A stretch of DNA of 64,000 bases from Chloroflexota bacterium (GTDB taxonomy: Bacteria > Chloroflexota > Anaerolineae > Promineifilales > Promineifilaceae). Positions 1 through 64,000 of this stretch are shown piece by piece. The stretch's first letter is position 1. The number at the start of each line of letters is the position of its first letter. Below the pieces are notes generated by a model. That model was not told the origin of the DNA, ran no database searches, and saw only the letters and a program-made list of their open reading frames with translations. Where the stretch lies: contig JAJRYT010000151.1 of the NCBI GenBank assembly GCA_024275635.1, positions 124,001 through 188,000 of the forward strand, read 5' to 3'. The translations under genes were made by a program, and so were the position numbers.

Positions 1-372
1 GACAGATATGTTGAAGCGACGGGCGATCTGGGTGAGGGTTTCGCCGGGCTGGACGATGTGGGTGAGGGTGGTAACGGCCGTTGGCAGATCCTCTCCTTCT
101 AGCTGCTCTACTGCTGGGACGTTAGCTTCTTCTTCCAGCGCTGGCGGAGTCGTTTCCGCCACTGGCGTTTCCGGAACTGGCTGTTCAACCTCGGTTGTAT
201 CGGCCGGGATGGGCGCGGACAGGCGACCCTCTCCCATGACGGCCGGGACGATGCGATTGAAGATAAACGGCCGTACCAACGCCACCACCAAAATCGCCCC
301 CACCAAAATCCCTGCCAGCGCCCAAAATTTCATCCATTCGTGGGAAAGTTTGCTTTCACCCTGTTCACTCAT
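1..372 (-). CDS. LysM-domain membrane protein, C-terminus cut by window edge
   Basis: The reading frame runs from ATG at 372 down to base 1 without a stop, giving 124 visible residues. A short hydrophilic N-terminus is followed by one membrane segment (about residues 13-38, WMKFWALAGILVGAILVV), a Pro/Glu/Thr-rich linker (about 50-100), and the start of a LysM module from residue 104 (THIVQPGETLTQIARRF). LysM modules bind peptidoglycan or chitin-type glycans, so the protein is probably anchored in the membrane with its C-terminus facing the cell wall. A strong ribosome-binding site (AGGAGGT) sits just before the ATG. Further LysM copies or a catalytic domain may lie beyond the edge. The linker contains one ACGGCCGT octamer read as TAV. 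Domain call confident, specific function unknown. Confidence 0.85.
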   Translation of the reverse strand, partial: MSEQGESKLSHEWMKFWALAGILVGAILVVALVRPFIFNRIVPAVMGEGRLSAPIPADTTEVEQPVPETPVAETTPPALEEEANVPAVEQLEGEDLPTAVTTLTHIVQPGETLTQIARRFNISV

Positions 373-442
373 CGCCAACCTCCTGAGTTGTTATGTCACG
401 TATTCGACAGAGTATCAGGCTTAATCGTTTTGGTCAAGCGCC

Positions 443-470
443 TTGACAAGAATAAGCTCTGTTTTATAAT
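443..470 (+). promoter_or_regulatory. Sigma-70-type promoter of the thrS T-box leader
   Basis: A consensus -35 box TTGACA (443-448) is followed after 16 bp by a consensus -10 box TATAAT (465-470). It lies about 510 bases before the thrS ATG, immediately ahead of the T-box leader, so transcription should begin near 478. Confidence 0.85.
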
Positions 471-740
471 GAGCATAATTACATGATTTAACACGTTGAT
501 CGGGATGAGTAGCCACTGAAACCGCGTTAGAGAATGATGGTCACAGGCTGAAAGCCATCATCGTCAGGACAGCGGCGAAAACCCCCCGTGAGTGATTTTC
601 TGAAAAATGTAAGGGCAGACTGTATAGTTTGCCCTCTTAGAGGCAGACTCATTCGTCTGCCTCATTTCCCAGAAGAGTAAGAAAATCCGGTTGGCCCCGT
701 TAACGGCCGTGACGAGCGTTATCGGTAAACAGTAATCCGT

Positions 741-817
741 ACACGGAATACGGAACACGGAACACGGAACACGGAACACGGAACACGGAACACGGAACAC
801 GGAATACGGAATACGGA
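741..817 (+). repeat. 9-bp tandem repeat array inside the T-box leader
   Basis: About nine copies of a 9-base unit, ACGGAACAC with ACGGAATAC variants, lie between the last leader hairpin and the conserved T-box sequence. A closely similar array is found before etfB (47017-47092). No spacers separate the units. Confidence 0.9.
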
Positions 818-843
818 TAACGAAATTTGGGTGGAACCGCGAG

Positions 844-876
844 CGCCATCGCCCCAATATGGGTGATGGCGTTTTT
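844..876 (+). terminator. Intrinsic terminator of the thrS T-box leader
   Basis: An 11-bp stem (CGCCATCGCCC 844-854 with GGGTGATGGCG 861-871, one G-T pair) with a short loop is followed by five T residues. It overlaps the 3' side of the T-box antiterminator region, as expected for attenuation control. Confidence 0.85.
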
Positions 877-888
877 ACGTCTAACAAC

Positions 889-955
889 AATTAAAGATTA
901 ATGATCAAAGATTAGTTTGTTTGTGGCATCAATCCTTAATCATTAATCAGCATTC
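889..955 (+). repeat. Self-complementary word-repeat spacer before thrS
   Basis: The words ATTAAAGATTAATGATCAAAGATTAG and their complement (AATCCTTAATCATTAATCAG) face each other and could fold into a weak hairpin between the leader terminator and the thrS ribosome-binding site. The same words recur at 9058-9118, 33186-33245 and 45535-45615. Confidence 0.6.
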
Positions 956-981
956 TGCAATCCTAAAATTTGGAGATAACC

Positions 982-2811
982 ATGTCCGAAAACGATAATA
1001 TGCCCTACGAACAATCCGACCTCTACCGCATCCGCCATTCGGCGGCGCACGTCATGGCCGAGGCCGTGCGGGAACATTTCCCCGAAGCCAAACTGGCCAT
1101 CGGCCCGCCCATCGCCGACGGCTTTTACTATGATTTCGACCTGGGCCAAGACGAGAATGGCAAACCCAGAACCTTCTCCCCCGAAGACCTGGAAAAAATC
1201 GAAATCACCATGAAGAAACTGCTTAAAAAGAACGCCAAATTCGAGCAGTCCAGCAAAACCATCGCCGAAGCGCGGGAATTTTTCGCCGACGCCCCCTACA
1301 AACTGGAACTCATCGAAGAACTGGCCGCTGGCAAAGTAGACGAGAACGGCAATCCCATCAGCGAACCCGTCACAGAAGTTGGCATTTACCAGCACCGCAA
1401 CTTTGTAGACCTTTGTCGCGGGCCGCATGTGGGCTTCACCAAGCAAGTCAAGGCCAACGCTGTTAAAATCCTCCGTTCCAGCGGCGCTTACTGGCGCGGC
1501 GACGAAAACCGGGCGCAGCTACAACGCATCTACGGCACAGCCTGGCATAACAAAGCTGAACTGGATACTCACCTGAAACTGCTGGGAGAAGCCAAAGCGC
1601 GCGATCACCGCCGCCTGGGCAAGCAGTTGGGCCTGTTCCACATCTCCCAGTTGGTCGGCTCCGGCCTGCCGCTGTGGCTGCCCAAAGGCGCCATCTTGCG
1701 CGAGGAGTTGGAATCGTTTTTGCGGCAGGCGCAGGTGGAACGGGGCTACCTGCCCGTCATCACACCCCATATTGGCAAATTGGACTTGTACAAGACGAGC
1801 GGCCATTATCCCTACTACAAGGATAGCCAATACACGCCGATTGACGTGGACGACGAGCAGTTTTTGCTCAAGCCAATGAACTGCCCGCATCACATCGAAA
1901 TTTACCGCAGCCAGCCGCGCAGTTACCGCGATTTGCCGCTGCGCCTGGCCGAGTTTGGCACAGTTTACCGCTACGAACAGAGCGGCGAACTGAATGGCCT
2001 GACGCGCGTGCGCGGGTTCACGGTGGATGATTCCCATCTTTTCGTCGCGCCGGAGCAGCTTGAGGAGGAGTTCATTGGTGTGGTGAGTCTGATCCAACAC
2101 GTTTTCCAGACGATGGGCTTTTCTGATTTCCGCGCCCGGCTGGGGACGAATGATCCTAACAGCGATAAGTATGCTGGCGCGCCGGAAATGTGGGCGAAAG
2201 GGATCGCCGCCATCCGAAAGGCGGCGGACAAGGCGGGGATGAGTTACACGGTGGAAGAGGGCGAAGCGGCATTTTACGGCCCCAAGCTGGACTTTATTTT
2301 CCGTGATGTGCTGAAGCGGGAATGGCAGTTGGGGACGGTGCAGGTGGACTTTTTGCTGCCGGAGCGGTTTGATCTGGCGTATACGGCCGTTGACGGTCAA
2401 AAACACCGCCCCGTCATGATCCACCGCGCCCCGTTCGGCAGTATGGAACGGTTCGTGGGTATCCTGATCGAACATTTTAACGGCGCATTTCCACTGTGGT
2501 TGTCGCCAGTGCAGGTCGTCATGATTCCGATCACCGACCGGCACGTGGCTTACGCGAACAAGGTGGCGACCGAATTGCGGGCTGCCGGGGTGCGCGTGGA
2601 AGTTGACGCCAGCAACGAACGCATGAACAAAAAGATTCGCAACGCTCAATTGCAGAAGGTTCCCTACATGCTGGTGGTGGGTGATAAAGAAGAAGAGAGC
2701 GGCGCTGTTGCTGTGCGCACGCGCGAGAATGAGGACAGGGGCGCAATACCGCTGGCCGAATTTTTAGCAGGAGCGACGGATTTGATTGCCAGCAAAGCAG
2801 TTGAGTTATGA
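982..2811 (+). CDS. thrS: Threonyl-tRNA synthetase lacking an N-terminal TGS domain
   Basis: Charges tRNA-Thr with threonine in the cytoplasm and edits Ser-tRNA-Thr. The 609-residue product begins almost directly with the editing domain (HSAAHVMAEAV at about 20, then CRGPHV with the second metal/editing residues). The class II catalytic core follows, with LKPMNCPHH, the motif 2 region TRVRGFTVDDSH and motif 3 APFGSMERF. The anticodon-binding domain ends the protein. Bacterial ThrRS usually carries a TGS domain of about 60 residues first; it is absent here. I chose ATG 982, with GGAGA ten bases upstream, rather than the in-frame TTG at 970. Expression is probably controlled by the T-box leader. 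No downstream partner shares the operon; a long hairpin follows. Confidence 0.95.
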   Translation: MSENDNMPYEQSDLYRIRHSAAHVMAEAVREHFPEAKLAIGPPIADGFYYDFDLGQDENGKPRTFSPEDLEKIEITMKKLLKKNAKFEQSSKTIAEAREFFADAPYKLELIEELAAGKVDENGNPISEPVTEVGIYQHRNFVDLCRGPHVGFTKQVKANAVKILRSSGAYWRGDENRAQLQRIYGTAWHNKAELDTHLKLLGEAKARDHRRLGKQLGLFHISQLVGSGLPLWLPKGAILREELESFLRQAQVERGYLPVITPHIGKLDLYKTSGHYPYYKDSQYTPIDVDDEQFLLKPMNCPHHIEIYRSQPRSYRDLPLRLAEFGTVYRYEQSGELNGLTRVRGFTVDDSHLFVAPEQLEEEFIGVVSLIQHVFQTMGFSDFRARLGTNDPNSDKYAGAPEMWAKGIAAIRKAADKAGMSYTVEEGEAAFYGPKLDFIFRDVLKREWQLGTVQVDFLLPERFDLAYTAVDGQKHRPVMIHRAPFGSMERFVGILIEHFNGAFPLWLSPVQVVMIPITDRHVAYANKVATELRAAGVRVEVDASNERMNKKIRNAQLQKVPYMLVVGDKEEESGAVAVRTRENEDRGAIPLAEFLAGATDLIASKAVEL

Positions 2812-2821
2812 GCAGCAATAT

Positions 2822-2854
2822 AGACCGCGCAGGTTTGCCAAACCTGCGCGGTCT
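2822..2854. terminator. Bidirectional hairpin between convergent thrS and yfiH genes
   Basis: A perfect 15-bp stem (AGACCGCGCAGGTTT 2822-2836, complement 2840-2854) with a 3-base loop lies between two converging genes and touches the stop of the minus-strand gene. Related hairpins built on AGACC.GCG..GG lie at 12714-12746 and 18119-18184, so this is one member of a small repeat family. Confidence 0.75.
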
Positions 2855-3501
2855 TATTCGTTCAAGATGAAAATCGCGCCAAAACGTCCGGTTTTGCCCT
2901 TCTCGGCGCGGTGGGAGTAGAACAAATCAGTGCGGCAGGCGGTGCAGAGGCCGGACTGCTCGATGTGGCGCACGCCGGCCCGCGCCAGATTGCGGCGGTT
3001 TGCTTCCGGCAGGTCGAAGTGAGGTTTGAGGGATGAGGACTGAGGGATGAGGCGTGAGTCAGGGTCGGCGAAGGCATTGTGAACGGCCGTAATCACCGGT
3101 TCACCCACTTCATAGCAGCAAGGGCCGATGGAGGGGCCAAGCCCGGCAATGAGTTGAGCCGGGTCGCTGCCGAATTGGGCTTGCATGGCCCGCACCATCG
3201 CGCCGGGTAGATCTTTGACGGCGCCTTGCCAACCAGCGTGGCCTAAGCCAATAGCATGATGGACGGGGTCGTACAGGAAGATGGGGCCGCAGTCGGCGTA
3301 GTTCATGGTGATGGCGCAGCCGGGTTCGTTGGTGATGAGACCGTCTACGCGAGGGAGCCAGGTTCCGTTGTTAGTTTGAGTGACGGCCGCTACGCTTATA
3401 TCATGCACCAAATGAGCGTGGACGACTGTATCCGTATCTCGTCCAAACAACCCATACGCCCGCTGCCGGTTGGCGTACACCCGCGCCTTCTCATCGGGCA
3501 C
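2854..3501 (-). CDS. pgeF: YfiH/PgeF-family (DUF152, multicopper polyphenol oxidase-like) protein, 5' end disturbed
   Basis: Members of this family act as purine nucleoside phosphorylase/adenosine deaminase-like or peptidoglycan-editing enzymes. Family signatures seen are NYADCGPIFLYDP, IGLGHAGWQG and GLGPSIGPCCYEVGEPV, containing the Cys/His zinc ligands, and the terminal FDLPEANRRNL. The GTG start at 3501 is too far in: the same frame reads back to 3618 and encodes the expected N-terminus (HAIFTRQGGVSPAPFESLNL). That extension has no ATG, GTG or TTG, only an ATT at 3618, whereas an ATG at 3647-3649 lies in another frame across a run of seven T. So either a rare ATT start or a frameshift in a homopolymer is present. 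An inserted word-repeat stretch lies at 3023-3062. Confidence 0.85.
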   Translation of the reverse strand: MPDEKARVYANRQRAYGLFGRDTDTVVHAHLVHDISVAAVTQTNNGTWLPRVDGLITNEPGCAITMNYADCGPIFLYDPVHHAIGLGHAGWQGAVKDLPGAMVRAMQAQFGSDPAQLIAGLGPSIGPCCYEVGEPVITAVHNAFADPDSRLIPQSSSLKPHFDLPEANRRNLARAGVRHIEQSGLCTACRTDLFYSHRAEKGKTGRFGAIFILNE

Positions 3502-3724
3502 GGAAACGCTGAGATTGAGTGACTCGAACGGGGCCGGACTGACCCCGCCCTGCCGGGTGAAGATGGCGTGTTGGAGACGGCCGTTTTCCGGCAGACTCTC
3601 AAATTGAAAAAAAGGAATGTTGTTTTTTGATTATGTCGCATGACAGTATCATAGAGAAAAGCGGTAAAGTGGCAAAGTAATTCCGCAACTTTACAACCCT
3701 GCAACCCGACAACTTTATCAACGC

Positions 3725-3753
3725 CTGCCCGCTATTTGTATCCATGTTATAAT
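3725..3753 (+). promoter_or_regulatory. Probable promoter of ftsK
   Basis: A consensus -10 box TATAAT (3748-3753) lies 23 bases before the ftsK ATG. A weak -35 (CTGCCC, 3725-3730) is 17 bp upstream. A TAGGAAC ribosome-binding site follows. Confidence 0.55.
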
Positions 3754-3776
3754 GCGCTGGTAGGAACATCTGAGCT

Positions 3777-6449
3777 ATGACCAAGAGGAAAACAACTTCT
3801 ACGCGCAGGAAAACCGGATCGCAGTCTAGCAGCACACGTAAAGCAAATGCCAGCCGCAAGACAGGCGCCCGCACCAGCAGCCGCAAACGGACGACGAAAC
3901 CGAAATCCACGCGCGGCGGAACCGGTTCGCGCAAGCGTTCCACATCACGCAAACGCAGTACAACGCGCTCGCGTAAAAAGCCCAGCCCGCAAATCCGGCT
4001 GAACTTACAGCAGAAGGCGTTAATGGGCGGGATCGGGATTGTGTTTGTCACGGCCGTTCTCGTCCTCAGCCTCCTCTCCCCCACCCAGGGCCAGTTGACC
4101 AGCGCCCTGTCCGGCTTGATGTGGCGCACATTCGGTTGGGGCGGCATTATGGTTCCCATCGCCAGCGGCGCGGTTGGCCTTTACTTCGTTTTGTGGGGGA
4201 TGGAACAAGAGCCAAAACTGCCCGGCTACCGGCTGTTTGGCTTTGGGCTGTTCTTCCTCACCTTCGAGGCTTTTGCCACCTTGATCATGCTCCTGAGCCA
4301 GAACAGTTATTACGATGTCTGGACAATTGCGGGGGCACAGACCGGGGGTGGGTACCTGGGCGGCCTGCTGGCCTATGTTCTTATCCAGCTGATTGGCAAC
4401 CTGGGCGCGATTTTTACATTGGTTATCATTGGCCTGATTGCGACCATTCTCCTGTCCGGCGTCACGCGAGCTGATTTCGGGCATTTCCTGGCTAACATGG
4501 CTCGTTGGCGCTCCCAAACTGATTCATTAGCCGAGCGCGATATTGCCATTAATCCGGGACGGCCGTCACGAGAAACAACGCCGCGTAGGGAAACGGCCGT
4601 TCAGCCGCCCCTCGCGCCTGAATTATCACCCGAATCAGAAGACGCGCCGGAACCCAAACCAAAGCGCAAACGCCGCGCTTCCCCCCGCAAAACCAAAGAA
4701 ACGCCGCTGCCGGAAGACCAACCCACCATCGCCACACCTGTCTTTTTGGGCAACATGAGCCGGGGCCACAACTGGAAACTCCCCAACGTCGCCGACATGC
4801 TCGAATCTGGCACCGACCAGGATTTGAACAGCGCTACCATCCGCGAACAAGTCGAAATCATTGAACACACCCTGGACAGCTTCGGCGCGCCGGCCACCGT
4901 CGTCGAAATCAATCAAGGCCCGGCCATCACCCAATTTGGCGTCGAGCCGATGTTCATCGAGATGCGCAGCGGCAAACGAACCAAAGTCAAAGTGGGCAAA
5001 ATCGCCAGCCTCGCCGATGACTTGACCCTGGCCCTGGCTGCCCAATCCATCCGTATCCAGGCGCCTGTGCCCGGTAAGGGGTACGTAGGCATCGAAGTCC
5101 CCAACGTTAAAAAAGCGCTTGTTTCCCTGCGTGATGTAATGGAATCGGGCGCTTTCCGCAAAATCAAAACCCCGTTAAGCATTGGCCTGGGGCAAAATGT
5201 GGCTGGGCAGGCTATTTGCGCCGATCTGGCGGCTATGCCGCATCTGCTCATTGCCGGGACAACCGGCTCCGGCAAGTCCGTTTGCGTCAACGGCATCATC
5301 GCCGGACTGCTGCTGCAAAACACGCCCGATGAGTTAAAATTGGTGATGGTGGACCCCAAGCGGGTGGAGTTGACCGGCTACAACGGCATCCCCCACCTGG
5401 CCGCGCCGGTGGTGGTGGAGATGGATCGGGTGATTGGCACATTGCAGTGGGCGATGCGCGAGATGGATAACCGCTACAAAATGTTCGCCGACCTGGGCGC
5501 GCGCAACATCACCGATTACAACAAGAAGGCGCGCAAAGCGAAAGCGGACAAACTGCCGTACATCGTCATTATCATTGACGAATTGGCCGATCTGATGATG
5601 CTCAGCCCGGAGGAGACGGAGCGGGGCGTGACCCGACTGGCGCAGATGGCGCGGGCGACGGGAATTCATATGGTGATTGCCACGCAACGGCCGTCTGTGG
5701 ATGTCGTTACCGGTCTTATCAAAGCCAACTTCCCGGCCCGTGTCGCTTTTGCCGTTGCCTCCAGCACCGACAGCCGCGTGATTTTGGATAGCACTGGCGC
5801 GGAACGGCTGCTGGGACAGGGGGATATGCTTTTCCAAAGCCCGGATGCGGCCGCGCCGCTGCGCTTGCAAGGCTGTTTTGTCAGCGATGGCGAATTGAGT
5901 AAATTGATCGCTTATTGGCAGACAGCGCGCCGCTTTAACTTGGTTTCGGCCGAGGAGAGTGTGATGCCGCGTGCCGATGCGGCCCCGGAGACGTTGCCGC
6001 CACCCACTAGACCAAAGCGCCCGGCACAAACCAAACAGACCAAAGCTGGGGGAGAGACGGCCGTTTCTCCCCCGCCGCCCACCAGCCGAACCCTACCCGA
6101 AGACGCTCCTACCCGGCCCATGCCGAAAGTACAGCCACCGGCCGCCACCGTGCAGCAGCCGGCATCTACTTTACAGCAGCCGTTGTGGGAAGAATTGCAA
6201 AGAGCGGAAGAGCAGGCCCAATATGATGACAAGCTAATGCCGCAAGCGATTGCGCTGGTGCGCCAGCTGCGCAAAGCGTCCACATCCCTGCTGCAGCGCC
6301 GTTTCCGCATCGGTTACACCCGCGCCGCCCGCATGATAGATGCGATGGAAGAAGCGGGCATCATCGGCCCACCAACAGGAACCAGCAAAGCCCGTGAGGT
6401 CTTGCTGCCCCCGGAAAATGAAGAAACAGAAGAGGAGAATCCTTCGTGA
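3777..6449 (+). CDS. ftsK: FtsK/SpoIIIE family DNA translocase
   Basis: Pumps chromosomal DNA through the division septum and helps resolve chromosome dimers. The 890-residue protein has a strongly basic Ser/Thr/Lys/Arg tail (1-75), several hydrophobic membrane segments (about 80-235), a variable Pro/Glu-rich linker, the RecA-like motor and a C-terminal winged-helix gamma domain (about 820-885, RRFRIGYTRAARMIDAMEEAG) that reads orientation sequences in DNA. The motor shows Walker A GTTGSGKS (about 495) and Walker B IVIIIDELADLMM (about 597). Length and domain order are typical for the family. The very basic N-terminus before the first membrane span is longer than in many homologues and may bind DNA or acidic lipid (inference). 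It stands alone between pgeF and ubiE. Confidence 0.95.
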   Translation: MTKRKTTSTRRKTGSQSSSTRKANASRKTGARTSSRKRTTKPKSTRGGTGSRKRSTSRKRSTTRSRKKPSPQIRLNLQQKALMGGIGIVFVTAVLVLSLLSPTQGQLTSALSGLMWRTFGWGGIMVPIASGAVGLYFVLWGMEQEPKLPGYRLFGFGLFFLTFEAFATLIMLLSQNSYYDVWTIAGAQTGGGYLGGLLAYVLIQLIGNLGAIFTLVIIGLIATILLSGVTRADFGHFLANMARWRSQTDSLAERDIAINPGRPSRETTPRRETAVQPPLAPELSPESEDAPEPKPKRKRRASPRKTKETPLPEDQPTIATPVFLGNMSRGHNWKLPNVADMLESGTDQDLNSATIREQVEIIEHTLDSFGAPATVVEINQGPAITQFGVEPMFIEMRSGKRTKVKVGKIASLADDLTLALAAQSIRIQAPVPGKGYVGIEVPNVKKALVSLRDVMESGAFRKIKTPLSIGLGQNVAGQAICADLAAMPHLLIAGTTGSGKSVCVNGIIAGLLLQNTPDELKLVMVDPKRVELTGYNGIPHLAAPVVVEMDRVIGTLQWAMREMDNRYKMFADLGARNITDYNKKARKAKADKLPYIVIIIDELADLMMLSPEETERGVTRLAQMARATGIHMVIATQRPSVDVVTGLIKANFPARVAFAVASSTDSRVILDSTGAERLLGQGDMLFQSPDAAAPLRLQGCFVSDGELSKLIAYWQTARRFNLVSAEESVMPRADAAPETLPPPTRPKRPAQTKQTKAGGETAVSPPPPTSRTLPEDAPTRPMPKVQPPAATVQQPASTLQQPLWEELQRAEEQAQYDDKLMPQAIALVRQLRKASTSLLQRRFRIGYTRAARMIDAMEEAGIIGPPTGTSKAREVLLPPENEETEEENPS

Positions 6450-6450
6450 G

Positions 6451-6509
6451 ACGTAAAATGTGAAATGTGAAATTATCACGTATCACGTATCGCGTATCGC
6501 GTATCACGC
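6451..6509 (+). repeat. Word-repeat spacer before ubiE
   Basis: Two consecutive word sets fill the gap: ACGTAAAATGTGAAATGTGAAA, then CACGTATCACGTATCGCGTA repeated with variation right up to the ubiE start. No separate ribosome-binding site is obvious. Confidence 0.6.
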
Positions 6510-7226
6510 ATGGCTCATTTAGAAGGAACTGAACGCGCCCAATATGTGCAAAATATGTTCGCCCGCATTGCCGGACGTTATGATTTGATGAACCGGCTGA
6601 TGACGGCCGGACAGGATGTGCGCTGGCGCAAATATGTGATTGAACAGGCGCGGCTGCCGGAAAACGGCCGTCTCCTGGACATCGCTACCGGCACCGGCGA
6701 CATCGCTTACGAGGGGTTGCGACAACAGCCCACTATCCAGGCTATCGGCGGCGATTTTACCATTGAGATGATGCAGGCAGGTAAGCTGTACCCGGAACGA
6801 CAGGCTATCCAATGGACGGCCGCCGACACGCTGGCGCTGCCTTTCCCGGATGATTATTTTGATGCGGTGACGTCCGGCTTTTTGATGCGCAACGTGATTG
6901 ATGTACCGGGCGCATTTGCTGAACAGTTCCGGGTGACGAAGCCGGGCGGCTACGTGGTGGTGTTGGAATCCAGCCCGCCGAAACGGAATTGGTTACGGCC
7001 GTTCATCCTGTTTCACCTCAACACCATCATCCCCCTGTTGGGCCGCCTCATCAGCGGCGAATCCGACGCTTACCGCTACCTGCCCGACAGCACCCAGCAG
7101 TTCAAAGACCCCGAAACATTGGTGAACATCATGCGCCAGACCGGCTTCACCAACATTCATTACAAGTTGTTCATGTTTGGCACAATTGCCATTCACGTGG
7201 GCCAAAAGCCAGACGTCGTGACCTGA
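6510..7226 (+). CDS. menG: Demethylmenaquinone/ubiquinone C-methyltransferase (UbiE/MenG)
   Basis: Transfers a methyl group from S-adenosylmethionine to demethylmenaquinone in quinone synthesis. The 238-residue protein shows the family start (FARIAGRYDLMNRLMTAGQDVRWRK), the SAM-binding motif LLDIATGTGDIAYE (about 55-68), and the C-terminal family marks YRYLPDST and a terminal methyltransferase fold. Length is normal. Menaquinone is the likely quinone for this lineage, hence menG rather than ubiE. No other quinone gene lies nearby. The start ATG abuts a word-repeat spacer and lacks an obvious Shine-Dalgarno sequence. Confidence 0.92.
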   Translation: MAHLEGTERAQYVQNMFARIAGRYDLMNRLMTAGQDVRWRKYVIEQARLPENGRLLDIATGTGDIAYEGLRQQPTIQAIGGDFTIEMMQAGKLYPERQAIQWTAADTLALPFPDDYFDAVTSGFLMRNVIDVPGAFAEQFRVTKPGGYVVVLESSPPKRNWLRPFILFHLNTIIPLLGRLISGESDAYRYLPDSTQQFKDPETLVNIMRQTGFTNIHYKLFMFGTIAIHVGQKPDVVT

Positions 7227-7251
7227 TGTAATCGCAGAAGAGCAAGAATCT

Positions 7252-7318
7252 GACACGAATTTCACGAATGGCACGAATTTAGGGACCTGTCATTCGTGTT
7301 ATTCGTGCCATTCGTGTC
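7252..7318. repeat. Inverted-repeat element (CACGAAT family), copy 1
   Basis: GACACGAATTTCACGAATGG and following bases (7252-7278) face ATTCGTGTTATTCGTGCC and following (7292-7318), forming a long imperfect stem between the converging ubiE and enoyl-CoA hydratase genes. It could terminate transcripts from both sides. A second copy is at 9926-9980. Confidence 0.75.
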
Positions 7319-7330
7319 GAATGAATCTAC

Positions 7331-8104
7331 TTATTTCCCCTGCCAGTTTGCTTTGCGTTTATTGATGAAGGCGTCCATCCCCTCAGTCTGATCTTCGGTG
7401 CTGAAAAGCATGTAGAAAAGGCGGCGTTCGTGGGCCAGCCCGGCTTGCAGCGACATCTCATAGACGGCGTTGACGGCCTCTTTAGCCAAACGCAGAGCGA
7501 CGGGGGCGCGGGCGGCCAATTCCCCGGCCAGCTTGACCGCTTCTTCCAGGAGGACTTCTGCCGGAAAGACGCGATTGACCAGGCCGAATTTGTACGCTTC
7601 GTCGGCGGTGAGGAAACGGCCGTTCAATATCATCTCCATCGCCAGCGCCTTACCTACCGCCAGCGTCATCCGCTGCGTGCCGCCCGCGCCGGGGATGATG
7701 CCCAAGTTAATCTCCGGCTGGCCGAACCGGGCCGTCTCGCTGGCGACGATCATGTCGCAGGCCATCGCCAGTTCGCAGCCGCCGCCCAGCGCGTAGCCGG
7801 ATACGGCCGCGATCACCGGCTTGCTGATTTTGCGTAACCGATCCCAATAATCAATAAATGGGTTATCCAGCATTTGCGCTGGCGTGGCGCCGGCCATCTC
7901 TTTGATGTCGGCCCCGGCGGCAAAAGCGCGTTCATTGCCGGCGACGACCATGCAGCCGATGGCGTCGTCGGCGTCAAAGGCGTCGAGCGCGTCCATCGTC
8001 TCGCTCATCAGCCCCCGGTTGAGGGCGTTCATCGCTTTGGGGCGGTTGAACTGGACGATGCCGACGCGGCCTTCGGTGCGGGCGAGGATGTATTCGTAGG
8101 TCAT
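7331..8104 (-). CDS. Enoyl-CoA hydratase/isomerase (crotonase) family protein
   Basis: Hydrates trans-2-enoyl-CoA thioesters in beta-oxidation-type pathways. The 257-residue protein has the crotonase fold with the oxyanion-hole motif ERAFAAGADIKEMA (about 55-70), GGGCELAMACDM (about 105-116) and PEINLGIIPGAGGTQR (about 128-143), which carries the two catalytic-type acidic positions. Length and motifs match short-chain enoyl-CoA hydratases (FadB/Crt/PaaF type). It is alone here; the acyl-CoA dehydrogenase and ETF genes that could act in the same pathway are at 45.7-48.9 kb. Exact chain-length preference cannot be read. Confidence 0.92.
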   Translation of the reverse strand: MTYEYILARTEGRVGIVQFNRPKAMNALNRGLMSETMDALDAFDADDAIGCMVVAGNERAFAAGADIKEMAGATPAQMLDNPFIDYWDRLRKISKPVIAAVSGYALGGGCELAMACDMIVASETARFGQPEINLGIIPGAGGTQRMTLAVGKALAMEMILNGRFLTADEAYKFGLVNRVFPAEVLLEEAVKLAGELAARAPVALRLAKEAVNAVYEMSLQAGLAHERRLFYMLFSTEDQTEGMDAFINKRKANWQGK

Positions 8105-8127
8105 GGGAGTCTCCTTTGTGGGTGGCG

Positions 8128-8193
8128 GGTAATTGGTAATTTGGTAATTGGTAAACCGACTATCAATTACGAATTTACCAATTACTAATTACC
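8128..8193. repeat. Self-complementary GGTAATTGGTAATT word repeat
   Basis: GGTAATTGGTAATTTGGTAA (8128-8155 in full) faces AATTTACCAATTACTAATTACC (8172-8193), forming a hairpin upstream of the enoyl-CoA hydratase. The 3' arm overlaps the end of the neighbouring minus-strand gene. The same word occurs at 43036-43066. Confidence 0.75.
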
Positions 8194-9038
8194 GCTTCTA
8201 AAGAACGGCCGTTTCCGGCCAAATAATCACGCAATTGTTCAACGCCGAGCGGGAGGCGCGGCAGATTGTGTTCCTTTTTGCTGCGGACGAGGTAGGCCAT
8301 CGCTTCCGCCTCGTCGAAATCAGCTTCCAGGCAGAGGGTGACGGCGGCGTGCCGGAGCAGGGCGCGTCCGGCTTCATCTAATTCAGCCAGCGTGTTCTGT
8401 AGAAAATGCCCGGCCAGATGCCAGCCGGTTTGGGCAATGGCCCAGCCAGGGTCTTCGCCATGCGGCCAGGGCGGGGATTCGCCCCATGCTTTGGCGGGGG
8501 GCAGGATGAAAAAGAGGGTATCGGCCGTTTCCGCCAGAACCGGATTGAGCATAGGGTAGGCGACGGTGGGCATGACGGCCACATCTTTGGGAGCGGATTG
8601 GCCGAGCAGCTTGCCCAAAAAAATCATGATCTGGCTCTGGGCGAAAATCGTTTCTAAACCGGCGCGGGCTTCTTCCCAGGGCTGGCTGTGCGCCGCCCAA
8701 AAGTCGGCCAGCTTTGTTTGCGCGGCAAAATCGAGTAGAACGGCCGTCCACCCGGCTAAACCCTCTGGCAAAGATTCGGTAGGGGCAAAATCGGGCCAGG
8801 CGCAGCGCAGGGCGGCGGTGAAGAAGTCGGTTAGCGGCCGTCCCGTATCCAGTCCGGCGTTGAGTTGGGCGACGGCGGGATGGGCGGCGAACGGCCGTAC
8901 AAATTGCCGCAGTTGTTTGCTGTGTGGATGGACGGCGTGGGGAGCCTGCCCCTGTTCTTTGTCGGGCCAATCGCTGGCGGCGAGAACGGCCGTTGCCAAC
9001 CGCGCTCGTTCATCAATCACAACCATTAGTTCAGACAT
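8175..9038 (-). CDS. Hypothetical protein, 287 aa
   Basis: I do not recognise this family. The frame is open from an ATG at 9038 with an AGGAGA-type ribosome-binding site and has the codon pattern of its neighbours, so it is a real gene. It is soluble, rich in Ala, Leu and Trp, with a central helical part (GWAIAQTGWHLAGHFLQ) and no clear catalytic motif, signal peptide or membrane span. The last residues (EAVISNW) are encoded by the 3' arm of the adjacent word repeat, so the original C-terminus has been altered or extended by the repeat. Three ACGGCCGT octamers and one near-match fall inside. Function unknown. Confidence 0.7.
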   Translation of the reverse strand: MSELMVVIDERARLATAVLAASDWPDKEQGQAPHAVHPHSKQLRQFVRPFAAHPAVAQLNAGLDTGRPLTDFFTAALRCAWPDFAPTESLPEGLAGWTAVLLDFAAQTKLADFWAAHSQPWEEARAGLETIFAQSQIMIFLGKLLGQSAPKDVAVMPTVAYPMLNPVLAETADTLFFILPPAKAWGESPPWPHGEDPGWAIAQTGWHLAGHFLQNTLAELDEAGRALLRHAAVTLCLEADFDEAEAMAYLVRSKKEHNLPRLPLGVEQLRDYLAGNGRSLEAVISNW

Positions 9039-9057
9039 GGCAATCTCCTGGTAAAAA

Positions 9058-9118
9058 ATGATTAAAGATTAAAGATTGGCGAGCAATCTTCAATCTTCAA
9101 TCTTCAATCTTTAATCAT
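9058..9118. repeat. Self-complementary ATTAAAGATT/AATCTTCAATC word repeat
   Basis: ATTAAAGATTAAAGATTGG faces four tandem CAATCTT units ending in TTAATCAT, forming a hairpin between two minus-strand genes. The same words occur at 889-955, 33186-33245 and 45535-45615. Confidence 0.75.
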
Positions 9119-9867
9119 CAAATCCGGTAATCCCCTTCCACCTTCGGCCACAAGCGCCAGACGAGGATGAGGTAGGCGGCGCCGGCGGCCAGGTAAAGCG
9201 ATTGCAGTTCGCTGGACTGCGGCGGCGATTGCGGAACCATCACCACCCAGGCGGTAAAGCTGTGCAGGGCTTGAATGACGGCCACGCCGATGAGACTGCC
9301 CGTGCGTAAACGAATGACGCCGTACAAGACGCCCCACAAAATGAAATAGACAAAGCTGATAAGGGAGCCGGTGTACGATTCCTGGAAAAGCAGGTAAGCG
9401 ACCGCGCCAAAGATGATGCCGCTGCCGATGGCCGCCGTCATCGCCCCGCGCCAATCGGCCAACGTCCGGAACAGCAGGCCAAAGAGCCAAATCTGGACGG
9501 CAAAGGCTTCAAACAGGAGCAGGAAGATGAAACTACGGGTGGAGTTGGCCGGGCCGAAGCCGACGATATGCACGAAGAGGAAACGCAAGAGCAGAAAGGC
9601 GATCCAGCCCAGCGCGGCAAAGCCAATCCCGGCGTACAGCGGCCGATGGCCGCGCAGCCCCATGCCCGACAGGCCGTACCAGCGCAGGCCAATGAACCAG
9701 CTTACCAGCCCCAGCCCGGCAAACAGGATGGCGGCGGCGGATTGGTCGTAAACGGCCGTTCTCCTGCTGCCGGCCAGAAGAGACAATAAAATCGCCCCGC
9801 CCAGCGGCGCTAAAAAAGCGATGAGCAGTCGTAAAAGTGTGGGATTCGATTGATTCTCATTCGACAT
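9118..9867 (-). CDS. Polytopic membrane protein, CPBP (CAAX protease)-like, catalytic motif degenerate
   Basis: The 249-residue protein has about seven to eight hydrophobic segments. Its second half resembles the CPBP/ABI intramembrane protease fold: a long helix FEAFAVQIWLFGLLFRTLADW, a second glycine-rich helix FGAVAYLLF, and a late ALHSFTAW. The family hallmark EExxxR is not intact in the first helix (only the E of FEAF and the final FR remain recognisable), so proteolysis is doubtful. It may be a non-catalytic relative or a different membrane family. It follows the hypothetical gene's strand and is separated from it by a word repeat. Confidence 0.6.
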   Translation of the reverse strand: MSNENQSNPTLLRLLIAFLAPLGGAILLSLLAGSRRTAVYDQSAAAILFAGLGLVSWFIGLRWYGLSGMGLRGHRPLYAGIGFAALGWIAFLLLRFLFVHIVGFGPANSTRSFIFLLLFEAFAVQIWLFGLLFRTLADWRGAMTAAIGSGIIFGAVAYLLFQESYTGSLISFVYFILWGVLYGVIRLRTGSLIGVAVIQALHSFTAWVVMVPQSPPQSSELQSLYLAAGAAYLILVWRLWPKVEGDYRI

Positions 9868-9925
9868 GGCGCTTAGATTGTAAAGCGGAACATGAAAAAC
9901 GTAAACATAGTGGAACCAAAATCGG

Positions 9926-9980
9926 CCACGAATTTCACGAATGACACGAATTAAAAACCTGCTTTTCGTGTCATTTATGG
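9926..9980. repeat. Inverted-repeat element (CACGAAT family), copy 2
   Basis: CCACGAATTTCACGAATGAC faces CGTGTCATTTATGG in the spacer between divergent genes. The left arm is nearly identical to the element at 7252-7318. Confidence 0.7.
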
Positions 9981-10045
9981 CAAAAATCTTGCGTTACCGA
10001 AGCTGATTGGTTGTCTGCCGATGGTCGCTCAGTTACACTCCTGCG

Positions 10046-11218
10046 GTGAGTAAACCCAAGACACCCCGATTAGCTGTTCAATTGACCATCATCACCTTTG
10101 CCCGGCTGCTGCTGAACACCGGCTTGCGGATGGTGTACCCGTTTGCCCCGGCGTTGGCGCGCGGATTGGGAGTGAGGTTGGCGGCCGTTTACCAACTCAT
10201 CGTCATACGCAACTTTTCCGGCTTTTTCAGCCCGGTGTTTGGCCCGCTGTCGGAGCGGTACGGCCGGCGCGCGGTCATGGTTGGGGCGATAATTTCGTTT
10301 AGCCTGGGAACGGCCGTCGTCGCTGTCTGGCCCGCGTATTGGCCGTTGGGCGTCACCCTCATCGCCATTTCCGTGACCAAAGTGGCGTATGATCCGGCCA
10401 TGCAAGCCTACATCGGCGATATCGTCCCTTACCAACAGCGGGGCAAAGCGATTGCCGTCACCGAGATGTCCTGGTCAGGCGGACTGCTGTTGGGCGCGCC
10501 AGCGATTGGCTTCATCATTGCTCGCTGGGGCTGGCAGGCGCCGTTTGCCTGGCTGGCCGGACTGGGGCTGCTGGCGGCGCTGGCTTTGTGGCGCGTTATC
10601 CCGCACAGCGCCGGCGGCGACGGCCAGCCGACGAATTTGCGGGAAACGTTGGGCGTCATCCGGCAGCGCCCTGTCATTTGGGCGGCTGGCGTTTACATCA
10701 TGCTGGCGATGGCCTCGAACGAATCGCTGTTCATCGTTTACGGCGACTGGATGGAGGTCAGTTTTGGCCTGTCGCTGACCAGATTGGGGTTGACGACGGG
10801 GATCGTTGGCGGGGCGGAAGTGATCGGGGAACTGTTTGCCGGTTGGGCGGTGGATCGCTTTGGCAAACGGCCGATTATTATCACGTCCGGGCTGGTGAAT
10901 GTGCTGGTGTATGCACTTTTGCCGGTGACGGCCGTCTCCCTCACCAGCGCCCTCATCACGCTGTTTATCCTCTTCCTCACCTTTGAGATCACCATCGTCG
11001 GCGGCGTACCGCTTCTCACCGAGATCGTCCCCCGCGCCCGCGGCGTGGTCATGTCCGTCGTCATGGCCTCCTTTGCCCTGGGGCGCACGCTAGGGACGCT
11101 GGTCGGCCCCTTTATGGCCCAAAGCTTTGGCACAACTGGCAACGGGTTGACCTCGGCGGGGATGATGTTGATTGCCGTCCTGGTCATGGCGCGTTGGGTG
11201 AGGGAGGATGGCGCGTAG
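10046..11218 (+). CDS. MFS transporter
   Basis: A major facilitator superfamily permease that uses ion gradients to move a small solute; substrate unknown. The 390-residue protein shows twelve hydrophobic segments in two halves and the loop 2-3 signature GPLSERYGRRAVM (motif A). A related sequence, GWAVDRFGKRPIII, lies in the second half. I place the start at GTG 10046 (VSKPKTPRLAVQL); the frame extends upstream to a TTG at 10007 without similarity to a membrane helix. Related proteins include drug-efflux and arabinose-efflux-like MFS members. No neighbouring gene suggests the substrate. Confidence 0.85.
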   Translation: MSKPKTPRLAVQLTIITFARLLLNTGLRMVYPFAPALARGLGVRLAAVYQLIVIRNFSGFFSPVFGPLSERYGRRAVMVGAIISFSLGTAVVAVWPAYWPLGVTLIAISVTKVAYDPAMQAYIGDIVPYQQRGKAIAVTEMSWSGGLLLGAPAIGFIIARWGWQAPFAWLAGLGLLAALALWRVIPHSAGGDGQPTNLRETLGVIRQRPVIWAAGVYIMLAMASNESLFIVYGDWMEVSFGLSLTRLGLTTGIVGGAEVIGELFAGWAVDRFGKRPIIITSGLVNVLVYALLPVTAVSLTSALITLFILFLTFEITIVGGVPLLTEIVPRARGVVMSVVMASFALGRTLGTLVGPFMAQSFGTTGNGLTSAGMMLIAVLVMARWVREDGA

Positions 11219-11224
11219 GAGCGG

Positions 11225-11277
11225 GACGACCGGGGTGGATTTGGAATATTAACAGGCGGCCTTTTCTCTCGGTCGTC
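11225..11277. other. Inverted repeat downstream of the MFS gene
   Basis: GACGACCG (11225-11232) is repeated in reverse complement as CGGTCGTC (11270-11277) with a loop of about 37 bases. It may be a weak terminator or a remnant repeat. The rest of the 212-base spacer up to hutI shows nothing clear except a TAGAAT -10-like box at 11387-11392. Confidence 0.35.
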
Positions 11278-11430
11278 TCACCCAAGCTTACAGCTTGATC
11301 AGGGCGAGACGGGACGGAGATATGACCATTCATTCCTTGTAAGGCCATGCCGCGCCATCCCACACCCTACCAAACGCAAAATCTGTTAGAATCTTAGGCA
11401 TATTAGCGCAAAAGAAAGAAGGAAAAAGCG

Positions 11431-12693
11431 ATGCAAGAAATTGATTTACTCATTCATTCAGCCAGCCAGGTTTGCGTGGTTCCTGGTTATGATGGGCCGC
11501 AGCGCGGCGAGCGGTTGGGCGATTTGGGCATTGTCGAGGATGGCGCGGTGGCCGTCAAAGAGGGCCGGATTGTGGCGGTGGGCAAATCGGTTGAACTGCG
11601 GGCGGATTACGAGGCTGAAACGATGATTGACGCCAACGGCCGTACCCTCACCCCCGGTTTTGTAGACCCCCACACCCACCTGCCCTGGTACGGCGACCGG
11701 GCCAACGAGTTTGAGATGCGGCTGGGCGGCGCGAGTTACATGGAAATCATGGCCGCTGGCGGCGGCATCATGTCCACCGTGCGCAGCGTGCGCCAAGCCA
11801 GCCTAGATGAGTTGGTCGCTGACAATCTGCCCCGGCTGGCGCGGATGCTGCGCTACGGCACAACCAGCGCGGAAATGAAAACCGGCTATGGTTTGGAAAA
11901 AGCGGCCGAACTCAAGCAGTTGGACGCCATGTGGCAACTCAGTCAGCGCCAGCCGGTGGAGATGGCCTTCACCTTTTTACCGGCTCATGCAGTTCCGGCG
12001 GAGTGGCACGGCCGTACTGACGCTTACGTGAATTATGTTATCACCGAACTGCTCCCCGCCGGGGCCGAGTGGATGCAAAAACACGGCGTCACCTTGTTCT
12101 GCGACGTGTTTTGCGAGGCCGGGGTTTTCGACGTGGCCCAAACCCGCCGCATTCTGACCCGCGCCGCCGCACTGGGTTTCCGGCTTAAAGTCCACGCCGA
12201 CGAATTTGAAGGATTGGGCGGGACGAAATTGGCCGTTGAACTGGGGGCGGTATCGGCCGATCACCTGGTCAAAACGCCAGACGCCGACATCTCCGCGCTG
12301 GGGCAGGGGGAAACGATAGCCGTCGGTCTGCCGGGCACGCCGTTCGGCCTGGCAGAGCGCGAATACACTCCGGCTAAAGCGATTTTGGCGGCGGGCGGCG
12401 CGCTGGCGCTGGCCTCCGATTGCAACCCGGGCACAACCTGGAATGAATCCATGCAGATGGTCATTGCCCTGGGCTGCCGCTATATGGAGTTGACGCAGGC
12501 GCAGGCGCTAGCGGCGGCCACGCTGAACGCGGCCTACGCCATCGGGTGCGGCGCAGAGATTGGCAGCCTGGAACCGGGCAAGCAGGCGGATATCCTCATT
12601 TTGGATACGGCCGATTACCGCCAACTGGGCTACCGCTACGGCACAAACCTGGTACAAACGGTCATCAAGAAAGGGCAGGTTGTTGTCGAATGA
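11431..12693 (+). CDS. hutI: Imidazolonepropionase
   Basis: Hydrolyses 4-imidazolone-5-propanoate to N-formimino-L-glutamate, the third step of histidine breakdown. The 420-residue amidohydrolase shows the metal ligands DPHTHLPW (about 78-85), KVHADEFEGLGGTKLAVELG and LASDCNPGT near the C-terminus, all typical of HutI. Length is normal. A GAAGGA ribosome-binding site precedes the ATG. No hutH, hutU or hutG gene is present in the window, so the pathway genes are scattered or encoded elsewhere. A perfect hairpin follows the gene. Confidence 0.95.
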   Translation: MQEIDLLIHSASQVCVVPGYDGPQRGERLGDLGIVEDGAVAVKEGRIVAVGKSVELRADYEAETMIDANGRTLTPGFVDPHTHLPWYGDRANEFEMRLGGASYMEIMAAGGGIMSTVRSVRQASLDELVADNLPRLARMLRYGTTSAEMKTGYGLEKAAELKQLDAMWQLSQRQPVEMAFTFLPAHAVPAEWHGRTDAYVNYVITELLPAGAEWMQKHGVTLFCDVFCEAGVFDVAQTRRILTRAAALGFRLKVHADEFEGLGGTKLAVELGAVSADHLVKTPDADISALGQGETIAVGLPGTPFGLAEREYTPAKAILAAGGALALASDCNPGTTWNESMQMVIALGCRYMELTQAQALAAATLNAAYAIGCGAEIGSLEPGKQADILILDTADYRQLGYRYGTNLVQTVIKKGQVVVE

Positions 12694-12713
12694 TGTAGAA
12701 ACATTCGTATACC

Positions 12714-12746
12714 AGACCTGCGAGGTTTTGGACACCTCGCAGGTCT
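12714..12746 (+). terminator. Hairpin after hutI (AGACCTGCGAGG family)
   Basis: A perfect 13-bp stem (AGACCTGCGAGGT 12714-12726 with its complement 12734-12746) and a 7-base loop follows hutI. Only a poor T-run is present, so it may be a repeat that doubles as a terminator. Confidence 0.65.
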
Positions 12747-12790
12747 CCTCTGTTCATGATGATGATTACAGATAACCGATCCAGTTGTGA

Positions 12791-12796
12791 TATTAT
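12791..12796 (+). promoter_or_regulatory. -10 box next to the start codon, possible leaderless transcript
   Basis: TATTAT lies six bases before the ATG at 12803, so transcription would begin at or within a base or two of the start codon. No Shine-Dalgarno sequence is present. The -35 region is weak (TTACAG, 12766-12771). Confidence 0.5.
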
Positions 12797-12802
12797 TCTC
12801 CC

Positions 12803-13483
12803 ATGACAACCATTGTTCTGGTGCGACACGGCGAAAATGAGTGGGTGAAGAAGGGCCGCCTGGCCGGGTGGATTCCGGGCGTTCACTTGAATGAGAAGGG
12901 GCAGCAGCAGGCTGAGGCGGCGGCGCAGCGGTTGGCCGAACTGCCGGTAACGGCCGTTTACAGCAGTCCCGTCACCCGCTGCCTGGAAACGGCCGCCTAC
13001 ATTGTCCGACCGCATAATTTGGACATCATCCAATTAGAAACAGTCGGCGAAGTCCGCTACGGGAAGTGGGAAGGTAAAAAAATCAAAAAACTGGCGAAAA
13101 AGAAGCCCTGGTTTACGGTACAGTTTTTCCCCAGTCGGTTTCGATTCCCGGAAGGCGAAGCCCTGCATGAAGTTCAACTGCGAGCCACCCAGGCATTAGA
13201 AGCGCTCAGCCAACAGCGCCCGGAAGATGTGATTGTTGTTGTTTCCCACGCCGATCTCATTAAACTTGTCCTGGCCTATTACCTGGGTGTTCATATTGAT
13301 CTCTTCCAGCGGTTGACCATTTACCCGGCTTCTATCAGCGTCATCATGCTGGCGCAATCGGGCGGCGTGCGCGTTTTGCGTATGAATGATGATGGCCCGC
13401 TGCAGTTTCCGGCCAGGACTGATAAGAAAAAGGGGACAAAAAAGCGGCGGGAGACGGCCGTTACCGAACCATCTGCCGAATGA
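12803..13483 (+). CDS. Histidine phosphatase (phosphoglycerate mutase-like), first gene of a conserved trio
   Basis: A phosphoesterase of the histidine phosphatase superfamily. The 226-residue protein shows LVRHGEN at the N-terminus (phospho-accepting His), YSSPVTRCLETA (second Arg), GEVRYGKWEGK (catalytic acid) and VSHADLIKLVL (second His), so it should be active. The C-terminus is Lys/Arg-rich. The two genes downstream encode a DUF3090 protein and an SCO1664-type kinase-like protein. This same order is known to me from actinobacteria, where the enzyme is called an MSMEG_4193-type phosphomutase. The physiological substrate is unknown. Translation probably starts from a leaderless mRNA. Confidence 0.88.
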   Translation: MTTIVLVRHGENEWVKKGRLAGWIPGVHLNEKGQQQAEAAAQRLAELPVTAVYSSPVTRCLETAAYIVRPHNLDIIQLETVGEVRYGKWEGKKIKKLAKKKPWFTVQFFPSRFRFPEGEALHEVQLRATQALEALSQQRPEDVIVVVSHADLIKLVLAYYLGVHIDLFQRLTIYPASISVIMLAQSGGVRVLRMNDDGPLQFPARTDKKKGTKKRRETAVTEPSAE

Positions 13484-13516
13484 CGAAACAATGACACATG
13501 AAGGAAAATCACACCT

Positions 13517-14035
13517 ATGGCTCGCCATATTGAATTAAATCCGGTATCCCATCTGACTATTGGCACAGTTGGCGCCCCTGGAACACGGGTCTTTTACTTG
13601 CAAGGCAGCCGGGGGACGCAGATCGTCTCATTGACGATGGAAAAAGAACAAGCCCGGTTATTAGCTGGTAGTTTCGAGACGTTGCTGACTGAATTAGCCG
13701 AAAAATACCCGCCGGATACCCGCGAAGCACAGGAAGATCCGATGTGGACGGACATGCGCTTACGAGAACCCGTCGAGGCGCTGTTTCGGATTGGCAACAT
13801 CGGGTTAGGCTTTAATGAAGAGACAAATCAGATCGTCCTGGTAGCTTATGAATTAGTGGATGAAGGCGAGGAACCAAACGTCGTTAGCTTTTGGATATCA
13901 CGTTTCCAGGTGCAAGCGCTCATTAAACATACGATGGAAGTTATCAGCGCCGGCCGTCCGATTTGTGGCAACTGCGGTCAACCCATCGACGCGGAAGGAC
14001 ATTTTTGCCCGAATCGAAACGGACATAGCCACTGA
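13517..14035 (+). CDS. DUF3090 family protein
   Basis: A 172-residue soluble protein of unknown function. It shows the conserved N-terminus (VFYLQGSRGTQIVSLTMEKEQ), the central block FRIGNIGLGFNEETNQIVL and a C-terminal zinc-ribbon-like knuckle CGNCGQPIDAEGHFCPNRNGH. These match DUF3090, described in actinobacteria and Chloroflexota and nearly always beside a histidine phosphatase and an SCO1664-type protein. It sits 33 bases after the phosphatase and 16 bases before the kinase-like gene, so the three are probably cotranscribed. The family could be an adaptor or substrate for the two flanking enzymes (inference). Confidence 0.88.
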   Translation: MARHIELNPVSHLTIGTVGAPGTRVFYLQGSRGTQIVSLTMEKEQARLLAGSFETLLTELAEKYPPDTREAQEDPMWTDMRLREPVEALFRIGNIGLGFNEETNQIVLVAYELVDEGEEPNVVSFWISRFQVQALIKHTMEVISAGRPICGNCGQPIDAEGHFCPNRNGHSH

Positions 14036-14051
14036 TTTAGACATTATCACC

Positions 14052-14807
14052 ATGAGCAGGCCCGGTACAAGCGACATTCTAAATTTGTTGCGAACAGGTA
14101 GGATTGAATTAGAGGGATTGCTGCCCTGGAGTTCCAATTACTCCTTCCTGGTGCGCGTATACGGCCCATTGGCGGGCCAGCCGGAACAGGCTATGATTGC
14201 CGTTTATAAACCGAGACAGGGAGAACGGCCGTTATGGGATTTCCCCCAGGGAACATTATGCCAGCGTGAAGTGGCCGCCTTTCTGATCAGCGCCGCGCTG
14301 GGCTGGGATTTAATTCCGCCCACCGTCTTACGCCAGGGGCCACAGGGCATAGGCTCCGTACAACAGTTCATTGCCCACGATCCCGAATGTCATTATTTCA
14401 CCTTTGAGGGCAATAAAACCTTTCGGCGAGCACTCCAGAAAATTGCCCTGGTAGACATTATCTGCAACAATGCAGACCGTAAAGGCGGGCATGTTTTACT
14501 CCAGGAGGCCGAAAACGCATCCCAGGCCGACCGGCTGTGGGCCATTGATCACGGCATTTGTTTTCACAGTGAATATAAACTACGCACGGTCATCTGGGAA
14601 TTTGCCGGGACGGCTATCCCCGCCGATTTGCTGGCCGATTTGGCTGCTTTACAATCCAAGATGCGGTCACAGCTTTACCCCGAACTACAAGAATTATTGA
14701 GTAAGACTGAATTACTAGGCCTGGAAAACCGATTAGATCGTATAATACAAAGGCAAACATTTATTAAGCCTGGGCCGGGGCGTCATTATCCCTGGCCCCC
14801 TGTATAG
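14052..14807 (+). CDS. SCO1664-family PI3/PI4-kinase-like protein
   Basis: The 251-residue protein has a kinase-like layout: AVYKPRQGERPLWDFPQG contains the nucleotide-binding Lys, CQREVAAFLISAALGWDLIPPT the C-helix region, NADRKGGHVLL the catalytic-loop equivalent (Asp, Lys), and AIDHGICFH the metal-binding Asp. This pattern is shared by phosphatidylinositol-kinase-like and HipA-like folds. The bacterial substrate is not known. I chose ATG 14052, 16 bases after DUF3090, because homology begins there; the frame is open further upstream over the DUF3090 gene. Next to a phosphatase, it suggests a modification/demodification pair. Confidence 0.82.
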   Translation: MSRPGTSDILNLLRTGRIELEGLLPWSSNYSFLVRVYGPLAGQPEQAMIAVYKPRQGERPLWDFPQGTLCQREVAAFLISAALGWDLIPPTVLRQGPQGIGSVQQFIAHDPECHYFTFEGNKTFRRALQKIALVDIICNNADRKGGHVLLQEAENASQADRLWAIDHGICFHSEYKLRTVIWEFAGTAIPADLLADLAALQSKMRSQLYPELQELLSKTELLGLENRLDRIIQRQTFIKPGPGRHYPWPPV

Positions 14808-14820
14808 CGGATTATAAACC

Positions 14821-16023
14821 ATGTCCCATAAAATCCTTGCTGTTGATGATCATCCAGAAACCCTCGATATTGTCGTGAAGACATTACAACATCATGGCTA
14901 CGAAGTGGTTAGTTCGTTGTCTCCTGTTGAAGGATTACAGTTAGCCCAGGATGAATTGCCCGACCTGGCGCTCCTGGACGTAAATATGCCGGAGATGGAT
15001 GGCCTGGAAGTATGCCGCCGAATGCGCGCTATTCCCAAACTTGCCAACATGCCAGTCATTATGTTTACGGCCGAGGATGAACCGTATCAAAAACTGGCTG
15101 GCTTTGACGCCGGGGCGGATGATTACCTGACCAAACCGACAGACCCGGATGAAATGATCGCCCGGATCGAAGGACTCTTGGGCGAAGTTAAAGAGTCTGA
15201 AGAAGAACCGGAAGCAGAAGGTCAGGCGACTCCGGAGGGATTGTTTTATACTGCGCCTGATAAAGGGGGGGTAACGAAGGTAGCTGCGCCGCCGGAAGGC
15301 TGCATGATAGCTGTGTTGGGCGTAAGGGGCGGGGCTGGGGCTACCTTAACAGCCATCAATTTAGCGGCCAGCATTGCCCGGATGAGCCGTCCCTGCACGT
15401 TAGTAGATATGGATATGCAGCAAGGGCATATCTCTCTCTATTTGAACCGCCATATTACCGGCAGTATTAATACATTAGCGGATATTCCCGCCGAGGATAT
15501 TGGTAAATGGCTGCCGCAACAGGCAGTTGAATTAAGCCAGCATTTACAGTTGTTATTGGCGCATCCAAATCAAGACGGCCGTTTCCCCCACCTCTCCGCG
15601 TCACAAACAGCCGTCATCCTTGATACGCTTATACAATCCGGCCAAAGCGTCGTGGTGGATATGGGCCGCGAACAATCCGACGCCCATCGTCTGATTTTGG
15701 AACGGGCCGACCAAGCGCTTGTTTGCCTTTCCCCGGAGCGCATTGCTCTATCAGGCGCCAAACACCTTCTGAGCCAATACCGAAAAAACCTGGCGCCATT
15801 CACCACAGTAAACGCCATCATCTTCGATGTGGGCGGCCAGATGGTTTTGCCGCGAAAAGCCGTCGAAACTTATTTAGAGCATTCGCTCCAGGCTGTCATT
15901 GCCATCTCCCCTAAAGAACTCACACAGGCTGTCAACAAAGGCGCGATACTTGTTGGAACCTATGCGCAGGGCCAAACAGCCAAACAGTTTTACCAGTTAG
16001 CCAGACAGCTTGTCAAAAAATAA
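14821..16023 (+). CDS. Response-regulator receiver fused to a MinD/CpaE-like ATPase
   Basis: The 400-residue protein begins with a CheY-type receiver (about 1-122): DDHPE acidic pair, phospho-acceptor in LLDVNMPEMDG, and Lys in YLTKPTD. A linker rich in Glu follows, then a MinD/ParA-like domain (about 160-400) starting ILGVRGGAGAT. The P-loop is deviant: the signature lysine and the Walker lysine of KGGxGKT are replaced by Arg and Ala. Receiver-MinD fusions are typical of CpaE/TadZ proteins, which place pilus machines at the cell pole and often have odd P-loops. No tad/cpa pilus genes are in the window. It lies 13 bases after the kinase-like gene and may belong to the same operon. Confidence 0.82.
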   Translation: MSHKILAVDDHPETLDIVVKTLQHHGYEVVSSLSPVEGLQLAQDELPDLALLDVNMPEMDGLEVCRRMRAIPKLANMPVIMFTAEDEPYQKLAGFDAGADDYLTKPTDPDEMIARIEGLLGEVKESEEEPEAEGQATPEGLFYTAPDKGGVTKVAAPPEGCMIAVLGVRGGAGATLTAINLAASIARMSRPCTLVDMDMQQGHISLYLNRHITGSINTLADIPAEDIGKWLPQQAVELSQHLQLLLAHPNQDGRFPHLSASQTAVILDTLIQSGQSVVVDMGREQSDAHRLILERADQALVCLSPERIALSGAKHLLSQYRKNLAPFTTVNAIIFDVGGQMVLPRKAVETYLEHSLQAVIAISPKELTQAVNKGAILVGTYAQGQTAKQFYQLARQLVKK

Positions 16024-16085
16024 GAAGGGTGTAAATATACACAAATTTGAAAATCACATAGGTTGTCCAGACAAAAGGTTTATCG

Positions 16086-16847
16086 GTGACAGAAATTGAC
16101 AGCTTGATTGTACAGGCCACCAAACTTCTCAAACAATCTAACCATACAGTGGCCTTGACCGGGGCCGGTATTAGTACGCCATCAGGCATCCCGGATTTTC
16201 GCAGCCGGGATTCGGGGCTTTGGACAAAATATGACCCGATGCAAGTGGCTTCTATCCAGGGCTTTAAGCAAAATCCGCAAGATTTTTACGATTGGCTCCA
16301 TCCTTTGCTCAAGCGTACATTAACTGCAAAGCCTAACGCGGCTCATCAAGCGTTGGCGCAATTAGAATCTTTTGGCCCGCTTAAATCGGTAATTACCCAA
16401 AATATTGACACACTACATACCCAGGCCGGGTCGAAAGTTATTTACGAAGTACATGGCCACATGCGTGAAGTTACCTGCTTGCGCTGCTATGAGATTTATG
16501 ATGCTGCGGTAGTTTTCGATGATTTCATGGCGACTGGGACCGTCCCCATTTGTCCTGCGTGTGGGGGTGTTCTCAAACCCAATGTCATTTTATTTGGCGA
16601 GCTGCTGCCGGTCATGGTTTTGAATAAAGCCAGGCAGCAATCTAGAGAGTGTGACTTGATGCTAGTGGTCGGATCCTCATTGGTAGTAGCTCCTGCCGGG
16701 GATTTGCCCTTACTGGCCAGACAGTCTGGCGCGCGTTTGATTATTGTTACGTTGAGTGAAACCCATTTAGATGACCTGGCTGATGTTGTGATTCATGCCG
16801 ATGTGGTTGATGTGCTGCCCCAATTGGCCCGGCCGTTTTTACCGTGA
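16086..16847 (+). CDS. cobB: Sir2-family NAD-dependent protein deacylase
   Basis: Removes acyl groups from protein lysines using NAD. The 253-residue protein shows ALTGAGISTPSGIPDFRS (NAD binding), TQNIDTLHTQAG, the catalytic His in YEVHGHMREV, two zinc-binding pairs (CLRC and CPAC), and VGSSLVVAPAG. Length is normal for bacterial sirtuins. The start is a GTG at 16086. It sits between the CpaE-like regulator and a histidine kinase on the same strand, 62 bases after the first and 21 before the second. Confidence 0.92.
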   Translation: MTEIDSLIVQATKLLKQSNHTVALTGAGISTPSGIPDFRSRDSGLWTKYDPMQVASIQGFKQNPQDFYDWLHPLLKRTLTAKPNAAHQALAQLESFGPLKSVITQNIDTLHTQAGSKVIYEVHGHMREVTCLRCYEIYDAAVVFDDFMATGTVPICPACGGVLKPNVILFGELLPVMVLNKARQQSRECDLMLVVGSSLVVAPAGDLPLLARQSGARLIIVTLSETHLDDLADVVIHADVVDVLPQLARPFLP

Positions 16848-16868
16848 TGATTATGAAGTGAGTGTCGT

Positions 16869-18101
16869 ATGCAAATTGAAGATAGTCTGGTTCAATCACC
16901 AACGCCTGATGTCATTAGCTCGGAAAGTTTTCAACGGCTGCTGGAGATTAGCACCCTGTTAAGTTCGACACTGAATCTGGAGGAACTGTTGTCCCTGGTT
17001 TTGGAAGTGTCAACTGAGCTAACGGATTCGCAGAAAGCATCCATTTTACTTGTGGATAAGAAGACAGGTCAACTGCATTTTACTGCCTCTAAAGGGGGAG
17101 AAGTGCCTGCGGGTGTTGTTGTTCCGTTAGATAACAGCATTGCTGGTTGGGTGGTACAAAACGGTAAATCTCTGATTTTGGGCGATGTGCAAGGGGACAG
17201 CCGATTTTATGCTGAAGTGGATGAAGATACGGAATTTGTGACTCGTTCTATGCTTGCTGTGCCATTGAAAACGAGTAAAGGGCCTATTGGCGCGTTGGAG
17301 GTTTTGAACAAAACGAATGACGCTCCTTACACACAGCAAGATGTGGCGCTCCTGGAAGCGCTGGCGTCTCAATCGGCAGTGGCTATTATTAACGCTCGTT
17401 TATTCCACCAATCTGATTTGCTGGCGGAGATTATGCATGAACTGAAAACCCCGCTCATGGCTATTTCGGCGGCCAGCGAGTTGTTGATGCGGCCGGAACT
17501 GCCGGTGGAAAAGTATCGGAGTGTAGTTGGTATGATCCAGGGGGAAACGACTCGTCTCTCGAATATGACGAAGGATTTCCTGGATTTTGCCCGGTTGGAA
17601 TCGGGACGTGTGCGGCTGGCTAATGAGCCGGTGGCGGTGGCGGCTGTGGTGAATGATGTGATCAAGCTGGCCCAATCGCAAGCGAGTGAGCGGCAGATTC
17701 GTATTACAGATGATTTGCCGTCAAATTTGCCGTCGTTAGATAGTCCGCTGCGGTTGATGGGGGATGCGGACCGGTTGAAGCAGGTGTTGTTGAATCTGGT
17801 TAGTAATGCGATTAAGTATAATGTGGAGAACGGCCGTATTACTATCGCTGCCCGCCTTCATGGTCAAGAACTCAGTTTGAGTGTCACGGATACTGGGCCG
17901 GGTATTTCCGCCGCGGATAAGGAGCATCTTTTTGAGCGATTTTACCGTATTCCGGGCAGTGAAGGGGCCGAAGGCAGCGGGTTGGGTTTGTCTATTGCTA
18001 ATAAAATTGTTGAGGAGCATAACGGCCGTATTGAAGTAACCAGCACGGTGGGCGAGGGAACGACGTTTACGGTGTTTTTACCGCTATCAATGGCTGGATA
18101 A
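16869..18101 (+). CDS. GAF-domain sensor histidine kinase
   Basis: The 410-residue cytoplasmic kinase has a GAF sensor domain (about 30-180), a dimerisation helix with phospho-acceptor His in EIMHELKTPLMAISA (about 190-205), and an HATPase module with N box (LLNLVSNAIKYN), G1 (VTDTGPGIS), F (LFERFYRIPGSEG) and G2 (GSGLGLSIANKI) motifs. There is no membrane span, so it senses an internal signal. No response regulator gene directly follows. Candidates are the receiver-CpaE fusion upstream or the OmpR-type regulator at 24801-25535 (inference). Confidence 0.92.
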   Translation: MQIEDSLVQSPTPDVISSESFQRLLEISTLLSSTLNLEELLSLVLEVSTELTDSQKASILLVDKKTGQLHFTASKGGEVPAGVVVPLDNSIAGWVVQNGKSLILGDVQGDSRFYAEVDEDTEFVTRSMLAVPLKTSKGPIGALEVLNKTNDAPYTQQDVALLEALASQSAVAIINARLFHQSDLLAEIMHELKTPLMAISAASELLMRPELPVEKYRSVVGMIQGETTRLSNMTKDFLDFARLESGRVRLANEPVAVAAVVNDVIKLAQSQASERQIRITDDLPSNLPSLDSPLRLMGDADRLKQVLLNLVSNAIKYNVENGRITIAARLHGQELSLSVTDTGPGISAADKEHLFERFYRIPGSEGAEGSGLGLSIANKIVEEHNGRIEVTSTVGEGTTFTVFLPLSMAG

Positions 18102-18118
18102 TTACTTGTGACTGATTC

Positions 18119-18184
18119 AGACCTGCGAGGCTCTCACCAGGGAAGCAGCGGTCAAATAGTGTGTAAAAACCGCGCAGGTCTTTT
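18119..18184 (+). terminator. Hairpin and T-run after the histidine kinase (AGACCTGCG family)
   Basis: AGACCTGCGAGG (18119-18130) pairs with CCGCGCAGGTCT (18170-18181, one mismatch) and is followed by TTTT. The loop is about 39 bases. The arms match the hairpins at 2822 and 12714. Confidence 0.6.
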
Positions 18185-18266
18185 AGTAGTCACCCAGAAA
18201 TTTATTGTGATGTAACTATCGTCACCTATCACCATCTAAAACAAGGTAGAAGTCATATTCAGATGG

Positions 18267-18323
18267 CGTCTTAACGTAAGATTTGTACCTGAACAGGCAT
18301 CTAAATCAGGGTACAAGAAGACG
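18267..18323 (+). other. Nested inverted repeats in the leader of trxB
   Basis: CGTCTT (18267-18272) pairs with AAGACG (18318-18323), and inside it TTGTACC (18283-18289) pairs with GGTACAA (18310-18316). They lie 50-100 bases before the trxB start. This could be a structured 5' leader or an operator. No known riboswitch pattern is recognised. Confidence 0.4.
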
Positions 18324-18371
18324 TAATGATAAATCACCCCTCATCAGGGGACAGAAAGGTTAAAAAGCAAA

Positions 18372-19304
18372 ATGGAAAAAGAAAAAGTTGTGATCATTGG
18401 TTCAGGCCCGGCCGGGTTAACAGCCGCTTTGTACACCGCGCGCGCTGATTTGAAGCCGGTTGTCATTGCCGGCAGCCAGCTAGGCGGTCAAATTTCCCTC
18501 ACTAGTGAAATTGAAAATTACCCTGGGTTTTTCTCTGCCGAGCAAACGCTAACCGGCCCTGAACTGGTTGAGGTATTGCAAAAGCAGGTGGAACATTTTG
18601 GCACACGTATTGAATTTGACGAAGTGACAGAAGTTGATTTCAGTAAGGGATCGCCTTTTACCATCAAGACGTATGGTAAGGAATATGAAGCCGAGACGGT
18701 TATCGTTACTGCCGGGGCTTCGCCGCGCCGTCTGGGTGTGTTGGGAGAAGAGGAATATATTGGCCGGGGCGTCAGCTACTGCGGCACATGTGATGGCTTC
18801 TTTTTCCGCAACAAGAAGATCGTTGTGGTGGGCGGCGGCGACAGCGCCATCGAAGAGGCTCTTTTTCTGACTAAGTTTGCCAGTTCGGTGACTATCATTC
18901 ACCGGCGTGATGAGTTACGCGCCGGAAAAGCGCTGCAAAAACGGGCGTTTGCCAACGAGAAGATTTCGTTTATCTGGGATACGGCCGTTGATGAAATCGT
19001 CGGCGATGCTACCGTAACCAAAGTCAAATTAACCAATCGTAAAACGGGTGAAACATCGTCTTTTGAGACGGACGGCGTATTCATCTTCATCGGCCATTTC
19101 CCCAACAGCAAGTTCTTGGAAGGTCAGTTGGAGATGGATGAACACGGGTACATCATCACCGATGAGATGATGCGTACCAGTGTGGATGGCGTGTTTGCCG
19201 CCGGTGAGATTCAGGATGCTGTGTATAGGCAAGTGGCAACATCGGTTGGGCAGGGCACGGCCGCTGCGCTGCGGACCGAAAAATGGCTGAGTGAAAGGGA
19301 GTAA
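18372..19304 (+). CDS. trxB: Thioredoxin-disulfide reductase
   Basis: Reduces thioredoxin with NADPH through FAD and a redox-active cysteine pair. The 310-residue protein has [16 protein letters not shown] (FAD, about 9-24), the active site CGTCDG (about 137-142), the NADPH-binding GGGDSAIEE (about 155), and the C-terminal FAD motif [10 protein letters not shown]. Length and order are standard. The redox pair shows it is not one of the ferredoxin-linked relatives that lack it. A small TPR gene follows. Confidence 0.94.
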
Positions 19305-19351
19305 CGAGCAGCAAGCGGCAAGTTTAATACTTGCCGCTTGCTATCGGCCCC

Positions 19352-19759
19352 ATGTTACGCTTTATCTGGGCTTATCTGGTTTATACCTGGGGCGGGCTGC
19401 ATCGCTTATTTGGCAACAAAAATCATCTGCGGCGCGAACATGAAGCGGCCGTTCGCTGCTTCAGCCGCGCTTATGAAATCGATCCCACTTTCCGCCGGGC
19501 GCGCTTGGAACGAGGGGTATTGCTCTGGCGGGAATTGGGCCGCGCCGGGGAAGCGTTGGCCGATTTTGACGCGTTGTTGGCGGAAGACCCCCGCTATGGG
19601 CCAGCCTTGTTTTGTCGCGCATTAGCGGCTCAAGAAGACGGCCGTTACCAGGCCGCTCTCGACGATTTAGATACTTACCTGGCTTTGCCCGACCCGGAAG
19701 CCTATCAGGATGAGGCCGCGCGCGCGGCCGTGCTGCTGCGCGAACTGTTGGCTGAGTAA
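19352..19759 (+). CDS. Small tetratricopeptide-repeat protein
   Basis: The 135-residue protein begins with a short hydrophobic helix (MLRFIWAYLVYTWGGLHRLF) followed by about two and a half TPR units (AVRCFSRAYEIDPTFRRA, ALADFDALLAEDPRYGPA, ALDDLDTYLALPDPEAY). TPR modules mediate protein contacts. I start at ATG 19352; a TTG at 19331 in frame is less likely. It is 47 bases after trxB and may be cotranscribed with it. No partner is evident. Confidence 0.75.
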   Translation: MLRFIWAYLVYTWGGLHRLFGNKNHLRREHEAAVRCFSRAYEIDPTFRRARLERGVLLWRELGRAGEALADFDALLAEDPRYGPALFCRALAAQEDGRYQAALDDLDTYLALPDPEAYQDEAARAAVLLRELLAE

Positions 19760-19790
19760 CCAGCCGCATTCCCCCCTTCCCACTTCTCTT

Positions 19791-21053
19791 TCACTCGCCT
19801 GCTTTCTGCTTTGCCGCCACTTCTTGCAGTTCCGCAAAATCGCCAATGGGGGCCATCGTCTTCAAAAACTGCCGCAGTGATGGGCTGTGGGCGCGCACCT
19901 CTTGCACCAGCGGCCCCACCGGATCGGCTCCCGTCGCTCCCGGCTCGTCGGCATAAGCGCCGAAAAAGGAGAAATAAGCCTGGTTCAGCTTGCGGATGTT
20001 GTACCCATTGGCTACAAAAACAAGGCGGCGAGCTTCCATGTAAGCTTCGGCTTCTGCGATCTTACCCGATGCCAGCAGCCGGTCGGTCTGTTCCCGCGTG
20101 GCGGCCATCTCAGCCCGAAAATCAAAGGGGGGCGGTAGAAGTGGGGCTGGTTCCGGGGCGCTGGCCGGCGGCGGCGGGACTAATTGGGGATAATATCGTT
20201 CAATCACCCTGCTTCCCACTTCTTTGCCGACGATGGAGGCGACCGTCTCGTTCATCGTCCGTACCTGGGGATCGGTGGCGTAGGCAAGACTGATGGGGTA
20301 AGGCCCCATCCAGATATGCGTCCATTCATGAGCCGTGACTTGCGCCAGCCAGTTCAGGTTGCCCGTCTCCATGATCATGGACGGGTAAAGGCCCAGCCCG
20401 CCAATGGGGACAACCAGTGCGGAGAGATTTAGCTTGTTGAAAACGGCCGTTTCCAACGCTTCTTGCTCAGGAATAGACAGCCCATGTACCAGAGGAATCC
20501 CATAAATACGCTCAATCCGGTCGCGCGGCGATACCATTAAAATAGTTGGCAGCGGCGTCATATGCATCATCACTGGCGGCCAGGTTTGCCCCAAAATGGC
20601 AAACTGCTCATCGCGCAGTACATCTGCTACCTGATCTTGCACAATTGCCTCGGCAAATGGTTGGATTTGGGCCAACGCTCGCGTCTTTTGGACCAATTCG
20701 GCTTGCAAATCAGTTGAAGCGGCAAGCGGGTTGGCGACGCCTGGATCGACATAAATCTGTTCGATCTGCCGCTCGGTTTGTAGCGCTTCTTGAACCAGCG
20801 ACAGATAATCCTGGGTTATTTGCCGGCGAGAGGACTCGTCCAGATACGCGTGTTCCCTGGTAAGTATTGCTTCCGCCTTCGCCGCCACAGCCTGTATTTC
20901 CCAAACAAGGAAATCAAATTGGCGCAGCCCGACCAGGGCATTGAGTTGATAGGCTTCATCCCCAAAAGCAGGCCATTCCGGCGTGATGACAAGTATAAAA
21001 ACCGCGCCCAAAATCAAAAGTTTCAGGCCGCGAAAAAAACGACTCCAGCGCAT
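19791..21053 (-). CDS. Membrane-anchored HExxH metallopeptidase-like protein
   Basis: The 420-residue protein has an N-terminal signal or anchor helix (about 9-24, LKLLILGAVFILVITP), a helical region with an alpha-rich stretch (about 40-140), and a zinc-protease motif HEWTH at 242-246 (VTAHEWTHIW). A downstream MNETVASIVGKE (about 267-278) could provide the third ligand Glu. A Pro-rich linker (about 291-309) and a helical C-terminus follow. It is probably exported and active at the outer face of the membrane. I do not recognise a named family. It converges with the TPR gene, separated by 31 bases. Confidence 0.7.
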   Translation of the reverse strand: MRWSRFFRGLKLLILGAVFILVITPEWPAFGDEAYQLNALVGLRQFDFLVWEIQAVAAKAEAILTREHAYLDESSRRQITQDYLSLVQEALQTERQIEQIYVDPGVANPLAASTDLQAELVQKTRALAQIQPFAEAIVQDQVADVLRDEQFAILGQTWPPVMMHMTPLPTILMVSPRDRIERIYGIPLVHGLSIPEQEALETAVFNKLNLSALVVPIGGLGLYPSMIMETGNLNWLAQVTAHEWTHIWMGPYPISLAYATDPQVRTMNETVASIVGKEVGSRVIERYYPQLVPPPPASAPEPAPLLPPPFDFRAEMAATREQTDRLLASGKIAEAEAYMEARRLVFVANGYNIRKLNQAYFSFFGAYADEPGATGADPVGPLVQEVRAHSPSLRQFLKTMAPIGDFAELQEVAAKQKAGE

Positions 21054-21178
21054 AGCTTGATGATAGTTGAGAAAAAACAGGGATACAAGTAAATTGTCCT
21101 AAGCCTCACCCCGCCCTAACCATTTTCCTTCATTGCAAAATCAGTTATTATCCCTGTTAGACTAATTGAGGAGTTTTT

Positions 21179-22105
21179 ATGCACTTTTTGGTTACAGGCG
21201 GCGCTGGTTTTTTAGGCTCGGCATTGGCGAATCGTCTCGCGGCCGATGGGCATGATGTTCGGGTTCTAGATGATCTGAGCAACGGTAAACAAGCGTATTT
21301 GCGCCCGGATATCGCCTTTACGCAAGGGGACGTAGATGATATTCCGCTGCTTTGGTCGCTCTTGCATGATGTGGATTGCGTGTATCATCTGGCGGCGCGA
21401 GTTTCTGTCGCCGAGTCGCATTTGTACCCGCGCGAGTATAATCGGGTGAATGTTGGCGGCACGGTGAGTTTGATGGAAGCGATGCGGGATACGGGAGTGC
21501 AGCGGGTGGTTTTTACGTCGTCGGGGGCGATATACGGCCGTCAACCGCAGCACCCCGTCCATGAAAATGATACGCCGCATCCCGATTCTCCCTACGCGGT
21601 GAGTAAATGGTCTGCCGAGCAGTACATCCATACCATTGGCGAATTGTGGCAAATTGAAACAGTTGCCCTGCGTATCTTCAATGCTTATGGCCCGCGGCAA
21701 TCCTTACCCGCCTCCCACGCGCCCGTCGTGCCGCGCTTTCTGCAGCAAGCCGCTACCGGCGGATCGGTCGTGATCTTTGGCGATGGTTCCCAAACCCGTG
21801 ACTTTGTTTACGTTGATGATGTGGTGGCGGCGCTTGTCAGCGCGGCCACGGCCCGTCGTATCAACCGCCAGATTATTAACATTGGCAGCGGCATTGAAAC
21901 TGACATCAATCAACTTGTGACCCAAATTGAGCAGGTAACTGGTCGTCGCGTGAACCGCATTTATAATCGGGATAAACCGGGGGGAGTTCCCCGGCTGGCC
22001 GCTGATATTAGCCGGGCGCAGCGTTTGTTGGGATTTCGGCCATACACCACGCTTATGGAAGGGTTGCGGCTCATGCTGAAGGAGACGGCCGTACACCGGC
22101 AATAA
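21179..22105 (+). CDS. NAD-dependent epimerase/dehydratase (GalE-like)
   Basis: An extended short-chain dehydrogenase that acts on nucleotide sugars. The 308-residue protein has the Rossmann motif GGAGFLGSALANRL (about 7-20), the catalytic SPYAVSKWSAEQY (Tyr and Lys of YxxxK), an upstream Ser in FTSSGAIYG, and the family block GDGSQTRDFVYVDDVV. These fit UDP-glucose 4-epimerases and related enzymes. Substrate is not certain. GAGGAG precedes the ATG at a good distance. The gene ends just before a terminator that serves the opposite-strand tRNA. Confidence 0.88.
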   Translation: MHFLVTGGAGFLGSALANRLAADGHDVRVLDDLSNGKQAYLRPDIAFTQGDVDDIPLLWSLLHDVDCVYHLAARVSVAESHLYPREYNRVNVGGTVSLMEAMRDTGVQRVVFTSSGAIYGRQPQHPVHENDTPHPDSPYAVSKWSAEQYIHTIGELWQIETVALRIFNAYGPRQSLPASHAPVVPRFLQQAATGGSVVIFGDGSQTRDFVYVDDVVAALVSAATARRINRQIINIGSGIETDINQLVTQIEQVTGRRVNRIYNRDKPGGVPRLAADISRAQRLLGFRPYTTLMEGLRLMLKETAVHRQ

Positions 22106-22136
22106 AAAACGCCAAGACAATAAATCAGTCTTGGCG
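22104..22136 (-). terminator. Intrinsic terminator of tRNA-Leu
   Basis: A perfect 9-bp stem (CGCCAAGAC/GTCTTGGCG) followed on the minus strand by six T residues lies four bases past the tRNA 3' end. Confidence 0.85.
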
Positions 22137-22140
22137 CTGT

Positions 22141-22221
22141 GCCCTGGAGAGGACTCGAACCTCCACGCTCAAAGAGCATAGGCCCTCAACCTACCGCGTA
22201 TGCCAATTCCGCCACCAGGGC
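22141..22221 (-). tRNA. tRNA-Leu (anticodon GAG)
   Basis: The minus strand folds into a class II cloverleaf of 81 bases: acceptor GCCCTGG/CCAGGGC, D arm with GGCGGAATTGGCATACGC, anticodon stem GTAGG/CCTAT with loop TTGAGGG (anticodon bases at 22185-22187), a long variable arm (GCTC TTT GAGC), and a T arm GGAGG TTCGAGT CCTCT. The extra arm and loop sequence identify leucine. CCA is not encoded. Confidence 0.95.
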
Positions 22222-22233
22222 TTAACGACCGCT

Positions 22234-22261
22234 ATTATAGCCATTGAGGGGCGTCTGTCAA
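22234..22261 (-). promoter_or_regulatory. Consensus promoter of tRNA-Leu
   Basis: On the minus strand TTGACA (22261-22256) and TATAAT (22239-22234) are separated by 16 bp and end 12 bases before the tRNA. The 246-base spacer beyond it, up to the RSH gene, contains only a word-repeat patch (22341-22392). Confidence 0.85.
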
Positions 22262-22340
22262 TGCTAGTAAAGCGCCTCCAATTATTGCCAATGAGGGTTT
22301 ATTCGGGTCTTCAGGAATCCAGGGAATAGTTGTGACGCGG

Positions 22341-22392
22341 TAAACCGCAAGTGCGAAGTGACTAAAGTGGGAAGTGGCTAAAGTGACTATCA
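22341..22392. repeat. GAAGTGACTAAAGTGG word repeat, copy 1
   Basis: GCGGTAAACCGCAAGTG is followed by GAAGTGACTAAAGTGG and GAAGTGGCTAAAGTG. Nearly the same string occurs at 50572-50606 (where it leads into a gene) and at 52427-52462. Confidence 0.7.
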
Positions 22393-22467
22393 CCGCCTAT
22401 CGTTATTTGCGCGGCTGACGCAAATGTTGCCGAGGAGTTCTGTACATCAAAAGAACCACTTGTCTAA

Positions 22468-24696
22468 TTATTCAGGCCGGTATAATGAGGCGGGCAACTC
22501 ATTATAAACCGGCGGAGGCCCCTGGTGCAGGCAGCGAATAGCATACACATTCGCCAGGGCATGGGTCTGGTGCAGTACACGAACCAACTGTCGTGGGCTA
22601 ATGACTTCCAGGGTCAGCACCATCTGCATTTCCCCTCTACGACGGGGCGGCGTGTAAATATAAGAGATATTAATCTGCTGATCTTGCATGAGATGGGTAA
22701 TTTCAAATAATAACCCGGGCCGATCATAGACGTCCACCTGAATGGTAATCAAGCGTACTTTACGTGTTGCCGGCGCCGTACTCCATCCCAGCTTTAGGGT
22801 ACGGCCGTGCATCAATTCCGGGCGCAAGGTACGGCACCCTGTTTTATGCACAGTGATGCTCCCGTCGGCGCGGACAAAGCCGATGATAGAATCACGGGTA
22901 AGCGGCTGGCAGGTTCCGCACAGGCGCAGTTTTTGGTTGTAAGCATTGGTAATGACCAAATTTTCGCCTTGGGTTGAATAGACGACATGATTAAGTGTGC
23001 GCGCTGGCCCTTGGCTCCATTTGTCTTCCAAAATGCGGGTGGCGACGACGGTAGGTAAGAGTTCGGCGCGGCCAAGACTGTAGTAAAGATCGGTGGTGTT
23101 CTTGTACTGGAGGGCGGCGGCAATGTCCTGATGGGGGTGTTGGGGAAATCCCAGCATGGTTAATTCGGATCGGAGAAGATCGCGGCCCTGGGAAACGGCC
23201 GTCGCTGCGGACAAACGCCGGAACCAACGCCGGGCATGGGAACGCGCATAATTCGTAGCAATATAACCCAGATCTTCGTCCAGCCAAAAACGCTGCGGCT
23301 GTGCCCATAGTTTTTTCACGATGTGTACCCGATCCCCGTTCTTTAACGGCTTATTCAAAGGGTAAAGTGCCCCATTTACAAAAGCTGTATGGCATTGATC
23401 CCCCAGGCCAGTATGAACGGCATAAGCAAAATCAATGGCCGTTGCCCCGTGAGTTAATTCAATCATGTCGCCACGCGGCGTATACACCCGTATTTGCCGA
23501 CTGAATACATCTTCCACCACGCCCTTCACGCCGGCGGCCGGATTTTGTGGCTCCAGATTAATATTGTCGCTTATATTTACTAGAAATGAGTCTACCCGGT
23601 CAGCTACATTTTGTGTCCAAAATGGCGTGTCCGCATATAACCAGCGGGCAAGCACCCCAATTTCCGATACTTTATCCATTTCCAAGGTACGGAACCGCAG
23701 TTTTAGCTGCTGTCCACGGGTATGTACCACTGTTGTGTGCAAAGAACGGTATAAATTATCGCGCGGCACCGCGATATAATCGTCAAAGGTGCCGGGTACT
23801 GGTTTCCATAATTGATGCAAATGGCCCAACGCCCGGTAACAAGAGGGCCAATCGGCCATCAAGATCACTAACCGTATTGTTTTGTCAATATCCCGAAATG
23901 ATGCGCCGCTGCGAAGTTGATCCTGATATACCGTGTAGATATTTTCTGGAGCTAACACCACGTTTCGAATATCCAGATTGGCTTCCAGCAAACAATTGAA
24001 GATTTGCCCGCTAATCACATCATAAGCTTGTTGGTGTTCCTGATTAATCTCCTTCCGCCGCTGTTTAATGATGTGATAGGCTTGATTATTTATTACTTCC
24101 AAAGATAAGGCTTCTAACTCGCTTTTTATTGTCCAGATACCCAGCCGGTTGGCCAATGGCGCATAAACCGATAATGTTTCGTTGGCTTTATACACTTGCC
24201 TATCATGGGGCGTTGCTTTGATTGTGCGCATATTGTGCAGGCGATCAAACAACTTGATAATGACGGCCCGCACATCGGCCGTCATCACGCCTAATAATTT
24301 TGCCAGGCTGGCGTCTTCGATTTCTTTTCGGGATAATTCACGACCGGCAGCAACCCCCAAAGAGACATTTTTTAGCTTGGTGACGCCATTTACTAACCGG
24401 GCGACTTCCGGCCCAAATTGTTTTTCAATCTCTTCGACAGAAATATGGGTGTCTTCGGCTACGTCATGTAGTAAGGCGGCAGCCAATGCCGCCGCATCCA
24501 GATGATATTGAGACAGGTAATAAGCGACTGCTAACGGATGGGTGAAAAAAAGCTCGCCGGACTTTCGGCGTTGGTCTCCGTGTTCCCGGCGAGCAAGTGT
24601 AAACGCTTCTTGTACACGTTTAAGCTCATCTGCGTTAAGGTAGCTGTCAGTTTGTTCAAAAAACTGTGCCCCATCGGGGTCTATATGATTCGCCAT
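22468..24696 (-). CDS. rsh: RelA/SpoT homologue (RSH), hydrolase site intact, synthetase site degenerate
   Basis: RSH enzymes make and degrade the alarmone (p)ppGpp. The 742-residue protein has an N-terminal HD hydrolase (RKSGELFFTHPLAVA, LLHDVAEDT, KLFDRLHNMRT), a synthetase-fold domain, a TGS domain (about 400-465, VYTPRGDMIELTHGATAIDFAYAVH) and a C-terminal ACT domain. All hydrolase metal and catalytic positions are present. In the synthetase domain the usual RPKH is APEN, the acidic residue before the R(I/L)xV strand is lost, and EVQIRT reads KLRFRT, replacing the essential Glu by Lys. It is therefore likely a hydrolase only. I start at ATG 24696; the frame opens at 24774. It is the last gene of the minus-strand signalling cluster. 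Confidence 0.9.
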   Translation of the reverse strand: MANHIDPDGAQFFEQTDSYLNADELKRVQEAFTLARREHGDQRRKSGELFFTHPLAVAYYLSQYHLDAAALAAALLHDVAEDTHISVEEIEKQFGPEVARLVNGVTKLKNVSLGVAAGRELSRKEIEDASLAKLLGVMTADVRAVIIKLFDRLHNMRTIKATPHDRQVYKANETLSVYAPLANRLGIWTIKSELEALSLEVINNQAYHIIKQRRKEINQEHQQAYDVISGQIFNCLLEANLDIRNVVLAPENIYTVYQDQLRSGASFRDIDKTIRLVILMADWPSCYRALGHLHQLWKPVPGTFDDYIAVPRDNLYRSLHTTVVHTRGQQLKLRFRTLEMDKVSEIGVLARWLYADTPFWTQNVADRVDSFLVNISDNINLEPQNPAAGVKGVVEDVFSRQIRVYTPRGDMIELTHGATAIDFAYAVHTGLGDQCHTAFVNGALYPLNKPLKNGDRVHIVKKLWAQPQRFWLDEDLGYIATNYARSHARRWFRRLSAATAVSQGRDLLRSELTMLGFPQHPHQDIAAALQYKNTTDLYYSLGRAELLPTVVATRILEDKWSQGPARTLNHVVYSTQGENLVITNAYNQKLRLCGTCQPLTRDSIIGFVRADGSITVHKTGCRTLRPELMHGRTLKLGWSTAPATRKVRLITIQVDVYDRPGLLFEITHLMQDQQINISYIYTPPRRRGEMQMVLTLEVISPRQLVRVLHQTHALANVYAIRCLHQGPPPVYNELPASLYRPE

Positions 24697-24800
24697 AGCC
24701 TGTAATGATAATTGAGAAATAGAAAAAATGAAACCTCCGCCGACGTGTTGGAGGGGGAACGGCCGTATATGCAAAACAGTCGGTCAGAGACATAAGAAAC

Positions 24801-25535
24801 TCAATTTTTCCGGTAGTCAATAAAACGGTAACCCACGCCCCGTTCTGTCAAAATATAGGCTGGATTAGCGGGATCGCGCTCAATTTTCTTGCGCAAATAA
24901 TTGATATAAAGACGCAGGTAATGGGTTTCATCTCTATATTCATACCCCCAAACCTTAGCCAGCAGTGTATCATGCGGCACAACCCAGCCAGCATTCTGGA
25001 TGAGATGATTGAGCAAACGATACTCCGTTGGCCGCAGATCAATGCGTTCGCCATCAACAATAACTTGGTGACGGTTAAAATCAATCGACAGGCGATCATC
25101 AATGCGTAAAACGGTGCGCGGCGGCGGCGCCGGCCATTCGGCCCGGCGCAAAACAGCGCTGACTCGGCTGCTTAATTCACGCGGACTAAAAGGTTTCGTG
25201 ATATAGTCGTCAGCGCCGAGTCCCAGACCATGAATTTTATCTTCTTCATCTCCTTTTACCGTAAGGAGAATCACCGGCACAGTAGAAATCTCGCGCAGCA
25301 GCGACAGGGCTTCAAACCCATCCATTTCTGGCATCATCACATCCATAATGACCAGTTCCGGCGTATGCTGGCGGACCTGGTCTAGCGCTTGCAGGCCATT
25401 TTCGGCTTCAAGAACTTGGTAGCCTTCCAGCTCCATGTTCATACGGATAAAACGTCTCATCCGCGCCTCATTGTCTACAATGAGAATCAATCGCGGCACG
25501 TTTGGTTCTAGTGAAGGGGGGATTTTCTCGACCAT
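24801..25535 (-). CDS. OmpR/PhoB-family response regulator
   Basis: A two-component regulator of 244 residues. The receiver (about 14-130) has DNEARMRRF at the acidic pocket, phospho-acceptor Asp in [15 protein letters not shown], a conserved Thr (VILLTVKGD), and Lys in [11 protein letters not shown]. The winged-helix DNA-binding domain (about 145-240) shows [20 protein letters not shown] and [26 protein letters not shown]. It most resembles KdpE/PhoB-type regulators. No histidine kinase adjoins it; the GAF kinase at 16.9 kb is one candidate partner. It starts one base after the stop of the small protein gene upstream, so the two are cotranscribed. Confidence 0.93.
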
Positions 25536-25775
25536 TTATTCTCGCACGAAGCCGATAACTTCTTCAGTATCGGCCGAAGGTAATAATTGAACAAAGTTTA
25601 TACGGTGCCAGGGCATGAGCATACTGGTGACATCTTCGTCCAGATAATGAATATCTTTCCCATCACGCCGTCGCGGATTTTGCATGGCAATAAATATATC
25701 GGTGGGTTGGGGTAGTTCGTCAACTTCGCAAACGATCGCATCCTCGTTAGCTATGTGAACTATTATGGATACCAT
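25536..25775 (-). CDS. Small conserved-looking hypothetical protein, 79 aa
   Basis: The product MVSIIVHIANEDAIVCEVDELPQPTD... is acidic and soluble, with no known domain seen. ATG 25775 has a strong AGGAAGG ribosome-binding site, so I prefer it to the longer frame from 25838. Its stop codon touches the start codon of the response regulator, showing translational coupling. The text PTDIFIAMQNPRRRDGKDIHYLDEDVTSMLMPWHRINFVQLLP suggests a small beta-rich fold. Function unknown; context suggests a role in the signalling operon. Confidence 0.7.
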   Translation of the reverse strand: MVSIIVHIANEDAIVCEVDELPQPTDIFIAMQNPRRRDGKDIHYLDEDVTSMLMPWHRINFVQLLPSADTEEVIGFVRE

Positions 25776-25810
25776 TTTTGTTCCTTCCTGTATAAGTGTC
25801 AGATTTGTAA

Positions 25811-25884
25811 CGACTAAGGCATCCTCCCGGAGGTTCACGAGTGAACCTCTGGTTTTGTCAAGCTAACCTCCGCGAGGGTAGTCG
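25811..25884. repeat. GGAGGTT inverted-repeat family, copy 1
   Basis: CGACTAAGGCATCCTCCCGG and following bases face AACCTCCGCGAGGGTAGTCG. Related copies are at 36521-36594, 48951-49017, 57647-57683 and 59326-59366. It lies between the FHA gene and the small protein gene, possibly as an intra-operon hairpin. Confidence 0.8.
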
Positions 25885-25896
25885 CTAACACAGATT

Positions 25897-26415
25897 CTAA
25901 CTTTTGTTATCCTGAAATAAGATGTGGACCAACATGTCTCCAAAGCGAATTTCATCGCCATTTTTTAGGGGATAGGGGGTTTGCGGTAACAAGGATGAAT
26001 TGTTTAAGAGTGTGCCGTTGGTGCTGCCCAGGTCAACGATGACCAAGCCTTGACCGGATGCTTGAATGACGGTGTGTATTCGAGAAACACCCAATTCAGC
26101 CCCATTGTCTTTGGTTAAATCCAGTTCGGGAAAAAAGTCTGAATGGGCGTCGGTGCGCCCGACGCGAATTTGGTCGGTCATCTCTATTTCCAGACGGCGG
26201 CGGCTGCTGGGAATGATGAACGTGATGATTTGGGGAGTGGGCAGGGGTTCGGGCTTGAAATCGGAAAGAGGCGGCGGGGGGGGGCGATGCAGGAAATCAG
26301 AGAAGGGTAGGACAATAGTGGATTGAACGGCCGTTTTCAGCAAGTAATAGCCACATTCACTGCAAAATAAAGCCCCTTCCGGGTGTATTGACCCACAATC
26401 TTGACAGGTAATCAT
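25897..26415 (-). CDS. Zinc-ribbon and FHA-domain protein
   Basis: The 172-residue protein opens with a zinc ribbon (CQDCGSIHPEGALFCSECG, residues 4-22), a Pro-rich linker, and a C-terminal FHA domain (about 75-168). The FHA phosphothreonine-binding residues are conserved: Gly-Arg in VGRTDAH, Ser-Arg-x-x-His in GVSRIHTV, and Asn in LGSTNGTLLN. FHA proteins bind phosphothreonine peptides made by Ser/Thr kinases such as the one at the head of this operon, so a direct reader role is likely (inference). It overlaps the J-like/VWA gene start-stop by four bases, consistent with coupled translation. Confidence 0.9.
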   Translation of the reverse strand: MITCQDCGSIHPEGALFCSECGYYLLKTAVQSTIVLPFSDFLHRPPPPPLSDFKPEPLPTPQIITFIIPSSRRRLEIEMTDQIRVGRTDAHSDFFPELDLTKDNGAELGVSRIHTVIQASGQGLVIVDLGSTNGTLLNNSSLLPQTPYPLKNGDEIRFGDMLVHILFQDNKS

Positions 26416-27875
26416 TCTGACTCTAAATCCAGAGTGGCAATCGTTTGGCTAAGCAAGGCCCGCGTTCCATATTTTAATTTTTTGCGTCCCTCCGGTGATA
26501 GCTCACCCATTGTCGCTAAGCGTTCCCCTTCAGCGTGTGCCTGTTGGGCGAGCCTGGTCTGGCCTACTTCTAGCAGCCGGGTAGTGAGGTGACGCATCCG
26601 TTTGGTGGCCGCCTCTAAACGCCCGGCATCTACATCATCTTGCACTTTTTCATTGACACGATACATGCTCAATAAGCGTACTGCTTTAATCAAGTCTGGC
26701 GGCGGCGGAGATTGTATGGCATTTTTTACTATCGTGATTTGATGTTGACGCTTAAAAGTGTAGTTCTGCTGCTGGGGCAGATCGGCCGTAAAGTTCAGGG
26801 GGATGTTGATGCGTTTTCCTATCTTTTGCGGTTTGATACGCATTTCTAACAAGAAGGATAGAGGCAGCCGGCTTTCAACATTGCCCAGTTTAACCTCCTG
26901 TTTATTGAGGGTTAATGGCTGGGCAAAAGGGGACAGTTTGAAGCCAAATTGGGAAGTGGCGCTTTCGGGGAAATCCAGAGATAAGCGCAGGTTGCGGGCA
27001 TAGATGCTGCCCAATCCCTTGATTCGTTTTTGCAAGTACTCAATGATTTGGATGGGGGTTTCAATATATTGCGATTGCCCGCCTGATGGCGCAACCAGTT
27101 TGTCCAAGAAACGATCATTCCATTCGGTGCCAATGCCAAAAGCGCTAAAACCGATGTTTTGCCGGGCCGATTGTTGCGCTAATTGCAAACATTGGTCAGC
27201 GTCACCGTAAGTGTGTCCGTCTGTGAGTAGGATAAGATGATTGATATGTTGTGAGATTGAAACCTGGCGCAGTTGTTGTACGCCGGCAGAAAGTCCCTGA
27301 TAAATTTCAGTCCCCCCAGAGGTAAATATGCCGCGTGTTTTGGCTAATAACGCATTTTTGTTATTGACTGCCTGGGAGGGCACAACCACTTCGGCCCGAT
27401 CGCTAAAGCTGGTAATAGAGATGATATCGTCGGGGGCCAATCTTTCAATGAGAAATTCCAGGGATGATTTGACATGATTCAGACGTTCACCACTCATGGA
27501 GGTGCTGCGATCGATAACCAGACTCAGATTAAGGGGGATATGCGATTTAGAATTAGCGTCCGGCGGTAAAATCTCGACGAGTAAATAGATGAGTTGAACT
27601 GCTTCGGAAGGCGGGAATTGATCTCTACTGGCCTGGATGGTAACGTTTAATGCGGAAACGGCCGTATCCATCAATAAAGAGTCATAAGTGGCGCGGCGAT
27701 CTGGATCGTCGAGAACCTTATAAGCATGAAGAATCTGTGCGTAAGCAGGATCATCTTGTTCGCCAACCCCTTGCGGGAACCGGGAGAGTAAACCAGCAAA
27801 GGCATCGCGGATTTCCGCTTCTGTTGCATCTTGAGATACGCCAAGTATCGTGTAATAATCAGAATCGTCAGTCAT
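26412..27875 (-). CDS. J-domain-like and von Willebrand factor A protein
   Basis: The 487-residue protein starts with a DnaJ-like helical domain (about 6-72, YYTILGVSQDATEAEIRDAF ... LDDPDRRATYDSLL). The HPD tripeptide that stimulates Hsp70 is missing; RFPQ stands at that place. A VWA domain follows (about 115-290) with an intact MIDAS: DRSTSMS, the Thr in GGTEIYQG and the Asp in LLTDGHTYGD. The C-terminal part (about 290-487) is beta-rich then helical and is not recognised. VWA proteins assemble complexes through metal-dependent contacts. No signal peptide, so it is cytoplasmic. The gene lies 65 bases after the PP2C gene and overlaps the FHA gene. Confidence 0.88.
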   Translation of the reverse strand: MTDDSDYYTILGVSQDATEAEIRDAFAGLLSRFPQGVGEQDDPAYAQILHAYKVLDDPDRRATYDSLLMDTAVSALNVTIQASRDQFPPSEAVQLIYLLVEILPPDANSKSHIPLNLSLVIDRSTSMSGERLNHVKSSLEFLIERLAPDDIISITSFSDRAEVVVPSQAVNNKNALLAKTRGIFTSGGTEIYQGLSAGVQQLRQVSISQHINHLILLTDGHTYGDADQCLQLAQQSARQNIGFSAFGIGTEWNDRFLDKLVAPSGGQSQYIETPIQIIEYLQKRIKGLGSIYARNLRLSLDFPESATSQFGFKLSPFAQPLTLNKQEVKLGNVESRLPLSFLLEMRIKPQKIGKRINIPLNFTADLPQQQNYTFKRQHQITIVKNAIQSPPPPDLIKAVRLLSMYRVNEKVQDDVDAGRLEAATKRMRHLTTRLLEVGQTRLAQQAHAEGERLATMGELSPEGRKKLKYGTRALLSQTIATLDLESE

Positions 27876-27940
27876 CTAAAACCACAATCTGTTTGGATAG
27901 TAACGACATTAGTCATATTCAGGACGCCAATGAGAGCCGA

Positions 27941-28885
27941 CTAAAAGGCAAACTCGACAACAATAGCTGTAATATTGTCATAGCCGCCAGCCTTCATTGC
28001 TGCTTCCGAAAGCGCGTCTGCTGCTTGATCAGGGGAAATATCCTGGGCCAGAATCTGCTGAATTTGTTCATCCGAAATAAGTCCGCAAAGGCCATCAGAG
28101 CAGAGCAGAAACTTGCCATGCTTGGGTAAGAGCCGCATATAGGTATCTACTTCTACATCCTCGATCTGCCCTACTGCCCTCAGCAAAACATGACGAATTT
28201 GTGACATCGTTACATCATCAGCCGGTTGTCCCACATCTTGCAGGCGCTGTACCAGGGAGTGATCGTTGGTAACGGCTTCCAATTTGTCGCCAACTAATAA
28301 ATAAAGACGGCTATCGCCCACATGGGCAATATGTAGACGGCGGCCTAATACCAGGGCGGCCGTTAGCGTTGTCCCACTATCTGATTCGATGTCGGCGGTG
28401 TAGACGGCCGTATTCGCCGCCTGTACTGCTTGAACCATTACCTCTTGAATAGGTGTTTGATTTAAGCCGGCTTCCTCATGCAGCAAGGGTAAATAAATCC
28501 TATCAATAATATGACGCGCTGCAATCCGTGAAGCCGTCTTGCTTGCCACATGCCCGTCGGTATGTCCGCCCATGCCATCGGCCACAATATATAAACCAAA
28601 AGGCAGCATCGCAAAATGACCGCCGGCGCCCGAAGAGAAAACAAGACACGAATCCTCATTTCGCTGTCGTACAGCGCCCAATACACAACGAAAAGCGACG
28701 ACCAATCTTGGGGCTGATTTAGCTGCCGAAGACGAGGTTTTAATCATGGCCGGATCGCCATCCTTTTCCTTCATTGAAGGAAGCGCAATGATTCCAGACC
28801 CTTCCTCCTCTTCAGCTTCAAGCGGTTTAGTTGATAATTCCTGGTTTAACTCATTTTGATTGGTCATAGGTACTGGCTCATTCAT
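27941..28885 (-). CDS. PP2C-family Ser/Thr protein phosphatase
   Basis: Removes phosphate from Ser/Thr residues using two metal ions. The 314-residue protein has a low-complexity acidic N-terminus (1-70) and a complete PP2C domain: VRQRNEDSCLVF (about 80-90), YIVADGMGGHTDGHVAS, IAHVGDSRLYLL, LLLCSDGLCGLISDEQI-type motif, and final GGYDNITAIVVEF with metal-binding Asp-Asn. It follows the kinase gene, so the two should set the phosphorylation level of shared targets. The absence of a transmembrane helix implies a cytosolic location. Confidence 0.93.
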   Translation of the reverse strand: MNEPVPMTNQNELNQELSTKPLEAEEEEGSGIIALPSMKEKDGDPAMIKTSSSAAKSAPRLVVAFRCVLGAVRQRNEDSCLVFSSGAGGHFAMLPFGLYIVADGMGGHTDGHVASKTASRIAARHIIDRIYLPLLHEEAGLNQTPIQEVMVQAVQAANTAVYTADIESDSGTTLTAALVLGRRLHIAHVGDSRLYLLVGDKLEAVTNDHSLVQRLQDVGQPADDVTMSQIRHVLLRAVGQIEDVEVDTYMRLLPKHGKFLLCSDGLCGLISDEQIQQILAQDISPDQAADALSEAAMKAGGYDNITAIVVEFAF

Positions 28886-28980
28886 ATTTTAAACACATCA
28901 TATTCAATCAAAAGGCGGCTGATTGTCGGAGCGTGATTTAGGAATGGCGCTTAAATAACGTGTCCGTTTTATAGATAAGA

Positions 28981-29018
28981 GTTATTGGTTATTAGTTGCT
29001 TAACCAATAACCAATAAC
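28981..29018. repeat. Hairpin of GTTATTGGTTA words
   Basis: GTTATTGGTTA (28981-28991) pairs with TAACCAATAAC (29008-29018), between the kinase and phosphatase genes. A near-identical hairpin lies at 53967-54010. Confidence 0.75.
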
Positions 29019-29074
29019 AAGTTCTATTGCATAAGTTAATTAATTCTCATTCCTTAATGCAACCGATCTATTCA

Positions 29075-31030
29075 TTAAGCTGATAAAGCATACAACACAT
29101 TATCAACTGAACCAATATAAACAACGCCATCCATAATAGTCGGCGGAGAAATAACAGAGCCACCAGCCTTGAACTGCCAACGCAGCTTGCCCCGTTTTAA
29201 GTCAATACAATACACATTACCATCTGTTGACCCAAAGTAAACAGCGCCTTCCCAAACAGCCGGAGATGAAGTAACCTGTCCGTCTGTTTCGTAAGTCCAT
29301 AGCTGTCTTCCCGTACCCAGGTCAACCGCGTATAGATTACCGTCAGAGGAACCGATGTAAACGGTATCGCCATTAACAGTTGGCGAGGAAACGATTGGAC
29401 GCCGGGTTCGAGTTCGCCAGATTGTCCAACCTGACCCGGCGTCTAAAGCATAAATCGTGGCATCCATGGAACCAACAATGATAAGATCTTCCGCCAGAGC
29501 CGGCGAGGAGGTGACGGCGCGTTTTGCCTGAGATTGCCATTTAACCTTGCCGCTGGACAGTTCTAAACAGTAGATATATCCGCCTTCAGTACCGAAATAG
29601 ATTTGCTCATCGTCAACACAGGGGGTTGACCGAACGGCGCCGTAAGCATTTGTTTTCCATACCAGGCGGCCCTGGGCGCTTAACGCATAAAGATACCCGT
29701 CGTCAGATCCAAAAAAGACGTGATCGAAGCGCACGACTGGCGATGAGTAGATGGGCGACTCGGTAGCAAAACGCCAGTTGACACGGCCGTTTTTCAATTG
29801 CAGCGAATAAAGATGCTTGTCTACCGAACCGATCAGGACGGAATCTTCATGAATATAAGGCGAAGACCCAAAGCCATCCGAGGCCGGAAACTTCCAAATA
29901 AACTCACCCTGATCACGAGATAACGCATACAGATTGTTATCATAAGCGCCCACCAATACCATTTTGCTGGTAACGGCCGCTTTAGAACGAATTTCATCTT
30001 CACACTTAAACGTCCACAGCGGTTTAATAAGGTTGCCCGACGATACGGCCGTTTTCGTTGCCGCCGCTTCTACAGGCGCTTTTACCGGTTGAACTACGCC
30101 ATCGGCAGGGGGAGTCCCCTGAGCAGGTTCCCCCACAGCCTGGCTGCCGTGGGCCACTGCCTGCAGCGCTTCCTTCAAAGCGCCGGCATCAATATAGCGA
30201 TCTTTAGGATCATACGAAAGACAGCGCATGATCACCGCTTCAAACGCCGGCGAGATGTTAGGATTCAGCGCGTGAATGGGGCGTTCGGCAAACGTAAAGG
30301 GAGGTTCCAGGCGCGGGTCTTGGCGCGTCAATAAGTGATGGAACGTCGCCCCCATTGCATACACATCGCCGGCCGGGGTCGCCTGACCACGATACTGCTC
30401 CGGCGGCGAATATCCCTCCGTACCAATCATGGTCCCTTTGCGATCCGTTTCAAACAACTTGGCAATGCCAAAATCAATGATCCGGATGCGGTTATACTGG
30501 TCCAACATGATGTTAGAAGGTTTCAGGTCACGGAAAATAATGGGGTGTGGCTTTTGATTATGTAAATGTTTGAGAACATCGCATAACTGTAGCATCCATT
30601 CAAGCGCTGTTTCTTGATCTAGAAAATCAGTTTGCTCCTCCAGCCAGGCTTCCAGGTCTTTACCTCGAATCAGGTCAATGACCAGGTAACTGCGATCTTT
30701 TTCGGTAAAATAATCGGAAATGTCGGGAATCGCCGGGTGATCAAGCATTGCCAGCATACTGGCTTCACGTTCAAATGACTTAATCGTTAGTTCGCGGATT
30801 TGGGGATCGGGCGCAGAAATAACCATCTCTTTGATGGCGCACAACTTGGTGGCATTGGGAAACCGCATGTCGCGGGCCTGATAAACGGAACTGAATCCGC
30901 CTACGCCCAGCGTCCCTACAATCCGGTATCGTTCCTGAAGCATATCGCCCGGCTGCAGGCTGGCTTTTTGTGTTAGCTTTTTCTTGCGGTTGCGTTTGGT
31001 TGCCAGCTGTCTTGTTGTTAATCGACCCAT
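29075..31030 (-). CDS. Serine/threonine protein kinase with C-terminal PQQ-type beta-propeller
   Basis: A Hanks-type kinase of 651 residues. The kinase domain (about 33-300) has GTLGVGGFSSVY (P-loop), the Lys of CAIKEM, FRDLKPSNIMLD (catalytic loop with HRD changed to FRD), IIDFGIAKLF (DFG) and GYSPPEQY (APE-like). A Pro/Ala linker (about 300-340) leads into seven or so PQQ/WD-like repeats (about 340-651) with the recurring pattern VYIGSSDGNLYAVDLGTG. No hydrophobic span lies between them, so unlike many receptor kinases the propeller is probably cytosolic and acts as a ligand or partner platform. It is the first gene of the minus-strand operon and has its own promoter. Confidence 0.93.
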   Translation of the reverse strand: MGRLTTRQLATKRNRKKKLTQKASLQPGDMLQERYRIVGTLGVGGFSSVYQARDMRFPNATKLCAIKEMVISAPDPQIRELTIKSFEREASMLAMLDHPAIPDISDYFTEKDRSYLVIDLIRGKDLEAWLEEQTDFLDQETALEWMLQLCDVLKHLHNQKPHPIIFRDLKPSNIMLDQYNRIRIIDFGIAKLFETDRKGTMIGTEGYSPPEQYRGQATPAGDVYAMGATFHHLLTRQDPRLEPPFTFAERPIHALNPNISPAFEAVIMRCLSYDPKDRYIDAGALKEALQAVAHGSQAVGEPAQGTPPADGVVQPVKAPVEAAATKTAVSSGNLIKPLWTFKCEDEIRSKAAVTSKMVLVGAYDNNLYALSRDQGEFIWKFPASDGFGSSPYIHEDSVLIGSVDKHLYSLQLKNGRVNWRFATESPIYSSPVVRFDHVFFGSDDGYLYALSAQGRLVWKTNAYGAVRSTPCVDDEQIYFGTEGGYIYCLELSSGKVKWQSQAKRAVTSSPALAEDLIIVGSMDATIYALDAGSGWTIWRTRTRRPIVSSPTVNGDTVYIGSSDGNLYAVDLGTGRQLWTYETDGQVTSSPAVWEGAVYFGSTDGNVYCIDLKRGKLRWQFKAGGSVISPPTIMDGVVYIGSVDNVLYALSA

Positions 31031-31061
31031 AATTTAAGTTGCCTTTCCCTTCCTGCCTCTA

Positions 31062-31091
31062 ATTATAAGTTCACCTCGCCTAAATAATCAA
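31062..31091 (-). promoter_or_regulatory. Promoter of the signalling operon
   Basis: On the minus strand TTGATT (31091-31086) and TATAAT (31067-31062) are separated by 18 bp and lie about 31 bases before the kinase start codon. Confidence 0.75.
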
Positions 31092-31123
31092 GGATAGGCC
31101 ATATCAAGTGCGTGAATTTTTAG

Positions 31124-31885
31124 CTATGTGCCTGTTTGACGAGTCCAAAGGCGTTCCCCGCCTACCTGCCGGGCATAATTGTTGATTTGCTGCTCCAAGT
31201 CGGAACGGCCGTTAAAAAATGTACTTACCTGCGAAGCAAAAGCCGCCACCGCGGCTGCCTTCCCCGCGATATCTGCCGTCCGCAACGGCACAACCTGCGC
31301 CTGCCAATCAGAGATGCCCGGCGCAATCGCCGCCGCCAATAAATCCGCATCACGAACATAAGGATAATCTTCATAATACAACAAACCAGAGGGCACAGCC
31401 TGTTCTGCTGCCTGGCGTACCAGTTGGTGATCAACATGATTCCCGACTGCTAGCGGCGCGATCATCCGGGCGTGGTCAGGCAGGCAGGCGATTTGCCGGG
31501 CCAGTTGGTCCACCAGAGGCCGTTCGGCGGGATGGATGGCGCGGATGACGTCATTCCAGGTGGGGTACAATGGTTCGCCGGTTTCCGGGTGACGCCGGTA
31601 AATACAATCAGGTATCGTCCAATGCTGGTAATCGGCTCCCAATATATTGCAGGCCGCTCTATCCTCACGTCGCCGCGCGGCAATAACATCGGCAACAAGT
31701 TCCCATCGTTTGTGCAGGCTGTTGGCAAAATCAGACAGCCGTCCTGGAGGCGGGTCGCCAGCCGTTATGGTGACAATGAGGACGGATTGGTCAACGGCCG
31801 TTGCCGCAAAAATTTGCCCGCCGCAGGAAAGCGCCGCGTCATCCAGATGGGGCGCTAAGTAAATAGAGTCGTAATATAATTGCAT
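31124..31885 (-). CDS. PIG-L family deacetylase
   Basis: A zinc-dependent N-acetyl hydrolase of the LmbE/PIG-L type, acting on N-acetylglucosaminyl or similar substrates. The 253-residue product shows the metal-binding APHLDDAALSCGG (about 10-22, the usual PHPDDE in the form PHLDD) and a downstream NHVDHQLV (HxxH-like third ligand). I start at ATG 31885, since the conserved region begins there; the frame runs on to 31993. It is divergent from moaC. The substrate could be a thiol conjugate, a glycan or a lipid; not decidable here. Confidence 0.88.
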   Translation of the reverse strand: MQLYYDSIYLAPHLDDAALSCGGQIFAATAVDQSVLIVTITAGDPPPGRLSDFANSLHKRWELVADVIAARRREDRAACNILGADYQHWTIPDCIYRRHPETGEPLYPTWNDVIRAIHPAERPLVDQLARQIACLPDHARMIAPLAVGNHVDHQLVRQAAEQAVPSGLLYYEDYPYVRDADLLAAAIAPGISDWQAQVVPLRTADIAGKAAAVAAFASQVSTFFNGRSDLEQQINNYARQVGGERLWTRQTGT

Positions 31886-31966
31886 GAAAAGAGTTTGTAG
31901 GTTTGCAAGTCTACGCGTTCGTAAGTCACTTGCCTGCTTGCAAACTTGCCCGCTTGCCCTTCCTTC

Positions 31967-31972
31967 TATAAT
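31967..31972 (+). promoter_or_regulatory. -10 box next to the moaC start, possible leaderless transcript
   Basis: TATAAT lies only three bases before ATG 31976 and nine before ATG 31982, so the transcript would have little or no 5' leader. No Shine-Dalgarno sequence precedes either ATG. Confidence 0.5.
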
Positions 31973-31981
31973 ATCATGCCC

Positions 31982-32464
31982 ATGTCTAAGCAATTAACCC
32001 ATCTCGATGAATCTGGCCGCGCCAGAATGGTAGATGTCGGTCATAAGCCAGACACTGAACGAGTCGCCGTGGCTCGTGGCAGTGTCATCATGCGGCCAGA
32101 AACATTACAGCTAATTATAGAAGGAAATCTAAAAAAAGGGGATGTGTTGGCCGTGGCCCAATTAGCTGGCGTCATGGCAGCCAAGCGTACCAGCGATCTG
32201 ATCCCGCTCTGCCACCCGCTGCTGCTGACACATGTTCATGTTGCCTGTACGCCTAACCCGGATGAAAACCGAGTAGATATTGAAGCTTCTGCCCGCCTGC
32301 GCGGCAAGACGGGCGTTGAAATGGAAGCATTAACGGCCGTTACCGTCGCCGGACTGACTATTTACGATATGGCCAAAGCCGTAGATCGCAGTATGCGTCT
32401 CAGCGATGTGCGCGTGGTTCACAAAGCTGGCGGCCAAAGCGGCACATTTACAGTTGAAGAATAA
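31982..32464 (+). CDS. moaC: Cyclic pyranopterin monophosphate synthase
   Basis: Converts the MoaA product into cyclic pyranopterin monophosphate in molybdenum cofactor synthesis. The 160-residue protein shows [65 protein letters not shown] (catalytic Lys and Asp region) and KAGGQSGTF at the end; all are hallmarks. The start could be ATG 31976 or 31982. The next gene, three bases after its stop, is a moaD-moaE fusion, so this is a compact molybdopterin operon. moaA and moaB/mog are not in the window. Confidence 0.95.
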
Positions 32465-32467
32465 CGT

Positions 32468-33187
32468 ATGAAACTTGAAATTCGTCTTTTTGCCACATTA
32501 AAAGATCGCGCCGGCAGCGCCCGGATTCAAATCAGCCTGGCGGAACCGGCTACGGTGCAGATGATGTTGGATGAGGTAACGGCCGTTTACCCCGCTCTGG
32601 CTCCCCTCTTGCCTGCCTGCCTCATTTCCGTTAACAAAGCCTTTGCCGCCCTCGCTGCTCCCATCCAACCCGGTGATGAAATTGCCCTTTTCCCCCCGGT
32701 TAGCGGCGGCAGCGGCGCCTTCCCGCACCCCACCTACTTCGCCATCACCGCCGCCGAACTCGACCTCAACGCTATCCAATCCCGCCTGACCCGGCCTGAT
32801 GTCGGCGCTGTCGTCAGCTTCACCGGCTCCGTGCGCGGCCAAACCCGGCGCGACGGCCTGCCGCCGCAAACCATTCACCTGGAATACGAGGCTTATGCCG
32901 AAATGGCCGAGTTAAAAATGGCCCAAATCGCCCGCGAAATTTGGGAACGCTGGCCCCAGGTCAAAGGCATTGCCATTGTTCAGCGCATCGGCAAACTCGC
33001 CGTTGGCCAAACGACGACGTTTGTCGCCTGCGCTTCCGGCCACCGCGATCAGGGCGTATTTGACGCCGCTCGTTACGGCATTGACCGGCTCAAGGAAATC
33101 GTGCCGGTATGGAAAAAGGAAGTTGGCCCGGATAAAAGCGTTTGGGTAGAAGGGCATTACCGGCCCACAGAAAAAGATAATGAATAA
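32468..33187 (+). CDS. MoaD-MoaE fusion, molybdopterin synthase
   Basis: Adds the dithiolene sulfurs to cyclic pyranopterin to make molybdopterin. Residues 1-81 are a MoaD ubiquitin-like sulfur carrier ending in Gly-Gly at 80-81 (FPPVSGG); residues about 85-235 are MoaE (VSFTGSVRGQ, LEYEAYAEMAE, GKLAVGQTTTFVA and active-site VPVWKKE). In separate proteins the Gly-Gly is C-terminal and carries the thiocarboxylate, so the fusion must be cut after Gly81 to work. A comparable fusion, MoaX of mycobacteria, is processed this way (known to me from memory). The peptide bond after GG here is to SGAFP. Confidence 0.9.
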   Translation: MKLEIRLFATLKDRAGSARIQISLAEPATVQMMLDEVTAVYPALAPLLPACLISVNKAFAALAAPIQPGDEIALFPPVSGGSGAFPHPTYFAITAAELDLNAIQSRLTRPDVGAVVSFTGSVRGQTRRDGLPPQTIHLEYEAYAEMAELKMAQIAREIWERWPQVKGIAIVQRIGKLAVGQTTTFVACASGHRDQGVFDAARYGIDRLKEIVPVWKKEVGPDKSVWVEGHYRPTEKDNE

Positions 33188-33245
33188 TTGAAAATTGATG
33201 ATTAGGCGCGTCCTTAATCATCAATCTTCAATCTCCCATCTCAAT
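33186..33245. repeat. Self-complementary ATTGATGATTA word-repeat spacer
   Basis: ATTGAAAATTGATGATTAGG faces CTTAATCATCAATCTTCAAT, filling the space before the MazG-like gene. The words match those at 9058-9118 and 45535-45615. Confidence 0.65.
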
Positions 33246-33248
33246 TTT

Positions 33249-33569
33249 ATGGAAAACTGGCAAACTCGCGCCGTAAATTTTGCCCAAAATCACAACTTAT
33301 CCCACCCGCCCAGTGTTTATGCTTTAGACTTGATGAGCGAACTGGGCGAGGTGGCTAAGGAAATTTTGCTGGCGACAGGGTATGGAGAACGGCCATTTGA
33401 CCCTACCCCAAACCTAGCCACTGAGCTGGGCGACGCCCTGTACAGCCTTTGCCAGCTTGCTACGGCTGTTGATGTTGACCTGGATGCAGCTTTAACGGCC
33501 GTTCTCAACAAATACGAACAACGCTGGCAAATAGAAAAACAAATCGGAAGCATAAACCATGAACGATGA
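33249..33569 (+). CDS. MazG-like nucleotide pyrophosphohydrolase
   Basis: A small all-alpha NTP pyrophosphohydrolase of the MazG/dUTPase superfamily, 106 residues. Metal-binding acidic pairs appear in LDLMSELGEVAKEIL (ExxE) and ATELGDALYSLCQLA (ExxD), the expected EExxE/ExxD arrangement. Such proteins hydrolyse non-canonical nucleotides. I begin at ATG 33249 (MENWQTRAVNF); the frame opens at 33195 within the word repeat. It lies between the molybdopterin genes and fabF, with no evident functional link. Confidence 0.82.
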   Translation: MENWQTRAVNFAQNHNLSHPPSVYALDLMSELGEVAKEILLATGYGERPFDPTPNLATELGDALYSLCQLATAVDVDLDAALTAVLNKYEQRWQIEKQIGSINHER

Positions 33570-33606
33570 ACCATACATTCATCAATCATCATTCTGGAGA
33601 TCGTGA

Positions 33607-34851
33607 ATGAATAACAATCGCCAACATCGTGTTGTCGTCACCGGAACCGGGCTTATTACCCCGTTGGGCCACAACACCCCAGACACCTGGGCTGCCATCC
33701 TGGCCGGAAAATCAGGTCTCGGTCCGTTGATACAATTGACTAGAGACGACCACACTTCCGGTAGTGTGTGCGAAGTCAAAGATTTTAACCCTGCCGATCA
33801 TTTGCCCCGGCGCGAAGTGCGCCGCCGCGATAGGTTCCAGCAGTTTGCCACCATCGCCGGCAGCGAAGCCATGCGTCAAGCTGACCTGGCCGTCACCGAC
33901 GCCAACCGGGAACGTATTGGCATTTTCATGGGAACCGGCGTCGGCGGTATCCAAACATTGGTTAGCCAGGAGCACATCGTGCTAGAAAAAGGCGTGCGTC
34001 GCGTCAGCCCTTTTGCCATCACGATGATTATGCCCAATGGCGCTGCCGGGATGCTGGCCATAGATCATGGCATTCATGGCCCCAGCACCACCATCGCCAC
34101 TGCCTGCGCCTCCGGTTCCGATGCCATCGGACACGCTTTCAAAGCAATTCAGCGCGGTGAACTGGATGCGGCATTAACCGGCGGCAGCGAAACCATCATG
34201 ACCGCAGTCGCCGTTGGCGGCTTTGAACGCGCCGGAGCTACTTCCGCCAAAACGGAACATACTCCCCAGCCTTTCGATAAAAACCGGGATGGCTTGGTTG
34301 TCGGTGAGGGCTGCGGAATGTTGGTTCTGGAGAGCCTGGAAAAGGCGCAGATGCGCGGCGCGGTGATTCTGGCCGAGGTGGTTGGCTATGCCCAAACGAC
34401 AGACGCTCATCACATCACGGCCCCGGCGAAAAACGGACGCGGCGCGGCGCGGGCAATGAGCAAGGCGCTGGCCGACGCTGGTTTACAACCAGAGGCTGTG
34501 GATTACATCAGCGCCCACGGGACGGCAACACCATTGAACGATGCTTCTGAAACGGCCGCCATTAAAGGCGCTCTGGGCGAACACGCTTATAAGGTTGCCA
34601 TCAGTTCTACTAAATCCATGACCGGTCACATCATGGGAGCCACCGGCGCTATCGAGAGTGTTTTTTGTTCATTGGCAATTCGGGACCAAATTATGCCTCC
34701 CACCATCAATTATGATACCCCTGACCCAGATTGCGATCTTGATTACATTCCCAACGAAGCGCGTCCGGCTCGGGTGCGGGTTTGTATGAACAATGCTTTT
34801 GGTTTTGGCGGCCATAATGCGGTATTGATTTTTAAGGAATTTGAGGAATAG
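33607..34851 (+). CDS. fabF: Beta-ketoacyl-ACP synthase II
   Basis: Condenses malonyl-ACP with a growing acyl-ACP chain in fatty acid synthesis. The 414-residue protein has the catalytic Cys in TATACASGSDAIG (about 165), two catalytic His residues in SAHGTATPLNDASE (about 303) and KSMTGHIMGATGA (about 340), and the C-terminal NNAFGFGGHNAVLIF. Length is normal. Other fab genes are not adjacent. A word repeat with GGAGATCGTGAATG reaches the start codon; the RBS is GGAGA. Confidence 0.95.
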   Translation: MNNNRQHRVVVTGTGLITPLGHNTPDTWAAILAGKSGLGPLIQLTRDDHTSGSVCEVKDFNPADHLPRREVRRRDRFQQFATIAGSEAMRQADLAVTDANRERIGIFMGTGVGGIQTLVSQEHIVLEKGVRRVSPFAITMIMPNGAAGMLAIDHGIHGPSTTIATACASGSDAIGHAFKAIQRGELDAALTGGSETIMTAVAVGGFERAGATSAKTEHTPQPFDKNRDGLVVGEGCGMLVLESLEKAQMRGAVILAEVVGYAQTTDAHHITAPAKNGRGAARAMSKALADAGLQPEAVDYISAHGTATPLNDASETAAIKGALGEHAYKVAISSTKSMTGHIMGATGAIESVFCSLAIRDQIMPPTINYDTPDPDCDLDYIPNEARPARVRVCMNNAFGFGGHNAVLIFKEFEE

Positions 34852-34928
34852 CGTGAAATATGGAACGTGAACTGTAACGGCCGTAAACCCATTCACACTT
34901 CACGTATTACAGTTCACCGTCATATGCA

Positions 34929-35645
34929 ATGGGCCAATTACAAGAACTGGAAGAAAAACTGTCAATCCGATTTAAGGACAAATCACTGTTGTCCCGGGCA
35001 TTAACCCATCGCTCTTTTTTGAATGAACACCCAGAACAGGCGCTGGAAGATAATGAGCGGCTGGAGTTTTTGGGAGATGCCGTCCTTGATTTTCTCGTGG
35101 CGGCCTATTTGTACCATCGTTTTCCGGAAATGAAAGAGGGCGATTTGACCAGCTTGCGGGCAGCCCTGGTGCGAACAGAGACATTGGCCGACTTTACGCG
35201 ATCATTGGATCTAGGTCGTTTTTTATTATTGGGATTGGGCGAGGCAGATAGCGGCGGGCGCAACCGCACGCCGCTACTTTGTGCTGCGTTTGAAGCCCTG
35301 GTTGGCGCTATTTACCTGGATCAGGGTTTGGATGCGGTACGCGCTTTAGTGAATCCGTTAATTGGCCCGACACTGGTCAAAATCCTGGATGATTCGCTGT
35401 ATATTGACGCCAAGAGCGCGTTCCAGGTTTGGGCGCAGGCGCAGTATAACATCACCCCGCATTACCTGGTGGTGGGATCGTCTGGCCCAGACCATGCCAA
35501 GGTGTTTACAGTACAGGCATGGGTTGGGGACGTGGTTTGGGGTGAGGGAAACGGCCGTAGCAAGCAAACGGCGGCCCAGGCGGCGGCGCAAAATGCGCTC
35601 GCCCGCGCAGAAAGTGAGGAGTGGGAGATGGAGACTAAAGGCTAG
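34929..35645 (+). CDS. rnc: Ribonuclease III
   Basis: Cuts double-stranded RNA, notably rRNA precursors. The 238-residue protein has the signature NERLEFLGDAVLDFLV (about 40-55) with metal-binding Glu/Asp, a second acidic pair in the EALVGAIYLDQG block (about 117-128), and a C-terminal double-stranded RNA-binding domain ending in SKQTAAQAAAQNALARA. The last residues (ESEEWEMETKG) are encoded by the word repeat that fills the gap to the next gene (35620-35668), so the tail is probably not functional. A second ATG at 34923 is out of frame. Confidence 0.95.
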   Translation: MGQLQELEEKLSIRFKDKSLLSRALTHRSFLNEHPEQALEDNERLEFLGDAVLDFLVAAYLYHRFPEMKEGDLTSLRAALVRTETLADFTRSLDLGRFLLLGLGEADSGGRNRTPLLCAAFEALVGAIYLDQGLDAVRALVNPLIGPTLVKILDDSLYIDAKSAFQVWAQAQYNITPHYLVVGSSGPDHAKVFTVQAWVGDVVWGEGNGRSKQTAAQAAAQNALARAESEEWEMETKG

Positions 35646-35668
35646 AGACTGAAGACTAGAGACTGGTC
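35620..35668 (+). repeat. GAGACTGGAGACTAGAG word repeat overlapping the rnc stop
   Basis: Units such as GAGATGGAGACTAAAGGCTAG, then GAGACTGAAGACTAGAGACTGG, run from inside the rnc 3' end into the spacer. The same words reappear at 41443-41489. Confidence 0.7.
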
Positions 35669-35673
35669 TTAAC

Positions 35674-36525
35674 ATGTCTGATTCCTTACGTCAACGCATC
35701 CTGATCACCGGGGGCAGCAGCTATTTAGGCCGCTATTTAGTTCCATTAGCAGCCCAATCTCACGAAGTTTGTTACACGTTTTACCAGAATGATCCCTTGA
35801 ATCTTCCGTCGGGGCGGTGTTTGGATGTGCGCGAGGAAACGGCCGTCTTCCATCTCATCACCCAATTCCGGCCCCATGTCATTATCCATACCGCTGGTTC
35901 CAATCGGAGCGATGATTTAGACGGCGTAATCTGCCAGGGCGCCCAGAACGTCGCGCGTGCGGTCGAACAGGTCGGTGCCCGCCTGATCCACCTTTCCACC
36001 GACAGTATTTTTGATGGCTTACAGCCGCCGTATGATGAAACGGCCGTACCCTCCCCGGTTAACGCCTACGGCCGCGCCAAAGCCGCCGCTGAAACCATCG
36101 TCGCCACATACGAAAATCATGTCATCGTGCGTATCTCCCTCATTTATGGCCTGCGCCAAATGGATCACGGGACAAGCTGGATGGCGCGCGCATTACAAGC
36201 CGGTCAGCCAGTTACATTATTCAACAACCAATATCGCAACCCTGTTTGGGTGGATACCTTAAGCCGGGCCTGTCTGGAACTGGCCGCAAATGATTACACA
36301 GGCATTCTGAACGTGGCCGGTCGGCAGGTGTTGAGCCGCGCCGGATTTTCCCTGAAAATGCTTGATTGGTGGGGGATCACGGAACGGGGTACATTGATAA
36401 TCGGGCCGTCAACTGGCGGCAACTGGCCTTTAGACTGCCGTCTTGATGTGCGCCGGGGAACGGCCGTACTAACCACCCCGCTTCTGGGCGTTGATGCAGT
36501 TTTATCCTTTCATCGTAACGGCTAA
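35674..36525 (+). CDS. NAD-dependent sugar reductase/epimerase (RmlD-like)
   Basis: An extended SDR of the dTDP-4-dehydrorhamnose reductase family, 283 residues. It shows GGSSYLGRYLVPLA (NAD motif), LSTDSIFDGLQPPYDE (active-site Ser/Thr region, typical of RmlD), and PVNAYGRAKAAAE (Tyr-Lys pair). Length fits RmlD. Four ACGGCCGT octamers fall inside. It may act in surface-sugar synthesis with the epimerase at 21.2 kb; no glycosyltransferase cluster adjoins it. A GGAGGTT-family repeat starts at its stop codon. Confidence 0.86.
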   Translation: MSDSLRQRILITGGSSYLGRYLVPLAAQSHEVCYTFYQNDPLNLPSGRCLDVREETAVFHLITQFRPHVIIHTAGSNRSDDLDGVICQGAQNVARAVEQVGARLIHLSTDSIFDGLQPPYDETAVPSPVNAYGRAKAAAETIVATYENHVIVRISLIYGLRQMDHGTSWMARALQAGQPVTLFNNQYRNPVWVDTLSRACLELAANDYTGILNVAGRQVLSRAGFSLKMLDWWGITERGTLIIGPSTGGNWPLDCRLDVRRGTAVLTTPLLGVDAVLSFHRNG

Positions 36526-36594
36526 GGCGCCCTCCCGGAGGTTCACAAGTGGTTGGCTGGTTTTGTCAGGCCAACCTCCGGGAGGGTTAGTCCG
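36521..36594. repeat. GGAGGTT inverted-repeat family, copy 2
   Basis: GCTAAGGCGCCCTCCCGGAG and following bases face CCAACCTCCGGGAGGGTTAG. The left arm includes the stop codon of the reductase gene, so the repeat supplies the end of the coding region. The rest of the 278-base spacer carries the rpoD promoter. Confidence 0.8.
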
Positions 36595-36682
36595 AGTCCC
36601 CGTTTTCTCCCCCTCAAACCGCTATTATTTCCAGCCTGTCGCAGGATAAAATTAAGAACCGGATCGTTTCGCTATTTGGCTC

Positions 36683-36712
36683 TTGACTTTTGCACTTTGA
36701 ATATGCTAGACT
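36683..36712 (+). promoter_or_regulatory. Probable promoter of the principal sigma factor gene
   Basis: TTGACT (36683-36688) and TAGACT (36707-36712) are separated by 18 bp, about 100 bases before the start codon, leaving a leader of about 95 bases. Confidence 0.6.
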
Positions 36713-36815
36713 GCACCCTTGTCGGGAAGAGAAATTTGCTGGGCATGTCATCCCCCCACTAAAAACGCTTGCCCAAATGCTAAAAAATTAGGAGACTCGG
36801 AGCTTGATTCGAACT

Positions 36816-38069
36816 ATGAGCGAACGAACGAATCCATTCGGTAGTGAAATGGATGTTGTTGCTATTAGCGTATTGTTGAACGATGGGATGGAGCAGGGAT
36901 TCATCACTTACGACCAGGTAATAGAGATCTGGCCTGACATCGAAAACAACCTTTCTTTATTAGAAACGATTATGGAAGAGGCTCAGGCCGCCAGCATCCC
37001 CATTTTTGAAAACGAAGAAGAGGCCACTGCCATGTTGGCTGAGGGCGATGAAGACAGCAAAATACGGGAAGCCAAATTGCTTGGCTCCGGTCCGATTGTT
37101 GTCGCGCCGGCCGATGATTCCCTCCATACGGCCCCTCTCTTTGACCTGAGTAGTGTGCCCATTGATGATTCGGTTGGCCTCTATTTCCGTGAAATGGGAC
37201 AGCAAGGGTTACTCACGGCCGAAGAAGAAGTTAATTTGGCCATGGAAATTGAAGCCGGCCGGGAAGCAACGATAGAATCGAATGATACAGAAAACACGCT
37301 GTCGCTGGACGATCAGGATCGTCTGGCTAATGTGATAGAAATTGGCGACGCTGCTCGCGCCCATCTAATCAGGGCCAACACCCGTTTGGTTGTCAGCATC
37401 GCTAAAAAATATCGCGGACGCGGCTTGCAATTCCTAGATTTAATTCAGGAAGGCAATGTGGGTCTGATGAAAGCAGTTGAAAAATATGATTACCGCCGTG
37501 GCAACCGCTTCAGCACCTATGCCACTTGGTGGATTCGTCAAGCGGTTACGCGGGCGCTGGCTAATCACGGCCGTACCATTCGCATCCCGGCCCACCTGGG
37601 TGGACGCATCAGCAAGCTGTACCAGATTGCCCAAGAGTTAGAACAGGAATACGGCCGTCAACCCACCGCCGAAGAAATCGCCAAATTCATGGAACTTCCC
37701 GCTGACCGCGTGCGCTGGATGCTGCGCACCAGCCGCCAGCCCGTTCACCTGGAACGGCCCGTCGGCGATGAATCCGACGCCGAACTGGGCGACTTCATCG
37801 AAGATATCGAAGCGCCGCCTCCGGCTGAAGCTGTCGCCCAGCAAATGCTCACCGAAGAATTGGGCGACATCCTCGACCAGCTTACCCCGCGCGAAGCTCG
37901 CATCTTGCGCTTGCGTTATGGATTGCAAGACGGCGAATCGCGCACCCTCAAAGAAGTGGGCGAAATGTTTGGCCTGTCCCGCGAGCGCATCCGCCAGCTA
38001 GAAAAAGAAGCGTTACGCAAACTGCGCCATCCCAACTTCGCCGGACACTTGCGGCAGTACCTCAACTAG
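36816..38069 (+). CDS. rpoD: Principal RNA polymerase sigma factor (SigA/RpoD)
   Basis: Directs RNA polymerase to housekeeping promoters. The roughly 417-residue protein has an acidic N-terminal region 1.1, region 1.2 (DSVGLYFREMGQQGLLT), a complete region 2 (RLVVSIAKKYRGRGLQFLDL, YDYRRGNRFSTYATWWIRQ), region 3 and a region 4 helix-turn-helix (TLKEVGEMFGLSRERIRQLE). It is a group 1 sigma by these motifs. TTG 36804 is an alternative start that would add four residues and has a better-spaced GGAG. The consensus promoters found elsewhere (443-470, 22234-22261, 42875-42903) fit the TTGACA/TATAAT preference of such a factor. Confidence 0.95.
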   Translation: MSERTNPFGSEMDVVAISVLLNDGMEQGFITYDQVIEIWPDIENNLSLLETIMEEAQAASIPIFENEEEATAMLAEGDEDSKIREAKLLGSGPIVVAPADDSLHTAPLFDLSSVPIDDSVGLYFREMGQQGLLTAEEEVNLAMEIEAGREATIESNDTENTLSLDDQDRLANVIEIGDAARAHLIRANTRLVVSIAKKYRGRGLQFLDLIQEGNVGLMKAVEKYDYRRGNRFSTYATWWIRQAVTRALANHGRTIRIPAHLGGRISKLYQIAQELEQEYGRQPTAEEIAKFMELPADRVRWMLRTSRQPVHLERPVGDESDAELGDFIEDIEAPPPAEAVAQQMLTEELGDILDQLTPREARILRLRYGLQDGESRTLKEVGEMFGLSRERIRQLEKEALRKLRHPNFAGHLRQYLN

Positions 38070-38105
38070 CCCAATTCCTGGCGAAAACGTAGTAACAAGG
38101 ACTGA

Positions 38106-38153
38106 GGACTGAGGACTGAGTGAAAATGCTCGTCACTCAGTCCTCAGTCCTTT
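38106..38153 (+). terminator. Long hairpin after rpoD (GGACTGAGGACTGAG words)
   Basis: A perfect 18-bp stem (GGACTGAGGACTGAGTGA 38106-38123 with complement 38133-38150) is followed by TTT. It is built from tandem GGACTGA words, so it is both a word repeat and a probable terminator. Confidence 0.75.
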
Positions 38154-38158
38154 ATACT
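38153..38158 (+). promoter_or_regulatory. -10 box next to the ABC-F start, possible leaderless transcript
   Basis: TATACT lies six bases before ATG 38165, directly after the rpoD terminator, and no Shine-Dalgarno sequence is present. No good -35 box is seen; it would fall inside the hairpin arm. Confidence 0.4.
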
Positions 38159-38164
38159 TGAGCC

Positions 38165-40198
38165 ATGGCAATTTTGACGACATCATACCTGGGCCAATCA
38201 TTTGGCGCTGTGGACGTTTTCAGCGGCGTCTCTGTCAGCATTCCTAATGATGGCAAGGTGGGACTTGTTGGGCCTAATGGCGTTGGCAAAACATCGTTGC
38301 TGCGGGTGTTGGCCGGGTTCAGCCAGCCGACCAACGGCGCTTTTCAACTGGCCCGCGGCACCCGACTGGGGTATTTGCATCAAGAATCGGCGCGCGCGTT
38401 TAACGGCCGTTCCCACACCGTTTACAATGAAATGCGCACCGTGTTTGCCAGCTTGCAAGCCGCCGGCGAACGCCTGCGCCAGATGGAAGCTGAGATGGCC
38501 GCCGGCGATTTTTCCGATGAGTTATTTGAACAATACAGCGCCCTGCAAGAAAAATTTGAGATGGCCGGGGGCTACGACTACGAAATCCGCATCAAACAAG
38601 TGTTAACCGGGCTGGGCTTTGCCGAGGCTGATTGGGGATTGCCGCTTGACCATTTGAGCGGCGGGCAGAAAACACGCGCCCTCCTGGCCCGGCTGCTGCT
38701 GGAACGGCCGAATCTCCTCATCCTTGACGAACCCACCAACCACCTCGACGTCGAAGCCATCGAATGGCTCGAAGGGGCGCTCAAAACCTGGCCCGGCGCC
38801 ATCCTCGTCGTTAGCCATGACCGCTACTTCCTGGATAAAGTCGTCAACCGCATCTGGGAAATGCACCCCGGCGGCATCGAAAACTACCGGGGCAATTACA
38901 GCGCCTACGTCCAGCAGCGGCAAGAGCGCTGGGAACGGATGCAGACTGAATTCGCTGATTTCCAGGAACGGCTGGCGAAGGAAATGGATTACATCCGGCG
39001 CAACATCGCCGGGCAGCGCACCCAAATGGCGCAAGGCAAACTCAGCCGTCTCAGCCGGGAAGTGGAAGCGGTGCGGGCGGGCGGTCTGGGCATGTTAAGC
39101 AAACTGCGAAGCAAGGGCTGGGCACAGGTAAAGGCTTCTCTGGCTTGCGATCTTAAACGCCCCGCCGCAACCGTTGGCGAATTGCAGCAGCGCATCGGCG
39201 GACTGCGCGGGCCGTCCCGGCCGCTTGCCTTGAACATGAAGTTATCCGCTTCCCATCGCAGCGGCCGCCTCGTTCTGCGCACCAAAGGATTGCAAATCGG
39301 CTACCCGTCTAAGCTGCTGTTTACGGCCGAAGATATTGAGCTGCACCGGCTGGAATGCGCTGCCCTGATTGGCGGCAACGGCACGGGTAAAACCACGTTT
39401 TTGCGGACGATCCTGGAGCAGTTGCCGCCGTTAGCCGGGGAAATTCGGCCGGGGGCCAGCTTGCAAATCGGCTATTTGTCCCAGGCGCATGATGATTTGA
39501 ACCTGGAAAATACGGTGTTGGATGAGCTGTTGCGCTATGAGCCGATGGATATCAGTCAGGCGCGCCATTATCTGGCCCGCTATCTGTTCCGGCAAGATGA
39601 TGTGTACAAGCGAGTAGGCGACTTAAGCGGCGGCGAGCGCGGTCGTCTGGCGTTGGCGGCGCTGGCGCTGCAAGGGGCTAATTTCCTGCTGCTGGATGAG
39701 CCGACGAATCACCTGGACATCCCGGCGCAGGAGGCGCTGCAAGCGGCGTTGGAGCAGTTTGAGGGCACGATTCTGCTGGTCTCGCATGACCGCTATCTGG
39801 TGAACCGGCTGGCGACGCAGATTTGGAACCTGGAAAACGGCCGTCTGGGGGTGTTTAACGGCCGTTACCAAAGCTTCATCGAACAGCGCGATCAAGCGCG
39901 TGACTTGGCCAGAGAGGCCGCGGCCCAGGCGCGGGCCGACAGCAAAAAGGCTATCGGCAGTAACGGAACAACCGGCTTGAGTAAAAATGAGCAGCGTAAA
40001 CGCGCCGAAGCGCTGGCGCAGTTAGAACATGAAATTGGTGAAATAGAGATGAGCTTAGCCCGATTGGGCGAAAATTTGCAAACGGCCACCCAGGCCCAGA
40101 GTTTTGACAAGATTCAAAGCCTAAGCGTAGAATATGCTGTGGCAGAAACGCAGTTGGAACAATTAATGGCGCAGTGGGAGAAGATGACACATGAGTGA
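38165..40198 (+). CDS. ABC-F family ATP-binding protein
   Basis: ABC-F proteins act on ribosomes rather than in membrane transport. The 677-residue protein has two ATPase domains. The first shows GPNGVGKTS, LSGGQKTRALLA and LLILDEPTNHLD; the second shows GGNGTGKTT, LSGGERGRLALA and LLLDEPTNHLD. A charged linker lies between them and a helical C-terminal extension (about 590-677, coiled coil) follows. There is no membrane segment. The C-terminal coil and length resemble Uup/YheS-type members. It overlaps coaE by 8 bases. Confidence 0.92.
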   Translation: MAILTTSYLGQSFGAVDVFSGVSVSIPNDGKVGLVGPNGVGKTSLLRVLAGFSQPTNGAFQLARGTRLGYLHQESARAFNGRSHTVYNEMRTVFASLQAAGERLRQMEAEMAAGDFSDELFEQYSALQEKFEMAGGYDYEIRIKQVLTGLGFAEADWGLPLDHLSGGQKTRALLARLLLERPNLLILDEPTNHLDVEAIEWLEGALKTWPGAILVVSHDRYFLDKVVNRIWEMHPGGIENYRGNYSAYVQQRQERWERMQTEFADFQERLAKEMDYIRRNIAGQRTQMAQGKLSRLSREVEAVRAGGLGMLSKLRSKGWAQVKASLACDLKRPAATVGELQQRIGGLRGPSRPLALNMKLSASHRSGRLVLRTKGLQIGYPSKLLFTAEDIELHRLECAALIGGNGTGKTTFLRTILEQLPPLAGEIRPGASLQIGYLSQAHDDLNLENTVLDELLRYEPMDISQARHYLARYLFRQDDVYKRVGDLSGGERGRLALAALALQGANFLLLDEPTNHLDIPAQEALQAALEQFEGTILLVSHDRYLVNRLATQIWNLENGRLGVFNGRYQSFIEQRDQARDLAREAAAQARADSKKAIGSNGTTGLSKNEQRKRAEALAQLEHEIGEIEMSLARLGENLQTATQAQSFDKIQSLSVEYAVAETQLEQLMAQWEKMTHE

Positions 40199-41441
40199 AC
40201 GGCCGGCAGCAACCAGATTCTCGGGTAAACTAATCGTCGGGTTGACGGGGAATATCGCTACCGGCAAGTCGGCGGTTATGCGTCTGGCGGCTGACATGGG
40301 AGCGCTAACGATTGACGCCGATAAGATTGTCCACGAGTTACAGGACCATGATGCCGAACTACAAGCAGCGATTGCGGTGGCATTTGGTAGTGAAGTACGC
40401 CGGGAAGACGGCCGTATTGACCGGCGCGCGCTGGGTAAAATCGTGTTTGACGATCCCCAGGCAATGCGTGATTTGGAAGGAATTGTACACCCAATGGCGC
40501 AGCGCGAACTGGCCCGGCGCGTCCAGGAAAGCGAACAGCCCATTGTCTTTATTGAAGCGATCAAATTATTGGAAGGCCCTTTGGTGAAAATGTGCCACCA
40601 AATTTGGGTGACGCGCTGTTCGCGGCAGCGGCAGTTGGATCGGCTGCGTATTTGCCGGGGAATGGAGACGAATACGGCCGTTGCCCGCATCAAAGCCCAG
40701 CCCCCCCAGGAAGAAAAAGTCGCCCAGGCCGATGTCGTCATTGATACCAACGGCTACATGATTGACACCGAAAAACAATTCCAGATGGCCTGGACGCGGC
40801 TGCCTGACCCGGCTGTGGTGAATACGGCGATTTTACCCCCCTTGCCGCCTAGATCGAACAAGACAGCCGCTAAGACAGAATCCCGCCGCCCGGCCAAACC
40901 TATCACCGTCGCCATCGCTGCGCCAGCCACGCCTAAACCCACTGACCGCCCCGAAAATCTGCAAGTACGGCGAGCGCGTCCTTCCGATGTGGCCGCCATG
41001 TTATTGCTCATACAGAAAGCTACCGGCGGTTCGGTTACAATGAAGCGGGCCGAGTTGTTGATGGCCCTCAGCGAACGCGGCTATTTTATCGGCCAGATTG
41101 GAGCCGCAGTTAGCGCCGTTGTCGGGTGGAACATTGACAGCCAGGTGGCCCGTATTGACCAGATATTCATCCATCCTTTATCGGCCGCGGCGACGACCGG
41201 ATTGGCGATTCTGGAAGAGATTGAGAAATCGGCTAACGACCATATCTGTGAAATCATCATTGCCTTTGTGCCTGATGACGCCCCGGATGAGATACAACAG
41301 ATGTTTGCCTGGCAGGCGTTCGCCGCGATGGATAAGATCGACTTGCCGCTTGCCTGGCAGGAGGCAATCACCGAATCTCAGCCGGGGAATACCCACTTTC
41401 TGCTAAAAGTGCTGCGGGATGAGCGCCTGAAGAAAGGATGA
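40191..41441 (+). CDS. coaE: Dephospho-CoA kinase fused to a GNAT-like domain
   Basis: CoaE phosphorylates dephospho-CoA in the last step of coenzyme A synthesis. Residues about 12-205 are a CoaE domain: P-loop GLTGNIATGKS (17-27), DADKIVHEL, and the family block IDRRALGKIVFDDPQAMRDLEGIVHP. A Pro/Ala/Lys linker (about 206-255) leads to a C-terminal GNAT acetyltransferase-like domain (about 258-410, LQVRRARPSDVAAMLLLIQ, IDQIFIHPL). Normal CoaE is about 200 residues, so the second half is an added module. GNAT enzymes use acetyl-CoA, giving a chemical link to the product of the first domain. The core pantetheine-binding V/I-x-x-x-x-R/Q-x-x-G-x-G/A motif is not clear, so the second domain may be non-catalytic. 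Confidence 0.88.
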   Translation: MSERPAATRFSGKLIVGLTGNIATGKSAVMRLAADMGALTIDADKIVHELQDHDAELQAAIAVAFGSEVRREDGRIDRRALGKIVFDDPQAMRDLEGIVHPMAQRELARRVQESEQPIVFIEAIKLLEGPLVKMCHQIWVTRCSRQRQLDRLRICRGMETNTAVARIKAQPPQEEKVAQADVVIDTNGYMIDTEKQFQMAWTRLPDPAVVNTAILPPLPPRSNKTAAKTESRRPAKPITVAIAAPATPKPTDRPENLQVRRARPSDVAAMLLLIQKATGGSVTMKRAELLMALSERGYFIGQIGAAVSAVVGWNIDSQVARIDQIFIHPLSAAATTGLAILEEIEKSANDHICEIIIAFVPDDAPDEIQQMFAWQAFAAMDKIDLPLAWQEAITESQPGNTHFLLKVLRDERLKKG

Positions 41442-41442
41442 G

Positions 41443-41489
41443 ACTGGAGACGAGAGATTAGAGCTTAGAGACTGGAGACTGGAGATTAA
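41443..41489 (+). repeat. GAGACTGGAGACTAGAGA word repeat, copy 2
   Basis: GAGACTGGAGACGAGAGATTAGAGCTTAGAG and GACTGGAGACTGGAGATTAA fill the gap after coaE; the last GGAGA serves as the ribosome-binding site of the next gene. Words shared with 35620-35668. Confidence 0.7.
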
Positions 41490-41720
41490 ATGAAAGCAAT
41501 CATATCTTGGGTTAAACAGCATCCCAATTTATCGGCCTGGTTTGTTTTGGCCCTGGGGATGGATATTCTGCTGGCAATTGAAGCGCGGAATGTGGGGTTG
41601 GAAGGGAGCCAATGGTTTTGGCTGCTGCTGATTACGACGCTGGTCGCCGGGGCTTGCATCTGGATTGTGAGTTGGGGCGATGATGAAGACGAGCCGGCCG
41701 ATGAGCGGGTGAACGGTTGA
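41490..41720 (+). CDS. Small two-span membrane protein, 76 aa
   Basis: The 76-residue product has two hydrophobic segments (about 15-30, LSAWFVLALGMDILLAI, and about 42-62, WFWLLLITTLVAGACIWIV) and an acidic tail (DDEDEPADERVNG). A GGAGA ribosome-binding site precedes ATG 41490. It overlaps or abuts the site-2 protease gene and may work with it, but no family is recognised. Confidence 0.7.
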   Translation: MKAIISWVKQHPNLSAWFVLALGMDILLAIEARNVGLEGSQWFWLLLITTLVAGACIWIVSWGDDEDEPADERVNG

Positions 41721-41749
41721 AGCGGCCGTTTTCCCGGCCCAACCCCATT

Positions 41750-42871
41750 ATGGATGATTCTCCCCAAACAACGTCTCTTCCTCTCGACAAGATCGAAGCC
41801 CTGCGGAATGACATTTCTGATTTGTTCGTGGTGTTTGATACGACATTGGACCAGCCGCATCCCGGACACGTTCGCTTTCGGGGGCGATTTTTGCAGGATA
41901 CGGCCGTTTGCTTCGACGATTTACGCGCCCGGTTCGAGCGGCAGGGCTTCACCCCCATGATCCGCCACGAAGAAGAGCGCATCGCCCTCATTGCCATGCC
42001 CGTTGTCTTCGATCCACCCGCATCACAATGGTGGATCAACCTCGTCCTATTCATCGCCACTATCCTCTCTACCCTCTATGTGGGGGCGACTTATGAAACC
42101 GGCGACCCGGCAGTGGCTTTGCGCCATCTCTGGTTGGGCTGGGAATTCAGCTTAAGCCTGATGCTCATCCTGGGGGCGCACGAGTTAGGCCATTACTTTG
42201 CCGCCCGTTACCACAAAGTGCCGGTGTCGCTGCCCTACTTTATCCCCATGCCCACCCAATTTTCCCTCATCGGCACGATGGGCGCGTTTATCCGCCTCAA
42301 AGCGCCCGTTAAAAATCGGCGGGCGCTGTTGGACGTAGGCGTCGCCGGGCCGTTGGCCGGGATGGTTTTCGCTTTGCCTATTTTGTGGTATGGGTTGGCA
42401 ACCTCGCCCGTTGGTCCACTACCTGCTGGCGGCTACCTGTTAGAAGGCAACTCAATTTTGTACGCGCTCTCCAAAATCGCCATTTTCGGCCGGATGCTGC
42501 CCGCCGGCGGTATGGACGTCAGCCTGAATCAAATCGCCTGGGCTGGTTGGGTGGGGCTGCTGGTTACTGGTCTGAACCTCATCCCGGTAGGGCAGTTGGA
42601 TGGCGGCCACGTGGCTTATGTTTTGTTCGGCCAAAAAGCGCGCCAGATCTTTTGGCCGGTCATCGTCAGCCTGGGCTTGCTGGTGATTTTCACGGGCACG
42701 TTTATGTGGGTCATCTGGATATTGCTGCTGATGACCTTTGGCCAGGTACATGCTGAGCCGTTGGATGATGTGACTCCTCTGGATGATAAGCGGCGGCTGA
42801 TCGCTATTTTTGCGCTTATCTTGTTTGTCCTGGTGTTTATCCCGGTTCCGTTCCAAATTATCTTGCCGTGA
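41750..42871 (+). CDS. Site-2 protease family (M50) membrane metalloprotease
   Basis: An intramembrane zinc protease of about 373 residues with a cytosolic N-terminal domain (about 1-110) and a membrane core. It has HELGH in ILGAHELGHYFAARYHKVP (about 145-150), VGVAGPLAGM, and the third ligand region NLIPVGQLDGGHVAY. Site-2 proteases release membrane-bound regulators such as anti-sigma factors. The frame extends upstream to TTG 41717, overlapping the previous gene's stop; I prefer ATG 41750 (MDDSPQTTSLPLDK). No anti-sigma factor adjoins it. Confidence 0.9.
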   Translation: MDDSPQTTSLPLDKIEALRNDISDLFVVFDTTLDQPHPGHVRFRGRFLQDTAVCFDDLRARFERQGFTPMIRHEEERIALIAMPVVFDPPASQWWINLVLFIATILSTLYVGATYETGDPAVALRHLWLGWEFSLSLMLILGAHELGHYFAARYHKVPVSLPYFIPMPTQFSLIGTMGAFIRLKAPVKNRRALLDVGVAGPLAGMVFALPILWYGLATSPVGPLPAGGYLLEGNSILYALSKIAIFGRMLPAGGMDVSLNQIAWAGWVGLLVTGLNLIPVGQLDGGHVAYVLFGQKARQIFWPVIVSLGLLVIFTGTFMWVIWILLLMTFGQVHAEPLDDVTPLDDKRRLIAIFALILFVLVFIPVPFQIILP

Positions 42872-42874
42872 AAT

Positions 42875-42903
42875 TTGGCAGGATGGGGTGAGTTGGCTAT
42901 AAT
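42875..42903 (+). promoter_or_regulatory. Promoter of tRNA-Met
   Basis: TTGGCA (42875-42880) and TATAAT (42898-42903) are separated by 17 bp and end 12 bases before the tRNA. Confidence 0.85.
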
Positions 42904-42915
42904 TTTGAACGCTTA

Positions 42916-42989
42916 GGCGCCATAGCTCAGTTGGTTAGAGCGAGGGACTCATAAGCCCTAGGTCACTAGTTCGAATCTAGTTGGCGCCA
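42916..42989 (+). tRNA. tRNA-Met (CAT anticodon)
   Basis: A 74-base cloverleaf with acceptor GGCGCCA/TGGCGCC, D arm ATAGCTCAGTTGGTTAGAGC, anticodon stem AGGGA/GCCCT with loop CTCATAA (anticodon 42950-42952, one A-G mismatch at the stem top), variable loop AGGTC, and T arm CTAGT TCGAATC ... CTAG. The loop and D arm resemble elongator tRNA-Met; an Ile2 lysidine tRNA also reads CAT and cannot be fully excluded. CCA is not encoded. Confidence 0.9.
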
Positions 42990-43001
42990 CTAAAATGATG
43001 A

Positions 43002-43026
43002 AAGCCGCTGTCAGGGCGGCTTTTTT
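43002..43026 (+). terminator. Intrinsic terminator of tRNA-Met
   Basis: A 7-bp stem AAGCCGC/GCGGCTT with a 7-base loop, followed by six T residues (43021-43026). Confidence 0.88.
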
Positions 43027-43035
43027 GTTATCAAA

Positions 43036-43066
43036 AGAGGTAATTGGTAATTGGTAACTGGTAATC
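43036..43066 (+). repeat. GGTAATTGGTAATTGG word repeat
   Basis: AGGTAATTGGTAATTGGTAA and following GGTAACTGGTAATCGG lies just after the tRNA terminator and overlaps the presumed start of the next gene. The same word makes the hairpin at 8128-8193. Confidence 0.7.
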
Positions 43067-45549
43067 GGTACAGGGGACGATGGGCGCCGCTGCTGTTGGG
43101 AGCGGGGTTGTTTTTGGGGTGGTTGCTGTTGTTGAAGGGAAGGGGGCTGCCGTCCAGTGTCACGGCCGTGTCCCAACCCATCATCGCCACCGATCTCAAC
43201 CAGCAGCGGGCCGACACAGTCCTGCCTCTGCCGCAAGGCGGCCTGACCATTCAGCAGACCTTTGTCCCTCGCTGGGACGGCCTGCGTGAAATCGAACTGG
43301 TTTTGGCGCGGCCGGGGGAGAAGAAGGATGAGGGGGGCCGTTTCACCCTGAAACTCTTCGACGACGCTGACAATCTTATCGCCGAGCAGGAACTGGCGAC
43401 GGCGACTCTGACCCACAATCAAACCTACACGTTGCGTTTCCCTCCCCAACGCCGCGCTGCCGGACGCCGTTACACGCTGCAATTCAGCGGCAGCGCGGAT
43501 AACCCCGTTTCTGTCTGGGGATACAGCCTGGATGTGGTTGGGCGGGGCGAACTGGTTGTAAATGGCGGGGCGCTGGCAACGGCCGTTCCTGCCACTACCG
43601 CCCAAGACCTCCGCCTTGTCGCCCGCACCCAATTAACCTGGGCCGACGCCTTTATCTCCCTGGGGACGATGCTGTGGAAAGACGGCCCCATTATGCTGTT
43701 GGCGCTGTTTTTCTTGCCTATGCCCGGTGCGCTGTTATTACTGGCGGCAGAAAATTTCAACCGCAAAGAACGCCAAGAACGCAGAGGAATCGTAAAAAAT
43801 CTCCGGTTAAACCCCCTTGTTTGGTGGGGCGCGGCGCTGGCGCTGGGAACGGCCGTCTGGCCGCTTCTCTGGCTGGGTCTGACACTGCTCGGCGGGCGCT
43901 GGCGCGGCTGGTCGCTCTGGCTGCTCTTCACCCTGGGCTGGCTGGTCATCCTGTTTTTGTGGCGAAGCGACAAAGCAAGAGACAACGCCGCTCCCCCGCG
44001 CTCCCGCTTCTCCGCTCTCCCGTTCCTCCTTCTCCTCCTCCTCATCCTCGCCACCCGCCTCCTGGCTGTGCGCGATCTCAGCTTTCCGCCCTGGGTGGAT
44101 GCCAGTCGTCATGGATTGATAACGGCCGTTATGACCCACAGCGGCCAACTCCCCGGCAGTTACGAACCCTACCTGCCGGTGAGCGACGCCCCCTACCATT
44201 ACGGTTTTCATACCCTGTCCGCCGGGCTGGCCTTGATGACCGGCTGGCCGCTGAACCGGCTGCTGCTGTTCCTGGGGCAGTTGATCAATGGCTTAATTCC
44301 ACTGACGGTGTATACGGCCGTCATCCTCATGACCCGGCGGCAGCGCGCCGGACTGTTGGCTGCCTTCCTGGTCGGTTTGCCCTTCTTCCTCCCCGGCTAC
44401 TACGTCACCTGGGGGCGGCTGACCCAGTTAACGGCAATGCTGGTGATGCCAATTTTGCTGGCGTTAACTTGGCTGCTGGTGCGCGGCAGTCTCGCCTGGC
44501 GGCGGGCTTGGTGGCTGGTGGCGCTGCTTGCGGCAGGATTGTTTCTTATCCATTTGCGCGTTTTTCTCTTTTTCCTGCCGTTTGTGGCGATTGTGTGGCT
44601 GGTGAGTTGGGGACGAAACGGCCGTTACCTGTCCCTGGCGTCAGGCGCTGCCCTGATCCTTGTCTCGCCGCGCCTTTGGCAGCTTCTGCTTGCTGCCAAT
44701 CCAACCCAACTTACCGGCAACCCCATCCCCAATTACAACGATTTTCCTATCAATTACGTCCAAACCGGATGGGAGCAACAATACTGGCAGTTGGCCGGAA
44801 TCGCCCTCCTGCCCGTGCTGGTCGCCGGTTTGCGGCGGCGTTCTTGGAGCTGGCTGCCGCTGATTTTGACCGGTTGGGGAGCCAGTCTGGTCATTCTCCT
44901 GGCCGGGGAACGAGTGGGCTTGCCCTCCCTGGCGCTGGCCAATTTGAACAGCCTGTACATAACCCTCTTTTTACCGCTGGCGATTTTTCTGGGCGTGGCC
45001 GGCGATCAATTTTGGCGCTGGCTGCGACGACAAAACCATCGGCTGCAATGGCCGATCCAGATTATCATCGGCGGTGTGTTGACGGCCGTCTTCCTGTTCG
45101 GCGTTCGCCAGCAAATCAGCATCCTCAACCCGCAAACGCTGTTGGCCCAGCGCGCCGATGTCGCCGGTTTGGAGTGGGCGGCGAGAAATGTGCCGGAAAC
45201 GGCCGTCATCGCCGTGAGCAGTTGGAAATGGCTGGGCGAAACCTGGGCCGCCAGCGACGGCGGCGCCTGGATCGTGCCCCTGACCGGCCGCGCGGCCACC
45301 ACGCCCCCCATTGACCACATCTACAACTCGGACTTGTTCCAATTTGTGCGTCATTTTAATGAGACGGCAACGGCCGTTGCCGATTGGAGCGACCCGATCC
45401 AGGCCGATTGGCTGCGCGCGCAAGGCGTCACCCATATCTTCATTGGCGCACGCGGCGGCTTCTTCGATCCGGCAGTCCTCGCGCGTAACCCGCAAATGGA
45501 AATGGCATACGGCCGTGACGGCGTCTTTGTGTTTAAGATTAATGATTGA
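43051..45549 (+). CDS. Large polytopic membrane protein, GT-C glycosyltransferase-like
   Basis: The product (up to 832 residues) has an N-terminal span, an extracytoplasmic beta-rich region (about 45-190), then about ten to twelve hydrophobic segments (about 205-690) and a C-terminal soluble part with the repeated-domain look of GT-C enzymes. The segment containing ARHGLITAVMTHSGQLPGSY and the downstream SDAPYHYGFHTLSA resemble the first loops of such proteins. Donor and acceptor are unknown. The start is uncertain: TTG 43051 lies inside a word repeat and other TTG codons follow within 35 codons. Two low-complexity patches (43750-43800, 43980-44046) look like repeat spill-over. Strong coding, family call moderate. 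Confidence 0.65.
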   Translation: MVTGNRYRGRWAPLLLGAGLFLGWLLLLKGRGLPSSVTAVSQPIIATDLNQQRADTVLPLPQGGLTIQQTFVPRWDGLREIELVLARPGEKKDEGGRFTLKLFDDADNLIAEQELATATLTHNQTYTLRFPPQRRAAGRRYTLQFSGSADNPVSVWGYSLDVVGRGELVVNGGALATAVPATTAQDLRLVARTQLTWADAFISLGTMLWKDGPIMLLALFFLPMPGALLLLAAENFNRKERQERRGIVKNLRLNPLVWWGAALALGTAVWPLLWLGLTLLGGRWRGWSLWLLFTLGWLVILFLWRSDKARDNAAPPRSRFSALPFLLLLLLILATRLLAVRDLSFPPWVDASRHGLITAVMTHSGQLPGSYEPYLPVSDAPYHYGFHTLSAGLALMTGWPLNRLLLFLGQLINGLIPLTVYTAVILMTRRQRAGLLAAFLVGLPFFLPGYYVTWGRLTQLTAMLVMPILLALTWLLVRGSLAWRRAWWLVALLAAGLFLIHLRVFLFFLPFVAIVWLVSWGRNGRYLSLASGAALILVSPRLWQLLLAANPTQLTGNPIPNYNDFPINYVQTGWEQQYWQLAGIALLPVLVAGLRRRSWSWLPLILTGWGASLVILLAGERVGLPSLALANLNSLYITLFLPLAIFLGVAGDQFWRWLRRQNHRLQWPIQIIIGGVLTAVFLFGVRQQISILNPQTLLAQRADVAGLEWAARNVPETAVIAVSSWKWLGETWAASDGGAWIVPLTGRAATTPPIDHIYNSDLFQFVRHFNETATAVADWSDPIQADWLRAQGVTHIFIGARGGFFDPAVLARNPQMEMAYGRDGVFVFKIND

Positions 45550-45615
45550 AGATTCAAGATTAGTTACCATCGGCCAATCATCAATCATCAATCATTAATC
45601 ATCAATCTTCATTGA
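45535..45615. repeat. ATTAATGATTGAAGATTCAAG word-repeat spacer
   Basis: ATTAATGATTGAAGATTCAAG faces CAATCATCAATCATCAATC and ATTAATCATCAATCTTCATTG. The stop codon of the membrane protein lies within the left arm, so its last residues (KIND) are repeat-encoded. Confidence 0.7.
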
Positions 45616-45632
45616 TAACGCACTGCGCCAAA

Positions 45633-45661
45633 TTGCTTTCCCTTCCTCATAAAGTTATAAT
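45633..45661 (+). promoter_or_regulatory. Promoter of the acyl-CoA dehydrogenase gene
   Basis: TTGCTT (45633-45638) and TATAAT (45656-45661) are separated by 17 bp, about 84 bases before the preferred start codon. Confidence 0.7.
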
Positions 45662-45744
45662 CTGGCAAGATCATTCAATCGGGTAAGGGGATGAATTCAT
45701 TCTTCATCCCTATCATTCAAAATTTACAAAACGGGGTTCCCACA

Positions 45745-46962
45745 ATGCTAGATTTTTCCCTTACTGAAGAACAACTGTCCGCAGCCAAGATGGTCAAAGA
45801 TTTTGGTGAAAAAGAAATCTATCCCACCATCAAAGAGTATGACCGCAAACAAGAAATGAGTCCAAATGCCCTGCCGCGCATGGCCGAGCTGGGTATTCTG
45901 GGCATCAACATTCCCGTGCGTTACGGCGGCCAGGGGTTTGATTATGTCACTCTGGGCCTGGTGTGCGAGGAATTGGAGCGGGTGGATTCCACGCTGCGCG
46001 TGGTCATGTCCGTCCATATGGGCTTGAACAGCATGGGCGTGCTGCAATGGGGCACAGAGGAGCAAAAACAGCGCTTCCTCGCTCCGCAGGCACGCGGCGA
46101 AAAATACGCCGGGTTTGGCCTGACAGAACCTGGCGTCGGCTCTGATGTGGCCGGGATGGCTTCTACCGCCCGCCGCGACGGGGATGATTACATCATCAAT
46201 GGCGAAAAGATGTGGATCAGTCTGGCTACCAAAGCGCATCACATCCTCTGGTTTGCCAAAACAGACCCAGACGCGAATCCGCCGCATAAGGGAATTACCG
46301 CTTTTATGGTGGAGACGGACATGCCTGGCGTTACAACCGGCGATATTCATGACAAGTTGGGCGTGCGCGCCGGTTCGACCGGCTGGGTGAACTGCCAGGA
46401 TGTGCGCGTCCCTGCGGCTAATCGCATTGGGGAAGAAGGGGAAGGGTTTAAGATTGCGATGAGTTGTTTGGATAACGGCCGTTACACTGTCGCCTCCGGT
46501 GCAACCGGCCTCATCCGCGCCAGCCTGGAAGCTTCCCTCAAATATGCTCAGGAGCGGCACACTTTCGGCAAGCCCATTGCCCAATACCAACTAATCCAGC
46601 AAAAAATCGCCTGGATGCAGCAGTGGTATGATGTTGCCCGGCTGCTTTACTTGAGATCGGGTTGGATGAAAAACCAGGGGCTGCGCAACACCCGCGAAAC
46701 TTCAATCGCCAAGTGGTACGCCACTGACCAATCCTTCAAAGCGGCCCACGAAGCGATCCAGGTACACGGCGCTTATGGCTACTCTGATGAATACGATGTT
46801 GAGCGTTTCTTGCGTAACAGCCGGGGCGCCATCATTTATGAAGGCACCAGCGAAATTCACCAATTGATGCAGGCTGGCTACGCCTTCGGCTGGCGCAAGG
46901 ACAAACCCCTGCGCTGCGAATTACCGGCCTATGACCCGGATTTCTGGCAGGAAGAGGATTAG
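45745..46962 (+). CDS. Acyl-CoA dehydrogenase
   Basis: Oxidises acyl-CoA to 2-enoyl-CoA, passing electrons to electron-transfer flavoprotein. The roughly 405-residue protein has [10 protein letters not shown] at the N-terminus, [32 protein letters not shown]-type substrate motifs and the C-terminal FAD-binding [24 protein letters not shown] and [10 protein letters not shown], as in butyryl/short-chain enzymes. I start at ATG 45745 by homology; ATG 45691 in frame has GGGG directly before it. EtfB and EtfA genes follow 145 bases downstream on the same strand, giving its electron acceptor. Confidence 0.94.
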
Positions 46963-47016
46963 GTTAGGCATTGTTCTATAATATTGGAGCCCGTAATCTG
47001 TTGTCCGTAATCCGTT

Positions 47017-47092
47017 AACGGAACACGGAATACGGAACACGGAATACGGAACACGGAATACGGAATACGGAATACGGAATACGGAATTACGC
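47017..47092 (+). repeat. 9-bp tandem array (ACGGAACAC/ACGGAATAC), copy 2
   Basis: About eight units of ACGGAACACGGAATACGG run to just before the etfB ribosome-binding site, and are preceded by complementary words (CCGTAATCTGTTGTCCGTAA). Near-identical to the array in the T-box leader at 741-817. Confidence 0.9.
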
Positions 47093-47107
47093 ATTACGGA
47101 GGTTTAC

Positions 47108-47899
47108 ATGAAAGTAGTTGTTTGTACGAAGCAGACGCCCAGCACAACGGCCGTTATTACTGTAGATGACAACGGCCACGTTAGCTGGGATGATCCCGGC
47201 GGCAAGCCCAATGTGGTGAATCCCTGGGATGAGTATGGGATTGAAGAGGGGATCCTTCTTAAAGAAAATCATGGCGCGACAGACGTGATTGCCTTGAGCC
47301 TGGGGGATGAGGACAGTAAAGATGCGCTCAAAACCGCCCTGGCGATGGGCTGTACAGAGGCGATTCTTGTTTCCGATGAGGCGTTCGCTGGGTCGGATAC
47401 GTTGGGTACGGCCCGCGTTCTGGCCGCCGCCATTAACAAAATTGGCGCTGTGCAGGTAGCTCTTTTTGGCAAGCAGGCGATTGATGGGGATACGGGGCAA
47501 ACGGCCGTTCAGGCCGCCCGTAAATTAGGCTGGACGCCCCTTACTTTTGTTTCCGCTGTCAAAGAAATTAGCGACGGTCGTATCACCGTCGAGCGGCTGG
47601 CAGATGATGGCAAGGAAACCGTCACGGCTCCTCTGCCGGTTGTTATTAGCACCGTGAAAGAGATCAACGAGCCGCGTTACCCTTCCTTCATGGGTATTCG
47701 CAAAGCCAACCGGGCCAACATTCCCGTGTGGACAGCGGCTGACCTGGATGTGGACGGCGCTGTGGGCAGCAAGGTGGATTGGTCACACATCTACGCCATG
47801 CCGCCGCGTGAAGGCGCCGTCGAAATCATCGAAGCGGACAGTGTGGACGAACAGGCCCGCCTGCTTGCCGATAAGTTATTTGAGGAGAAGGTGATATGA
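47108..47899 (+). CDS. etfB: Electron transfer flavoprotein beta subunit
   Basis: Forms a heterodimer with EtfA that carries electrons from acyl-CoA dehydrogenase to a membrane quinone reductase or a bifurcating partner. The 263-residue protein shows the N-terminal KVVVCTKQTPSTTAVI, the AMP/nucleotide-binding IDGDTGQTAVQAARKLGW, and the signature VISTVKEINEPRYPSFMGIRKA. ATTACGGAGG gives a good ribosome-binding site derived from the end of the repeat. Overlaps etfA by four bases. Confidence 0.95.
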   Translation: MKVVVCTKQTPSTTAVITVDDNGHVSWDDPGGKPNVVNPWDEYGIEEGILLKENHGATDVIALSLGDEDSKDALKTALAMGCTEAILVSDEAFAGSDTLGTARVLAAAINKIGAVQVALFGKQAIDGDTGQTAVQAARKLGWTPLTFVSAVKEISDGRITVERLADDGKETVTAPLPVVISTVKEINEPRYPSFMGIRKANRANIPVWTAADLDVDGAVGSKVDWSHIYAMPPREGAVEIIEADSVDEQARLLADKLFEEKVI

Positions 47900-48873
47900 G
47901 CGGCGTATGGGTGTGGATTGAAAATAGTGACGGCGACATCAGCGCCATCAGTCGTGAGGCAATAGGGGCGGCCCGTACTGCTGCCGATGGACTGGGGCAG
48001 CCATTAACCGCGCTTGTCTTGGGACATAACGTGGACGCTGTAGCCGACGCCGCCTTTGATTTGGGCGCGGATGCTGTTCTGGGCTGCGACGATGCCAGTT
48101 TGGCGCATTTTCGTGTTGAGGCTTATGGCCCGTTGGTGACCCAATTGGCGCAGGAAAAATCGCCCAGCGTTCTTTTAGCCGGGGCGTCTACGCGCGGACG
48201 CGATTTAGCGGCCTGGGTGGCGGCGGATTTGGATGCGGGGTTGGCGGCGGATGGAACGGCCGTTACCGTCGAAGACGGCAAAGTCAAACTAACCCGTCCC
48301 GTTTATGCCGGCAAACTGCTCTCCACCGTCTTCGTCGCTGAAGGGATGCAGATCGTCACTTTACGCAGCCGCGCTTTTCCCCAGGCTGAATCCACCGGCC
48401 AGACAGGTACGGCCGAATGGGTTGATCCGGCTGTGGCCGAGGATGAGATTCCCACCAAAGTTATCGGCTTTGCCAGTAAAGATGACGGCGTCAGCCTGAC
48501 CGATGCCAGCATCATCGTCAGCGGTGGGCGCGGCGTGGGCGGCCCGGAAGGATTTGCGCCAGTGCGTGAACTGGCCGGCGTGCTGGGCGCGGCCGTCGGC
48601 GCATCGCGGGCGGCCGTAGACGCCGGTTGGATTCCCTACGATCACCAAGTTGGGCAGACCGGCAAGACCGTCAGCCCTGATTTGTACATTGCCAACGGCA
48701 TCAGCGGCGCCATCCAGCACCAGGCCGGAATGCGCACCTCCAAAATCATCGTCGCCGTCAACAAAGACCCGGATGCGCCCATCTTCAAACTGGCTCATTA
48801 CGGCATTGTGGCTGATTTATTCAAGGTATTACCGGCGCTTACGGCTGAATTCAAAAAGCGCCTGGGTAAGTAA
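47896..48873 (+). CDS. etfA: Electron transfer flavoprotein alpha subunit
   Basis: Binds FAD in the ETF dimer. The 325-residue protein shows the C-terminal FAD-binding domain: [71 protein letters not shown]. It overlaps the etfB stop by four bases (ATGA) and is followed by a terminator, so acd-etfBA forms one unit. No ETF-quinone oxidoreductase gene lies alongside, although an Fe-S protein follows. Confidence 0.95.
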
Positions 48874-48911
48874 GAAGAAATCGGATTTCTAGAACGCTTG
48901 ACTGAACGATC

Positions 48912-48947
48912 AAAGCTCGACTATCATAACGGTAGCCGAGCTTTTTT
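48912..48947 (+). terminator. Intrinsic terminator after etfA
   Basis: AAAGCTCGACTA (48912-48923) pairs with TAGCCGAGCTTT (48933-48944, one mismatch) and is followed by TTTTTT on the strand of the gene. Confidence 0.82.
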
Positions 48948-48950
48948 ATT

Positions 48951-49017
48951 AACCTTCCCGGAGGTTCACTTAGCGAGAACAGCCAACTACTCGTTAACCT
49001 CCAGGAGGATGCCTTAG
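48951..49017. repeat. GGAGGTT inverted-repeat family, copy 3
   Basis: AACCTTCCCGGAGGTTCACT and following bases face TTAACCTCCAGGAGGATGCC. It directly follows the etfA terminator. Confidence 0.75.
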
Positions 49018-49046
49018 TAGTAGTTATCACAATGGGAAGGTGAGTG

Positions 49047-50129
49047 ATGGAAGAAAACCCCTATAAAAAACTGGCAGAACGGCTGGATGCCTTACCAAAT
49101 GGCTTCCCGCCTACAGGAGATGGCGTGGAACTGCGGCTGCTGGCGGCCATATTTACCCTTGAAGAGGCGGCATTGACGGCTCATCTCAAATTTCTGCTGG
49201 AAACGCCGACCCAAATCGCGGCACGTACCGGCGGCGAGTCCAAAGGGGTAAAGAATATACTTAAAGACATGGCCCGGCGCGGCCTCATTCGGGTCGGCCG
49301 TACCGATGAGGGTCTGGGCTATGGCTTGATGCCTTTTGTCGTGGGTATTTACGAGGCGCAAATAGGACGCATTGATGCTGAGTTGGCACGCTTATTTGAG
49401 GATTATTACCAGCAAGCATTTGGACAAGTGCTTGCCGTTGCTCCACAAGTGCATCGGGTGATCCCGGTGAATGAAACGGTTCGCGTGGATATGGAAGTAC
49501 ATCCTTATGAAAGTGTTACTGCTCTCGTTGATCAGGCGCAATCCTGGGGGGTAATTGACTGCATCTGCCGCAAACAAAAGGCGCTGATTGGCGATCCCTG
49601 CGGCCACCCGGTAGATGTCTGTCTGATGCTGCATAAACGGCCGGAGGCGTATAACGGCCATCCGGTTATTCGCGCCTTAACCCACGATGAAGCAGTGGCG
49701 ACCCTGAAACGCGCCGCTGACGCCGGGTTGGTGCATTCGGTGAGCAATGACCAGAAAGGGACGCATTACATTTGCAACTGCTGCACCTGTTCTTGCGGCA
49801 TTTTGCGCGGCATGGCCGACCTGGGCATTGCCAACGTGGTGGCCCGTTCCGCTTTTGTCAATCAGGTGGATGAGTCGTTGTGCATCGGCTGTGAGGATTG
49901 TCTATCATACTGCCAGTTTGACGCTTTAACGATGAATGACGATTTTGTAATTGAGGTAAATGGTCAGCGCTGTGTGGGCTGCGGCGTATGTGTGCCTTTT
50001 TGCTCGAGCGAGGCGTTGCTGCTGGTACGCCGTCCCGCCGATGAGGTGAAGCCGACGCCGGCCAATATCATCGAATGGGGGAGAGAACGGGCAACGGCGC
50101 GGGGGTTGGATTTGAGCCGGATTTTGTGA
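49047..50129 (+). CDS. Winged-helix and 4Fe-4S dicluster protein
   Basis: A roughly 360-residue protein with an N-terminal helical/HTH-like region (about 30-90, MarR-like), then a cysteine-rich block (CICRKQKALIGDPCGHPVDVC, ICNCCTCSCGILRGM) and two ferredoxin-type motifs, CIGCEDCLSYC (about 270-282) and CVGCGVCVPFC (about 306-316). It probably binds two [4Fe-4S] clusters plus a further metal or cluster. The start is ATG 49047 (or GTG 49044), with AAGGTGA upstream. Next to etfBA it could link electron flow to regulation (inference). A specific family name is not recognised. Confidence 0.8.
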   Translation: MEENPYKKLAERLDALPNGFPPTGDGVELRLLAAIFTLEEAALTAHLKFLLETPTQIAARTGGESKGVKNILKDMARRGLIRVGRTDEGLGYGLMPFVVGIYEAQIGRIDAELARLFEDYYQQAFGQVLAVAPQVHRVIPVNETVRVDMEVHPYESVTALVDQAQSWGVIDCICRKQKALIGDPCGHPVDVCLMLHKRPEAYNGHPVIRALTHDEAVATLKRAADAGLVHSVSNDQKGTHYICNCCTCSCGILRGMADLGIANVVARSAFVNQVDESLCIGCEDCLSYCQFDALTMNDDFVIEVNGQRCVGCGVCVPFCSSEALLLVRRPADEVKPTPANIIEWGRERATARGLDLSRIL

Positions 50130-50170
50130 TCGGGCGCAGCTAATCGCCATCTGTCAATTTACGCATTTTC

Positions 50171-50383
50171 CTAAAGCGCGCCTAGCGTTTTGAGTGTGAT
50201 GGCGGCCCATTCGCGCACATGGTGATTGGCGTCATGTGCATAAGTGCGAATGGCCGGAATCGCCTGGGTCATAATGTGGACGTGCGGCAGCGCATCAACC
50301 AGATACGGCAGAACATCTCCTCCTTTATATTTTAGCAACGCTTTGAAGGCCATCCCGCCCAGCAGCAGATTATCAAAGCGCAA
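50171..50383 (-). pseudogene. HEAT-repeat-like fragment, likely remnant
   Basis: The 70-residue frame (MAFKALLKYKGGDVLPYLVDAL, HDANHHVREWAAITLKTL) looks like two HEAT repeats. The frame upstream has no ATG, only a TTG at 50383 without a ribosome-binding site, and a stop soon before it. It is probably the 3' end of a decayed gene. The 214 bases from here to the next gene hold only word repeats. Confidence 0.35.
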
Positions 50384-50571
50384 GGCGGCTCGGCGCGCTT
50401 TTCATAGTTGAGCCAATGATAGTACAGTGAAGTAAACTGGTAAACTGGAGGGGAGTCCAGGATAAACAGCCTATCCTCTTTACCTGTCCAGTGTGAAAAT
50501 GATATTTTGACGATAGCCTCGCCAGGTGGATAATCGTCAAGAAGATGACACGGGTAATTCTCATGGCGCGG

Positions 50572-50606
50572 TAAACTGTAAGTGGGAAGTGACTAAAGTG
50601 GGAAAG
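50572..50606 (+). repeat. GAAGTGACTAAAGTGG word repeat, copy 2
   Basis: GCGGTAAACTGTAAGTGG and GAAGTGACTAAAGTGG lie where the next gene begins. The near-identical copy is at 22341-22392. Confidence 0.7.
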
Positions 50607-52418
50607 TGTTGGCAGATTTTGGCGGTGGTTGGTTTGGTTTTGGGCGGGGCAGGAGTTTTGGCAGCCCAGGAGGGGGGGCGGCTGTGGCTGGGGGAGCCGG
50701 ATGTAGCGGCGTTTCCGACGGTGCGGGTGCCGCTGTACACGGCCGATTCCCTGGGCGCGCCTATCAATGACCTCTCTCGGCTGAGTTTGCGCGAAAATGG
50801 GATTCCGCTGGATGTGACGGTGACGGCCGTTCCCACCGGCCTTGACATCTTCTTTGTGCTGGACACGAATGCTGATTTTACAGTGGTAGACGACAACAGC
50901 GGCTTGACTAGGGCGGAGAAAGTAACAGAAAGCATCGTCCAATTTGCCGGACGCTTTATGAGCCGGAACGGTGATGATCAGGTATCGGTGATTGTGCCGG
51001 GGGAAGATGGTAGGGGGGGCCGTTTCCTCATCCAAAACAGATCCAATCCCGACATCATCGCCCAAACCATCACCGCCTACACGCCGGAACCGCTGGCCGA
51101 AACGCCGTTGAACGCGATGTTGAACCTGGCGCTTGAGCAGGCGGCGCAAAATGGCAGCGGCCGTTACCAGGCCATCCTCCTCTTCACCGACGGCGGGCAG
51201 TTGAACCGGCAGTTGGTCTTTGACGATTTAGCGACCGCAGCCCAGGCGATTGACCTGCCTATCTTCACCGCCATTTTGGGGGCGACGGCCGATGCCAATG
51301 AGCTGGCCAACGTCAACCGCCTGACCGAACCGACCGGCGGCGGCGCGGTTCACATGCCCGCGCCCGACGACGTGACACCCATCTACCTGGCGTGGCAGGG
51401 GCAGGCGAACCAGACCTGGCTGGTGTACCAATCACTGCAAACGAAAAACGGCCGTTACCCCATCACCGTCAACCTGGGCAACGTACGGGCCAGAACAGAA
51501 CTGGCATTGGCGCTGGCCGCGCCGGAGGTGGCAGTGCAACTGCCATCGGCAGAAATTCGCCGGACGGGGCGGGCGAACGACACGTCCCTGGCCGATTTAG
51601 AGCCGACCCACGCGGCTGTGCCGGTGGTTGTCAGTTGGCCAGATGGGATTCCGCGTCCGCTAACGGCCGTTGCCCTCCTGGTTGGCGGCCCCGACGGGCA
51701 AACCAGCGCCATCACCGAAATCCAGCCGGACGCCGCTGGACGGCTGGAGATGGATTGGGATGTTCAACTGGCGCGGGAAGGGATTTACCAGTTGGTTGTT
51801 CAGGTGGCCGACAGCTTGGGTTACACGGCCGAAAGCGAGCCGGTATCAGTGACGATCCTGATTGAGCGCCCCGACCCGCCCACGCCCACACCTGCGCCGA
51901 CGATTGTGCCGGAAACGGCCGTTCCTCCTCCCCCTGCCATTGCCCCCAATCGGCTGTGGCTGGCTTTGGGGTTAAGTTTGCTGGCTGGGCTGGGGGCGAT
52001 TTTGCTGTTGTGGCGACGCTGGCGGCAAAGCCGGACGCTGCCGGAGCCGGACGCCGCCCCCGCGCCGGAATCCATCGCGCCGGAGACAGCGCCGATTTTA
52101 ACTGGCTTACTCCCCGCCTACCTGGAAATTGAAGGCATTCAATCCCAACCGCTGACCGGGGACAACATCATCATTGGTCGGGATGAAACAATCGCCCAAC
52201 TGGCGCTGGACGGCCCCGGTGTCGCCCGGTTACATGCACGGATTCGCTGGCGGGACGGCCGTTACTGGCTCTATGATGAAGGCAGCGCCGCCGGTACCCA
52301 TCTCAATTTCGAACGGCTCGGTCTGGCTCCCCGCCCCCTGCAGGATGGCGACCAGATTCAAATCGGGCGGCTGCGGCTGCATTTCCGGCTGGGCGAACCG
52401 GCGGAGGAGGAAGAGTAA
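50598..52418 (+). CDS. VWA-FHA single-pass membrane protein
   Basis: About 606 residues from GTG 50598 (GTG 50589 and 50526 are possible). An N-terminal signal sequence (WQILAVVGLVLGGAGVLAAQ) is followed by a VWA-like domain (about 70-270, LDIFFVLDTNADFTVVDDN, ILLFTDGG) whose MIDAS DxSxS is changed to DTNAD. Then come Ig-like beta domains, a membrane helix (about 475-495, LWLALGLSLLAGLGAILLLW) and a cytosolic FHA domain (about 535-605, IIIGRDETIAQLALDGPGVARLHARI). The FHA Ser-x-x-His site is altered (ARLHARI) and STNGT is SAAGT, so phosphopeptide binding is uncertain. The topology puts the VWA outside and the FHA inside. Related to proteins around bacterial Ser/Thr kinases. Confidence 0.82.
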   Translation: MGKCWQILAVVGLVLGGAGVLAAQEGGRLWLGEPDVAAFPTVRVPLYTADSLGAPINDLSRLSLRENGIPLDVTVTAVPTGLDIFFVLDTNADFTVVDDNSGLTRAEKVTESIVQFAGRFMSRNGDDQVSVIVPGEDGRGGRFLIQNRSNPDIIAQTITAYTPEPLAETPLNAMLNLALEQAAQNGSGRYQAILLFTDGGQLNRQLVFDDLATAAQAIDLPIFTAILGATADANELANVNRLTEPTGGGAVHMPAPDDVTPIYLAWQGQANQTWLVYQSLQTKNGRYPITVNLGNVRARTELALALAAPEVAVQLPSAEIRRTGRANDTSLADLEPTHAAVPVVVSWPDGIPRPLTAVALLVGGPDGQTSAITEIQPDAAGRLEMDWDVQLAREGIYQLVVQVADSLGYTAESEPVSVTILIERPDPPTPTPAPTIVPETAVPPPPAIAPNRLWLALGLSLLAGLGAILLLWRRWRQSRTLPEPDAAPAPESIAPETAPILTGLLPAYLEIEGIQSQPLTGDNIIIGRDETIAQLALDGPGVARLHARIRWRDGRYWLYDEGSAAGTHLNFERLGLAPRPLQDGDQIQIGRLRLHFRLGEPAEEEE

Positions 52419-52426
52419 GGGGAAGA

Positions 52427-52496
52427 AGTGACTAAAGTTGAAAGTGGCTAAAGTGGCAAGTGAAGAGCCACTCATCCCTCATTCCTCATTCCTGAA
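52427..52496 (+). repeat. Word repeat GAAGTGACTAAAGTTG / CTCATCCCTCATTCC
   Basis: A third copy of the AGTGACTAAAGT word (52427-52462) is followed by GAGCCACTCATCCCTCATTCC, words also inserted in the pgeF gene (3023-3062). It fills the 82 bases before the HAD gene. Confidence 0.65.
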
Positions 52497-52500
52497 TCTT

Positions 52501-53148
52501 ATGAACATTTCAGCCGTTATTTTCGACATGGATGGCCTGATGGTGGACACGGAACCGCTGTCGCGGCGGGCGTGGGAGCAGGTAGTAGGCCTGTTTGGGG
52601 TTGTGTTGGATGATGCGGTGTACGGCCGTATGATCGGCCGCCGCTTTGACGAGAGCGCCCAAATGGTGCTGGACGCCTACGATTTGCCGTTAACACGCGC
52701 TGATCTGATGGCCCGTAAAAGCACGATTTTCGACGCGATTCGAACGCAGGGCGTGCCGGTTATGCCCGGGTTGCGGGAACTGCACGCCGCCATTGCCCGG
52801 CGCGGCCTGCCCTGGGCCGTCGCCACCTCCAGCCCGCGCCGGCACGCCCAGGAAATTTTGGCACAGTTAGCGTTGGACACAAGCTGCCGCGCCATCGCCG
52901 GCGGCGACGAGGTGGCGCGGGGCAAGCCGGCTCCCGATATCTACCTGCTGGCAGCGGAGCGGCTGGGCGTTGCATCCGCCAACTGCCTGGCGCTGGAAGA
53001 TTCGGTTCCCGGCTGCCAGGCGGCGGCCCGGGCCGGGATGGTGACAGTTGTGATTCCCAATGGCGAGACGAAAATGGCCGTTTTCCCCTGCGCTCGTTAT
53101 CAATTTGATTCGTTGCATGAAGTTGTCAGTTTACTCGACGCGCTGTAG
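52501..53148 (+). CDS. HAD-superfamily hydrolase (beta-phosphoglucomutase-like)
   Basis: A 215-residue haloacid dehalogenase-family phosphatase or phosphomutase. Motif I FDMDGLMVDTEPLSRR carries the nucleophile Asp; motif II is VATSSPRRH; motif III Lys is in GDEVARGKPAPDIYL; motif IV is EDSVPGCQAA. The cap and length fit the beta-phosphoglucomutase/DOG phosphatase subgroup. Start ATG 52501 by homology. Possibly cotranscribed with the histidine phosphatase 31 bases downstream; both handle phosphomonoesters. Confidence 0.88.
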   Translation: MNISAVIFDMDGLMVDTEPLSRRAWEQVVGLFGVVLDDAVYGRMIGRRFDESAQMVLDAYDLPLTRADLMARKSTIFDAIRTQGVPVMPGLRELHAAIARRGLPWAVATSSPRRHAQEILAQLALDTSCRAIAGGDEVARGKPAPDIYLLAAERLGVASANCLALEDSVPGCQAAARAGMVTVVIPNGETKMAVFPCARYQFDSLHEVVSLLDAL

Positions 53149-53179
53149 GATCGCCCCCAACCAAAACGGAGAATTTTTC

Positions 53180-53902
53180 ATGCAGTTGTATATCATTCGT
53201 CATGCTCAATCGGAGAATAATGCGTTGTGGGAACGCACTGGGTCGAGTAACGGTTGTATGCCTGATCCCGGTTTAACGGCCGTTGGCCGACAACAAGCCT
53301 CCATCCTGGCTGCCTTCCTGGCTGCGCCCGGACGCGACAGCGACAATCGGGACGGTTTCAATCTCACCCATCTTTATTGCAGCTTGATGGAACGAGCCGT
53401 CCAGACCGCAACCTGCATCGCCCAAGCCACAGGCTTGCCTCTGACAGCCTGGGAAGAAATCCACGAATGGGGCGGCCTCTTTCGTAGAGACGAAGAGACA
53501 GGGGAGAAAATCGGCCTACCCGGCCCCAATCGCGCTTACTTTACCGACAAATATCCCCCCCTTTTGCTTCCCTCTACTCTGAATGATGCGGGTTGGTGGA
53601 ACCGTCCTGCCGAACCATCCGAACAGAGGATGGCGCGGGCACAGCGCGTTTGGCGACAATTGTTGGATTGGCACGGTCGTACCGAAGACAAAGTCGCCAT
53701 CGTCACGCATGGCGGCTTCACGCAGTCGCTACTTGCTGCGTTATTAGGCCTTTCGGAACCGACAATAGTTATGGGAGAAGAAAAGGGTGTCTGGTTTGCT
53801 ACCAACAACGTGTCCATCTCGCGCCTGGATTTAGAAACAGACCACATCCGCATCGTTTATTTGAACCGGGTAGATTTTTTGCTTGGGGAATTGGTTACGT
53901 AA
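53180..53902 (+). CDS. Histidine phosphatase family protein
   Basis: A 240-residue phosphoglycerate mutase-like phosphatase. The N-terminus is YIIRHAQSENNALW with the phospho-accepting His; LYCSLMERAVQTATCIA gives the second Arg; and VTHGGFTQSLL carries the second His. An insert of about 40 residues (GGLFRRDEETGEKIGLPGPNRAYF) is not found in the shortest family members. Start is ATG 53180 with GGAGAAT upstream. Distinct from the one at 12.8 kb by sequence; substrate unknown. Confidence 0.86.
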   Translation: MQLYIIRHAQSENNALWERTGSSNGCMPDPGLTAVGRQQASILAAFLAAPGRDSDNRDGFNLTHLYCSLMERAVQTATCIAQATGLPLTAWEEIHEWGGLFRRDEETGEKIGLPGPNRAYFTDKYPPLLLPSTLNDAGWWNRPAEPSEQRMARAQRVWRQLLDWHGRTEDKVAIVTHGGFTQSLLAALLGLSEPTIVMGEEKGVWFATNNVSISRLDLETDHIRIVYLNRVDFLLGELVT

Positions 53903-53966
53903 AGCGCCAGACACTTTGCAAATGCCTGGCGCTTAGTGAGCGTCCAGAAATTAAATCCCGATTTGA

Positions 53967-54010
53967 GGTTATTGGTTATTCGTTATTGGTTGAGTTTTAA
54001 GCCAATAACC
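53967..54010. repeat. Hairpin of GGTTATTGG words
   Basis: GGTTATTGG (53967-53975) pairs with CCAATAACC (54002-54010) between converging genes. Same words as the hairpin at 28981-29018. Confidence 0.75.
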
Positions 54011-54043
54011 GGTAACTAATAACTGGATAGTTGCTTGGCAGCA

Positions 54044-55257
54044 TCATTCATACCGCAGCGCTTCAATCGGCCGTAAGTCCGCCGCCCGCCAGGCCGGGTA
54101 GATGCCAAACACCAACCCCACCGCCGACGCAAACCCCGTCGCCAAAAGTACATTGCTCACACTAACCACCGTGTTCAGGTCAATGAGCCGTCCGGCTACC
54201 TTCGATATCGTCCAACCCAGCAAAATACCCAAAATACCACCCAGCACACTTAAAAAGACCGACTCCAACAAAAACTGAGCCAAAATATCTCTTTTGAGCG
54301 CGCCGACCGCCTTGCGGATACCAATTTCCCGCGTCCGCTCCGTCACGCTCACCAGCATGATATTCATAATCCCAATCCCGCCCACCACCAGCGAAATCCC
54401 GGCAATCGCCCCCAGAAAGGCCGTCATCGTCGTCGTGATCGTGTCAAACGTTTCCAGCAAGTCCGATTGGCTAAAGATAGAGAAATCATCATCGGCGGCA
54501 TAAATAATGTCATGCTGGCGGCGCAGCGTTTCCGTGATTTGTTCAATGGCGGCGTCCGTTTGTTCTTCGCTGACTGCCTGGGCCGTTATTATCGTGACTG
54601 CTTTTTGGCCGTCGCGGGTACGGTCAGAATACAGGCGGCTTTGGGCCGTCGTCAGGGGGATGAAGACATTGCCGTCGGTATTGTTAAACCCGCTGCCCGA
54701 TTCTTCTAGCACACCGATCACTTCGTAGCTCACGCCGTTAATTTTGACCGATTGGCCGACCGGGTACGAAGTTTCAAACAAATCCGGCGCCGCTTCTGAG
54801 CCAAGCACAGCAACCCGCGCCTTTATGTCCAGGTCTTGCTGCGTTAATCCAGCGCCGCTTTGGAATTCGCCCAGGTTGTTCATTGCCAGGTAGTTGGCCG
54901 TTACCCCAGCCACTGTCGTCTGGCTGGAATTGCCGCTGAACACAACTTCCTGATTACCTGTAACCATTGCCGACACATCCGCCAGCGCCGGGGTGTTGAG
55001 CGAGTCGGCCAGCGCGGCTATGTCGGCATTGCTCAGGGTCAGGTAGCCGCCGCTGTTTTCGCCGTCGGTGGTGATCGTCAGTAGATTGGTTACAAAGGAT
55101 TGGATTTCACCGGTGATCGTTTCGCTGAAGCCGTTGCCGATGGACATGAGGGCAATGACGGCCGCAACGCCAATGATCACGCCCAACATCGTCAGCGCGG
55201 CCCGCAGTTTATTCGCTATCAGGCTGTCCAGCGCCGTTAAAAAGCTCTCTGAAAGGT

Positions 55258-55261
<4 letters not shown>
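54044..55261 (-). CDS. MacB/FtsX-family ABC transporter permease
   Basis: The 405-residue permease has an N-terminal membrane helix (about 19-42, ANKLRAALTMLGVIIGVAAVIALMSIGNG), a large extracytoplasmic MacB periplasmic-core domain (about 50-245), and three C-terminal helices (about 285-390, GIMNIMLVSVTERTREIGI is the coupling region). MacB-type transporters work without carrying substrate through the membrane channel; they act as mechanotransmitters. It overlaps the ATPase gene by four bases and is the last gene of the exporter operon. Confidence 0.92.
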
Positions 55262-55935
<674 letters not shown>

Positions 55936-55939
55936 GGTG

Positions 55940-57604
55940 TTAACCTCCGAACGGCGGGCGGCGGCCTTCATTGTCGCTGCCGGGACCGAATGATTGGGTG
56001 GGCAGGGCGTTCCCCACCAATAATTGATCGCCTTCTGCCAACCCATCAATGATTTGGGTGTAACGGCCGTCACGCAGACCAATGGAGACGGCCGTTTCCG
56101 TCATCGTTTGCCGGCCGCTGCTGTCCGTCGTTACCAGATTGACACTGTACGTCCCTTTTTCCCGGTCGGCATTGATGGCCGCATTGGGAACCAGCAGAAT
56201 ATCGCTGTAATCGGCCGTGGCCAGACTGGCGTCGGCCGTCATGCCTACCCGAATAGGCAAATCCGTCTCGTCCAAGTTCAGGAACACATCATAGGTCACC
56301 AGGGCGCTGAACGTTGCGTTAGCCTGCGGCGCAATGGACATCACTTCGCCTGCGATTTCTTCGTCCGGCCAGGTTTCCAGCGTGATAACGGCCGTCTGCC
56401 CTACGCGAATATCGCCGATATCCACCTCGTCCACTGCCAGAACCAGTTCCAGGCTGCTGCTGTCCACCATTTCCACCAGAATGCCGTTAGCCAGTTCGCC
56501 TTCGTTGACGTGAACGGCCGTGACCACCCCCGCAAACGGCGCCGCCAGCGTCGCTTCAGCCAGGTTATTTTCTGCCCGCTGCAAACTGATTCGCGCCTGT
56601 TCCACAGCCACGTCCATTTGCGTTATTTGGGAATCAGACGGGCCGCGCTGGAGCTTATCCAGATTGGCTTTCGCCTGGGCCAGTGTCGCTTTCGCTGCGG
56701 CAATTTGCGCCTCCGTCGCCCCGCGCAAGAGTAAATCAAGCTGGGCTTGAGAGGCGTCCCGCTGGGCCGCCGCCAGCGCCAGGCTGGCCTGCGCCGCCGC
56801 AATGCTGTTCGCATCCCCATCTATCAGAGTGTCATACGCTTCTTGCGCCGCCGCTAGAGCGGCATTCGCCTGAACCGCGCCCACCCGCGCCGCGTACTCC
56901 ATATCCGCCAGGCGGCCCTCCCCGATAAATCGGTTTGGCTCCATGACCAAAATCGTGCTGTGCTGTTCCGCCGCCTGCGTCGCCTCCTTTTGCGCCAGTT
57001 CCAGTTCAATGACGGCCGCTTGAATTTCTTCGGCGTTGGCGTCGGCCTGTAAATCGTCCAGCCGCGCCGCCGCGGCCACGATATCCGCATTGGCCGCCCG
57101 GACATTGGCTTCAACCGCGGTGATTTCATCCTCATTGGGGTCGTCCAGCAAATCATTAAGCGCCGCCTGGGCGCTGGCCACATTCGCTTCGGCCGCGGCG
57201 ATATCTGACACTGAAGCAGAAGCCAGTAATGTCGCCAGGTTAGCTTCTTGAATGGCTAATGATTGTTGAGCGGAGACGACGGCGCGCTCTAATTCGGCCG
57301 TGTCCAACTGGAGAAGCGGGTCGCCAGCCTGCACTGCATCGCCAACGGCTGCATAGATGGCCGCTACTTCGCCAGAACTGCCCAGCATCAACCGCGCCTC
57401 CCGCCCCGCTTCTATCTGCCCGCTGGCCGTTGCGTTGATGGCTAAATCACCCTTAAACGTGGTCACAATATCGCCAGTTTCCGCCTGAGCGGCGGCGGCG
57501 CGGTTCTGGCCCAGGGCGCGCACTCCCAGAAAGATGATGACCAGAACGGCAAGTATCCCGCTGCCGATCCAACCCCATTTTGTCCGTTTTTTCTTCGTAT
57601 CCAT
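55940..57604 (-). CDS. Efflux periplasmic adaptor subunit (HlyD/MacA-like), second copy
   Basis: The 554-residue protein has an N-terminal anchor (KWGWIGSGILAVLVIIFLG), a lipoyl-type domain split by a very long Ala-rich helical hairpin (about 95-335, coiled coil), a second lipoyl part (AAPFAGVVTAVHVNEGEL), a beta-barrel domain and a C-terminal membrane-proximal domain ending in LPTQSFGPGSDNEGRRPPFG. It bridges MacB-type permease to the cell envelope. Start chosen at ATG 57604. It is paralogous to the next gene and shares the ending. Confidence 0.9.
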   Translation of the reverse strand: MDTKKKRTKWGWIGSGILAVLVIIFLGVRALGQNRAAAAQAETGDIVTTFKGDLAINATASGQIEAGREARLMLGSSGEVAAIYAAVGDAVQAGDPLLQLDTAELERAVVSAQQSLAIQEANLATLLASASVSDIAAAEANVASAQAALNDLLDDPNEDEITAVEANVRAANADIVAAAARLDDLQADANAEEIQAAVIELELAQKEATQAAEQHSTILVMEPNRFIGEGRLADMEYAARVGAVQANAALAAAQEAYDTLIDGDANSIAAAQASLALAAAQRDASQAQLDLLLRGATEAQIAAAKATLAQAKANLDKLQRGPSDSQITQMDVAVEQARISLQRAENNLAEATLAAPFAGVVTAVHVNEGELANGILVEMVDSSSLELVLAVDEVDIGDIRVGQTAVITLETWPDEEIAGEVMSIAPQANATFSALVTYDVFLNLDETDLPIRVGMTADASLATADYSDILLVPNAAINADREKGTYSVNLVTTDSSGRQTMTETAVSIGLRDGRYTQIIDGLAEGDQLLVGNALPTQSFGPGSDNEGRRPPFGG

Positions 57605-57646
57605 ATTTTCAATTCCTGTTTTCGTTTTGTCTTTCATCACACTAAG

Positions 57647-57683
57647 TCATCCTCCCGGAGGTTCGCAACCTCCGGGAGGATGA
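57647..57683. repeat. GGAGGTT inverted-repeat family, copy 4 (perfect hairpin)
   Basis: A perfect 17-bp stem, TCATCCTCCCGGAGGTT (57647-57663) with its complement (57667-57683), and a 3-base loop, between the two adaptor genes. Confidence 0.85.
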
Positions 57684-57696
57684 GCAGTCTTTCATC

Positions 57697-59289
57697 TTAA
57701 TTGCCGCCGCCGAAAGGAGGCCGCCGTCCGCCGTCTTCACCTGGCCCAAATGATTGCGTGGGCAGGTTGTTGCCGATGAGCAGTTTGTCGCCGGGGTTGA
57801 GGCCGCTGGTGATTTCGGTGTACTGCCCGTCGCGGGCGCCAATGGTCACTGGGGTTTCTTGCGCGGCGTCGCCGTTGACCAGGGTGACGCTGTAGGTTCC
57901 TTTTTCGCGGTCGGCGTTGATGGCCTGGTTGGGAACCAGCAGCGCATCTGTTTTTTGGGCGGTGATCAGGTTGGCGTTGGCCGTCATGCCCACGCGCACT
58001 GGTAAATCGGTTTCGCCCAGGCTGAGATGAACGTCGTAATTAACCAGGGCGCTGTTCCCGGCTGTGGCGCTGGGGGCGATGGTTAAAACCTCGCTGGCGA
58101 TCTCAACGTCCGGCCAGGTTTCTAGGGTGATGGCGGCCGTTTGCCCGGCGAATAAACTGCCAATATCCACTTCGTCTACTTCTAGGATGACTTCCAGGTT
58201 GGCGGTGTTGACCAGTTCCACAACGGCGCCGCTGGCAAATTCGCCTTCGCTGACGTGAACGGCCGTTACCACCCCCGCAAACGGAGCCGTAATCGTTGCC
58301 GCCGCCAGCGCATCCTCCGCATCGGCCAGCGCCAGGCGGGCCTGTTCCACTTCCGCCTCAGCGATAGCTACTGCTTCCGTCGTGGGGCCGTCAACCAGGC
58401 CGGTCAAGGCTGCCAGCGCCTGGGCCAATTGGGCCTGGGCGGCGGCGATTTGCGCTTCCGTTGCACCGGCCGTTTGCAAATTCAAGTCTGCCTGGCGGCC
58501 ATCCAACCGGGCGGCGGCCGACGAAACGCTGCCCTGGGCTGCTGTCGTGTCTGGCCCGTCCTGCAGCGCATCGAGCCGGGCCTGCGCCGAAGCTACCGCC
58601 TGGTTAGCCGACAACAACGCGGTATGGGTGGCTTCATCAGCCAGTTCATCATTCGCTTCCTGGGCATTCTTTTGCTGTAACTGCGTCGCCAGCAGCGCCG
58701 CCTCCGCCGCTGCGATTTGTGATTCTGTGATTGAATCTTGCGCGGTTCCTAACTGTGCGGCGGCTGAGGAGAGGGAGGCTTGCGCGGCGCGCACGTTGGC
58801 TTCGGACGCGGCCAACTCGACTGCGGCTGGCCCGTCTAACAGGTCATCTAAATTGGCCTGGGCGCTGGCAACGGCCGCTTCGGCTGAAGTGACGTCGGCG
58901 GCATTGGGTTCTTCCAGCAGGTTGGCTAGATTGGCTTCTTGCAGGCGCAGGTTTTGTTCGGTTGCGGCCACGTTCCAGGTCAGGTTGTCGCTGTCCAGCC
59001 GGATCAGCACATCGCCAGCCTTGACCGCGTCGCCGACGCGCACGTGAACCTGTTTCACGCGGCCGGGCGTTTTAACGGAGAGCGCGGCCGATTGGCGGGC
59101 GGTGACTTGCCCGCTGGCGCTGGCGCTGGCGGCTAAATCGCCGATGAAGGCGGTGACGATTTCGCTGTCTTGGGCGGCGGCCCGGGCCTGGGTGGAACGG
59201 CCGTTCATAATCAAGCCCGCCGCAATCGCCAGCGCCATCACGCCGCCGACTATCCAATAAATTCGTTTCCGCTTCTTATCTTGCTGCAT
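57697..59289 (-). CDS. Efflux periplasmic adaptor subunit (HlyD/MacA-like), first copy
   Basis: The 530-residue protein repeats the architecture of its neighbour: N-terminal anchor (RIYWIVGGVMALAIAAGLIM), lipoyl domain flanking a long Ala/Gln-rich coiled coil (about 105-325), FAGVVTAVHVSEGEF, beta-barrel, and a C-terminus ending LPTQSFGPGEDGGRRPPFGG. It starts at ATG 59289 with a TAGGAG ribosome-binding site. Having two adaptors in a row before one ATPase-permease pair suggests a hetero-assembly or a recent duplication. The operon is therefore adaptor-adaptor-ATPase-permease. No TolC-like outer-membrane gene is present, as expected in a lineage thought to lack a typical outer membrane. Confidence 0.9.
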   Translation of the reverse strand: MQQDKKRKRIYWIVGGVMALAIAAGLIMNGRSTQARAAAQDSEIVTAFIGDLAASASASGQVTARQSAALSVKTPGRVKQVHVRVGDAVKAGDVLIRLDSDNLTWNVAATEQNLRLQEANLANLLEEPNAADVTSAEAAVASAQANLDDLLDGPAAVELAASEANVRAAQASLSSAAAQLGTAQDSITESQIAAAEAALLATQLQQKNAQEANDELADEATHTALLSANQAVASAQARLDALQDGPDTTAAQGSVSSAAARLDGRQADLNLQTAGATEAQIAAAQAQLAQALAALTGLVDGPTTEAVAIAEAEVEQARLALADAEDALAAATITAPFAGVVTAVHVSEGEFASGAVVELVNTANLEVILEVDEVDIGSLFAGQTAAITLETWPDVEIASEVLTIAPSATAGNSALVNYDVHLSLGETDLPVRVGMTANANLITAQKTDALLVPNQAINADREKGTYSVTLVNGDAAQETPVTIGARDGQYTEITSGLNPGDKLLIGNNLPTQSFGPGEDGGRRPPFGGGN

Positions 59290-59325
59290 ATGCTCAACTC
59301 CTAACGGTTTTATCTCTATGTGAAT

Positions 59326-59366
59326 AAACCTCCGGGAGGTTCGTTGGAGAAGCCTCCCGGAGGTTT
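59326..59366. repeat. GGAGGTT inverted-repeat family, copy 5
   Basis: AAACCTCCGGGAGG (59326-59339) pairs perfectly with CCTCCCGGAGGTTT (59353-59366). It lies upstream of the exporter operon, in the divergent spacer with mtaB. Confidence 0.85.
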
Positions 59367-59505
59367 CGACGCGCGATTTACCGAATCGCGTTACAGACTT
59401 CCAATCAACCAAATTCTACGCCGCAAATCTGCATAAGTTATGCAGAGCGCCTGCAATTTGTTAGCAAAGATGCAGGGGGCAAGGAGGCAAAGTCACTCGG
59501 CCACT

Positions 59506-59535
59506 TTGCCACTTTGCCCTCTTGCAGGCTACAAT
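59506..59535 (+). promoter_or_regulatory. Promoter of mtaB, leaderless start
   Basis: TTGCCA (59506-59511) and TACAAT (59530-59535) are separated by 18 bp. The -10 box ends six bases before the ATG at 59542, so the mRNA should start at or near the start codon. No Shine-Dalgarno sequence is seen. Confidence 0.6.
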
Positions 59536-59541
59536 GGGCGC

Positions 59542-60825
59542 ATGAAGGTTTATTTGCACACGATTGGCTGCCGCCTAAACCAGAGCGAGATTGAGACGAT
59601 GGCCCGGCAACTATTGGCGGCCGGACACGAGATTGTGGCTGACGCGGCTCAGGCCGATAAGGTCATTATCAATACTTGTGCAGTCACGGCGGAAGCGGCG
59701 CGCGACGGCCGTTCCCTCACCCGCCGTATCCACCGCAGCAACCAGGAAACCGAAATTATCCTCACCGGCTGTTACGCCACTATCGCGCCCGAAGAATTGG
59801 GCCGGGTAGAGGGCGCGAGCCGTATTGTTGCTAATCAAGACAAAAGCCAACTTGTGCAGATGATTGATCCCCAGGCGCGGCCGGTATTCGATCAAGAGCC
59901 AATTATGCGCGAGTTTTTGGCAAGCAGCGGTCATGTCGCCAACACCCGCGCCTTCGTCAAAGTCCAAGATGGCTGCGACAATAAATGTACCTTCTGCATC
60001 ACCACCGTGGCGCGGGGCGCAGGGCAAAGCCGTCATTTGGGCGATGTGGTCGCCGAAATTCAGGCGCTGGCGGCGGCCGGCTACCGGGAAGCGGTGTTGA
60101 CGGGGGTGCATTTAGGCAGTTACGGCCGTGACCTGGACAACAACACCGATTTACGCCATCTCGTCGCCGCCATCCTGGAACACACGGCCATCCCCCGCCT
60201 GCGCCTCTCCTCGCTGGAACCCTGGGAAATCCCGGACGGCTTCTTCAGCCTGTGGCAAAATCCGCGTCTGCTGCCCCATTTGCATATGCCGTTGCAATCG
60301 GGCAGCGACACAATTTTGCGGCGCATGGCCCGCCGCACCAACCGGACCAGCTTCCGTGAATTAGCCGCCGCCGCTCGCGCCCACATCCCCAACCTCAACC
60401 TGACCACCGACATCATCGTCGGCTTCCCCGGCGAGACGGAGGCCGATTTCCAGGACAGCCTCGATTTTGTGCGCGAGATTGGCTTCACGCGCCTGCATGT
60501 GTTCACCTACAGCCAACGGCCGGGAACGGCCGCTGCCGTCATGCCCGGCCAGATTCCCAGCGCCGTCAAAAAAGAGCGCAGCCACCGTATGATTGAATTA
60601 GGGCAGGAACTAAGCCTTGCCTTTCACCAAAGCTACGAAATGCAAACCCGTCCCGTCCTCTGGGAAGCGGCAATCGGGGCGAACGGCGGCGACCTGCGCT
60701 GGGCCGGTTACACCGACAACTACATCCGCGTCCAGACCAACGACCCGGCCGATTTGTTTAACCGCATCACACGTACACGCCTCAGCGACGGCCGTCCCGA
60801 TGGGCTTACGGGACAAATTCTATAA
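59542..60825 (+). CDS. mtaB: tRNA (N6-threonylcarbamoyladenosine 37) methylthiotransferase MtaB-like
   Basis: A radical SAM methylthiotransferase acting on position 37 of tRNAs for ANN codons. The 427-residue protein has N-terminal cluster cysteines in HTIGCRLNQSE, NTCAVTAEA and TGCYATIAP, the radical SAM motif CDNKCTFC (about 150-157), TDIIVGFPGET, and a C-terminal TRAM-like domain. The missing LxN signature of MiaB and the motif style suggest MtaB over RimO. Three octamers (ACGGCCGT) lie in it. Alone before the R-M module. Confidence 0.92.
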   Translation: MKVYLHTIGCRLNQSEIETMARQLLAAGHEIVADAAQADKVIINTCAVTAEAARDGRSLTRRIHRSNQETEIILTGCYATIAPEELGRVEGASRIVANQDKSQLVQMIDPQARPVFDQEPIMREFLASSGHVANTRAFVKVQDGCDNKCTFCITTVARGAGQSRHLGDVVAEIQALAAAGYREAVLTGVHLGSYGRDLDNNTDLRHLVAAILEHTAIPRLRLSSLEPWEIPDGFFSLWQNPRLLPHLHMPLQSGSDTILRRMARRTNRTSFRELAAAARAHIPNLNLTTDIIVGFPGETEADFQDSLDFVREIGFTRLHVFTYSQRPGTAAAVMPGQIPSAVKKERSHRMIELGQELSLAFHQSYEMQTRPVLWEAAIGANGGDLRWAGYTDNYIRVQTNDPADLFNRITRTRLSDGRPDGLTGQIL

Positions 60826-60888
60826 AATCAGGTAGATAACCGCTTTGTTATGTTGCATATGCTCAATATCAATTTGCGTAAACCAGCA

Positions 60889-60904
60889 GAATACTATAGT
60901 ATTC
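60889..60904 (+). promoter_or_regulatory. Perfect palindrome, putative controller-protein operator before the methylase gene
   Basis: GAATACTATAGTATTC is a perfect 16-bp palindrome 31 bases before the methyltransferase ATG. It contains a TATAGT -10-like box (60895-60900). Its half-sites recur upstream of the controller gene at 62996-63026, so one protein probably binds both and turns the methylase promoter down (or on). Confidence 0.7.
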
Positions 60905-60935
60905 AAGATGGGATTTTTATAACAAAGGCAAAATC

Positions 60936-62102
60936 ATGGAACAACCAACAGTAATCGATCTATTCTCAGGTTGCGGCGGGATGTCCTGGGGATTACATAA
61001 GCGCGGATTCAAAACACTGGCCGGTATTGATAAATGGGAACCCGCGATGAAAACTTTTAAGCTTAATCATCCCGACGCTGAAACAATCAATGCCGATCTA
61101 ACTGAATTAAAGCCGCAGGAGGTCATGAACAAGCTAGGTTTGCATCAAGGCGACTTAGACTGTCTCATAGGAGGGCCGCCGTGCCAAGGTTTCTCAAAAA
61201 ATGTCCCCGCCGCCTATAGATTTTTAGAAGACCCGCGTAACACACTATTCCGAGATTATCTTGATTATGCGCAAGAATTTCGTCCGAAAGTCATTTTTAT
61301 GGAAAACGTAGCGCCCATTTATAACGCCTACGATGGAGCGGTACGCCATGAAATCGTTGAAACGCTTGAATTATTAGGATATAAAGTTGCGGCTAAGGTG
61401 ATTTGGGCGCACCATTATGGCGTACCGCAACGTCGTCAGCGCGCGTTCTTTTTCGCATCACGAACAGGCGTCCCGCCGTCTTTCCCCAGTCCGACATTTG
61501 CGAAAGAAGAAACAAGAACGCTTTTCGGAACAATGCAAGTATACCGTTCTGCCTGGTCTGCTATTTCGGATTTGCCTGTTCTCCAAAATGGAGAGGGCTT
61601 TGAGCCTATGCCGTATGATTCGCCGCCCCTGAACGATTATCAGGAAATGATGCGGTTTGATTCCGAAATCTTGTATGACCACATCACTCGAAAGCTGCGC
61701 CCCAAGCAATTAGCGCGTATTTCTTCGATTGAACCAGGACAAGGGTTAAAAGAGTTGCCTGAAGAACTCCGTCCCAAGTCTGGTTACAGCGGCGCGTACG
61801 GACGACTTGATTTTGAAATGGCGTCTCCCACCATTACCCGATGGGTATTTCATCCTGGTTCAGGGCGGTTTAGTCATCCCAGAGAAGCGCGAACAATAAC
61901 AATCCGGGAAGCTGCCAGAATTCAATCGTTTTCTGATGATTTTAGATTTACAGGGACATATATTGAAAAATCGCATCAAGTTGGCAACGCAGTTCCACCA
62001 TTATTAATGCAACTCTTTGCTACGAATATCATCGCCTGTTTAACCGGGCCAAAAGCAAATGGACAAGTTCATCAGGCGGCAGCCGCCGAGGCTCAAGACT
62101 AA
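60936..62102 (+). CDS. DNA (cytosine-5)-methyltransferase of a type II R-M system
   Basis: Methylates cytosine C5 within the R-M recognition site. The 388-residue protein has all major motifs: I DLFSGCGGMS, IV GGPPCQGFS (catalytic Cys83), VI FMENVAP, VIII VPQRRQRAFF, a target recognition region (about 175-300), IX TITIREAARIQS and X HQVGNAVPPLL. It lies convergent with the restriction gene and overlaps it by 74 bases at the 3' ends. The block from here to the controller gene is AT-richer than the surroundings and free of ACGGCCGT octamers, consistent with transfer. Recognition site not deducible. Confidence 0.95.
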   Translation: MEQPTVIDLFSGCGGMSWGLHKRGFKTLAGIDKWEPAMKTFKLNHPDAETINADLTELKPQEVMNKLGLHQGDLDCLIGGPPCQGFSKNVPAAYRFLEDPRNTLFRDYLDYAQEFRPKVIFMENVAPIYNAYDGAVRHEIVETLELLGYKVAAKVIWAHHYGVPQRRQRAFFFASRTGVPPSFPSPTFAKEETRTLFGTMQVYRSAWSAISDLPVLQNGEGFEPMPYDSPPLNDYQEMMRFDSEILYDHITRKLRPKQLARISSIEPGQGLKELPEELRPKSGYSGAYGRLDFEMASPTITRWVFHPGSGRFSHPREARTITIREAARIQSFSDDFRFTGTYIEKSHQVGNAVPPLLMQLFATNIIACLTGPKANGQVHQAAAAEAQD

Positions 62103-62739
62103 ATGTAAAAGCATCTCCTGAGAGGTGAAACCTTTCAAAAAGCTGTTTTGGGTTAGGATACCAGCGAAACACAACAAAATCATCTTTTTTACGGACACCT
62201 TGCAAACCTGTTCGTGTGTTATCTGTCCATTGCCACTGCAAATCTTCGGCACTGTATTCGGTGATATTTTCTTCAAAGTAGCTGTATTTTGTGCGATCGA
62301 GGGATTTTAGCAAAATGCAGATGCGCTTTTGAGTAACGCCTTGTTCGTCTGCATCTCCTTGTACTTTTTTGTACCAATGCTTGAGTAATGCTTTACCTAA
62401 AATCTGCGGTGACGAATCAATAGTTAATGGTTCAAATCCTAAATCGGCGCTTTTTTTAAAAATATCAGCGCGTTGGATCACAATTTCAAAGGCGGTAGGC
62501 AAGTTCAGTGATTTTTGAATGGCTTTTGCTGACCACCCAATACCTGACGACTGATCTACTACATCATATAGTAATTTTTTCCGAGTATTCTGTAAGGGGT
62601 CTACAATGGGTATATCTCTGACATAGGAGAACATCGCTTCCCAAATGAAGTCTGTTATGTCATGAATAAAGGGAATAGCATAGGCGGCTTGTATGCTCTC
62701 AATGAGGCGTCGTTTTTCGATGTTGGTTAGTCTATACAC
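62029..62739 (-). CDS. Predicted type II restriction endonuclease
   Basis: The 236-residue protein has no motif I can name with certainty; identity comes from its place: it shares an operon (start overlapping the controller stop by 8 bases) with an XRE controller and converges with a C5 methyltransferase. It has helical N-terminal text (TNIEKRRLIESIQAAYAIPFI), charged mid-region with candidate active-site acids (DSSPQILGKALLKHW, FEENITEYSAEDLQW) and C-terminal basic residues. It reads AT-rich. A PD-(D/E)xK, HNH or other fold cannot be decided from sight. Confidence 0.75.
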   Translation of the reverse strand: MYRLTNIEKRRLIESIQAAYAIPFIHDITDFIWEAMFSYVRDIPIVDPLQNTRKKLLYDVVDQSSGIGWSAKAIQKSLNLPTAFEIVIQRADIFKKSADLGFEPLTIDSSPQILGKALLKHWYKKVQGDADEQGVTQKRICILLKSLDRTKYSYFEENITEYSAEDLQWQWTDNTRTGLQGVRKKDDFVVFRWYPNPKQLFERFHLSGDAFTFSLEPRRLPPDELVHLLLARLNRR

Positions 62740-62980
62740 TTGATGATGTCTCCTTGTTCATTTCGGCTTCGACTAAATACATAAACTCGCAGAGACTGAT
62801 ATCAAGCGCTTGTGCAATTTTTTGAATGGTATTGAGGGATGGACTCTTAAGACCCCGTTCAAGTTGGCTCACATAGGTTCTGTGAATCCCAACTTCGAAA
62901 GCAAATGTTTCCTGGCTCAATCCTTTGTTAAGCCGCAATTCTTGTAATATTTTTGCAAACGCTTTGTTTATCATTGCCAT
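62732..62980 (-). CDS. Restriction-modification controller (XRE-family HTH) protein
   Basis: The 82-residue protein is a classical C protein: ILQELRLNKGLSQETFAFEVG and IHRTYVSQLERGLKSPSLNTIQKIAQAL form an XRE helix-turn-helix with the C-protein style. Start at ATG 62980 (GCA ATG follows, so 62974 is an alternative). It precedes the restriction gene on the same strand with overlap, so it should control its own and the nuclease gene's transcription, delaying cleavage until methylation is in place (known for the family). Its likely operators are at 62996-63026 and 60889-60904. Confidence 0.9.
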   Translation of the reverse strand: MAMINKAFAKILQELRLNKGLSQETFAFEVGIHRTYVSQLERGLKSPSLNTIQKIAQALDISLCEFMYLVEAEMNKETSSSV

Positions 62981-62995
62981 TAAGTGTAACGACTT

Positions 62996-63026
62996 GAATA
63001 CTGTTGCTCTACACACTAAAGTATTC
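62996..63026 (-). promoter_or_regulatory. Inverted half-sites, putative operator before the controller gene
   Basis: GAATACT (62996-63002) and AGTATTC (63020-63026) are 17 bases apart, with GACTT before and AGTC after, resembling C-box architecture. It lies 15 bases upstream of the controller ATG on the minus strand and uses the same half-sites as the palindrome at 60889-60904. Confidence 0.68.
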
Positions 63027-63069
63027 AGTCCGATCTAGCAAGAACAAATCACATTAAGGTAACAAAACT

Positions 63070-64000
63070 ATGCTGCCTGAAAACGTACAAAAGGTACTGG
63101 AAACGGCCGATCCCACCATCGAAAAAGTCCTCAAGGAGTATCACTTACCTGGCATTGGCGTGGGCATCGTCTATCGTGGCGAGATGATTTACGCTAAAGG
63201 GTTCGGACAGGCCGACATCGCCCAAAACCGGCCGGTCACGGCGGACACCGTTTTCCGCATCGCCTCTGTTTCCAAGACCTTTGCCGCCGTCGGGCTGATG
63301 CAGTTGTGGGAGCAGGGCCGGTTTGATTTGCACGATCCCATCAATGATTATTTGACGAGTTACCAGGTCAAACATCGCCGCCGCCACGCGCCGCCTATCA
63401 CCTTTCACCACCTACTGACGCATACGGCCGGATTAGGCGAATTTACCTGGCTGACTGATTATTTGCGGCCTAAGGCGCATTTTAATGTGGTGCGGTCGGA
63501 TACGCCTGTGCCGCCGTTGCAGAAGTTGTACGGCCGTACCCTCCGCGCCGAATGTTTCCCCGGCGAAAAATGGCGCTACGCTAACAACGGCTTCGCCACC
63601 GTCGGCCAACTCGTCGCCGACATCAGCGGCCAACCCTTCCCCGATTACATCCGCCAACACATCTTTGAACCGTTGGGCATGGACAAATCAGAATTCTGGC
63701 GCAGCGAACGAGTCCGCGACGGGCTGGCCATCGGTTACAAATATCGCGCCAAAAAGAATGATTTCAAGCCGGTGTGGGATTTGGAGCAGGTGACGACGGC
63801 CGCCGGCGCGATGTACGCCACTATCAACGACATGGGCCGCTACATGGCTGCACTCATGGGTCAAAATGGCGCTATCCTCAAACCGGAAACGCTGGATTTG
63901 ATGTTTACGCCGCAGTACCAGTTGGACGAACGGCTGCAAGGGATGGGTTACGGGTTCAAGGTAGACAGGTGGAATGAACACCGCGTTGTGTCCCATGATG
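63070..64000 (+). CDS. Serine beta-lactamase-like hydrolase, 3' end cut by window edge
   Basis: Open from ATG 63070 to the end of the window without a stop, giving about 310 visible residues of a class C beta-lactamase/penicillin-binding-like esterase. The nucleophile motif is SVSK (Ser66-Lys69, ASVSKTF), the second is a Tyr-x-Asn pattern in WRYANNGFATV (about 175), and HLLTHTAGLGEF and GMYATINDMGRYM are family blocks. There is no signal peptide, so a cytosolic esterase or peptidase role is as likely as antibiotic hydrolysis. It lies after the R-M module, upstream of nothing visible. Confidence 0.88.
   Translation, partial: MLPENVQKVLETADPTIEKVLKEYHLPGIGVGIVYRGEMIYAKGFGQADIAQNRPVTADTVFRIASVSKTFAAVGLMQLWEQGRFDLHDPINDYLTSYQVKHRRRHAPPITFHHLLTHTAGLGEFTWLTDYLRPKAHFNVVRSDTPVPPLQKLYGRTLRAECFPGEKWRYANNGFATVGQLVADISGQPFPDYIRQHIFEPLGMDKSEFWRSERVRDGLAIGYKYRAKKNDFKPVWDLEQVTTAAGAMYATINDMGRYMAALMGQNGAILKPETLDLMFTPQYQLDERLQGMGYGFKVDRWNEHRVVSHD

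Follow-up and report, generated by a model that had tools for sequence, protein, structure and literature searches.

A conserved phosphatase, DUF3090 and kinase-family gene trio in Chloroflexota and Actinomycetota, and its possible role as a phosphorylation switch

What do a histidine phosphatase, a DUF3090 protein and a kinase-like protein do when their genes lie side by side, and do they belong to one pathway? We addressed this question for a window of 64,000 nucleotides (the whole stretch of DNA analysed) from a Chloroflexota genome of 5.7 Mb in 253 contigs. An earlier note on this DNA had placed the three genes together, and they were indeed found as three open reading frames on the + strand, each scoring above the curated cut-off of its family. 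The features are as follows.

12803..13483, + strand: histidine phosphatase, branch 1, MSMEG_4193 family (TIGR03848), 226 aa; open reading frame and profile scores
13517..14035, + strand: DUF3090/TIGR03847 protein, 172 aa, with a predicted two-repeat PUR-alpha-like fold and a C-terminal zinc motif
Residues about 9-148 of the DUF3090 protein: PUR-alpha-like region in the predicted model
13964..14008, + strand: CxxC...HxC codons of DUF3090 (C150, C153, H162, C164); sequence and conservation
14052..14807, + strand: SCO1664-family (TIGR03843) protein, 251 aa, PI4K2/FAM20-type kinase domain
14208..14210, + strand: kinase Lys53 codon, predicted ATP-binding Lys in YKP, 58/58 conserved
14475..14477, + strand: kinase Asp142 codon, predicted catalytic Asp in NNADRKxGH, 58/58 conserved
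14547..14549, + strand: kinase Asp166 codon, predicted metal-binding Asp in IDHG, DFG-like, 58/58 conserved

The genes and their linkage

Gaps of 33 and 16 bases separate the phosphatase from DUF3090 and DUF3090 from the kinase, respectively. The most probable start of the kinase is 14052; an in-frame ATG upstream, at 13860, falls within DUF3090. The phosphatase scored 222.7 bits against TIGR03848 (cut-off 203.85), the DUF3090 protein 160 against TIGR03847 (cut-off 117.25) and the kinase 258.5 against TIGR03843 (cut-off 172.4). Pfam models matched all three: His_Phos_1 the phosphatase, DUF3090 the second protein (149.4 vs 27) and PI3_PI4_kinase the third (38.4 bits, gathering score 27.1). The gene set is already in the family databases. 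The phosphatase has its complete catalytic set, R8, H9, R59, E83 and H149 (RH...R...E...H), and the four further histidine phosphatases in the genome all scored 84.4 bits or less. The kinase-family gene is present in a single copy.

Conservation of the locus was surveyed in GTDB genomes, using 80 listed loci centred on the kinase out of 591 relatives found. Alignments were made from 20 of the 67 kinase-bearing genomes (A1), from DUF3090 of the window and 71 of 78 loci (A2, 72 rows) and from the kinase of the window and 57 of the 80 loci (A3, 58 rows). DUF3090 lay upstream of the kinase on the same strand in 78/80 listed loci, a few with an intervening gene or gap (e.g. L084, L129; about 5.6 kb in L131), and the phosphatase was present in 59/80. 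Where at least 2.5 kb of upstream sequence was available (n = 63), 47 loci had phosphatase and DUF3090 and 16 had DUF3090 only. All 27 of 27 Actinomycetota regions in one set (L199-L225) carried the full trio; 28 such regions were taken, their 27 source genomes being picked for long contigs among the 68 that have DUF3090 and the kinase. The order is therefore conserved in distant bacteria, as the earlier note had maintained.

Among 149 Actinomycetota, DUF3090 and the kinase occurred in an identical set of 68 genomes (Fisher p 4e-44, kinship ignored). Among 121 Chloroflexota, the kinase was found in 67 genomes and DUF3090 in 80, with both in 63, kinase only in 4, DUF3090 only in 17 and neither in 37 (p 1e-13, kinship ignored), and all 18 of the 18 genomes with a phosphatase above the TIGR03848 cut-off had DUF3090 and kinase. 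In 45/63 Chloroflexota genomes having both, no more than 2.5 kb separated the two genes, and in 5 of these 45 DUF3090 lay downstream of the kinase. Adjacency kept in swapped order suggests that the linkage outlived rearrangement.

It is extremely unlikely that the genes are chance neighbours, held together by vertical inheritance only. The pair was not adjacent in 18/63 Chloroflexota genomes, as might be expected of such neighbours, although some of these cases are near contig ends (four regions from the 18 genomes, L235-L238, were examined). Set against this are the identical presence and absence across 149 genomes, the linkage kept in swapped order, the two fusions and the replacement of the phosphatase. 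Linkage of the trio genes is far above chance, and co-occurrence and conserved order together strongly support the view that they form one functional unit in Chloroflexota and Actinomycetota.

The unit does not appear to extend further. In the window, the trio is followed at 14821-16847 by a receiver plus ParA-like ATPase gene and then a SIR2 gene. The CpaE-like receiver fusion remarked upon in the earlier note is thus present, but such a gene adjoined the trio in only 2/71 testable loci and so lies outside the unit. In L067 and L069 the receiver gene comes directly after the kinase, and in L068 the SIR2 gene does. The locus survey led us to reject the receiver, SIR2 and HutI neighbours as system parts. 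The remaining conserved neighbours were lineage-specific only, and several survey rows were antisense shadow ORFs. Named by eye, a homoserine-dehydrogenase-like gene came after the kinase in 14/80 listed loci (L067-L146), and a RarA-like AAA ATPase upstream of it in 8/80.

In collections of mobile elements the trio was found in only two plasmid records and one phage record, which gives no sign of a mobile-element system. The phage record, L239 (MT835969.1), entered as 'Bacteriophage sp.' from human faeces, is 14.9 kb long, unverified and unannotated. It has the complete trio, with DUF3090 lying some 2.5 kb downstream of the phosphatase, and may be a bacterial contig deposited under a phage name. 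Another record, L240 (NZ_LR134462.1), a Tsukamurella 'plasmid 20' with the trio, mshC, PAC2 and metH, looks chromosomal.

Class of the kinase and predicted fold of DUF3090

The kinase-like Lys, catalytic Asp and DFG-like Asp that the earlier note had read in the third protein hold up across the family: K53, D142 and D166, equated with kinase residues by motif position rather than coordinates, are invariant in 58/58 sequences, together with S28, N29, Y52, P54, E73, D135, N139, R143-K144 and G146-H147. A PDB search with the single sequence gave no credible match, and the SCO1664 profile matched FAM20A (4e-4) and PI4K2-beta (7e-4), with weaker matches to FAM20B and other PI4Ks; the FAM20 match spans both kinase lobes. 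Of 20 family members, 15 matched Pfam PI3_PI4_kinase and 4 matched HipA_2.

For the predicted model (pLDDT 95.9, pTM 0.92), the top matches were PI4K2 structures, with Z 19.0-20.2 over 223-230 residues at 16-18% identity, the best being a PI4K2-beta alignment (Z 20.2, 226 residues, 3.6 A) that covers both lobes. FAM20 proteins followed with Z 14.4-16.8, then CtkA at about 14, HipA at 10.5 and PI3-kinases at about 9. The trio kinase thus resembles animal lipid and secretory-pathway kinases. The likeness to type II PI 4-kinases is one of kinase fold; the SCO1664 protein has only 251 aa, carries His for the catalytic-loop Asn and does not have the CCPCC motif, a feature of type II PI 4-kinases. 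FAM20A, FAM20B and FAM20C are alike in the two-lobe profile match and a Z of 14-17. In contrast to FAM20 kinases, inspection by eye revealed no signs of secretion in the trio proteins, and we know of no DUF3090 or histidine phosphatase partner of a FAM20 kinase. The bacterial kinases HipA and CtkA (Z 10-15) belong to the same superfamily, but unlike HipA the trio kinase has no HipB-type antitoxin among its conserved neighbours.

One residue departs from expectation. The PI4K2 catalytic loop usually has an Asn metal ligand, and in 58/58 kinases of this family His147 stands in its place (DRKxGH). This replacement might point to a SelO-like AMP transferase or a pseudokinase. We consider either very unlikely, however, as 58/58 sequences retain the Lys, the two Asp and Glu73, and the top structural matches are phosphotransferases; the AMPylation step that the earlier note had offered as an option is disfavoured on the same structural grounds. 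The natural reading of His147 is variation within an active kinase. Together, the PI4K2/FAM20 fold match and the invariant Lys53, Asp142 and Asp166 suggest that the SCO1664-family protein is likely an active kinase.

For DUF3090, sequence searches of the PDB were uninformative. The single sequence returned hits at E 0.003 to designed armadillo repeats, all of them a single stretch of 21 residues, and the profile an S-layer protein (E 0.045) and a dehydrogenase (1.9), none of them credible. The predicted model (pLDDT 91, pTM 0.83) matched repeats I-II of PUR-alpha in five entries, with Z 9.7-10.2, ahead of an unrelated protein (6.7) and Whirly and MRP proteins (5.2-6.0). Foldseek placed the same PUR proteins first, but at E 0.018, so the similarity is a fold lead and not proof. 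An internal repeat in DUF3090 is weak (hhalign probability 52%, with EKxQ and T/RxQ motifs in register). PUR domains are built of two beta-beta-beta-beta-alpha repeats, and a two-repeat PUR-alpha-like fold is put forward as a lead from the model.

DUF3090 also differs from PUR-alpha. The proteins are acidic (median pI 4.7-5.3), they bear an extra C-terminal zinc motif, and the KNR motif, which contacts DNA in PUR-alpha (PMC4764581, as far as the available text goes), is mostly absent: searched as KxNxR anywhere in the sequence, it was found in 7/72 rows. Acidic pI and rarity of KxNxR count against nucleic-acid binding. The zinc knuckle seen by the earlier note is present here (C150, C153, H162, C164), but the ligands are absent in 13/72 DUF3090 rows, indicating that the motif is optional. 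Zinc-less rows include L073, L076, L086 and L093. Most retain a short GR...NG[HR] end; G146-R147 and the NG near the C-terminus remain in zinc-less proteins.

The earlier note had also suggested DUF3090 as a target of modification. On this view, phosphorylation, possibly of Thr14, would switch a PUR-like nucleic-acid-binding protein. The PUR/Whirly-type fold of the model favours this, as does the occurrence of Thr14 in 75/99 kinase-linked proteins vs 0/21 kinase-less or unlinked ones, a contrast that ignores kinship. Thr14 is, however, missing in 24/99 linked proteins, where it is often Val, and the signs against nucleic-acid binding apply here too. The alignment contained no invariant Ser, Thr or Tyr, and only Thr14 tracked kinase linkage. 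We regard DUF3090 as an improbable substrate, with Thr14 the only candidate site that shows any signal.

Partial sets, fusions and a substitute phosphatase

A phosphatase-DUF3090 fusion was found in two loci, L123 and L071. The former keeps the zinc motif. In the latter (L071:8278-9901) the fused DUF3090-like domain does not have the zinc tail, and a separate full-length DUF3090 gene directly follows. Phosphatase and kinase occurred without DUF3090 in L226 and L114, the pair in L226 (7823-9263) being a second one in the Actinomycetota genome G138. Corynebacterium glutamicum, a control genome, gave matches to the kinase and phosphatase families and no DUF3090 match.

The 17 Chloroflexota with DUF3090 but no kinase were of two kinds. 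Five of the genomes belong to a single family group, f12 (L179, L182, L188, L191, L193), and in 5/5 the DUF3090 ORF is overlapped at its 3' end by the ORF of a Cys-based DSP/PTP phosphatase. Three of the five proteins were scanned and matched PTP-SAK, Tc-R-P and CDKN3 models, and the CX5R signature was intact in all five, as CMGGVGR. Upstream of DUF3090, where two loci were scanned, L182 has an HTH-TPR gene; the gene there in L191 is also HTH, its TPR match falling below threshold. The remaining 12 genomes without the kinase had no trio partner and no relative of the f12 DSP in the stretch beside DUF3090. That 17 of 80 DUF3090-bearing Chloroflexota are without the kinase implies that DUF3090 has kinase-independent work.

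DUF3090 is found in company with either enzyme, as a fusion with one of them and beside a substitute phosphatase, a pattern that fits a switch built around it. We propose, with a confidence slightly below even, that the trio is one reversible phosphorylation switch, with the SCO1664 kinase and an opposing phosphatase sharing DUF3090 as partner. Operon and order, co-occurrence, fusions and phosphatase replacement are the observed basis of this proposal, alongside the predicted kinase fold with its residues and the model fold of DUF3090. The SCO1664 protein, as a kinase of PI4K2/FAM20 type, would use ATP to put the phosphate on, and the histidine phosphatase (apparently a DSP-type enzyme in one Chloroflexota group) would take the phosphate off. 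DUF3090, usually as a zinc-bearing PUR-like domain, would serve as adaptor or hub, targeting both enzymes, or as effector, reading out the phosphorylated state. We infer that the kinase is active, that the enzymes oppose each other, that a physical complex forms and that the substrate is a protein, not a lipid or sugar. Reversible phosphorylation, as raised in the earlier note, is the best reading, and it is strengthened by the fusions and the swap to another phosphatase class. Against the switch stand the Chloroflexota with DUF3090 alone, including the 12 in which kinase, histidine phosphatase and DSP were all missing from its surroundings, as well as the non-adjacent pairs and the 16/63 loci where no phosphatase was found although the upstream sequence reached 2.5 kb or more.

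Mycothiol, inositol and the meaning of the trio

M. tuberculosis presumably carries all three genes as Rv2135c-Rv2134c-Rv2133c, with Rv2135c the orthologue of the trio phosphatase; we take SCO1664 to be the Streptomyces kinase and MSMEG_4192 to be a DUF3090 gene. The latter turns up in a dibucaine transposon screen and in the ClpC1 interactome, going by the accessible portions of those reports. According to the available part of its description (PMC3866925), Rv2135c is a tetrameric acid phosphatase with no mutase activity. It was weak on the general substrates pNPP, PEP, fructose-6-phosphate and glycerol-1-phosphate and inactive on 3-phosphoglycerate, ADP and glucose-6-phosphate, and phosphoproteins are not among the substrates listed there. 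That it is a phosphatase and no mutase speaks for the switch; its weakness on general substrates and the makeup of that list speak against it.

The target may instead be a small molecule. A kinase-phosphatase cycle on a lipid or other small molecule (a phosphoinositide, inositol sugar, mycothiol or cell-envelope precursor), with DUF3090 as accessory subunit, would suit a kinase whose top structural match is the lipid kinase PI4K2 and which resembles FAM20B, a sugar kinase (5xom). Chandra and Chater described the proximity of the kinase gene to MSH genes as invariable (PMC4255298, in the portion available), and mshC lay within about 1 kb of it in 10 of the 11 Actinomycetota with MshC above cut-off, all 11 of which have kinase and DUF3090. 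Inositol-1-phosphate synthase, moreover, was present in 113/121 Chloroflexota, including the window's genome. These links did not hold generally. Only 11/68 trio-bearing Actinomycetota passed the MshC cut-off, 16 of the other 57 having weaker MshC-like hits (391-446 bits). The synthase was not positively associated with the kinase (60/67 with vs 53/54 without), it is missing from two trio-bearing genomes rated 99-100% complete (G012, G024), and no metabolic neighbour was common across lineages. On balance, a small-molecule cycle seems rather unlikely.

Mycothiol was rejected as the general role of the trio, MshC passing its cut-off in 11/149 Actinomycetota and kinase plus DUF3090 being present in 68/149. 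The actinobacterial TIGR03848/TIGR03847/TIGR03843 set has the same families in the same order as the window trio, and an annotated Tsukamurella example has mshC and PAC2 nearby. In contrast to that mshC-linked set, the trio is widespread in Chloroflexota, and its tie to mycothiol genes is most plausibly a local feature of Actinomycetota. We conclude that the trio is no mycothiol module and, with no positive association in 121 Chloroflexota, probably not an inositol module either.

In a literature search that covered subscription journals thinly, few papers named trio genes; in the text available, none was found that assigns a function to DUF3090 or the kinase gene, or that describes such a phosphorylation module. 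The present analysis adds a class for the kinase, a fold lead for DUF3090, the exchange of phosphatase type, the fusions and a separation of the trio from mycothiol, to which the literature had tied the kinase gene; the question of function now lies elsewhere. More speculatively, and with appreciable doubt, the trio may represent an ancient switch common to Chloroflexota and Actinomycetota, combining a PI4K2/FAM20-type kinase, interchangeable phosphatases (histidine or Cys-based DSP) and a PUR-fold, zinc-bearing hub. Now that the kinase has a class, the phosphatase a likely opposing role and DUF3090 a predicted fold, the function of the trio becomes directly testable.

Follow-up and report, generated by a model that had tools for sequence, protein, structure and literature searches.

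The window analysed here is a 64-kb (64,000-nucleotide) stretch of the genome of a member of the Anaerolineae, and between 60826 and 63069 it carries a three-gene module which, judged by its sequence, is a C-protein-controlled type II restriction-modification system with the controller and nuclease genes (C-R) convergent with the methylase gene (M). M (60936..62102, + strand) encodes a C5-cytosine DNA methyltransferase of 388 aa (PF00145 3e-60; PADLOC MTase_II 3e-104) in which the catalytic domain recognised by Pfam begins at residue 5, with neither an N-terminal HTH nor an N-terminal extension. R (62029..62739, - strand) encodes the predicted type II restriction endonuclease of 236 aa and C (62732..62974, - strand) the controller protein of 80 aa, which was identified from profiles, solved relatives and comparison with homologues. 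The start of C was set at 62974 from the comparison with its relatives, an alternative ATG being located at 62980. C lies directly before R in the same orientation, with an 8-bp overlap between its 3' end and the start of R. The convergent M and R genes share 74 bp at their 3' ends (62029-62102), where their transcripts would be antisense to each other, and in two of the related loci (L009 and L012) M and R likewise overlap by tens of bases. The top-scoring solved relatives of M were eukaryotic DNMT1 entries and not HhaI or HaeIII, and these DNMT1-like matches perhaps point to a CG-containing target.

The first-pass annotation had described the controller as a C-type HTH protein and this identity is borne out by a match to the PADLOC Control_protein profile (6e-17), by a single HTH_3 domain (3e-18) and by the nearest solved relatives in the PDB (phmmer), which were C.BclI (1e-12), C.AhdI (3e-11) and C.Esp1396I (8e-8), the last with 28% identity across the stretch compared. 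The RTY and ER residues in the recognition region of C are conserved. R had been taken to be the nuclease of the module, in agreement with its match to the PADLOC REase_II profile (1e-46) and its PD-(D/E)XK-like predicted fold; it fell into no Pfam or NCBIfam family and a sequence search of solved structures (PDB) gave no match. Using a model of R built from ten homologues (pLDDT 92.5) we obtained structural alignments in VIA-align with modest Z scores to 3ndh (Z 8.1), HinP1I (Z 8.0), EcoRV (6.4) and SfiI (6.2), and nearly all of the top-ranking structures were restriction enzymes or related PD-(D/E)XK nucleases. Foldseek alone returned no significant fold match for the model and the fold assignment therefore rests on VIA-align and the PADLOC profile. 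Five residues are invariant in the R alignment (E34, D59, D62, S70 and K72) and would fit a PD-(D/E)XK active site, and we predict that R is a PD-(D/E)XK-like restriction endonuclease.

A perfect palindrome before M and a GAATACT-N17-AGTATTC pair before C had been noted as sharing one half-site, and both are exact. The palindrome, GAATACTATAGTATTC (60889..60904), is an exact 16-bp candidate operator for a single dimer (OM) located 31 bp before M. The C operator lies approximately 2 kb away, at the convergent genes, as a 31-bp element GAATACTTTAGTGTGTAGAGCAACAGTATTC that runs from 63026 down to 62996 just before C and has the GAATACT half-site at both ends (GAATACT at 62996-63002 and AGTATTC at 63020-63026, both exact and 17 bases apart). 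Within it we distinguish a distal dimer site OL, GAATACTTTAGTGTGT (63011..63026, - strand), which agrees with OM at 12 of 16 positions, and a proximal dimer site OR, TAGAGCAACAGTATTC (62996..63011, - strand), which agrees with OM at 10 of 16 positions and contains the -35-like hexamer TAGAGC. The first-pass proposal of a dimer-dimer site at the controller is supported at the level of sequence and can be refined: the two GAATACT sequences are the outer two of four half-sites, with the OL and OR dyads 15 bp apart, and do not form one wide site. These outer half-sites are GAATACT in the window and the inner ones are poor, the exact GACT/AGTC box being absent, and because of the poor inner half-sites OR may be very weak.

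The abundance of the bare 7-mer GAATACT in the window is within chance (mean 3.5), with four of its five matches being operator half-sites. The fifth is a lone AGTATTC at 62584-62590 inside R (GAATACT on the - strand) which has no partner and is probably there by chance. A search of the entire genome (5.7 Mb) for GAATACT-N(0-24)-AGTATTC gave OM, the C operator and no other site, and a reversed control pattern occurs once. A single inverted pair is thus explicable by chance, while one at each of the two promoters of a single module is not expected by chance. The OM palindrome has no second copy in the genome with up to two mismatches allowed. A matrix built solely from the C operators of relatives, with the nearest relative left out, ranked the palindrome first in a scan of the 64-kb window with 19.2 bits (runner-up 13.5), OL coming third with 12.1, and when the sequence upstream of the methylase gene was shuffled 500 times the score of the palindrome was never attained. 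The ranking links the methylase site with the controller by a route that does not depend on the first-pass annotation.

Relatives of the module were collected by searching genome contigs with R as query, which gave eleven loci with titles including Latescibacterota, Poribacteria, Anaerolineales (two), Anaerolineae, Prevotellaceae, Oscillospiraceae, Clostridia, Clostridium and a unicellular cyanobacterium; searches of viral contigs with C, and of plasmids and viral contigs with R, returned no relatives. A C gene precedes R in 10 of the 11 and the gene order of the window recurs in L009, L011, L012, L013, L015, L016 and L019. The first-pass annotation had pointed to close relatives as the place to look for the operator pair, and there a related operator stands before C in all ten C-bearing loci (Latescibacterota, Anaerolineales/Anaerolineae, Prevotellaceae, Clostridia and the cyanobacterium among them) and a single-dimer site before M in six of the nine with a readable methylase upstream region. 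The 31-bp two-site layout is present in nine of the ten C operators, L013 having a longer gap; four of the nine (L015, L016, L017 and L018) have a one-base shift of the distal half-site, and the L016 operator is poor. As a group the C operators of the relatives have outer GAATACT half-sites and inner half-sites close to GACT, the two dyads being separated by 15 bp, and in most of them the inner half-sites contain the exact GACT/AGTC box.

At the methylase, the 16-mer of OM is identical in L012, differs by one base in L011 and L006 and by two in L009, and the M sites of these four loci were equalled by 0-3 of 500 shuffles. Weaker sites were found in L013 and L015, with 1 and 5 of 500 shuffles as good, respectively. 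No standout OM was detected by the matrix scan before M in L016 and L019, and methylase control would accordingly not be universal in the module family. The one locus in which C was not detected, L010, has R and M homologues (L010:5001-6810) with approximately 56 and 69% identity, no C found within its 10.7 kb and no operator before M, and appears to be a naturally occurring form of the module that lacks C.

The hexamer TATAGT within the palindrome had been read as a methylase promoter overlap and we likewise predict it to be the -10 element (60895-60900) of a methylase promoter at 60873..60900 (+ strand), with a -35-like TTTGCG at 60873-60878 and a 16-bp spacer. L011 and L012 have TATAGT inside the operator as the -10 and, upstream, a consensus TTGACA whose distance from the operator is almost that of the -35-like hexamer in the window; the window has the same -10 and a weak -35. 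The predicted C/R promoter (62983..63011, - strand) consists of a -35-like TAGAGC at 63011-63006, a 17-bp spacer and a -10-like TACACT at 62988-62983, which would place the start of the transcript on the C start codon or a few bases ahead of it. In six loci, the window among them, there is a -10-like hexamer seven or eight bases past OR, and the -35 position coincides with the inner OR half-site in the window and in L014, L011, L015, L017 and L018, reading TAGAGC in the window and L014 (the nearest relative), TAGATT in L011 and TAGACT in L015, L017 and L018. A general promoter scan of the window found neither of the two proposed promoters, whose -35 hexamers are weak, the methylase promoter being missed because of its weak -35, and the support for both thus comes from their position in the relatives. 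These positions are consistent with repression of the methylase and with a dimer-dimer site at C.

The closest known parallel is Esp1396I, in which C/R is convergent to M (PMC4041747, PMC3758141), with activation by a controller dimer at OL that recruits polymerase, repression by a second dimer at OR that displaces it, and repression of M through OM (PMC4041747). A separate OM controlling the methylase has been called unusual (PMC4041747). The module in the window resembles Esp1396I in having a C-R operon convergent with M, a homologous C-protein, a single site at the methylase promoter and a tandem two-dimer site at the C/R promoter with OR in the -35 region. It differs in its half-site, which is GAATACT here and a GAC/GACT box with outer TG in Esp1396I, in the location of OM, which covers the predicted -10 here and is described at the transcription start in Esp1396I (PMC4041747), and in its endonuclease, which with no PDB relative is apparently of another sequence family. 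The oligonucleotides printed for Esp1396I give 14 bp between dyads as printed and 15 bp if 25OL, printed with 24 letters, misses one letter (PMC3758141). C.BclI and C.AhdI, the nearest solved controllers by sequence, are likewise small HTH proteins that act at inverted repeats arranged in pairs. In Kpn2I, by contrast, a site within the C gene serves as a roadblock, and in EcoRV it is the C operator itself that overlaps the methylase promoter, through its distal, high-affinity site, whereas here two separate operators approximately 2 kb apart serve convergent genes. No exact match to the operator letters was found in the literature searched, which does not include the survey of C-protein motifs by Sorokin et al. 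2009. The kind of circuit is already known from Esp1396I and the extended half-site is a minor difference.

What is observed here is which genes are present and in what order, the operators together with their conservation, and where these operators lie relative to the predicted promoters; binding, activation, repression and timing by C we infer from the likeness to Esp1396I. Most probably C acts as in that system, first activating and then repressing its own operon and repressing the methylase. On entry into a new host the methylase promoter would be free and the weak C/R promoter low; as C accumulates a dimer at OL would bring RNA polymerase to this promoter, a second dimer binding cooperatively at OR would then cover its -35 and limit it, and a dimer at OM would cover the methylase -10 and turn M down. 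Methylase would thus be made first and nuclease later, with both then held in check. The falling match to the best half-site suggests an affinity order of OM > OL > OR. It is a tentative further idea, for which we would not claim even chances, that the module stands for a separate C-protein specificity class, which would have spread together with a single endonuclease family across several phyla and would use hybrid operators in which the outer half-sites would be GAATACT, the inner ones near classic GACT and OM a combination of two outer half-sites, so that the affinity order OM > OL > OR would be built in.

Were C a repressor only, binding OM and the C operator and lowering both promoters with no activation phase, the location of OM over the predicted methylase -10 and of the C operator over the predicted C/R -35 region would be explained, OR is weak, and activation cannot be read from sequence. 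We consider this unlikely, however, since OL lies upstream of the -35, where Esp1396I has its activating site (PMC4041747), the C/R hexamers are weak as expected of an activator-dependent promoter and the two-site layout is retained in most relatives.

It is far less probable still that the palindrome serves another regulator, or a methylase that regulates itself as in SsoII, with C uninvolved. The palindrome is linked to C at the level of sequence, and methylases with a regulatory N-terminal region of their own do exist (M.SsoII, PMC3978073). Self-regulation by the methylase was nevertheless rejected for M, which has no N-terminal extension and is catalytic domain from residue 5 onwards, and a different regulator is at odds with the presence of the same half-site before C in relatives whose C operators yield a matrix that finds OM, with the joint absence of C and the M site in L010 and with the lack of a further genomic copy of the palindrome at up to two mismatches. 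That the inverted repeats are functionless products of chance we regard as practically negligible: although one instance of the reversed control pattern is present in the genome too and the 7-mer is not over-represented in the window, the sites are kept at the same places across phyla, a finding that speaks against chance, and the matrix and shuffle tests agree. The Esp1396I-like circuit is accordingly the reading we prefer.

The genes flanking the module are a radical SAM gene (tRNA methylthiotransferase type) before it and a beta-lactamase-family serine hydrolase gene after it. In L023, which is a genome from the same genus, they are adjacent, approximately 90 bp apart (88 bp), and in another genus of the same family (L027) their homologues are approximately 50 bp apart, with no restriction-modification genes between them in either. 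As the flanks adjoin in both, the module is most simply seen as a clean insertion in this lineage that was horizontally acquired. It represents a compact and readable case of putative controller-timed restriction in Anaerolineae, and its relatives across phyla, including a probable C-less one, would allow operator strength to be compared with the order of methylase and nuclease expression.
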